34,063 bases of DNA from a bacterium (GTDB lineage: Bacteria > Hydrothermota > UBA3073 > JACQXS01). Shown here one piece after another: positions 1-34,063 of this stretch (positions are counted from its first letter, which is position 1; each line of letters opens with the position of its first letter). The DNA is taken from contig JAUWHX010000074.1 in the NCBI GenBank assembly GCA_030605695.1, positions 1-34,063 on the forward strand, in the 5' to 3' direction. The notes under the pieces are model-generated. The model ran no database searches. It was not told the origin of the DNA and saw only the letters and a list, made by a program, of their open reading frames with translations. Made by a program: the position numbers and the translations under genes.

Positions 1-1
1 G

Positions 2-85
2 GTGGATTTAAGTGCCCTACCGCCTTATTTATTGGAGCATCCTGGTACTTCTAATATTAATTTCCATCAATTTCATCTAATCTGA
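2..85 (+). CDS. possible 3' end of an upstream CDS (...VDLSALPPYLLEHPGTSNINFHQFHLI*)
   Basis: Frame 2 is open from the window edge to TGA at 83-85 with a protein-like composition; too short to identify. Confidence 0.3.
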   Translation: MDLSALPPYLLEHPGTSNINFHQFHLI

Positions 86-105
86 CATCCCGACTAATTT
101 TTCCC

Positions 106-135
106 TTGACAAAATCAATTTAGAGAGTATATATC
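106..135 (+). promoter_or_regulatory. sigma70-like promoter candidate upstream of the 160..1698 CDS
   Basis: TTGACA at 106-111, 18-bp spacer, TATATC at 130-135; strong SD AGGAGG follows just before ATG 160. Confidence 0.45.
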
Positions 136-159
136 ATACAAACATTATAGGAGGTAAAA

Positions 160-1698
160 ATGAAGAAATTTTGTTTTATAATAGTTTTGTTTCTTTTTTC
201 ATTCAGGGTTTATGGTATAAATTTTCTCTGTCCCCCTGCAGTTACAATAACAACTGCAGATGTACTTGACATATGGACTTCGTTTGGCGGAGGAGACAGT
301 ATTGCAAAGTCAACGATGTATTATGATATAAATGATGATGGACAGTTAGACCCCAATGACTCCTGGATTATGAAATTCAAGTTAATTGACGGTGGATTTG
401 ATGATGAGGATGAAATTGTTAATGCTTTACATCATTTGATTAGGGACCCCATCACATTTTCAGGAAAATTCATTCTTTATGCTGAAGATAACGGAGGTTC
501 AGACACTGTTTCAGTAACTGTCAATCCAGTTTCTTCTTCACATTCAGTATCTGGCAAAGTAACTAACCCAGCTAATCAACCGCATATTCTTGTCACCACA
601 ATAAAAATAATAGATGCAACTACTCTAGAGTATGAGTATGGATATGGAGACTTCACAGATACCAATGGAGACTACTCAATTTCTATTCCAGAGGAATATG
701 CTGACCAATACTGGAATATTATAGCTATTGATATTGCAGATGTATGCCCATTTTATTCAAGTAATGATATCTTCAACGACAGTATTTATGTTTCAGGAGC
801 TGTTACAAAAAATCTTGCAATGTGTCTTGCACCCACTGGCACAATAACTGAATTAACTGGTGAGTTGAGAGATGATTTAGGCAATTTAATTAAAGAGCCG
901 GCTCAGGTTAAGGGAATTGGTCTTCCTATAGATGGCTGTACTCGTGCAAGACCAGGAAATACTGATAGCACTGGAACATATAAAGCTTCTATGAAAAAAG
1001 TCACTTCCGGGGCTTTCTATCTCTATATGATAGATGCAGGTATTGCAGAACAGTTTTATCCTGAGTTTATGAACCCAGTTCGCCAACAGCAAATGGGCAT
1101 GCCTTTTTCTCCTAATACCATTACTCTAAATCTTAAAGCTTATCGCACAACAAATACCATTTCCGGATATGTTTGTAAAAGTGAGGTTCCTTATGATGGT
1201 TGTCAATTAGACTGCGGTGGGATAGACTATGGAGGCACTTACACAAAGACTTTTTCTGATGGATGTTATGAGATGCCTGTCTCTGACAGTGCTTCATCGT
1301 ATACTATAACAATTGCACGAAAAAGTATTCCAGAAGGATATGAAGTCACTCCGGATGAGCAAACTGCTGCACCAGGAGATACGGGCATTAATTTTAATTT
1401 GATTAAAGTAGGAATAAAAGAATCATCTAAACCACAACTAGACATAACACTTTCGGTTCATCCTAATCCTTTTATGAGTAAAGTTGTTTTTGAGCTTTCC
1501 GAATCAGGAAAGGTCGGAAATTTGGTGCTTTACGATATTGCAGGGAACCGTGTAACTGAAGTTAAACCTGAAACCCAGGATAGATTAACTCGTTTTATAT
1601 TATCATCTGGAAACAAAAAACTTCCTACTGGAATATACTTTTATTCTTTGAGAGCAGGTGATAAAGTCTTAAAAGGAAAAGTAATAAAATTACGGTAG
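160..1698 (+). CDS. secreted protein with dockerin-like EF-hand segment, carboxypeptidase-regulatory-like repeats and Por/T9SS-type C-terminal sorting domain
   Basis: Signal peptide MKKFCFIIVLFLFSFRVYG; YYDINDDGQLDPND calcium-loop-like motif; C-term HPNPFMSKVVFELSESGKVGNLVLYDIAGNRV...LPTGIYFYSLRAGDKVLKGKVIKLR; SD ggaggt. Confidence 0.8.
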   Translation: MKKFCFIIVLFLFSFRVYGINFLCPPAVTITTADVLDIWTSFGGGDSIAKSTMYYDINDDGQLDPNDSWIMKFKLIDGGFDDEDEIVNALHHLIRDPITFSGKFILYAEDNGGSDTVSVTVNPVSSSHSVSGKVTNPANQPHILVTTIKIIDATTLEYEYGYGDFTDTNGDYSISIPEEYADQYWNIIAIDIADVCPFYSSNDIFNDSIYVSGAVTKNLAMCLAPTGTITELTGELRDDLGNLIKEPAQVKGIGLPIDGCTRARPGNTDSTGTYKASMKKVTSGAFYLYMIDAGIAEQFYPEFMNPVRQQQMGMPFSPNTITLNLKAYRTTNTISGYVCKSEVPYDGCQLDCGGIDYGGTYTKTFSDGCYEMPVSDSASSYTITIARKSIPEGYEVTPDEQTAAPGDTGINFNLIKVGIKESSKPQLDITLSVHPNPFMSKVVFELSESGKVGNLVLYDIAGNRVTEVKPETQDRLTRFILSSGNKKLPTGIYFYSLRAGDKVLKGKVIKLR

Positions 1699-2793
1699 AT
1701 TCTTCTCTACAATACTCTGAATTACGCTTAAAGTTTTTTGTGCCGCATCATCCCAACTAAACTTACTTGCCCATTCAATCGCATTTCGTGAAAGAGTGTC
1801 CCTTAAAGAGTCGTTTCGTAAAATCTGGATGATTCTATGTGATAAGTCTTCCACATTCCCATGCTTTACTAAAAACCCTGTCTCGCCGTCAACAACTGAA
1901 TCCCTTAAGCCGGGAGAATCGCTTGCTACTACAGGAGTTCCACAGGCATTTGCCTCGATACTCGTAATTCCCCATCCTTCTTTGGGTGAAGGATTGACAA
2001 GAACAGAAGCACTTTGCAGGAATTCTATCTTTTTTCCTTCGGCTATAAAACCTGTAAAATCAACACATCTTTCTATCTTTAGTTTTTTTGATAAACTGAT
2101 TAAGTATGGCAAATAGTCACCTGTCCCGGCAACAATAAGTCTTGCATCCGGTATCCGCTCAATTATCTCTTTCATAGCATATAAAAGGATGTCCAATCTT
2201 TTATACTTCTTGATTCTTCCTATATGTATAATCAGGGGCTTATCCAATTTCTTGTCAGATGCTGGAATAAACTCAGGAGATATTGCAGGAGGAATTACAT
2301 AAATATTATCCTCAGGGATTCCTTTCAAATCTTGTTTTGTGCTTTCTGATATAACAGAAAAGACTTCTTTTTTGTAGACTTTGGGGACTAATGCCTCAGT
2401 TAAATAGACATAGGAAGCAAAAAGAGGATTTGTTTCCCGATAAATTATTGGTCCAAAGAAGTGATACCCAATAGCCAGAATTGGAGTCTTCACATATAAA
2501 GGTGTGAAAAATGGTATCTTATTAATGTTGTCAACAACAATATCATAATTATCTCTTAAAAGTCCTCGCAACACAAAAGGCACATAGAAATTAAAGTTGT
2601 ATCTCTTGCCCCGTCTTATGACTTTCATTCCATCCACATATTCTTTCTCTTTAGCACCTTCAAATGAGCTACAGAAAAGCGTTACCTCGTTTCCCCAGTT
2701 AGCAATTCTACCAAATATCTCGTGAATATGGATTTCTGCTCCACCGGATAATGGATTTTTCCTGTCCTGCCAGTTTATAAGAAGAATTTTCAT
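1690..2793 (-). CDS. glycosyltransferase family 4
   Basis: MKILLINWQDRKNPLSGGAEIHIHEIFGRIANWG...; IHIGRIKKYKRLDILLYA; SPKEGWGITSIEANACGTPVVASDSPGLRD. Start likely the internal ATG at 2793 (ORF extends to 2832). Confidence 0.88.
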   Translation of the reverse strand: MKILLINWQDRKNPLSGGAEIHIHEIFGRIANWGNEVTLFCSSFEGAKEKEYVDGMKVIRRGKRYNFNFYVPFVLRGLLRDNYDIVVDNINKIPFFTPLYVKTPILAIGYHFFGPIIYRETNPLFASYVYLTEALVPKVYKKEVFSVISESTKQDLKGIPEDNIYVIPPAISPEFIPASDKKLDKPLIIHIGRIKKYKRLDILLYAMKEIIERIPDARLIVAGTGDYLPYLISLSKKLKIERCVDFTGFIAEGKKIEFLQSASVLVNPSPKEGWGITSIEANACGTPVVASDSPGLRDSVVDGETGFLVKHGNVEDLSHRIIQILRNDSLRDTLSRNAIEWASKFSWDDAAQKTLSVIQSIVEKNLP

Positions 2794-2833
2794 TTTCTTG
2801 ACGAGTATTCTTGGGTTTTTTTGACTCAACAAG

Positions 2834-3352
2834 TTATTCTACAATCTTTGAGAAGTCAGCTATTCTCTGAAAAGACGAGTAAAGTTCATTAAGTAAAGCA
2901 AGTCGATTCTCACGCACATCAGTCTCTTTTGCCATCACTAAAACCTTATCAAAGAAATTATTTATTAAAGGAGCTAACTCAAGCAACCAATCCAAAGCAC
3001 TCTCATAGTCTCTTTTCTCCAGATAATTCTCAAACTTGTCTTGCCCCTTCATTAAAGCGTCATAGAGCTCTTTTTCTTCAGGTTCTTTTAAGACTTGAGA
3101 CTTGAGACTTAAGACTTGAGACTTGTTTAATATATTTCTCACTCTCTTGGCTAATCTGATAAGTGTGATAAAATCTTCTTTATCTTTTAGCTTATTCAAT
3201 GCGTTTATTCTTGCAAGCAAATCAACTATATCATCATTTGGAACCTCAAGCACTGCATCTATTATATCATACCTGACACCCTTCTCCTCTAAATACCTTC
3301 TAAATCTCTGGATAAGAAACTCAAGTATCTTCTTTTCTTTATTATTCTGCAT
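2834..3352 (-). CDS. glyS: glycyl-tRNA synthetase beta subunit, C-terminal (anticodon-binding) part, separate ORF
   Basis: ILEFLIQRFRRYLEEKGVRYDIIDAVLEVPNDD...KRVRNILNK...NFFDKVLVMAKETDVRENRLALLNELYSSFQRIADFSKI is GlyS C-terminal sequence; same frame as the ORF ending at 3356. Confidence 0.85.
   Translation of the reverse strand: MQNNKEKKILEFLIQRFRRYLEEKGVRYDIIDAVLEVPNDDIVDLLARINALNKLKDKEDFITLIRLAKRVRNILNKSQVLSLKSQVLKEPEEKELYDALMKGQDKFENYLEKRDYESALDWLLELAPLINNFFDKVLVMAKETDVRENRLALLNELYSSFQRIADFSKIVE
3090..3125. repeat. heptamer tandem repeat (RAGACTT)x5 inside the glyS 3' ORF
   Basis: aagactt gagactt gagactt aagactt gagactt; coding strand reads SQVLSLKSQVL. Confidence 0.9.
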
Positions 3353-3355
3353 TTT

Positions 3356-4906
3356 TTAAATCTTTTCCAAAAACTGCTGTCTTCTATACATTGAAACGCT
3401 TTCCTTTATTAACTTTTTTAGTGGAATGTATATGTGATTTTTTATAATAATTGATGTAAGCTCATTCCCAACTCTCCTTACTCCAAGAGGGTCTTTGCTG
3501 CCCGTAGGTGTTTTGCCAAGTATGAAAGCTCCCGCGATAGTATCAATCCTATCTGCAATTGCTAATGCTACTCCTTCAGGAGAAGTCTCAATATCTGGAA
3601 TCCCTACCCTTTCTTTCATTGCAATTACAACCTTTGAGTCTAAACCTTGCTTCTCAGCCAATATACTTCCATATAAGCCCTCAAGCTTTGTAAATTCTTT
3701 CCCATCCTTTATCATATTTGTCAACAAATCCACTTTAGATAGCTGTGCAGCTTTTTCTAATACACTTAAATCTGCATTTGGAATATATCCTTGGGCTATG
3801 TATTTAGAGAGTTCTATCAATCGTTGCGTCTTATCATATAATGTTCCAAGTCCTTCTTGCCACACAACTTCTTTGAGTTCAGGCAGTCTTTTTTTGAGTG
3901 GAATTTTCATATCTTCTTTGTAGTAAAACTCTGCATCCGCAAGTCTGGCACGGAGAACTCTCTCATGCCCTTCTCTTATTTTGTCAATATCTCCATCTTT
4001 CGTATTTGCAACTACTATAAAATAAGGAGCTAACTTCCCAGTTTCTCTTGCAAGAGCAAAATATCGCTGATGAGTTTCCATCGCTGCAATAATTACTTCT
4101 TTGGGGAGCTTAAGATATTTCTTGTCAAATTTACCCAGGATAGCTCTGGGAGATTCAACAAGATTTGTAACTTCATCAAGGAGGTTTCCATATTCTGGAG
4201 TTAGGTCTTTTCCTTTGATTAGCTTTCGGATGTTTTCCATTATCAAATTTAATCTCTTGTCAGCGTTTGCAACTATACCGCTTTCTCCAAGAACTTCTTC
4301 ATAAGAATTTGCTGACTTTATGGTAATAGGCAAAGTAAATCGTAAGCCCTGACTTTTATTTCCAGACTTTACTCCTGCAATTTCAAACGGAATTACAGTT
4401 TTATCCAAGAGTGCTACTATCCACCGAATTGGACGTGCAAATCGGAATCCTGATGACTCCCACCGCATAGACTTGGGAAACTCAATTTGTGAGATTATAT
4501 CCTGCAAAGCCGACTCAAGAATCTCTGAAGTCTCTTTTCCCTTTTGGAGCTTCTGGTAATATATCACTTCCTGCTTTCCCTTCTTCTTCACTTTAAGCTC
4601 TGAAGGAAGCACTTTATGAGCTTTTGCAAATCCAATCCCAGCTTTGGTTAGATTGCCATTCTTATCAAATGCAACTTCTTTTGGAGGTCCTGTGATTTCA
4701 ATGGATTTATCTTCTTGTTGTATAGCCACATTTTTAATTAAAACAGCAATTCTTCTGGGAGTATAGAATATATTAGGTTTGTCGTGGGAAATTCCTTCTT
4801 TTGAGAGCAATTCGCAGATTTTATTGGCTAATTGAGTGGATGTGCCTTGAAGCCAGCCGGCGGGTATTTCCTCTGTCCCAATCTCCAAAAGAAAGTCTCT
4901 ACTCAT
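3356..4906 (-). CDS. glyS: glycyl-tRNA synthetase beta subunit, N-terminal and central part, ends at in-frame TAA
   Basis: MSRDFLLEIGTEEIPAGW...GPPKEVAFDKNGNLTKAGIGFAKAH...AMETHQRYFALARETGKLAPYFIVVANTKD...DRIDTIAGAFILGKTPTGSKDPLGVRR. Confidence 0.92.
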   Translation of the reverse strand: MSRDFLLEIGTEEIPAGWLQGTSTQLANKICELLSKEGISHDKPNIFYTPRRIAVLIKNVAIQQEDKSIEITGPPKEVAFDKNGNLTKAGIGFAKAHKVLPSELKVKKKGKQEVIYYQKLQKGKETSEILESALQDIISQIEFPKSMRWESSGFRFARPIRWIVALLDKTVIPFEIAGVKSGNKSQGLRFTLPITIKSANSYEEVLGESGIVANADKRLNLIMENIRKLIKGKDLTPEYGNLLDEVTNLVESPRAILGKFDKKYLKLPKEVIIAAMETHQRYFALARETGKLAPYFIVVANTKDGDIDKIREGHERVLRARLADAEFYYKEDMKIPLKKRLPELKEVVWQEGLGTLYDKTQRLIELSKYIAQGYIPNADLSVLEKAAQLSKVDLLTNMIKDGKEFTKLEGLYGSILAEKQGLDSKVVIAMKERVGIPDIETSPEGVALAIADRIDTIAGAFILGKTPTGSKDPLGVRRVGNELTSIIIKNHIYIPLKKLIKESVSMYRRQQFLEKI

Positions 4907-4925
4907 ATTGTGTAATCTGCAAAAA

Positions 4926-5060
4926 CTATCACGAAGACACGTTCACAGAATCCTGCGGAAAAGAGCGAAAACACGAAAAACTTTATAATTAAGTTAGAAG
5001 ATTTCATGTTTCTCCATACGGATCCTGTGGACAATATTTCGTGCTTTCGTGATAAATCTT
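4926..5060. repeat. long imperfect inverted repeat, copy A (atcacgaa...ttcgtgat)
   Basis: Left arm atcacgaagacacg (4927-4940); right arm tttcgtgctttcgtgat ending about 5053; contains two 18-bp palindromes. Confidence 0.65.
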
Positions 5061-5079
5061 TAGTTCGTGATAAAGTTCC

Positions 5080-5643
5080 TCAGAACTCAACCTTCGGCAC
5101 TGCCTTCTCTGCTTCTGGTACCTCAAAGTAAGTTGCCTCTTCGCGATTGAATATCCCAGCATAAATGTTGCCAGGAAATCGCTTTATGGACATATTATAC
5201 TGCTTCACCATCTCGTTATACCTCATCCGCTCAACTGCAATCCGATTCTCCGTGCCAGCCAACTCATCCATTAGCCGATTAAAGCTCTCATTTGCCTTCA
5301 AGACAGGATATCGCTCCACTATCATCAATAACCGACCTAATGCGGCTCCCATTCCTTGATGTGCCTTAATCTTATCGGGAATTGTTGTGGCTCCTGCAAG
5401 TTTCGCTCTCGCATCCGCAATATGCTCAAACACCTCTTTCTCGTGCTTCATATATCCCTTCGCAGTGTTCACTAAATTTGGGATAAGGTCTGTCCGTCGC
5501 TTCAACTGGTTCTCCACCTGCGCCCATTGAGAATTGATTCCCTCCCATTGCGACACAAACCGATTGTAATGAGAGACGACATTCCCTATAAAAATCAGGA
5601 CGATTAATACTATAACTCCTCCGATAATAAGACCCTTTTTCAT
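5080..5643 (-). CDS. lemA: LemA family protein
   Basis: MKKGLIIGGVIVLIVLIFIGNVVSHYNRFVSQWEGINSQWAQVENQLKRRTDLIPNLVNTAKGYMKHEKEVFEHIADARAKL; SD aaaggaggtgag upstream of ATG 5643. Confidence 0.92.
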   Translation of the reverse strand: MKKGLIIGGVIVLIVLIFIGNVVSHYNRFVSQWEGINSQWAQVENQLKRRTDLIPNLVNTAKGYMKHEKEVFEHIADARAKLAGATTIPDKIKAHQGMGAALGRLLMIVERYPVLKANESFNRLMDELAGTENRIAVERMRYNEMVKQYNMSIKRFPGNIYAGIFNREEATYFEVPEAEKAVPKVEF

Positions 5644-5710
5644 AACTCTCACCTCCTTTATTGGCTCAACCATTCCTTAAATCCTAAACAAGTTCAGAAA
5701 CTTAAATTCT

Positions 5711-6365
5711 TTATTCCCATCTCCAAGCAAAAGTGAGGCTTCCTCCTCCACCTCCATCCCCCACAGTAGTAAGATACCCTTCTACGCGGCAGAAAAGAGT
5801 CTCAAGTATTTGAGGCTCAAAATAAGCACCAAGAAATCCGGAAAACCACCCTGTTGCGAAATACGTCCCATAATGTACTTTGCTATGTTTGCCTTCCATA
5901 CCACAGGAGAAAAGACCTGCACGCTCCAAAGAATAAAGAATAAAGAATATCATATCTCTGAAAACCTGCATATACATACCAGTCTTTTGGTCCGATGCCA
6001 AGCCATACAGCGGGAAAAATGTATGCACCAGGGACATAATACTTGCTTGTTGAAATCAGCACATCTTTCCCTATTCCGAAGTGAATAAACCTTATCCGTG
6101 TGTTCCATCCTATATATCCTCGCAGACCTTTTGCCTCCTCGTAATCTCTTACTTCATCTTCTATGCGTAATAGTGCATAAAAGCTTCCAATGGGTGATAT
6201 ATCCTGTACATATCTCACTCCCATATAGGAACACTCCACAGGAAGAGAGCTAAAAAATTCCTCTTCATACTTCCCATAAGCACCAAAAACTCCGAGCTCG
6301 CTTGCATAAAGTTGAAAATTAAGTCCCGAGAAGAAAATAACTATGGTAATGAAAAAACACTTCAT
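5711..6365 (-). pseudogene. exported small protein (possibly an outer-membrane barrel) interrupted by a frameshift; covers ORFs 5883..6365 and 5711..6037
   Basis: Signal peptide MKCFFITIVIFFSGLNFQLYA in the first ORF. Removing one copy of the tandem 7-mer aataaag (5932-5945) joins ...YAGFQRYDILYSL to ERAGLFSCGMEGKHSKVHYGTYFATGWFSGFLGAYFEP...LTFAWRWE. Confidence 0.65.
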
Positions 6366-6379
6366 TTCTCGTCTCCTTT

Positions 6380-6395
6380 TCCGTTAGCTAACGGA
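6380..6395. repeat. 16-bp palindrome TCCGTTAGCTAACGGA, copy 1
   Basis: Perfect palindrome; related 16-mers at 7303-7318, 7493-7508 and 31293-31308. Confidence 0.8.
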
Positions 6396-6481
6396 TTTAT
6401 TGGCTCAACCATCTTCTCACTAATATATCCAACTTTACCTTTGTCAACCTTTTTTCAATCATTAGGATAAACTACTTTTTC

Positions 6482-6575
6482 ATCACGAAAGCACGAAATA
6501 TTGGAAACACAGAATGTTATAACCAAAAGAAATAAGTTTTTTCGTGATTTCGTCCTTTCGTGTTTCCGTGATAAA
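6482..6575. repeat. long imperfect inverted repeat, copy B
   Basis: atcacgaaagcacgaaatattggaaacac ... tttcgtgatttcgtcctttcgtgtttccgtgat. Confidence 0.8.
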
Positions 6576-6608
6576 TTTTTGAATTAGACACACCGCTAAT
6601 CTCTATCT

Positions 6609-6785
6609 TTATGGCGAGACGGTAGCTCTAACCGAGTTGCCAAGCGGTCCCACACGCATTTTCTTATCAAACCATTGCCCCCGATACGCCACCTCCACTG
6701 GCTCATTTGCCCCCACATCGTGTATATAAGGACTATTAATATCGTCAGCGACCCGGATCCACTTGCCCTCTTCAATTGCTATCCA
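6609..6785 (-). pseudogene. 3' remnant of an unidentified coding sequence
   Basis: Minus-strand open frame with no start: EEGKWIRVADDINSPYIHDVGANEPVEVAYRGQWFDKKMRVGPLGNSVRATVSP*; higher local GC and protein-like composition; preceded by an in-frame stop. Confidence 0.4.
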
Positions 6786-7104
6786 TTACTTTTCAATTGC
6801 CATTCGTAACTTATTAACGGAACTATGTTGGTTATTAACAAAACTATGGTGAACGGAGAGAAAGTTAGCGGAAAGACAATCCTGTTAAAATAACCTTCTG
6901 TCAGAATTAACTGCCTGAAAGTTCGTTCATTCGTTTCTCGTGGAGTCTGCGACAAGAAAATCATCTAACTTTATACTTGACAGTTTTAAAGTTTGTAGTA
7001 GGTTATAACTCGTTATCTTCTAATGTTCTTGGTCAGGAAGTTAGGTGTAAGTAGATTTTGGACAAGACGATTAAGTTTTGGAAAACAAGAGATAGCTTAA
7101 TATT

Positions 7105-7193
7105 GGAGAGGTGTCCGAGAGGCTTAAGGAGCACGACTGGAAATCGTGTGCTCGTTGAAAGACGGGACGCGGGTTCGAATCCCGCCCTCTCCG
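7105..7193 (+). tRNA. tRNA-Ser (anticodon GGA)
   Basis: Acceptor GGAGAGG/CCTCTCC+G; anticodon arm CACGA-CTGGAAA-TCGTG; long variable arm; T arm CGGGTTCGAATCCCG; CCA not encoded. Confidence 0.95.
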
Positions 7194-7228
7194 TATCTTT
7201 GAAAATATAAACGTCCTTTGAAAAGATT

Positions 7229-7333
7229 ATCACGAAATCACGGAATTTGGAAAATACGAAAAACAACTGGTTTTTTAATTCTAAAAGGTTTCAGATTTTC
7301 GTTTTGTCAACTAACGGATTCGTGTTTTCATGA
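7229..7333. repeat. long imperfect inverted repeat, copy C (degenerate), containing a 16-bp palindrome
   Basis: atcacgaaatcacggaatttggaaaatacgaaa ... ttttcgttttgtcaactaacggattcgtgttttcatga. Confidence 0.55.
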
Positions 7334-7360
7334 CTGAAGTGCTTTTGATGTATTTTTTTC

Positions 7361-7388
7361 TTGACAAATAAATATTTCGCGATAGAGT
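7361..7388 (+). promoter_or_regulatory. sigma70-like promoter candidate for the polysaccharide locus
   Basis: TTGACA 7361-7366, 16-bp spacer, TAGAGT 7383-7388, about 150 nt before the first locus ORF. Confidence 0.35.
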
Positions 7389-7478
7389 CTTCTGAAAGGG
7401 AGGATTTATAGAAATCTTTTAAGGTATGTAAGTTAAGGAAAATGATTACTTATGTGCCTTATGAGATTTTAATTTATT

Positions 7479-7527
7479 AGGGGTAATCTGTCTCCGTTGG
7501 CTAACGGATGATGGATGAATTACCCCT
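7479..7527 (+). promoter_or_regulatory. leader hairpin with nested palindrome
   Basis: AGGGGTAAT (7479-7487) pairs with ATTACCCCT (7519-7527), enclosing TCCGTTGGCTAACGGA (7493-7508). Confidence 0.6.
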
Positions 7528-7539
7528 ATATCTTTTATA

Positions 7540-7995
7540 ATGATAGAGGGCGTGAGAGTAAAAAAATTACGGGTGATTCCGGATGAGCGAGGAAGGTTAA
7601 TGGAGATATTGAGGTCGGATGATGAATTATTTCAAGAATTTGGACAGGTGTATATGACTACTGCATATCCTGGTGTGGTAAAGGGATGGCACTATCATAA
7701 GGTGCAGTTTGATAATATGACTTGCATTCAGGGGATGATGAAAATTGTGCTTTATGACGGAAGAGAAGATTCGAAAACCTGCGGAGAAGTGCAGGAGTTT
7801 TTTGCAGGAGAACATAATCCTATACTTATTCATATTCCTCCTTATGTGTATCATGGGTTCAAATGCGTGAGTGAAGAAGAGGCAATTGTGGTAAATGTTC
7901 CAACTAAAGTTTATGATTACGAAAAGCCAGATGAATTTAGAGTAGACCCTCATAAAAATGATATACCTTATGATTGGGAAATAAAAGATGGATAA
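7540..7995 (+). CDS. dTDP-4-dehydrorhamnose 3,5-epimerase-like (RmlC-type cupin)
   Basis: DERGRLMEILRSDDELFQEFGQVYMTTAYPGVVKGWHYHKVQFDNMTCIQGMMKIVLYDGR...LIHIPPYVYHGFK. Confidence 0.85.
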   Translation: MIEGVRVKKLRVIPDERGRLMEILRSDDELFQEFGQVYMTTAYPGVVKGWHYHKVQFDNMTCIQGMMKIVLYDGREDSKTCGEVQEFFAGEHNPILIHIPPYVYHGFKCVSEEEAIVVNVPTKVYDYEKPDEFRVDPHKNDIPYDWEIKDG

Positions 7996-7996
7996 G

Positions 7997-8059
7997 GATT
8001 AGAAGATTGAAAGATTGCAGATTACAGATTGTAAATCACAGATTGGAGATTGCGATTGT
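7997..8059. repeat. heptamer tandem tract (CAGATTG-like, about 9 units), intergenic
   Basis: gattaga agattga aagattg cagatta cagattg taaatca cagattg gagattg cgattgt. Confidence 0.8.
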
Positions 8060-8097
8060 AGAGCTTGAGAGTTTAAGGATTTAAAAGTAAATCAACT

Positions 8098-9186
8098 ATG
8101 AACTTATTAGTAACAGGAGGAGCAGGTTTTATTGGGAGTAATTTTGTTAATATGGTATTGAAGGAGCATCCGGAGGTAAAGGTTACTGTTCTTGATGCTT
8201 TGACATATTGTGGGAATTTAGATAATTTTCCACAGAATGTATGGGAAAACAAGAATTTTTCATTTTGTCAGGGTAATATTCTGGATAGAGATTTAGTTTT
8301 TGATTTAATGAAGGACCAGGATGAAGTTGTCCATTTTGCTGCCTTTACTCATATAGACCGCTCAATTGACCTCTCTGACCCATTCATTGATACAGACTTT
8401 AAGGGAACACATATTTTGCTTGAGGCAATAAGGAAGTATCCAGTTCGCCGATTTGTGCATATATCAACATCAGAGGTCTATGGGAGTGCTCAAAAAGTTC
8501 CAATGGATGAATCTCATCCACTCAATCCTCAATCTCCTTATGCAGCGGCTAAAGCTGGTGCTGACAGACTTGTATATTCGTATTTCTTGACTTACGGGCT
8601 TCCAGTAGTAATTATTCGTCCATTTAATGCTTATGGTCCCAATCAATATCCGGAGAAACTAATTCCCTTTTTCATAACGAATACGATTTTGGATAAGAAT
8701 TTATTAATTTATGGAAATGGCAAAAACACAAGAGATTGGACTTATGTCAAGGATTGTGTTCGTGGGATATGGAAAGTGCTCCAAGCTCCGAGTATAGAAG
8801 GAGAAGTAATAAATTTAGGTTCAGGAAAAGAAGTAGATGTGGTTGGTATAGCGGAAGTTATACTGGAGGAGTTTAGAGTTCAGAGTTCAGAGTTCAGAGT
8901 TGAAAGTTCAAAGAGTGAAGAGTTAAAAGTGAAAAGTTCTAAAATGGAATTTATTGGAGACCGTCCGGGGCATGTAAAAAGATTAATTGCGAGCTATGAT
9001 AAAGCTGAAAATATTCTTGATTGGCATCCTGAAATTGAATTTGAGGAAGGACTTAAGCGAACCATAACATGGTATATGGATAATACAGAATGGTGGGAGA
9101 AGATAAGAGAAAAGCCGGAATTTAAGAACTTTGAGAAGTTGTGGTATGATAAGTTAAAAGTGAAAAGTGAAAAGGTTAAAGTTTAG
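8098..9186 (+). CDS. rfbB: dTDP-glucose 4,6-dehydratase
   Basis: MNLLVTGGAGFIGSNFVNMVL; HFAAFTHIDRSI; STSEVYGS; SPYAAAKAGADRLVYSY; RPFNAYGPNQYPEKLIPFFI; GDRPGHVKR. Confidence 0.93.
   Translation: MNLLVTGGAGFIGSNFVNMVLKEHPEVKVTVLDALTYCGNLDNFPQNVWENKNFSFCQGNILDRDLVFDLMKDQDEVVHFAAFTHIDRSIDLSDPFIDTDFKGTHILLEAIRKYPVRRFVHISTSEVYGSAQKVPMDESHPLNPQSPYAAAKAGADRLVYSYFLTYGLPVVIIRPFNAYGPNQYPEKLIPFFITNTILDKNLLIYGNGKNTRDWTYVKDCVRGIWKVLQAPSIEGEVINLGSGKEVDVVGIAEVILEEFRVQSSEFRVESSKSEELKVKSSKMEFIGDRPGHVKRLIASYDKAENILDWHPEIEFEEGLKRTITWYMDNTEWWEKIREKPEFKNFEKLWYDKLKVKSEKVKV
8871..8937. repeat. heptamer tandem tract (GTTCAGA-like) inside rfbB
   Basis: gtttaga gttcaga gttcaga gttcaga gttgaaa gttcaaa ...; encodes FRVQSSEFRVESSKSEELKVKSS between ILEE and EFIGDRPGH. 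Confidence 0.92.
9151..9185. repeat. heptamer tandem tract (AAGTGAA-like x5) forming the 3' end of rfbB
   Basis: aagttaa aagtgaa aagtgaa aaggtta aagttta; encodes C-terminal KLKVKSEKVKV and most of the stop codon. Confidence 0.85.
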
Positions 9187-9203
9187 AGGTTGGGAGAATT
9201 AAA

Positions 9204-9848
9204 ATGATTGTATTATTGTTTTTATTAATGGTACCTCCTGTTCCTGAGGATTACAGGTTGCAGATAGGAGACGAAATAGCGGTAACTGTATCAGGAAAGA
9301 TGAATTTCACTTATTCTCAGAAGATTTCGCCTGAAGGTAATGTTTTTATTCAATCAGGTGGATTAGCTTTATGGAGTCCGGGGAAAGGAGAGATTGTTCC
9401 GGCGGGTGCGACAGTTTTAGGAATAGTGAAAGTACTTAACCTCACATCAGAAGAGGCAACAGAGGTAGCAAAAAAAGAGTTCAGGAAGTATTTCAAGAAT
9501 ATAAATGTTTCTATAACACTTGTGGGGTTTGACGATGTTGTGTATGTAGAGGGTGCGGTTGTATCTCCGAGGGCGTATCCATTTTTCCCGGGTAGGACAG
9601 CAAGAGATTACATAGGATTAGCAGGTGGACCACTCAAGTCGGGTAATCTTAAAGATATGAAAATTATAACTCCTGAGAATAAAGTTATTAATGGTGATTT
9701 AGATGCTGTTCCACCAAGAAATTCTGTGATAAAAGTGCCTCAAAGCAAGATTTATGACTGGAAAGACTATGTTGCAATATTAGGTGGTATTTCATCAATT
9801 GTATATTTTATTACCTTGGCAAAAGACATATGGTGGGAGCCAAAATAA
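9204..9848 (+). CDS. polysaccharide export protein, Wza-like (Poly_export/SLBB)
   Basis: DYRLQIGDEIAVTVSGKMNFTYSQKISPEGNVFIQSGG; VVYVEGAVVSPRAYPFFPGRTARDYIGLAGG. Confidence 0.85.
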   Translation: MIVLLFLLMVPPVPEDYRLQIGDEIAVTVSGKMNFTYSQKISPEGNVFIQSGGLALWSPGKGEIVPAGATVLGIVKVLNLTSEEATEVAKKEFRKYFKNINVSITLVGFDDVVYVEGAVVSPRAYPFFPGRTARDYIGLAGGPLKSGNLKDMKIITPENKVINGDLDAVPPRNSVIKVPQSKIYDWKDYVAILGGISSIVYFITLAKDIWWEPK

Positions 9849-9857
9849 CAGGAAATG

Positions 9858-9888
9858 CCTAAAAGTTCAAAAATCCTGAATTTTTAGG
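9858..9888 (+). other. small intercistronic inverted repeat
   Basis: CCTAAAA (9858-9864) / TTTTAGG (9882-9888) between the exporter and chain-length genes. Confidence 0.35.
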
Positions 9889-9911
9889 TGGTTGAAAGTT
9901 GAGGATGCTGA

Positions 9912-11081
9912 ATGGAGAATAAATCTGGCACAAGAGATTATATTCGTGTATTGGTGAAGTGGAGAAGGCTTATTTTCTGGGATGTATTTATTGTTATTTC
10001 GGCTGCTGTAGCTATTTCTCTTATCCTTACAGAGAAATATACATCTCGTGCTTCTCTTTTACCTCCTCTTCCTGGAACAGAGTTTTTAGGGAGTGACGTA
10101 ACAGGTGCTTTAGCAGGGTTTGGACTTAGAGGGGCTCTTGGGATGTCTACTCCTTCTGATTTATTTGCGAAGATTTTGGAATCAGAAAAAGTAAAAGATA
10201 AAGTTATTGAAAATTGCAATTTAAGAGAAGTTTATAAAGCAAAAACAATAAGAGCTACCTATAGTATGCTTGATGAAGATACTGATATATCAGTAAGTCC
10301 TGAGGGTATAATTATTATAGCGACGACATCAGAATCTCCTCTTCTTGCAAAACGTATGGCAGATTCATATATAAAAGGTCTGGATGAGATAAACAGGGAT
10401 TTAGTTATGAGTATAGGAAAACGTAATCGCGTTTTTCTTGAAGGCAGGTTAGAAGAAGTGAGGGAGAATCTTGAATTAGCGGAGGAGTCTCTGAAAAAAT
10501 TTCAAGAGAAGCATAAAACCATATCAATAAAAGATGAGATACTTCCTATTCTTGCATCAATAAGTGAGTTAAGGGCTAAGATTCTTGCTAATGAAGTCCG
10601 ATTAGGTATTTTGAGTGAATATACTACAGAAAAGAATCCTGAAGTGGTTAAGGTAAAATCTGAATTGTCGGAACTCTATAAAAAATTGAGAGTAATGGAA
10701 TATGAAGGAAGTGATAATCATTTTGGAGTTGGATTTTCTATTCCTTTAAAAAAAGTCCCGAGTGTTCAATTAGAAGTTGCGAGATTTACTCGCGGTGTTC
10801 TTGTTCAGCAAAAGTTATTTGAGTTACTTATAGAGCAATATGAAAAAGCAAAACTCCAAGAGGTAAGAGATACACCGACAGTTAATGTGCTGGAAGAAGC
10901 AAGAGTTCCTGAACGCAAAAGTTATCCGAGACGGAGGATTATAGTAATGACTGCTTTTGCAATCTCGCTTGGAGGGGGGATTCTCTTTGCATTTCTCTTG
11001 AATTGGGTAGAAGAACTTCCTGCTGAGGAGAAAAAGAAATGGCAGGAAATATGGAGGACGCGGAGAAAAGAATATGATTGA
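9912..11081 (+). CDS. Wzz/GumC-like polysaccharide chain-length determinant protein
   Basis: Two TM segments; YTSRASLLPPLPGTEFLG; coiled-coil LEEVRENLELAEESLKKFQEKH; VLEEARVPERKSYPRRR near the C-terminal TM. Confidence 0.88.
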   Translation: MENKSGTRDYIRVLVKWRRLIFWDVFIVISAAVAISLILTEKYTSRASLLPPLPGTEFLGSDVTGALAGFGLRGALGMSTPSDLFAKILESEKVKDKVIENCNLREVYKAKTIRATYSMLDEDTDISVSPEGIIIIATTSESPLLAKRMADSYIKGLDEINRDLVMSIGKRNRVFLEGRLEEVRENLELAEESLKKFQEKHKTISIKDEILPILASISELRAKILANEVRLGILSEYTTEKNPEVVKVKSELSELYKKLRVMEYEGSDNHFGVGFSIPLKKVPSVQLEVARFTRGVLVQQKLFELLIEQYEKAKLQEVRDTPTVNVLEEARVPERKSYPRRRIIVMTAFAISLGGGILFAFLLNWVEELPAEEKKKWQEIWRTRRKEYD

Positions 11082-12453
11082 ACAACGGATTCACTCTGAC
11101 TTATCGGAACGAGTAAAAAACAAGCAAGCGAAAGTTGGGATAGTAGGATTAGGATATGTAGGACTACCTCTTGGTGTTTATTTTGCAAGCAATGGATACG
11201 AGGTTTTGGGTTTTGACATAAAATGTGAACGTGTAAATCTTATAAATCAAGGCAAAAGTTACATCCGTGATGCAAAAGGGTCGGAACTTAGTCGTTTGGT
11301 TAAATCAGGGAAAATAAGTGCTACCTGGGATTATGAGAAGGTACGGGAATGTGATGTTATCCAAATTTGTGTGCCTACACCTGTAAATATAAACAAAGAG
11401 CCCGATGTCTCTTATATAGTTGGGACTACGGAGGAAATTTCCAAGAGACTCAGGAAAGGGCAACTTATTATTCTGAAGAGCACCACTTTTCCAAAAACTA
11501 CAGAGAGTGTTGTCCTTCCAATACTTGAGCGTTCAGGACTTCGTGTTGGTCGGGACTTTTTTCTTGCATTTTCCCCGGAGCGAATAGACCCGGGTAATGA
11601 ACAATTTACGATTGATAATACTCCGACAGTTGTTGGAGGAGTTACTCCTCAGTGTACTAAACTCGCAGTGCTTCTTTATAAAAATGCTGGTTCTAAAGTT
11701 GTAGCAGTGAGTTCCGCGAGAGTAGCTGAGTTAACTAAATTGCTTGAAAATACTTTCAGGAATGTAAATATAGCACTTATGAATGAACTTGCTCAGTTAT
11801 GCGAGCGTATGCACATAAATATATGGGAAGCAATAGATGCGGCAAGCACAAAACCATTTGGATTTATGCCATTTTATCCAGGACCCGGAGTAGGAGGACA
11901 TTGCATTCCAATTGACCCATATTATCTTTCCTGGAAGGCAAGAGAATATGATTTTCATACCTCTTTCATTGAATTGTCTGCCAAAGTGAATGAAAATATG
12001 CCTTATTATGTGGTAAATAAGATTGTTGAATCATTAAGTAATGCAGGGGTGTGTCCCGGCAAAGCAAAGGTTTTGGTACTTGGAATTGCGTTCAAAAAAG
12101 ATGTTGATGATTTAAGAGATTCTCCAGCTCTCAAAATAATTGAAATTTTAGAAGGAAAAGTTGGAAAGGTTTTTTATAATGACCCTTACATAAAAAGCAC
12201 AGTAGTAAATAATAAAAAGTATACTTCTACACCTATTGATAACTTAACTCTTAACTCTCAACTCTCAACTCACGATTCATCCACAGGATCCGATGGACGA
12301 TCCACGATTCACGACTTTGATTGTGTTCTGATAGCTACAGGACATTCAGTATATGATTACAAGAAAATAGTAAAGAATGCCAATCTTGTGGTAGATGCAA
12401 GGAATGCAACCAAGAACTTAAAAGGAGGCAATATAGTAAAGCTTGGTTGTTAG
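11074..12453 (+). CDS. nucleotide-sugar dehydrogenase (WecC/WbpA/UDP-glucose 6-dehydrogenase family)
   Basis: KVGIVGLGYVGLPLGVYFASNGYEVLGFDI; SPERIDPGN; ELTKLLENTFRNVNIALMNELA; GPGVGGHCIPIDPYYLSWKA; GIAFKKDVDDLRDSPALKI. Confidence 0.93.
   Translation: MIEQRIHSDLSERVKNKQAKVGIVGLGYVGLPLGVYFASNGYEVLGFDIKCERVNLINQGKSYIRDAKGSELSRLVKSGKISATWDYEKVRECDVIQICVPTPVNINKEPDVSYIVGTTEEISKRLRKGQLIILKSTTFPKTTESVVLPILERSGLRVGRDFFLAFSPERIDPGNEQFTIDNTPTVVGGVTPQCTKLAVLLYKNAGSKVVAVSSARVAELTKLLENTFRNVNIALMNELAQLCERMHINIWEAIDAASTKPFGFMPFYPGPGVGGHCIPIDPYYLSWKAREYDFHTSFIELSAKVNENMPYYVVNKIVESLSNAGVCPGKAKVLVLGIAFKKDVDDLRDSPALKIIEILEGKVGKVFYNDPYIKSTVVNNKKYTSTPIDNLTLNSQLSTHDSSTGSDGRSTIHDFDCVLIATGHSVYDYKKIVKNANLVVDARNATKNLKGGNIVKLGC
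12243..12312. repeat. composite 7-bp-period tract inside the nucleotide-sugar dehydrogenase
   Basis: cttaact cttaact ctcaact ctcaact cacgatt catccac aggatcc gatggac gatccac gattcac; encodes NLTLNSQLSTHDSSTGSDGRSTIHDF. Confidence 0.9.
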
Positions 12454-12555
12454 TGAAGTCAACAATTTTATTTAGTCCACAATCCACAGATAAGTATATT
12501 TTTTACTACTATACTTCTCGCTCCATTTTTCACTTTAAACTTTTAACTATATGGA

Positions 12556-12666
12556 AAAAACAATCGCGAAAACACGAAAAGGTAAGACCGACAAAGGTTT
12601 TATATTATAATAATATAGAAAATTTAGTGTTTCCAATATTTCGTGCTTTCGTGATGAATTTTTAGT
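12556..12666. repeat. long imperfect inverted repeat, copy D, ending just before the wecB start
   Basis: atcgcgaaaacacgaaa ... gtgtttccaatatttcgtgctttcgtgatgaatttttag; inner IR tatattataataatata. Confidence 0.75.
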
Positions 12667-12671
12667 TATAG

Positions 12672-13781
12672 ATGAAGAAAATTCTTATGATTATAGGAAC
12701 GCGTCCAGATACTATAAAAATGGCACCAGTTATTAAAGAGATTGAGAAGTCCCAAGCAAAATCAATCGTTGTAGTTACTGCTCAACATAGAAAATTGCTT
12801 GACCAGGTACTGGAAGTTTTTTCTATAAAGCCAGACTTTGACCTTGATATAATGAAAGAGAATCAAGACCTTTATTGGACTACCATTCAAATTCTTCAAA
12901 AGTTAAGAGATATACTCAAAGAAGTAAAACCAGATATTGTATTTGTTCAGGGAGATACTACTACAACATTTGTGGGTGGACTTGCGGCTTTTTACGAGAA
13001 AATTCCTATTGGACATATAGAAGCAGGTTTAAGGTCAGGCAATAAGTATAGTCCCTATCCGGAAGAGATGAATCGGAAATTCACAGATACGCTTGCTGAT
13101 TTTTGCTTTGCTCCAACTCAAATTGCTTGGGAGAATTTGCTTCGTGAGGGAATACCACAAGAGCGAATATGGATAACAGGGAACACCGGGATTGATGCAC
13201 TTTTTATGGTGTTAAATAAAGATTACAGATTTAAAGATAAAAGATTAAAAGAGATAATAGAGTCTGGGAAAAAGATAGTTTTGGTAACTGCACATCGGCG
13301 AGAAAATTTTGGTGGTGGCGGGCTACGCAACATTTGTCAGGCACTTCTTGAGTTAAGAGAAAAGTTTAAAAAGATTGAGATAGTTTATTCGGTGCACCCT
13401 AATCCAAATGTCCGAAAGCCAGTTTATGATATATTAGGTAATTCTCCTCAGATTTATTTGATAGAACCGCCCGAGTATCTTTGTTTTTGTAATTTAATGA
13501 AGCATTCCGACCTGATATTAACTGATTCTGGTGGTATTCAAGAAGAAGCTCCATCACTTGGCAAGCCAGTTCTTGTGATGAGAGAAGTTACTGAGAGAGT
13601 GGAAGGAATAACTGCAGGAACTGCAATTTTAGTTGGTACTGACCGTCAAAAGATTGTTCAAGAGGCATCTTTACTTTTAACAGACAAGAAGAAGTATGGA
13701 ATGATGTCAAAACTCTCAAATCCTTATGGAGATGGGAAGGCAAGCCAGAGGATAATAAATATTATACTTGAATCTTTATAA
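12672..13781 (+). CDS. wecB: UDP-N-acetylglucosamine 2-epimerase (non-hydrolysing)
   Basis: MIIGTRPDTIKMAPVIKEI; VQGDTTTTFVGGLAAFYEKIPIGHIEAGLRSG; YPEEMNRKFTD; TAHRRENFGG; DSGGIQEEAPSLGKPVLVMREVTERVEG. Confidence 0.95.
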   Translation: MKKILMIIGTRPDTIKMAPVIKEIEKSQAKSIVVVTAQHRKLLDQVLEVFSIKPDFDLDIMKENQDLYWTTIQILQKLRDILKEVKPDIVFVQGDTTTTFVGGLAAFYEKIPIGHIEAGLRSGNKYSPYPEEMNRKFTDTLADFCFAPTQIAWENLLREGIPQERIWITGNTGIDALFMVLNKDYRFKDKRLKEIIESGKKIVLVTAHRRENFGGGGLRNICQALLELREKFKKIEIVYSVHPNPNVRKPVYDILGNSPQIYLIEPPEYLCFCNLMKHSDLILTDSGGIQEEAPSLGKPVLVMREVTERVEGITAGTAILVGTDRQKIVQEASLLLTDKKKYGMMSKLSNPYGDGKASQRIINIILESL

Positions 13782-15225
13782 TACAATGAGTTTAGGAATT
13801 ACACAAAAACGAGTATGGATAGTTTTGATTGCTATGCAACTTCTTCTTTTGTGGACTTTCATTTCCCTTAAACCCATATATGTGATTACTGTTGTCTTAG
13901 GAATAGGTTGCCTTCTTTATCTTTTATGGGGTAGCGACCAGTTATCAAGAGCGATTCTTTTAACAATTGTTGTTTCAAGCATTATGTTGCAAACTTCTCG
14001 GAAATCTCTTTTTAGAGTAGAAGAACTACCGTTCATTTTTGTGGTTGGGTTTTTCCTGTTTAATAGATTGCTTGGGAGTAAGTCTGATAGCAAGATAGGA
14101 CCTACTGGTTGGTGGCTTGTTCTTTTTCTCGGTGCGGTAACATTAAGTGCAGGAGTGGGAATATTTAATGGAAGGTCATTTAGTAAAATTGGAGAAGAAT
14201 TGGCGGTATATTTTTACTACTTGCTGTTCTTTTTTATAATAGAAGCTGACCTTGACGAGCGATGGATAAAGTACTTTATTTATGCTATTATTGGCACTGC
14301 TTTTATAGTAAGTCTTGAGTATATTGGAATACTCCACATTTATCAAGGTAAAATAAGATGTGCTACTGACCAACAAGTTCTTTTTAATATAGCTATTCCT
14401 TTGGTAGTAAGTGGGTTGCTTTATGAAAAGAGAAAACGGGTGCATGTTTTATTGACCATATTTTTGGTGCTAATGGGTTTTGCGGTTTTTCTAACTTTAA
14501 CTAGGATGCTCTGGGCATCTGTTCCGCTTTCTGTTCTCCTTATTCTCTTTATTTATTTGTGTCGAGAAAAGGCATCTTTAAGGCAATTCTTATATGCCGG
14601 AGTGGGAGTTGCTGTTGTAGTAATGTTTTCATTTCTGCCAACAAAGAAGTTATTAACAAGACAAGTAACATTGAAACAAGCGGTTCAGGGTAGAGTTGCA
14701 ACATTTAAGCGATTGAAATTAGACCAATCACTTTTAGGAAGGTTAGAACTTGCTTCTTATGTCTTGCCCAGAGTCCACAAGCATCCAATGGTTGGAACCG
14801 GGTTAGGAGATAAGGTATTCTATAAAACTATGTCACCTGGAGCAGTAGTTGCTTACTCTTCTGTAGGGAGTTACAATTACATATATTCTGTTCCACCTTG
14901 CAGAGCTCCTATCAAGTGGCTTGATGTTTCATATCTTAATGTGTTGTGGAAAGCGGGTATAATTGGGCTTTTCTTTTTCATTGGACTGTATACCGTGTTT
15001 ATTAAACGATGTCTCTTTGTGTTTAGGAATGCCACAAATGATTTTGAAAGATGGTCAAGTTTAGGTATTTTTGTTGGGTTTATTGCGCTATTATCTACAG
15101 GGTTTTTATCAGCAGTTCTTGTTGGTTATCGATTTAATTTTACCTGGGCAGCTCTGATGGGAATAATTGAGCTTCAAGCTCAAAGAATAGAAAGGAATAG
15201 AGCATTAAATTGCAATGAGAGTTAA
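13768..15225 (+). CDS. O-antigen polymerase/ligase-like membrane protein (Wzy/WaaL type)
   Basis: Multiple TM segments; LLGRLELASYVLPRVHKHPMVGTGLGD resembles the Wzy_C motif. The ATG at 13786 is an alternative start. Confidence 0.82.
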   Translation: MNLYNTMSLGITQKRVWIVLIAMQLLLLWTFISLKPIYVITVVLGIGCLLYLLWGSDQLSRAILLTIVVSSIMLQTSRKSLFRVEELPFIFVVGFFLFNRLLGSKSDSKIGPTGWWLVLFLGAVTLSAGVGIFNGRSFSKIGEELAVYFYYLLFFFIIEADLDERWIKYFIYAIIGTAFIVSLEYIGILHIYQGKIRCATDQQVLFNIAIPLVVSGLLYEKRKRVHVLLTIFLVLMGFAVFLTLTRMLWASVPLSVLLILFIYLCREKASLRQFLYAGVGVAVVVMFSFLPTKKLLTRQVTLKQAVQGRVATFKRLKLDQSLLGRLELASYVLPRVHKHPMVGTGLGDKVFYKTMSPGAVVAYSSVGSYNYIYSVPPCRAPIKWLDVSYLNVLWKAGIIGLFFFIGLYTVFIKRCLFVFRNATNDFERWSSLGIFVGFIALLSTGFLSAVLVGYRFNFTWAALMGIIELQAQRIERNRALNCNES

Positions 15226-15254
15226 ATTAAGACATTAACTTACAAAAGGAAAGA

Positions 15255-17825
15255 ATGGTTTTATTAACACTTATTCTTGTTTTTATACAAGAAATAATAA
15301 TAGATGATTTTCTTGTAAATGACGACACGAGCGGAGGGTGTCTACAATGGCGCTCGTCAGTTTCAATTAATAGGGATGGGAATTTTATTGTAGCATGGGC
15401 GGATTTTAGGAGCACAGATTACGATGGAGATATATATTGTCAGAGATATACTGAAGGCGGTAATCCTATAGGTGAAAATTTCAAAGTAAATAACGATAGT
15501 GGAGGTCCATATTGGAATCCTTATTGGTTGCAGATTCGTCCTATCGTTGCTAATTTTGAAGGAGAAAATTTTGTGATAGTATGGGAAGATTGGAGAAATG
15601 GTGAACCTGATATTTATGGACAAATATATGACTCAATAGGTATGTGTAGAGGAATTAACTTCAGGGTAAATGATGATTACAATTCAAAGCAACAATTTTA
15701 TCCTTGGGTTTCAATGTCAATATCTACTTTTGTGGTTGTGTGGGAAGATTGGAGAAATGGCAATGCAGATATATATGCACAGATATATGACTCATTAGGT
15801 ACAACTAAAGGAATAAATTTTAGGATAAATGATAATATTGGTTCGAGTAATCAGTTGGGTGTATCAGTTTCAATGTCTGATTCTGGAAGTTTTGTAGTGG
15901 TATGGGAAGATTGGAGAAATGGTGATGCAGATATATATGGGCAATTGTATGATTCAAATGGAAGTCCTGTTGGCTCAAATTTTAAAGTAAATGCGAATTT
16001 CAATTCAAGCTCTCAGCAAAGACCTACAATCTCAAGTGATAGTTTAGAGAATTTTATTGTAGTATGGGAAGATTGGAGAGATGGAAATGCAAGTATTTAC
16101 GGAAAGATATATGATGGAGCAGGTAATTCGTTAGTTGAGGATTTCAAGATAAGTAAAGGCGAGAAGCCATCTGTGTGGATGAATGATAGAGAAGATTTTG
16201 TAATAGTATGGGAAAAAGGGACTGATGGAATATATGGGAGAATATATAATCTTGCTGGAGTTCCTCAAGCCGAAGAGTTTAAAATAAGTTCAGATGTAAG
16301 TGATAAATTGGACCCGAGAGTGACAATAAATGAGGAAATTATAGTAACATGGACAGACTATAGGGAAAACAATCCAGATATTTATGGACAGAGATTTAAC
16401 TTATCAGGAGTTCCTCAAGGTTCTAATTTTAAAATAAATAATGATGGAGCTTCATCGTATCAGGACTTTCCCGCGATTGGGATGGATAGCACAGGTAATT
16501 TTGTAATAATATGGTACGATTACAGAAATGGATCCCGAGGTCCATATAATGACCCGGATATCTATGGACAAAAATATAATAAGTCCGGAGAGCCTTGTGG
16601 CTCTAACTTCAGAATAAATGATGACGGAACTCAACATGCTCAATTGTTCCCTTCTCTTTCTATGAACCGAAATGGAAATTTTATTGTCGTCTGGCAAGAT
16701 AATCGGCAAGGAACACATCATATTTATGGCCAAAAATATAATGAGTTCTGTCAACCAACAGGAGTGAATTTCAAGGCAAGTAGTATTTCAGGTAGTAATG
16801 CGTGGCCGGGGGTTTGTATAAATGACTCAGGAACCACAGTGGTAGTATGGCAGAATTACAACTATTCTTATTGCAGTGTCTGGGGACAGAGATATAATTT
16901 GGCAGGAGAGCCACTTGGAGGAAACTTTAAAATTCACAGTGATGTAGAATCAGAAAAGATGCTCCCTTGTGCAGGAATTTCTTCTTCCGGAAGTTTTGTA
17001 GTAGTATGGATTGATTATCGTTCTACTTCTGGGGGAGTAGGTCTTTATGCACAAAGATATGACGAGTTTGGAAATCCTTTAGGCGAGAATTTTAAGGTTA
17101 GTGATACTACATCTCCCAATTGGTCATTTTCTTCTATCGCAATGCATAAATCCGGTTCTTTCATTATTTGCTGGATGGATACACGTAATGAAGATTGGGA
17201 TATTTATGCGCAAATTTATGATAGTCTGGGAACACCTTTGGATAAAAATTTTAGGGTCAATGATGATGTTGGTTCATCTGAACAAAATAACCCCTCTGTC
17301 GCTATAGATGAACTAGGAAGATTTATTGTTACCTGGACCGATTTTAGAAATGGTACTCTAAACATTATGGCACAAGCCTATTCTCCTGATGGAACTCAAC
17401 TTGGCACAAATACTCAAGTAAATACTAACGCCTTCTGGGGTAATCACCAGTGGGCGTGGGAATCTGTTGCTACAAATGGTGATTTGATTGCCTTTACCTG
17501 GATTGATAATCGCAGACTTAAAGGGTGGGATATATACGCAAGACTTACAGATTGGGAGAATTTTTTTGTAGAGGAGCTTACACAAGAGAAAAAGCCTGTT
17601 TGCTCTCTTCATGTTTATCCAAATCCTTGCAGGGGAAGATTTAATGTTTTCCTTGCTGAGCCGAATTATATAGAGCTTTATGATATATCTGGGAAACTTT
17701 ATAAAAAAATAGGCAAATTAGAAGAAGGTAAACAATTTATAAATAATAAAGAAATTCCAAACGGTATTTACTTTTTAAAAGTAAAAGGTACTTCTATCTC
17801 TCAAAAAATTGTAATATTAAGATAG
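15255..17825 (+). CDS. secreted 14-repeat (beta-propeller-like) surface protein with Por/T9SS-type C-terminal sorting domain
   Basis: Fourteen copies of a FVVVWEDWRNGxxDIYGQIYD motif; C-term LHVYPNPCRGRFNVFLAEPNYIELYDISGKLYKKI...IPNGIYFLKVKGTSISQKIVILR; SD aaaggaaag. Confidence 0.88.
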   Translation: MVLLTLILVFIQEIIIDDFLVNDDTSGGCLQWRSSVSINRDGNFIVAWADFRSTDYDGDIYCQRYTEGGNPIGENFKVNNDSGGPYWNPYWLQIRPIVANFEGENFVIVWEDWRNGEPDIYGQIYDSIGMCRGINFRVNDDYNSKQQFYPWVSMSISTFVVVWEDWRNGNADIYAQIYDSLGTTKGINFRINDNIGSSNQLGVSVSMSDSGSFVVVWEDWRNGDADIYGQLYDSNGSPVGSNFKVNANFNSSSQQRPTISSDSLENFIVVWEDWRDGNASIYGKIYDGAGNSLVEDFKISKGEKPSVWMNDREDFVIVWEKGTDGIYGRIYNLAGVPQAEEFKISSDVSDKLDPRVTINEEIIVTWTDYRENNPDIYGQRFNLSGVPQGSNFKINNDGASSYQDFPAIGMDSTGNFVIIWYDYRNGSRGPYNDPDIYGQKYNKSGEPCGSNFRINDDGTQHAQLFPSLSMNRNGNFIVVWQDNRQGTHHIYGQKYNEFCQPTGVNFKASSISGSNAWPGVCINDSGTTVVVWQNYNYSYCSVWGQRYNLAGEPLGGNFKIHSDVESEKMLPCAGISSSGSFVVVWIDYRSTSGGVGLYAQRYDEFGNPLGENFKVSDTTSPNWSFSSIAMHKSGSFIICWMDTRNEDWDIYAQIYDSLGTPLDKNFRVNDDVGSSEQNNPSVAIDELGRFIVTWTDFRNGTLNIMAQAYSPDGTQLGTNTQVNTNAFWGNHQWAWESVATNGDLIAFTWIDNRRLKGWDIYARLTDWENFFVEELTQEKKPVCSLHVYPNPCRGRFNVFLAEPNYIELYDISGKLYKKIGKLEEGKQFINNKEIPNGIYFLKVKGTSISQKIVILR

Positions 17826-19327
17826 TGGTTAATAAAAATATTCATCAACTAATAATTGGGAGTGGATATTCTTTATTTGCATTGGTCGCAGTTAAAGGTG
17901 TTGATGTCGTAAGCTCAATGATAGTAGCTCGTCTACTGGGTCCGCGGAACCTTGGAATGTTTGCAATTATTAAATATCTGCTGGAGCTTCTTTGTTTATT
18001 CACTGCTCTGGGGATTCCTACTGCGATGGTTAAATTTCTTGCCGAGTCTGATGCTGGGGCACAAGCCATAAGTAACAAGTTACAAATAACAAGTAGTAAG
18101 TCACAAGTTGTATCTACATCTCTTGTTTCAATGTTAATCCCAACTTTTCTTACCTGTGGAATAGTTTTCTGGATTTCAGACCTTATTGCCCAGAATATAT
18201 ATCACGAGCTTTCTCTTGGATTATTAATTCGAATTTCTGTTGGCACACTTTTTGCAATGACCTTACTTATGTTTGGCACTTCAGTTCTGCAAGGATTGCA
18301 AGAAATAAAAAAGATATCTATAGCAAGAATACTCAATTCTGTACTGGGACTTCCTGTAGTTATTTTTCTTGTGTATTATAGTGGTTTAAAAGGAGCTGTT
18401 ATAAGCAGGGCAATGGTGGCTTTGATAGGAATTATTGTAATTGGCTGGATTTTTATTCACGGCTCACGATTCACGATTGATGGTTCACTGTTCACAATAG
18501 ACAGGAGTTTTCTGAAGAGACTATTAAATCTTGCTTTCCCTACTTTCATTTCTGGATTAGTTATGGTTCCTGCCTTATGGATTATGACTACACGGCTCTC
18601 TATAACTAAAGGGTTCGCACAGGTAGGGTTTTTTAATGTCGCATATGCTCTAATGCAGATAATTCTCTTTATCCCTATCGCAGTTGGGATACCATTTGTC
18701 CCAAAAATTTCTCAACTCAATACAGGTGAACCAGAGGCAATAAGTTCTATTATGTTTACCTCCATTTACTCTGTAGGAATTATAACACTATCAATATCAA
18801 TGGTCTTTGCTATATTTTCCAAGAATATTTTGTTGCTCTTGTACGGAGCTGAGTATTTAGATGCATGGAGCATTTTAATTCCACTTGCCACAGCGTCCTT
18901 TCTCGCATCCCTGGGATATATTATAGGTTACTATTTAATTGGCATTGGGAAAATGTGGATTGGAGTAGCTTTTAACCTTATATGGTTTGTAATTTTAATA
19001 GGTTCTTCAATCCCACTTATATCACTCTATTCTGCAAAAGGATTGGGAATTGCATACTTGGGCTCTTATACCATAGCAACTCTGATTATGCTCTTATTTA
19101 TTAAGAAAACATTGAATTTGAAACTTACCCCTTTAATATGGTTAGTAATTTCAGGACTGGTATTTACAAGCATAAGCTATCTGATTGTAAATTATCTTCA
19201 TGGCAGTAAATTTTTATTGAGTTCTGGCTTGTTCTTAATAACATTTCTGATGTTTCAATATTATACTTGCCCAGTAAAGGGTAGGTTGCTTGCTACATTT
19301 AAAAGCGTTTTGGGTTCTCATCAATAG
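17825..19327 (+). CDS. polysaccharide flippase (Wzx/RfbX family), GTG start
   Basis: Many TM segments; LARLLGPRNLGMFAIIKYLLELLCLFTALGIPTAMVKFLAE-like N-terminus (VARLLGPRNLG); start overlaps the preceding stop (TAGTG). Confidence 0.9.
   Translation: MVNKNIHQLIIGSGYSLFALVAVKGVDVVSSMIVARLLGPRNLGMFAIIKYLLELLCLFTALGIPTAMVKFLAESDAGAQAISNKLQITSSKSQVVSTSLVSMLIPTFLTCGIVFWISDLIAQNIYHELSLGLLIRISVGTLFAMTLLMFGTSVLQGLQEIKKISIARILNSVLGLPVVIFLVYYSGLKGAVISRAMVALIGIIVIGWIFIHGSRFTIDGSLFTIDRSFLKRLLNLAFPTFISGLVMVPALWIMTTRLSITKGFAQVGFFNVAYALMQIILFIPIAVGIPFVPKISQLNTGEPEAISSIMFTSIYSVGIITLSISMVFAIFSKNILLLLYGAEYLDAWSILIPLATASFLASLGYIIGYYLIGIGKMWIGVAFNLIWFVILIGSSIPLISLYSAKGLGIAYLGSYTIATLIMLLFIKKTLNLKLTPLIWLVISGLVFTSISYLIVNYLHGSKFLLSSGLFLITFLMFQYYTCPVKGRLLATFKSVLGSHQ
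18070..18111. repeat. heptamer tandem tract (AAGTTAC-like x6) inside wzx
   Basis: aagtaac aagttac aaataac aagtagt aagtcac aagttgt; encodes SNKLQITSSKSQVVS. Confidence 0.92.
18455..18496. repeat. heptamer tandem tract (ATTCACG-like x6) inside wzx
   Basis: attcacg gctcacg attcacg attgatg gttcact gttcaca; encodes IHGSRFTIDGSLFTID. Confidence 0.9.
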
Positions 19328-19333
19328 TAAGAA

Positions 19334-20485
19334 ATGGAAAAACCTACAATTTTATTTTTTTCAGCTCTTACTTTTGGACATGTACTTAGTGGTAGAACAG
19401 AGGCTATAGGCCGAGCATTTGCCAAGAAAGGATTCAAAGTAATATTTGTGGAATTTCCTATTTCTCTTAAAGGATTTTTGAGAAGCCCGATTCGGGGAAA
19501 TATTAGACAATTCCTTTTCCCAAAAGTGAGAATTCGGGAACAGATAATAGTTATCCCTCAAATCCCTGCGTTACCATTTGGAAGATTTGAATTCATAAAA
19601 GCTATGAATAGAACACTTGTTAGTTTATGGATTAGAAATGTTTTAACATCTATTATTGGAACAAACGAAATAAGTATTGCTCTTGTATCTACTTCTTGGT
19701 GGTATCCTATAATTAAACATCTTAATATCACGAGAGTTTATTACGATTGTATTGATGATATTTCTGTGTTATGTAATCCGAGAGACTTCCCTGCTTATAA
19801 AAAATGGGAAGAAAAATTTATCAAGACTTCAAGTGCTGTATTTGTGATATCTTCTATTCTTTACGAACGTGTTTTGAGTATAAACCTGAAGCAAAAGGTT
19901 GTTCTTCTTCCAAACGGTGTAGATGCTGATGGGTTCAAAAATAAAGCGGAGAATTTTCCTATTCCTGAAGACATTGTATCAATAAAAAAACCTGTCGTTG
20001 GTTATATTGGTGGACTTTCACCCTGGATAGACATGGAATTAATAGCTTATTGTGCAAAATGTTTGAAGAATTGGTCTTTCGTGTTGGTAGGACCCGTTAC
20101 TTCTTATGGGATAGAGAAAGGAGTGAAAAATATTCCTAATGTGTATTTACTGGGTCCAAAACCTTATAAATATATTCCCTCTTATATAAAGGCATTTGAT
20201 GTATGTTTGATTCCTTTTAAAGTTGATAAAATGGGTGATCCATCAGACCCGTTGAAACTTTATGAATATCTTTCAATCGGGAAACCTGTTGTTTCCACAG
20301 CAATTGCCCAAATAAAGAAATTGAGTGATATTGTATATATTGGAGGGGATAAGGATAGTGTTGTGAAAAAGATAGAGGAAGCATATAAGAAAAGGAATGA
20401 CAATATAAATAATAGATGCCAATATGCATTGCAAAATTCATGGACCAACAAAACAAACGAAATGATAAAGCAATTTAATTTATGA
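19334..20485 (+). CDS. glycosyltransferase (GT4/GT1 fold)
   Basis: ILFFSALTFGHVLSGRTEAIGRAFAKKGFKVIFVEFP; DCIDDISVLCNPRD; VVLLPNGVDADGF; VVGYIGGLSPWIDMELI; DPLKLYEYLSIGKPVVST. Confidence 0.85.
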   Translation: MEKPTILFFSALTFGHVLSGRTEAIGRAFAKKGFKVIFVEFPISLKGFLRSPIRGNIRQFLFPKVRIREQIIVIPQIPALPFGRFEFIKAMNRTLVSLWIRNVLTSIIGTNEISIALVSTSWWYPIIKHLNITRVYYDCIDDISVLCNPRDFPAYKKWEEKFIKTSSAVFVISSILYERVLSINLKQKVVLLPNGVDADGFKNKAENFPIPEDIVSIKKPVVGYIGGLSPWIDMELIAYCAKCLKNWSFVLVGPVTSYGIEKGVKNIPNVYLLGPKPYKYIPSYIKAFDVCLIPFKVDKMGDPSDPLKLYEYLSIGKPVVSTAIAQIKKLSDIVYIGGDKDSVVKKIEEAYKKRNDNINNRCQYALQNSWTNKTNEMIKQFNL

Positions 20486-21465
20486 AATATAAAAATATGG
20501 ATAATAGACCTGTATTATCTATTTGTATTGTGAATTACAAAGTTGAAGACTTACTGAGAAAATGTTTGAATTCAATCTATGAAAGTATTTCCTGCATAGC
20601 TTTTGAAACTATTATAGTTGATAACAACTCAGGAGATGGCAGTGTTGAAATGATAAAGAGTATATTCCCACAAGCAAATTCAATTGAAAACTTAGAAAAT
20701 GTAGGATTTTCCAAAGCAAACAATCAAGCTATTTCTATTGCTAATGGAAAATATATTTTACTTCTTAACCCGGATACTATTGTTAAACATCACGCTATAG
20801 AAAAAATGGTGAAATTTATGGAGAATCATCAAAGTGTTGGAATATTAGGATGCAAACTCTTGAACTCTGATGGGTCAAAAAAAATTCAATGGACTTCTTG
20901 TGGTAGCTTCCCTACTCTTTTTAATGTTTTCCTTTGGCAATCATTACTTGAAAAATTATTCTATAAAAATAGAATATTTGGAATGCGCCAAATGACATAT
21001 TGGCAAAGAGATACAAATAAGGAAGTAGATTGGATATCCGGTGCATGCATGCTAATTAGACGAGAAGTAATAAATGATATTGGTTTGCTTGATGAGAGTT
21101 TTTTCTCATATTTTGAGGACACGGATTTTTGCTATCGCGCTAAAAAAAAGAAGTGGATTGTGTATTTTTTAGCAGATGTGGATATTATTCATATTGGTGG
21201 ACAAAGTTGGAACAATATACACAAAAAAGCCATTGAAAATAAACTCGAAAACATTCATAGGTTCTTTATTAAATGCTATGGAGAACTTCCTGCTTTTATG
21301 TGTGAATTGCTCATATTATATGGTTCGCTCTTAAGAAGCTGTATTTGGACAATCTTTTTTCTAATCAAGAGAGATATTCGGTATAAGAGAAAATTGGAAG
21401 AACACAAGGAAATTATAAAATGGTACATAAAAAATATATTTTTATCAGGAAAGATTTTATTGTAG
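20482..21465 (+). CDS. glycosyltransferase family 2 (rhamnosyltransferase-like)
   Basis: LSICIVNYKVEDLLRKCLNSIYES; IIVDNNSGDGSVEMI; NVGFSKANNQAI; LLLNPDTIV; WISGACMLIRREVINDIGLLDESFFSYFEDTDFCYRAKKK. Confidence 0.93.
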   Translation: MKYKNMDNRPVLSICIVNYKVEDLLRKCLNSIYESISCIAFETIIVDNNSGDGSVEMIKSIFPQANSIENLENVGFSKANNQAISIANGKYILLLNPDTIVKHHAIEKMVKFMENHQSVGILGCKLLNSDGSKKIQWTSCGSFPTLFNVFLWQSLLEKLFYKNRIFGMRQMTYWQRDTNKEVDWISGACMLIRREVINDIGLLDESFFSYFEDTDFCYRAKKKKWIVYFLADVDIIHIGGQSWNNIHKKAIENKLENIHRFFIKCYGELPAFMCELLILYGSLLRSCIWTIFFLIKRDIRYKRKLEEHKEIIKWYIKNIFLSGKILL

Positions 21466-21475
21466 GAAATCTTGC

Positions 21476-22597
21476 GTGGGAGAGAAGTTGAAGATAGCCA
21501 TTGATGCGCGTCCAGCAGCTGATGCAAAAGCAGGAATTAGCCGATTTGTGTTAGAATTGATCAAAGCAATGAGAAAAATTGATTCGGAGAATACATATAT
21601 TTACTATACCGATAAGAAAATTGCATTATTAAACTCGCTTAATTCACGCAAAGCATGGGCATCTACAGAGAATCATATAATCGGTGATATTTGGGAGCAA
21701 ATAAAATTGCCTATCGACCTTTATGGAGAAAAAGTTGATATATATCACGGAACTACAGGAAGGTTGCCAAGATTACGGATGCGCACAAAATATGTAGTAA
21801 CAATTCATGACTTGAATCCATTGAAATTTAGCAATTCCAACACTCATACCTATAATTGCTATATGAGTATCTTGTTAAAACAATCGGTGAATGTTGCAGA
21901 CAAAGTTATAGCGATTTCCAATACTACAAAAAATGATATTATGGAATTGTTACATATCCCGGAGGAGAAAATAAAAGTGATTTATCAGGGAGTTGACAAA
22001 TATTGGAAACCAGTGAATTCTGTATCGCAACTTGCTATTAGGAAGAAATATAACATTTCAACACCCTACATCATTGCTGTGGGTAATCTGGAACCAAAGA
22101 AGAATTTTCCTCGACTATTCTCAGCTTTTTCTATTCTCAAGGATAACAAGAAAATGAAGGAACAGTTAGTTATTGTGGGACCTGAGGGCTGGAGTACAAA
22201 AAGTATTTTGGATAGCGCCCGTAGGATTAGCCCTGACATTATCTTTACTGGATATATTAGCGATTATGAATTGCAGATACTTTATAGCGGAGCTGAATTA
22301 TTTGTTTTCCCTTCACTATATGAAGGCTTTGGCTTACCGCTACTGGAAGCGATGGCCTGTGAAGTGCCTGTGATAGCATCTAATTCTTTGGCAATCCCAG
22401 AGATAGCTGGGGATGCTGCACTCTTTTTTGACCCTACAAACATAGAGGAAATAGCAGAAACAATAGAAAAAGTAATTAGTAATGAGGAATTGAGAAAAGA
22501 ACTTATTCAAAAAGGGATTAATCGTGTAAAGCAATTTTCATGGGAAAAAACTGCGAAGGAAACACTTAACCTATACAAAGAAATATGCGAATCATGA
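21476..22597 (+). CDS. glycosyltransferase family 4
   Basis: KIAIDARPAADAKAGISRFVLELIKAM; VDIYHG; YIIAVGNLEPKKNFPRLF; VFPSLYEGFGLPLLEAMACEVPVIASNSLAIPEIAGDAA. Confidence 0.94.
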   Translation: MGEKLKIAIDARPAADAKAGISRFVLELIKAMRKIDSENTYIYYTDKKIALLNSLNSRKAWASTENHIIGDIWEQIKLPIDLYGEKVDIYHGTTGRLPRLRMRTKYVVTIHDLNPLKFSNSNTHTYNCYMSILLKQSVNVADKVIAISNTTKNDIMELLHIPEEKIKVIYQGVDKYWKPVNSVSQLAIRKKYNISTPYIIAVGNLEPKKNFPRLFSAFSILKDNKKMKEQLVIVGPEGWSTKSILDSARRISPDIIFTGYISDYELQILYSGAELFVFPSLYEGFGLPLLEAMACEVPVIASNSLAIPEIAGDAALFFDPTNIEEIAETIEKVISNEELRKELIQKGINRVKQFSWEKTAKETLNLYKEICES

Positions 22598-23991
22598 ATG
22601 TAATTATCATCTTCTTATTTGACACAATCTTATTCTCGTTAATAAGCTCAACTTGTTTGGGGAGTGCCTTAAATAAAATAGATTATATTGAAGGACTGAA
22701 TGTGAGGATTTTTTTGAATACTACGTCCGATTGGACACAAATAGAATTTGCAAATGTACCTGTGTGTCTTATAGAAGATAAAGTTACGAAATCCGCCTCT
22801 TCTCTTAAACTCAAGAAGTTTTATATTGTGAAATCATCTTATGATTCTACAGAAGTAGAAGTAAATTATAGGATATTTATAAAAGATTTACAGAAACAAG
22901 AAGATATTATTCTTTACATCAAAAAAGGGAATATCGGAAAAACAACAGTTACTTTCCTAAACGAGGACCAAGTAATTGGCCAATTTGAGAACAACTTAAA
23001 CATTGCAGGAGACCCCACAAATAAAAAAACTCTTTTAGTAAAGAAAGATTTCTTTCATTCTTGCAAGCTTGTCAAACAACAAATCATTTATCCTGAGTGT
23101 CCGAAGTTAGTAATGGCATTTTACTACCCGTGGTATGAAAATCCAGAGGGCCCGCACAAGAGATGGTTCCACTGGGAGCCGGACAAACATTATGCATCTG
23201 TGCATACACCTACTCTGGGTTACTATGATTCAGCGGATACTATGGTAATTAGAAAACATATAGAATTTGCTGAACTAGCTGGAATTGATGGATTTATCAT
23301 CTCCTGGTGGGGTCAAGAGACACCTTCTGACACAGTGACATCCAAAATTTTTGAAATAGCAGAAAAGACAAATTTTAAAGTAACTATTTATTATGAGCAA
23401 GCCGATAAATTGGAGGATGTCGTTAACGATATAAAGTACCTACTAAAAAAGTATGGGAGATTCTCTTCTTTTCTACAAATACAGGAAAAACCAGTAATTT
23501 TTTATTATGGGCGAACTATTAACAAATTTACCCTTAAAGAATGGAAAGAGATATTTTCTCAACTTAGAGAAAGTGAATTGCATACCTGCAATATAGCTGA
23601 AACTATGGGAGTTGGAATACTATCTGTTTTTGATGGATTGCATATTTATAATAACATGGATTTCAAATCTCTTGCCGTACTTAATCAAAGTCTTAGTGGA
23701 ACAGCATACATTCAGGGAAAGATTTTTGGAGCTACGGTGATTCCTGGGTATAATGATACACTTGTGAATTCTCCCGGGGCAGTGGTAGAGAGACTTGACG
23801 GGAAATATTATTCTCAAGCATGGAAATCAGCTCTGACAAGTAATCCAGATATTATACTAATTACATCATTTAATGAATGGCATGAAGGAACTGAAATAGA
23901 ACCAAGTCAAGAATATGGGATGAAATATTTGAATATAACAAGAAAATATACAGACATTTTTAAAACTCGCAAAAATGAGAATAGGAATTGA
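22585..23991 (+). CDS. exported protein with GH99-like (endo-alpha-mannosidase-like) domain
   Basis: FYYPWYENPEGPHKRWFHWEPDKHYASVHTPTLGYYDSADTMVIRKHIEFAELAGIDGFIISWWGQ ... ITSFNEWHEGTEIEPSQEYGMKYL; N-terminal hydrophobic segment. Confidence 0.78.
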   Translation: MRIMNVIIIFLFDTILFSLISSTCLGSALNKIDYIEGLNVRIFLNTTSDWTQIEFANVPVCLIEDKVTKSASSLKLKKFYIVKSSYDSTEVEVNYRIFIKDLQKQEDIILYIKKGNIGKTTVTFLNEDQVIGQFENNLNIAGDPTNKKTLLVKKDFFHSCKLVKQQIIYPECPKLVMAFYYPWYENPEGPHKRWFHWEPDKHYASVHTPTLGYYDSADTMVIRKHIEFAELAGIDGFIISWWGQETPSDTVTSKIFEIAEKTNFKVTIYYEQADKLEDVVNDIKYLLKKYGRFSSFLQIQEKPVIFYYGRTINKFTLKEWKEIFSQLRESELHTCNIAETMGVGILSVFDGLHIYNNMDFKSLAVLNQSLSGTAYIQGKIFGATVIPGYNDTLVNSPGAVVERLDGKYYSQAWKSALTSNPDIILITSFNEWHEGTEIEPSQEYGMKYLNITRKYTDIFKTRKNENRN

Positions 23992-25102
23992 CGCAAGAGG
24001 GATATATAAAGAGTTAGATGGAATTGGGAGATTTGGGATGAATCTTTTGAAAGAACTGGCAAGGATAGACGACTTTAATGAGTACATTATTTATAAAAAT
24101 TCATCCATAAATTCAATTGTTAATAAGAGTAACTTTACCGAAAAGATAATTAACATTCCGAGATTTACAATACGAGAACAAATCATAATGCCTGCAATAC
24201 TTAAAAGAGATAATTTAGATATTTTTCATTGTTTGCATAATGTTTTGTCGATTTTTTATCCGAAGAAATCTATAGTTACAATTCAGGACATTATGGTTAC
24301 GAGATTCCTATGGTTTTATGAAGCACTTCCCCGGATAAAGAAATATACAGGGCTTTTTTATTTTAAGCTATTTGTTAAATTAAGCGTAGAAAAGGCAGAC
24401 AAGGTAATAGTAACTTCAAAATTTACAAAAAAAGAAGTTATGCGACATTTAAATGTTAAAGATGAAAAGCTTAAGATTTGTGGAGCAGCAGTTGATAGTG
24501 CATTCAAACCTTTTAATGACGAAGCTCTTCTGAATGCTGTACTTGAAAAATATGGGATTTGTAATCCTTTTATTTTACATGTAAGTAATCTTAAACCTTA
24601 CAAAAATCTGAGGAATTTAATTTATGCCTATAAGCTACTTTCCCAGAAGAAAAGCAGATATCCTAAATTAGTTATTGCAGGACATCACAAGAAATATGGA
24701 ACCCAAATCAAAGAATTTACCGAGAAAGTTGGGCTTAAAGAGAAAATAAATTTTGTTGGGTATGTAGACAAAAATGATTTGCCTATATTAATGAGTAAGT
24801 CGCTTTGTTTCATTTTTCCATCTATATATGAGGGTTTTGGATTGCCTGTCTTAGAAGCAATGGCTTGTGGCACCCCGGTAATTACTTCAAATACTTCTTC
24901 ACTTCCAGAAATAGCAGGCGAAGCTGCTATTTTGGTTAATCCATACGATACAAAAGAAATTGCAGATGCAATTGAAAATCTGCTCTCCAATGAAAAACTT
25001 AGAAAGGAGTTAATTTCTAAAGGTCTTGAGCAAGTTAAACTCTTCTCCTGGGAAAAATGTGCAAAAGAGACATTGAAAGTATATCAAGAAGTGTATAATT
25101 AG
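23975..25102 (+). CDS. glycosyltransferase family 4
   Basis: MRIGIDARGIYKELDGIGRFGMNLLKELA; FILHVSNLKPYKNLRNLIYAY; FPSIYEGFGLPVLEAMACGTPVITSNTSSLPEIAGEAA. Confidence 0.94.
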   Translation: MRIGIDARGIYKELDGIGRFGMNLLKELARIDDFNEYIIYKNSSINSIVNKSNFTEKIINIPRFTIREQIIMPAILKRDNLDIFHCLHNVLSIFYPKKSIVTIQDIMVTRFLWFYEALPRIKKYTGLFYFKLFVKLSVEKADKVIVTSKFTKKEVMRHLNVKDEKLKICGAAVDSAFKPFNDEALLNAVLEKYGICNPFILHVSNLKPYKNLRNLIYAYKLLSQKKSRYPKLVIAGHHKKYGTQIKEFTEKVGLKEKINFVGYVDKNDLPILMSKSLCFIFPSIYEGFGLPVLEAMACGTPVITSNTSSLPEIAGEAAILVNPYDTKEIADAIENLLSNEKLRKELISKGLEQVKLFSWEKCAKETLKVYQEVYN

Positions 25103-25103
25103 A

Positions 25104-26579
25104 ATGAATATTTTAATGCTTAATCCCCCATTTAAAGGGAGGTTTTCAAGGGAACAACGTTCTCCTGCTATTACAAAGTCTGGAACTCTGTATTATCCTA
25201 TGTGGCTTGCTTACGCTACAGGTATGCTTGAACAAGAAAATTTCAATGTGAAGCTTATAGACGCACCTGCCTCCGGCATAAATGAACAAAAAGTTATTGA
25301 AATCGCAAGTGGATTTAATCCTTCTCTCATTGTGATTGATACCAGCACCCCAAGTATATATAACGATATAAGAATTGGAGAAACTCTCAAACAACTCTTA
25401 ACTCTTAACTCTCAACTCTCAACTCCCATAATTGTTTTGGTCGGACCGCATGTTTCTGCTACTCCTGATGAGACACTAAAATATAGTAATAATGTTGACA
25501 TTGTTTGTAGAGGCGAGTATGATTATACAATAAAAAATATTGCACGAAATATAGAACAAGGTGAGAGTTTTGATAAGATTAATGGAATAAGTTTTAGAAA
25601 AAATGGAGAGATTATACGCAATCCTCCTCAGGAATTTATTAAGGATTTAGATGCTCTGCCATTCGTATCCAAAATTTACAAATCTCATCTTGACCATACT
25701 CAGTATTTTTATGGCCACTCTCAGCATCCGATTGTGGCAATAATAGGTGGACGGGGTTGTCCTTATCAATGTATTTATTGCGTGTATCCTCAAACTTTTA
25801 GTGGTAGGTCTACTCGTTACAGGTCTATCAAAAATATCGTGGATGAACTTGAATTCATTACAAGCGAATTTAAGCCCTTGAGAGAAATAATGTTTGAAGA
25901 TGATACATTGACTTTAAACCGTTCACGGTGTAAGAAATTTTGCGAAGAAATCCTAAACCGTAATATCAGAATTAAGTGGTCTGCGAATTCAAGAGCAGAT
26001 GCAGATTTTGATACTCTCAAGCTTATGCATAAAGCAGGTTGCAGATTACTTTGTGTCGGTTTTGAGTCCGGAAACCAGAATATTCTTGATAGTATGCGCA
26101 AAGGAATCTCTCTTGAGAAAATGAAACAATTTGCTTCAGATGCTAAAAAAGCTGGTGTTCTCATTCATGGATGCTTTCTTGTAGGCAATCCAGGAGAAAC
26201 AAAAAATACTATGCTCAAAACTCTTGAATTTGCAAAAGAGTTAAACCCAGATACTGCACAATTTTTCCCTATTATGGTATATCCGGGAACTGAGGCTTAT
26301 AGATGGGCAAAAGAATCTGGACATCTCAGAACTACCAATTATAGTGATTGGCTCACGCTTGAGGGATTTCATAATTGTGTTGTAGATTACGAAAACCTGT
26401 CAAGTGAAGAGCTTGTGGAATTTTGTGATTATGCAAGGAGAGAGTTTTATCTTCGTCCTCGGTATCTTGTAAAAAAATCTATCCAAGTCATTAAAAATCC
26501 TCGTGAAGCCGGGAGAACTTTTAAATCATTGAAAACTTTTGCTAAACACCTTGTTAAAAATGCAAAATTTAGAGATTAA
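25104..26579 (+). CDS. B12-binding radical SAM protein
   Basis: N-terminal cobalamin-binding-like domain (LVGPHVSATPDE); cluster motif GRGCPYQCIYCVYPQ; FEDDTLTLNRSRCKKFCEEIL; VGFESGNQNILDSMRKG; GCFLVGNPGETKNTM. Confidence 0.92.
   Translation: MNILMLNPPFKGRFSREQRSPAITKSGTLYYPMWLAYATGMLEQENFNVKLIDAPASGINEQKVIEIASGFNPSLIVIDTSTPSIYNDIRIGETLKQLLTLNSQLSTPIIVLVGPHVSATPDETLKYSNNVDIVCRGEYDYTIKNIARNIEQGESFDKINGISFRKNGEIIRNPPQEFIKDLDALPFVSKIYKSHLDHTQYFYGHSQHPIVAIIGGRGCPYQCIYCVYPQTFSGRSTRYRSIKNIVDELEFITSEFKPLREIMFEDDTLTLNRSRCKKFCEEILNRNIRIKWSANSRADADFDTLKLMHKAGCRLLCVGFESGNQNILDSMRKGISLEKMKQFASDAKKAGVLIHGCFLVGNPGETKNTMLKTLEFAKELNPDTAQFFPIMVYPGTEAYRWAKESGHLRTTNYSDWLTLEGFHNCVVDYENLSSEELVEFCDYARREFYLRPRYLVKKSIQVIKNPREAGRTFKSLKTFAKHLVKNAKFRD
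25392..25426. repeat. heptamer tandem tract (YAACTCT x5) inside the radical SAM gene
   Basis: caactct taactct taactct caactct caactcc; encodes QLLTLNSQLSTP just before IIVLVGPH. Confidence 0.92.
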
Positions 26580-26668
26580 TAGAAATTTGTGGAAACTAAT
26601 AGAAATTCATGAAAAAACAAATAATTTCTACTTGATTTTTACAAATCTCTATAAATTTCTGCTTATTT
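26578..26668. repeat. inverted/direct repeat cluster (copy F, different family)
   Basis: taatagaaatttgtggaaac / taatagaaattcatgaaaa direct repeats facing acaaatctctataaatttctgctta. Confidence 0.55.
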
Positions 26669-26676
26669 GAGTTAAG

Positions 26677-27822
26677 ATGAAGTTTCTATTTTGGATATCT
26701 TTTGGAATTTTGATATATATATATATCGGATATCCGTTACTTTTGCTTATTCTTTCAAAGATAAAAATGAATCCGCATAAAATAGATAAAAGCTTTTTTC
26801 CTCCTATCTCATTTATTATTCCTGCTCATAATGAGGAAGAAGTGATAGAAGCCAAGCTCAAAAATAGTTTGGCAATTGATTATCCAAATGAAGTTGAAAT
26901 AATCCTTGCTTTAGATGGTTCAACAGACCGTACTCTTGAAATTGCATCACAATTTCCTCAGATAAATATAAAAAATTTTGAGTCCAGAGGTGGAAAAATG
27001 GCTGTATTGAACGAGGTAGTGCCTCAGACCAAGAATGAAATTATTGTTTTTACTGATGCGAATGCTTTATTCGCCCCTGATGTTTTCAAAAAACTCATTC
27101 CTCATCTTGCCAACTCTAATGTAGGATGTGTCGGAGGTGTAAAAAGTATAGTGGCTAATGGAAAAGTTGGAGAACATGAGGGTATTTACTGGAAATTTGA
27201 GAACTTCTTGAAGGAAAAGGAGAGTGCTATTGGCTCTTGCTTTGTAGATGGTGCAATATATGCTTTAAAAAAAGAGTTTTATCCGTTACCAAAAGATGAC
27301 TGTATTATTATGGATGACTTTGCCGTTTCCTTAGGAGTTATAAATATGAATCAGAGAGTTGTTTTTGAGCCTGAGGCAGTTGCGTATGAGGGTGCTTCCT
27401 TAAATTCATGGGGTGAGTTTAAGAGAAAAGTGCGCATCCTTCAGGGAGCAATTACATCAATCCGTACTTTCTCTATTAGACCTGTGTGGTTCCAGATTCT
27501 CTCACATAAAATAGCAAGGTGGTCAACCTTTATATTTATGATTACTCTACTTATTTCAAATTTATTTATAAAACATCCATTCTATCAAATTTTTCTATTT
27601 TTGCAGTTATTCTTTTATGGACTTGCGATACTTGGGCTGGTGTTTGAATCTTTTCCACAGGATTCTGTGAATAAACACAAACCATTCCACAGGATTCTGC
27701 GAACAAATATTATTTATTTTCCTTTTTATTTTTGCCTTACAAGTTTAGCTCAAATTATTGGATTTTTTAAATACATTGGTGGGAAGAAGCATCCTCCATT
27801 TTGGGAAAAAATAAAGAGATAA
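26677..27822 (+). CDS. membrane glycosyltransferase family 2 (BcsA/NodC-like)
   Basis: PPISFIIPAHNEEEVIEAKLKNSLAIDYPNEVEIILALDGSTDRTLEIA; VFTDANALFAPD; FKRKVRILQGAITSIR; C-terminal TM segments. Confidence 0.92.
   Translation: MKFLFWISFGILIYIYIGYPLLLLILSKIKMNPHKIDKSFFPPISFIIPAHNEEEVIEAKLKNSLAIDYPNEVEIILALDGSTDRTLEIASQFPQINIKNFESRGGKMAVLNEVVPQTKNEIIVFTDANALFAPDVFKKLIPHLANSNVGCVGGVKSIVANGKVGEHEGIYWKFENFLKEKESAIGSCFVDGAIYALKKEFYPLPKDDCIIMDDFAVSLGVINMNQRVVFEPEAVAYEGASLNSWGEFKRKVRILQGAITSIRTFSIRPVWFQILSHKIARWSTFIFMITLLISNLFIKHPFYQIFLFLQLFFYGLAILGLVFESFPQDSVNKHKPFHRILRTNIIYFPFYFCLTSLAQIIGFFKYIGGKKHPPFWEKIKR
27654..27703. repeat. two 18-bp near-palindromes (TCCACAGGATTCTGYGAA) 32 bp apart inside the GT2 gene
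   Basis: tccacaggattctgtgaa 27654-27671 and tccacaggattctgcgaa 27686-27703; read in different frames (PQDSV and FHRIL). Confidence 0.85.
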
Positions 27823-27826
27823 TGAG

Positions 27827-27910
27827 TTAACCACAAAGACCCAAAGGCGCAAAGGACACAAAGCACTTTTCCTATTCTTTTTCTTTGTGTCTCTGTGACT
27901 CTGTGGTGAA
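27827..27910. repeat. long imperfect inverted repeat, copy E (CACAAAG variant)
   Basis: ttaaccacaaagacccaaaggcgcaaaggacacaaag ... ctttgtgtctctgtgactctgtggtgaa. Confidence 0.9.
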
Positions 27911-27922
27911 TTTTCGTGTAAG

Positions 27923-29323
27923 ATGAGACGAAAAAGCGATATATTACTTTTTCTAATGCCGATTATTTGGGATGCAATTCTCATAGGTATCTCTTTTCTA
28001 TTTGCCTATTGGATAAGATTTTATTCAGAGCTAATCCCTTTGATAGAAGGCAGAGGTATTCCTCCGCTAAAGCCTTATTTGTTAATTTCAGGATTTGCAT
28101 TAATGGTGTGGCTCATTATATTCTATTTGTCCGGTTTTTATGATACTAAAAAAATCTACTCCCTACTTGATGAAACTTACGAAGTCTTGAAAGGGATAGT
28201 TGTAGGAACAATTATTGTTCTTGCTCCTATCTTTTTTTATAGGGCTTTCACTTTCTCAAGAATCGTTATGTTCCTATCTTGTATCCTGGCAGGCATATTA
28301 ATAATTATTGGGAAAATTATACTAAGAGCAATTAGATCTACTCTATATCATCGTGGAATAGGTGTTATGAACGCTTGTGTAATTGGAGGAGGAGAGAAAG
28401 CGAAGGAGGTAATTCGTAAATTCAAACAAACCCCAATGACAAGGTATAAACTCATAGGACAGATTATAGAAGAAGGAGAAAAAGGGGAAGAGAAACTCCC
28501 GATACTCGGTGATTTCTTTCAAATACGAGAAATAATAGAGAATTACAAAATAGGTATGCTTCTTATTACCTTTCCCCTTTCTCAGCACAAGAAAACCGCT
28601 AAAATACTACTTAGATGCAGTGGATTGCCAGTAGAGATTAGATTTGTTCCAGACCCCTATGAACTCCTTACTTCAAGAATCGGATACTATGAGCTTGATG
28701 GTTTCTCTTTACTTGGACTTAAAGAATTCCCTCTAACTTACTGGAATGCCTTATTAAAGAGAACTTTTGATATTCTTATCTCCGGCATTTTCATTATTCT
28801 TTCTACTCCAGTCATTCTTGTAATTTCATTCTTCGTGAAACTTAGTTCTCCAGGTCCTTTATTTTATCGTCAAAAAAGAGTTGGCAAAGATAGAAAGATA
28901 TTTAATATTATAAAATTCAGGTCAATGTTCATAAATGCTGAACAGTTTACAGGTCCAATTTTTGCGTCTATGGAAGACCCAAGAGTAACGAAGATCGGTA
29001 AAATCCTGAGAAAGTGGAGCTTTGATGAAATACCTCAACTTTTCAATGTCCTTATAGGAAACATGAGTCTTGTTGGCCCAAGACCTGAACGTCCGGAGTT
29101 TGTGGAAAAGTTCAGTGAAGAAATTATTAGATATTTTGAACGTCATCGTGTTCGTCCTGGCATTACTGGATGGGCTCAAGTAAATGGATTCAGAGGAGAC
29201 ACTTCTATTAAAGAAAGAGTGAAATACGACCTGTATTATATAGAAAATTGGTCTTTCAACTTTGATATTAAAATATTATTAAGGACTTTTGGCGCTACCA
29301 TTACCAAAAAGAACGCCTATTAA
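27923..29323 (+). CDS. undecaprenyl-phosphate sugar phosphotransferase (exopolysaccharide polyprenyl glycosylphosphotransferase, WbaP-like)
   Basis: N-terminal TM bundle plus CoA-binding-like domain; KRTFDILISGIFIILSTPVILVISFFVKLSSPGPLFYRQKRVGKDRKIFNIIKFRSM; LRKWSFDEIPQLFNVLIGNMSLVGPRPERPEF; RPGITGWAQVNG. Confidence 0.95.
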   Translation: MRRKSDILLFLMPIIWDAILIGISFLFAYWIRFYSELIPLIEGRGIPPLKPYLLISGFALMVWLIIFYLSGFYDTKKIYSLLDETYEVLKGIVVGTIIVLAPIFFYRAFTFSRIVMFLSCILAGILIIIGKIILRAIRSTLYHRGIGVMNACVIGGGEKAKEVIRKFKQTPMTRYKLIGQIIEEGEKGEEKLPILGDFFQIREIIENYKIGMLLITFPLSQHKKTAKILLRCSGLPVEIRFVPDPYELLTSRIGYYELDGFSLLGLKEFPLTYWNALLKRTFDILISGIFIILSTPVILVISFFVKLSSPGPLFYRQKRVGKDRKIFNIIKFRSMFINAEQFTGPIFASMEDPRVTKIGKILRKWSFDEIPQLFNVLIGNMSLVGPRPERPEFVEKFSEEIIRYFERHRVRPGITGWAQVNGFRGDTSIKERVKYDLYYIENWSFNFDIKILLRTFGATITKKNAY

Positions 29324-29325
29324 AA

Positions 29326-30246
29326 ATGAAAGTATTAGTTACTGGAGGTGCTGGATTTATTGGTTCACATTTGGTGGATAGACTTGTTAAAGAGGGACAT
29401 CTGGTCTCTGTAGTTGATGACCTTTCCACTGGAAAGCTTATAAATATATCACAAAAAGCCAATTTCTATAAGATTAAGATAGAAAGCCCTGCCATGAAAA
29501 AAATATATGAGGAAACACAACCAGAAATTATTTTTCACTTAGCCGCACAATCACAAGTCAAAAAGTCTGTTGATAACCCAATTCTTGATGTCCATACTAA
29601 TATTCTTGGGACTCTGAATTTAATATTGCTTTCTTTAAAACATAAAGTAAAAAAATTCATATTTTCCTCATCTGGTGGAGTGATGTATGGAGATACAGAA
29701 GAGAAAGCCAACGAAGATGTTCCACCAAATCCTCTTTCTCCGTATGGGTTCTCAAAACTTGCCGGTGAACAATATATAAAATTCTATTCACAACAGGGGC
29801 TTAAATACTCAATACTCAGATACTCAAATGTTTACGGTCCTCGTCAGGACCCAAATGGAGAAGCTGGAGTGGTTGCTATATTTGCTAAACGGATGCTAAA
29901 GCACAAACCTTGCATACTTTATGGATTCGGTAAACCTATAAGAGACTATGTTTATGTAGAAGATGTGGTGAGGGCGAATATTATGGCATCTCAAGGAGAA
30001 AAAAGCGAAATTATAAATATAGGAACAGGTATCCCTACTTCTGTGGAGAAGCTCTTTAATTTGATAAGTAAAATAACAGGGTATTCACTTGACCCCATAT
30101 ATAAACCGATAAGGGGAGGAGAGCTTAACAAGAATTTCTTAGATTGGAGTCGGGCTAAAAAGTTACTCGGCTGGGAGCCGAAAACAAGTTTGAAAAAGGG
30201 ATTTGAGCAAACCATAAACTGGTTTAAAAGAGATATAGAGGTTTGA
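29326..30246 (+). CDS. NAD-dependent nucleotide-sugar epimerase (extended SDR, GalE-like)
   Basis: MKVLVTGGAGFIGSHLVDRLVKEGH; HLAAQSQVKKSVDNP; SPYGFSKLAGEQYIKFYSQQ; LRYSNVYGPRQDPNGEAGVV. Confidence 0.92.
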   Translation: MKVLVTGGAGFIGSHLVDRLVKEGHLVSVVDDLSTGKLINISQKANFYKIKIESPAMKKIYEETQPEIIFHLAAQSQVKKSVDNPILDVHTNILGTLNLILLSLKHKVKKFIFSSSGGVMYGDTEEKANEDVPPNPLSPYGFSKLAGEQYIKFYSQQGLKYSILRYSNVYGPRQDPNGEAGVVAIFAKRMLKHKPCILYGFGKPIRDYVYVEDVVRANIMASQGEKSEIINIGTGIPTSVEKLFNLISKITGYSLDPIYKPIRGGELNKNFLDWSRAKKLLGWEPKTSLKKGFEQTINWFKRDIEV

Positions 30247-30295
30247 GATAAAGTTTTTTCTCTATCTCGGAACTCTATTCTTAAGAGGAGGGACT

Positions 30296-31291
30296 ATGAT
30301 TAAGGTATCAGTGATTGGGGCAGGTTACTGGGGTCCCAATCTTATCAGAAATTTTCATGAGCTTGGCGCACTTAATGTGATATGTGATAAGGATGAGGAG
30401 AAACTTGCTAAGATAAATGGAAAATACCCTGCAGTTTTTTCTACTACTGATGTAGATGATGCAATACAAAAATCAGATGCCGTGGTAATAGCTACCGGAG
30501 CAAGTTCTCATTATGAACTTGCAAAAAAGGCACTTCTTGCAGGAAAAAGTGTCTTTGTGGAAAAGCCACTTACATTACATACTCAAGAGGGAGAAGAGCT
30601 TCTTAACTTATCCAGAGAAAAGTCCCTTATTCTTATGGTAGGACATCTTCTCCTATATCACCCCGGGTTGAACAAAATAAGAAATTATGTGATGAAGGGA
30701 ACTCTTGGAGAAATATATTACATCTACTCTCAGCGACTAAATCTTGGAAAAATAAAGCGTGATGAGAATGCACTTTGGAGTTTTGGTCCACATGATATCT
30801 CAGTAGTATTATATTTGCTTAATAAAATACCTACTAAAGTTACTGCAACTGCGTCTTCGTATTTGCAGGAGGGAGTGCCAGATGTAGTTTTCCTCACACT
30901 TCACTTTCCTGACAAGGTTCTTGCAAACATTCATTTATCTTGGCTTGACCCTCATAAAATAAGAAAAATCACAATAGTCGGGGATAAAAAAATGGTTGTA
31001 TTTGACGATATGCAACCAACAGAAAAAATCCGACTATATGATAAAGGAGTAGATTATAAGCCTTCTTTTAAAGCTTATGGTGAAGATTTAGTTATTAGAA
31101 TTGGGGATATTATTATTCCCGATATTAGCTCAAAAGAGCCATTGAAGTTAGAATGCCAGCATTTCTTAGAGTGTGTTGAGAAGCATATAACTCCTTTGTC
31201 TGATGGAGTTAATGGGGTGCAAGTTGTGCGAGTCCTTGAATCTGCCCAAAAGTCATTGGAACAAGGCGGAATTCCTGTCCAAATTAAGTAA
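30296..31291 (+). CDS. Gfo/Idh/MocA oxidoreductase (WbpB/WlbA-like)
   Basis: IKVSVIGAGYWGPNLIRNFHELG; VVIATGASSHYELAKKALLAGKSVFVEKPLTL; MVGHLLLYHPG; ALWSFGPHDISV. Confidence 0.9.
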   Translation: MIKVSVIGAGYWGPNLIRNFHELGALNVICDKDEEKLAKINGKYPAVFSTTDVDDAIQKSDAVVIATGASSHYELAKKALLAGKSVFVEKPLTLHTQEGEELLNLSREKSLILMVGHLLLYHPGLNKIRNYVMKGTLGEIYYIYSQRLNLGKIKRDENALWSFGPHDISVVLYLLNKIPTKVTATASSYLQEGVPDVVFLTLHFPDKVLANIHLSWLDPHKIRKITIVGDKKMVVFDDMQPTEKIRLYDKGVDYKPSFKAYGEDLVIRIGDIIIPDISSKEPLKLECQHFLECVEKHITPLSDGVNGVQVVRVLESAQKSLEQGGIPVQIK

Positions 31292-31292
31292 G

Positions 31293-31308
31293 TCTGTCAG
31301 TTGACGGA
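31293..31308. repeat. 16-bp palindrome variant TCTGTCAGTTGACGGA
   Basis: Imperfect palindrome matching the 6380/7303/7493 elements, directly after the WbpB-like gene. Confidence 0.6.
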
Positions 31309-31310
31309 TT

Positions 31311-32498
31311 GTGGTTAATAAAATGGAAGAGACACTAAATAAAATTGCTATTATCGCAAAGAGGAATAATATTAAAGCGTATGTAGTTGGTGGAGCTGTG
31401 CGGGATACTTTGCTCGGCAGAAAAGACTTTGGTATAGATATTACAATTGAGGGTAATGGAATGGAATTTGCTAAAATACTTCAAAAGGAGTTTGGTGGCT
31501 TATTGCGTCAACATTCAAAATTTGGAACCGCCTCTTTAATTTTTAATAAAAGAACTATTGATATTGCAAGCTGTAGAGAAGAAAAATATCCCGGAGTAGC
31601 TGAACTTCCGAAGGTAAAAATGTGCACCTTCAAAGAAGACCTGAAGCGAAGGGACTTTACAATAAATACACTTGCATGGGACCTTGAGACAAAAGAGCTA
31701 ATAGACTTATTTAATGGCAGAAAAGATTTAGATGCCAAGTTAATAAGAGTACTCCATCCCAAGAGCTTTGTTGATGACCCAACGAGGATATTTCGTGCAC
31801 TAAGATTTGCAGGCAAACTTGGTTTCAGGCTTGAGCCAGTTACTAAATCTCTTGCTCTCGATGCCATAAAAAAAGGGTTTATAGAAAAACTCTCTCCGAA
31901 AAGGATAAGAGACCAGATTATTTTAATTCTCAAAGAATCTGACCGTCAAAAAATACTTGAACTTATGTATCAGTTCGGAATCTTTAAGCACATAGGACTC
32001 AAGTTGCCGGAAGTTGAGTTATTCAGAAACATAGATAAGAATCTTATTCACAATTCACGATTCACGATTCACGATTCACGAATAGGGTTTGTTTATTTGC
32101 TTGGCATTATTGAACTCAAAAATCCTCCTAAGTTTCTTACTTTTACTCGGCGTGAGCTTCAAAAGATTGACCACGTACACACAATTTTAGCCCATTTATC
32201 CAAGCTTGAATCTGCCCAAAAACCAAGTGAAGTATATGACTTGCTCTATCCCTCAGGTAATGAAGAACTTTTATTTATAGCTTCGACTTACCCTAAATTA
32301 AAACCGAAAATCCTAAAATTCCTGAAAGTTTACAAGAAAGTAAAATTAAGTATCAGTGGTAAGGATTTGAGTCAGCTCGGAATAAAAAAGGGACCTTTAT
32401 ATAAAGAATTGCTTTCTACTACACTTTATGCAAAACTTGATGGCAAAGTCCAAGGGAAAAAAGAAGAACTTGAGTTTGTAAAAAGTAGAGCTTCATAA
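31311..32498 (+). CDS. CCA tRNA nucleotidyltransferase / poly(A) polymerase family
   Basis: AYVVGGAVRDTLLGRKDFGIDITIEG; FGTASLIF; RRDFTINTLAWDLETKELIDLFNGRKDLDAKLIRVLHPKSFVDDPTRIFRALRFAGKLGF. Confidence 0.93.
   Translation: MVNKMEETLNKIAIIAKRNNIKAYVVGGAVRDTLLGRKDFGIDITIEGNGMEFAKILQKEFGGLLRQHSKFGTASLIFNKRTIDIASCREEKYPGVAELPKVKMCTFKEDLKRRDFTINTLAWDLETKELIDLFNGRKDLDAKLIRVLHPKSFVDDPTRIFRALRFAGKLGFRLEPVTKSLALDAIKKGFIEKLSPKRIRDQIILILKESDRQKILELMYQFGIFKHIGLKLPEVELFRNIDKNLIHNSRFTIHDSRIGFVYLLGIIELKNPPKFLTFTRRELQKIDHVHTILAHLSKLESAQKPSEVYDLLYPSGNEELLFIASTYPKLKPKILKFLKVYKKVKLSISGKDLSQLGIKKGPLYKELLSTTLYAKLDGKVQGKKEELEFVKSRAS
32046..32080. repeat. heptamer tandem tract (ATTCACG x5) inside the CCA-adding enzyme gene
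   Basis: attcaca attcacg attcacg attcacg attcacg; encodes IHNSRFTIHDSR. Confidence 0.95.
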
Positions 32499-32500
32499 AA

Positions 32501-33031
32501 ATGGAATTAGAGCGAAATGTTAGGTCATTTGGAAGAGTAGTTTGGTTATCTATCATAACATTTGGAATATATTACTGGATTTATCTGTTCAAAACATTGA
32601 ATGAGATGGAAAGTGCATTTACATTTACTTCTCAAGAGATAGTTCCACGAAAAGTTAGATTATTCCTGATTGTCTATCTTGTAGTTACAATAATCTTGAG
32701 TGGTATCCGTACAGGATTGAGGACTTTTTTAGAAACCAACTTAACTCCGGTGAACTTTTCTGCCTGGCAAATAATTGGAACTTCCATCTGTATGTCTCTC
32801 GCCGTTGCATTCTGGGTTCCATTTGTAAAGCTGATTGAGCTATGCCAGACCAAAAGAGAAATAAATCCCTTAACTAAAGAAATTATATGGATACTGCTTA
32901 CAGTAACTGTAGCTTTACCTTTTACTTCTATCATTGGCACAAAAGCTTTAATATGGATAAACCTGCCTATTTCTTTGGTTTTCTTTTATTTGATAGTAAA
33001 ACAGGTAAATAGAATCTGGAAAGGAGTATAA
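32501..33031 (+). CDS. DUF4234-like membrane protein
   Basis: VRSFGRVVWLSIITFGIYYWIYLFKTLNEM N-terminus and four TM segments. Confidence 0.75.
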   Translation: MELERNVRSFGRVVWLSIITFGIYYWIYLFKTLNEMESAFTFTSQEIVPRKVRLFLIVYLVVTIILSGIRTGLRTFLETNLTPVNFSAWQIIGTSICMSLAVAFWVPFVKLIELCQTKREINPLTKEIIWILLTVTVALPFTSIIGTKALIWINLPISLVFFYLIVKQVNRIWKGV

Positions 33032-33034
33032 AAT

Positions 33035-33520
33035 ATGAATCTACTTCAAAAAATATATGTTCTTATACTTTTATGTTTTTGTACTCTGAGTTGTGCTTAT
33101 AATTTTAGAGGATTTGTGGCAAGGGATATTCATTCCATTGCTATCCCAGTTTTTGAGAATCGGACAGTTAAGTATGGAATAGAGGAGCAGTTGACAAAGT
33201 TAGTGACAGACGCTTTTATTAAAGATAATAGATTAAAATTGCTTGACAGGAAATCTGCAGACTCCATACTTCTTGGTGAAATTGTGAGATATAATAAAGC
33301 TCCTTTTTCTTACGATGACCAGGAAAATGTTAAAGATTATAAAGTTGAGCTCGGCATAAAACTCACTTACAAAAAGAGTTCGGGAGATAAAATCATCATT
33401 GAAAAGGAACTCAGAGATTGGAGTTTGTATTCCTCGCAGGAAACAGAAGAAGATGGATTAGAGAAGTTATGCGAGAAGCTTGCAGATGATATATTAAAAG
33501 GAATTATGGGGGGCTGGTAA
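33035..33520 (+). CDS. LptE-like LPS-assembly lipoprotein
   Basis: Lipobox-like LSC after the signal peptide; YNFRGFVARDIHSIAIPVFENRTVKYGIEEQLTKLVTDAFIKDNRLKLLDRKSADSILLGEIVRY. Confidence 0.82.
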   Translation: MNLLQKIYVLILLCFCTLSCAYNFRGFVARDIHSIAIPVFENRTVKYGIEEQLTKLVTDAFIKDNRLKLLDRKSADSILLGEIVRYNKAPFSYDDQENVKDYKVELGIKLTYKKSSGDKIIIEKELRDWSLYSSQETEEDGLEKLCEKLADDILKGIMGGW

Positions 33521-33529
33521 GGAACGAAA

Positions 33530-34063
33530 ATGAACTTTATGACTAAAGCGTTGGGTAAAAGTCCAGATGATATTTGCAAGAAGGATATACTGGATTATAT
33601 CAGAAATAAAGAGATTAAGATACTCAATCTTTGTTATATTGGAAGCGACAGCAAGCTGAAGAGTGTTAATTTCCCGACATCCAATCTTGCATATATAGAT
33701 TCCGTATTGTCCAGAGGTGAGCGGATAGCGAGTGTATTTCTTCATAGAGCCATTGAATCTGAGGAGTATTATATTATCCCAAAGTATCGGACTGCCTTTC
33801 TGAATCCATTTTCAAAAGAGCCCACTCTTAACATTCTTTGCTCTTGCTTCAATAAGGATGGTGATCTCTCATCTGCGGCTCCATCTACCGTATTAGAGAG
33901 AGCGGCAGCGAGATTCACGGAGAAAACAGGATTAAATATCACAGCGGCTGGCGAATTGGAATACTTTGTGATATATCCCGAAGCCGATGATTTGTTCAAG
34001 ACTACTCTCAGGCATTATCACAGCTCTTCTCCATTTACTATGTGGGAGGATATGCGGAACGAG
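33530..34063 (+). CDS. glutamine synthetase-like protein, N-terminal part, runs off the window
   Basis: Own translation (not in the ORF track): MNFMTKALGKSPDDICKKDILDYIRNKEIKILNLCYIGSDSKLKSVNF...PFSKEPTLNILCSCFNKDGDLSSAAPSTVLERAAARFTEKTGLNITAAGELEYFVI; open to the last base. Confidence 0.75.
   Translation, partial: MNFMTKALGKSPDDICKKDILDYIRNKEIKILNLCYIGSDSKLKSVNFPTSNLAYIDSVLSRGERIASVFLHRAIESEEYYIIPKYRTAFLNPFSKEPTLNILCSCFNKDGDLSSAAPSTVLERAAARFTEKTGLNITAAGELEYFVIYPEADDLFKTTLRHYHSSSPFTMWEDMRNE

Follow-up and report, generated by a model that had tools for sequence, protein, structure and literature searches.

Naturally split aminoacyl-tRNA synthetases exist, for example the two-chain LeuRS of Aquifex. 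The number of chains in glycyl-tRNA synthetase (GlyRS) varies in evolution as well, the enzyme occurring as a one-chain dimer, a two-chain tetramer or a fusion, and fused alpha-beta GlyRS has been described in Chlamydia and others (PMC8464048). In the beta subunit (GlyS) of E. coli, the HD domain spans residues 341-540 and the anticodon-binding domain (ABD) begins at 541, and a subunit truncated at residue 575 retains some charging (PMC8464048). When tRNA binds, the HD domain and ABD move and rotate together as a single body; Arg531, in the last HD helix, contacts the acceptor stem, and Arg585 and Asn588 are placed at the anticodon loop (PMC9908026). For genes coupled by termination and reinitiation, native E. 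coli pairs lose 5-70% of reinitiation with a 2-nt gap, and a distance of ~38 nt nearly abolishes it (PMC10666635). No split GlyS beta was found among the papers searched.

The window, i.e., the whole stretch of 34,063 nucleotides that was analysed, is contig C66 of a metagenome-assembled genome (MAG) of 1.98 Mb in 93 contigs, 84% complete and 1.9% contaminated, whose best named matches among GTDB genomes are candidate division WOR-3 / Stahlbacteria MAGs. Its glyS gene has a LemA gene, a glycosyltransferase gene and a polysaccharide-synthesis cluster as neighbours and consists of the following features.

3356 to 4906, minus strand: N-terminal part of glyS, 516 codons ending in TAA; domains B1, B2 and B3 and most of the HD domain of GlyRS beta
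2834 to 3352, minus strand: C-terminal part of glyS, 172 codons; last HD helix and anticodon-binding domain
3350 to 3361, minus strand: junction ATT TAA AAA ATG, i.e., stop, single codon and restart, with an intergenic distance of +3 nt
3362 to 3368, minus strand: GGAAAAG, a candidate Shine-Dalgarno sequence of moderate strength, 9 nt ahead of the second ATG
3290 to 3470, minus strand: hypervariable linker round the stop, diverged from both congeners

Across the break, the minus strand reads ...GGAAAAG ATT TAA AAA ATG CAG..., with the TAA at 3356-3358 at a T/A homopolymer junction, the AAA (Lys) at 3353-3355 and the ATG at 3350-3352. The N-part matches TIGR00211 positions 1-511 (E 2.7e-170), PF02092 positions 1-506 and PDB 7eiv_C, among others, and the C-part matches TIGR00211 positions 514-684 (E 6.2e-44), PF02092 positions 505-535, DALR_1 and 7yse_C positions 522-687. 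Jointly, the two ORFs span the full GlyS beta profile, so that no part is lost and the chain alone is interrupted. The read-through frame matches TIGR00211 1-684, and a whole-genome search separately reports a single glyS with "1 TAA" inside. The observation itself is confirmed: as the earlier note had claimed, glyS is two ORFs in one frame, parted by a TAA and a Lys codon, and 516 codons, the stop, the Lys codon and 172 codons add up to 690, the usual length of GlyS.

The split glyS is the sole glyS in the assembly, which contains neither a second intact copy nor a strain variant. The partner gene glyQ is full-length on another contig (G000:C83, 398 bits, above the cut-off). A profile search of the 84%-complete assembly for a second, dimeric (single-chain) GlyRS, a check proposed along with the original observation, yielded none above the cut-off, which rejects a backup enzyme in the assembly. 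The best match had 30 bits and covered profile positions 441-555 only, a C-terminal stretch that is matched weakly in nearly all genomes. A dimeric GlyRS could have been missed through incompleteness, but this is unlikely, as the enzyme is above the cut-off in only 1 of 60 relatives. Elsewhere in the phylum, a 97% complete MAG (G023) carries glyQ (G023:C31:6945-7769) and has no glyS or dimeric GlyRS reaching the cut-off, owing to either an assembly gap or a divergent beta subunit.

The position of the cut was assessed in an AlphaFold model of the 690-residue read-through frame, built with an alignment of 41 relatives. The model has the fold of GlyS beta with a mean pLDDT of 92. Only one ten-residue block, 511-520, has a mean pLDDT below 70 (58), and this block holds the TAA. 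It is located between helices 496-508 and 520-541 and contains a short predicted helix at 514-518. Aligned to E. coli GlyS, the upstream chain stops near residue 517 and the downstream chain starts near 522; the cut is therefore in a loop within the HD domain, ahead of its last helix. The stop had been placed at a domain boundary, which is nearly right: with the E. coli HD domain at 341-540 and the downstream chain beginning near 522, the assignment is one helix off. The C-part keeps the residues aligned with E. coli Arg531, Arg585 and Asn588, the two arginines being invariant in the 42-sequence alignment. The last HD helix probably offers the C-chain an obvious docking route into the N-chain.

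A restart at the second ATG is plausible in terms of distance, as +3 nt is short enough for coupling by the published distance dependence (PMC10666635). In GlyS genes of the genus, 2.4% of randomly chosen codons have an ATG within the next two codons, and 8.4% have an ATG, GTG or TTG there. GGAAAAG had been put forward as a Shine-Dalgarno sequence about 9 nt before this ATG; the spacing holds up and the strength is only moderate, as the 20-nt leader pairs with the 16S tail at -4.5 kcal/mol in a window where genes range from -0.3 to -12.9. Even so, the leader of glyS itself pairs less well (-2.4).

Two genomes of the same genus, G001 and G002, served as congeners. The codon in close relatives, another check suggested by the earlier note, spoke against a conserved split, as glyS is unsplit in both congeners, with a different, shorter linker at the break site. 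No internal stop was present in the other full-length glyS genes listed from 147 phylum genomes, nor within the GlyS-aligned region of the 80 best GTDB loci, 6 of which do not span glyS end to end. Among the matches listed from a broader set of 390 genomes, one other gene was flagged, in G314, where the TAA is the normal gene end and not a second split. A split conserved in relatives is thus rejected, and the split is known from one MAG. A differently and more heavily damaged glyS occurs in the same family, in G003 (L031 1081-2866, G003:C122), which lacks ~80-90 codons and carries a frameshift; a profile search found no dimeric GlyRS in that genome.

The linker is the most variable part of glyS. 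At 3290-3470 its identity to G001 is ~52-75%, compared with 88-100% in most flanking 60-base blocks, and between two motifs it has 51 residues versus the usual 43-47, in a range that reaches 61. Segment trees join the glyS flanks to G001 (0.98 and 0.97) but place residues 359-548 outside the G001/G002 pair (support 0.98). On these trees glyS (2834-4906) is a mosaic, a pattern that suggests recombination within the family, and the stop is therefore not datable against G001. Downstream, residues 549-690 show a dN of 0.009 and a dS of 0.127 relative to G001 (dN/dS ~0.07), a constraint that may predate the stop. The C-part has no second lesion or visible decay in addition to the one stop. A pseudogene with several lesions or relaxed constraint does not describe this gene, which has a single stop and a dN/dS of ~0.07, with the same reservation as to its age. 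In G005, the assembly breaks inside the glyS linker (L023 / L032, at the starts of C81 and C156), and the two contig ends share a stretch of ~19 codons, pointing to repeats or strain diversity in the linker loop. The G001 linker contains heptamer-like repeats. No heptamer array is present at 3356, and heptamer slippage is rejected as the cause of the stop.

The reliability of the local sequence was assessed by tracing ORFs of G001 and G002 in ~422 kb of sampled stretches of this genome. Of the 82 ORFs traced across 80% or more of their length, glyS and one neighbour were the only ones interrupted, apart from the following cases. Extra in-frame stops that were inspected lay upstream of true starts or within a probable antisense ORF, and one further in-frame stop, in a short self-repetitive ORF, was set aside from the count. 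The genes for AlaRS, ValRS, IleRS and LeuRS are whole. This baseline rejects genome-wide recoding or many interrupted genes.

The interrupted neighbour (5714-6365, minus strand) is a 215-codon gene, intact in G001, whose frame is shifted here by an additional copy of the heptamer ATTCTTT in the tandem repeat at 5928-5949 (~3 copies versus ~2 in G001), possibly a phase-variation-like switch or an assembly error. Tandem heptamers are also seen elsewhere in the window, e.g., at 3091-3125, 8869-8910, 25392-25425 and 32046-32081, and on other contigs. Perfect arrays of at least 20 bp numbered 50 in 422 kb of this genome, compared with 0 in 334 kb of G002 and 13 in 873 kb from other phyla. Of the 50, 48 are inside ORFs of at least 150 aa on either strand. 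The arrays have expanded recently within coding sequence, and specifically in this lineage.

The best reading of the locus, to which we give about an even chance, is that the cell produces both GlyS pieces and that these assemble with GlyQ. Of the four alternatives raised by the earlier note, the tests favour a natural two-chain GlyS: the assembly holds no backup GlyRS, the C-part retains the functional arginines and shows no visible decay, the one disordered loop is where the stop is found, and a distance of +3 nt suits reinitiation; readthrough is unlikely and a sequence or assembly error stays in contention. Against the split stand its occurrence in one MAG only, with unsplit glyS in the congeners and the other listed full-length genes of the phylum, the mosaic linker, in view of which the C-part may have been constrained before the stop arose, and a Shine-Dalgarno sequence of only moderate strength. 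Moreover, the C-chain must complete an HD fold that moves with the ABD (PMC9908026), and with the neighbouring gene frameshifted too, the local sequence may be unreliable. The main rival is that the TAA is an error of consensus or assembly, or a base from a minority strain, and that the cells have an ordinary single-chain GlyS. We regard it as unlikely, and keep it at that level because the finding was selected by a reader, concerns a single genome and is judged from the assembled sequence. It draws on the draft state of the MAG, its unsplit relatives, the TAA at a homopolymer junction, the lesion in a neighbouring gene and the G005 assembly, in which both glyS contigs end at the linker. An error would, however, have to strike the sole disordered block (10 of 690 residues) one codon ahead of an ATG, and stop-type interruptions are rare in the traced genes; such a chance landing is improbable.

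If the base is real, the stop could also be a recent or segregating nonsense allele whose N-chain, either by itself or with only small amounts of C-chain, makes a weakened enzyme. This reading ranks third and seems quite improbable to us. In its favour, the same family has another damaged glyS (G003), and E. coli beta cut at 575 still assembles into an active tetramer, though one that charges less (PMC8464048), so a weakened GlyRS is survivable in principle. The present cut removes more than the E. coli truncation, as an N-chain ending near residue 517 is also without the last HD helix and Arg531. The absence of a second lesion or decay in the C-part does not fit this reading either. A full-length chain produced by readthrough, suppression or slippage is very improbable, even though the halves share a frame and the model of the read-through product keeps the fold. 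TAA works as a normal stop codon at other sites, the end of glyS itself among them, no other conserved gene among those traced in 422 kb has an internal stop, and a change of frame by slippage would be useless with the halves already in the same one. The least probable explanation, and an extremely doubtful one, is a dying glyS replaced by another GlyRS that is missing from an assembly just 84% complete; the intact glyQ, the constrained C-part and the near absence of dimeric GlyRS among relatives (1 of 60 above the cut-off) all argue against it.

We favour, tentatively and with a little less than even confidence, a three-component GlyRS (GlyQ, GlyS-N and GlyS-C) with a beta subunit made by termination-reinitiation and an anticodon reader that is a separate chain. 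We infer that the base is correct and that the cell translates both pieces, which then associate. A stop codon in the flexible loop of the HD domain would have split glyS in this lineage. The ribosome would end the 516-residue N-chain at the TAA and reinitiate at the ATG 3 nt downstream to give the 172-residue C-chain, comprising the last HD helix and the anticodon-binding domain. The C-chain would re-insert its first helix into the N-chain's HD fold, and the two chains would join GlyQ in an (alpha, betaN, betaC)2 glycyl-tRNA synthetase. If this is true, the anticodon-reading end of GlyRS can be supplied as a separate chain, despite the HD domain and ABD rotating together (PMC9908026), and a stop codon can be tolerated in an essential gene at a site where the ribosome is able to restart. 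If the stop is an error, the locus is a warning on reading split genes from MAGs.

The locus resembles described GlyRS beta subunits (PDB 7eiv, 7yse and 8ie2) in its full profile coverage, fold, glyQ partner and tRNA-contacting arginines; in those the beta subunit is one chain, whereas here two ORFs are parted by a TAA and one codon. Fused GlyRS in Chlamydia and others likewise indicates that chain count is loose in evolution, although fusion is the opposite change. Termination-reinitiation pairs (PMC10666635) share the very short distance between stop and start and the expectation that the products belong to one complex; they usually overlap by -4 or -1, whereas the distance here is +3 and the coupling is predicted. 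A split GlyS beta would add to the known split synthetases and, as in the LeuRS of Aquifex, an essential synthetase would be broken between structural elements with pieces presumed to reassemble; that case concerns another enzyme and another cut site, and the GlyS pieces adjoin at +3 nt, with their expression and assembly predicted.
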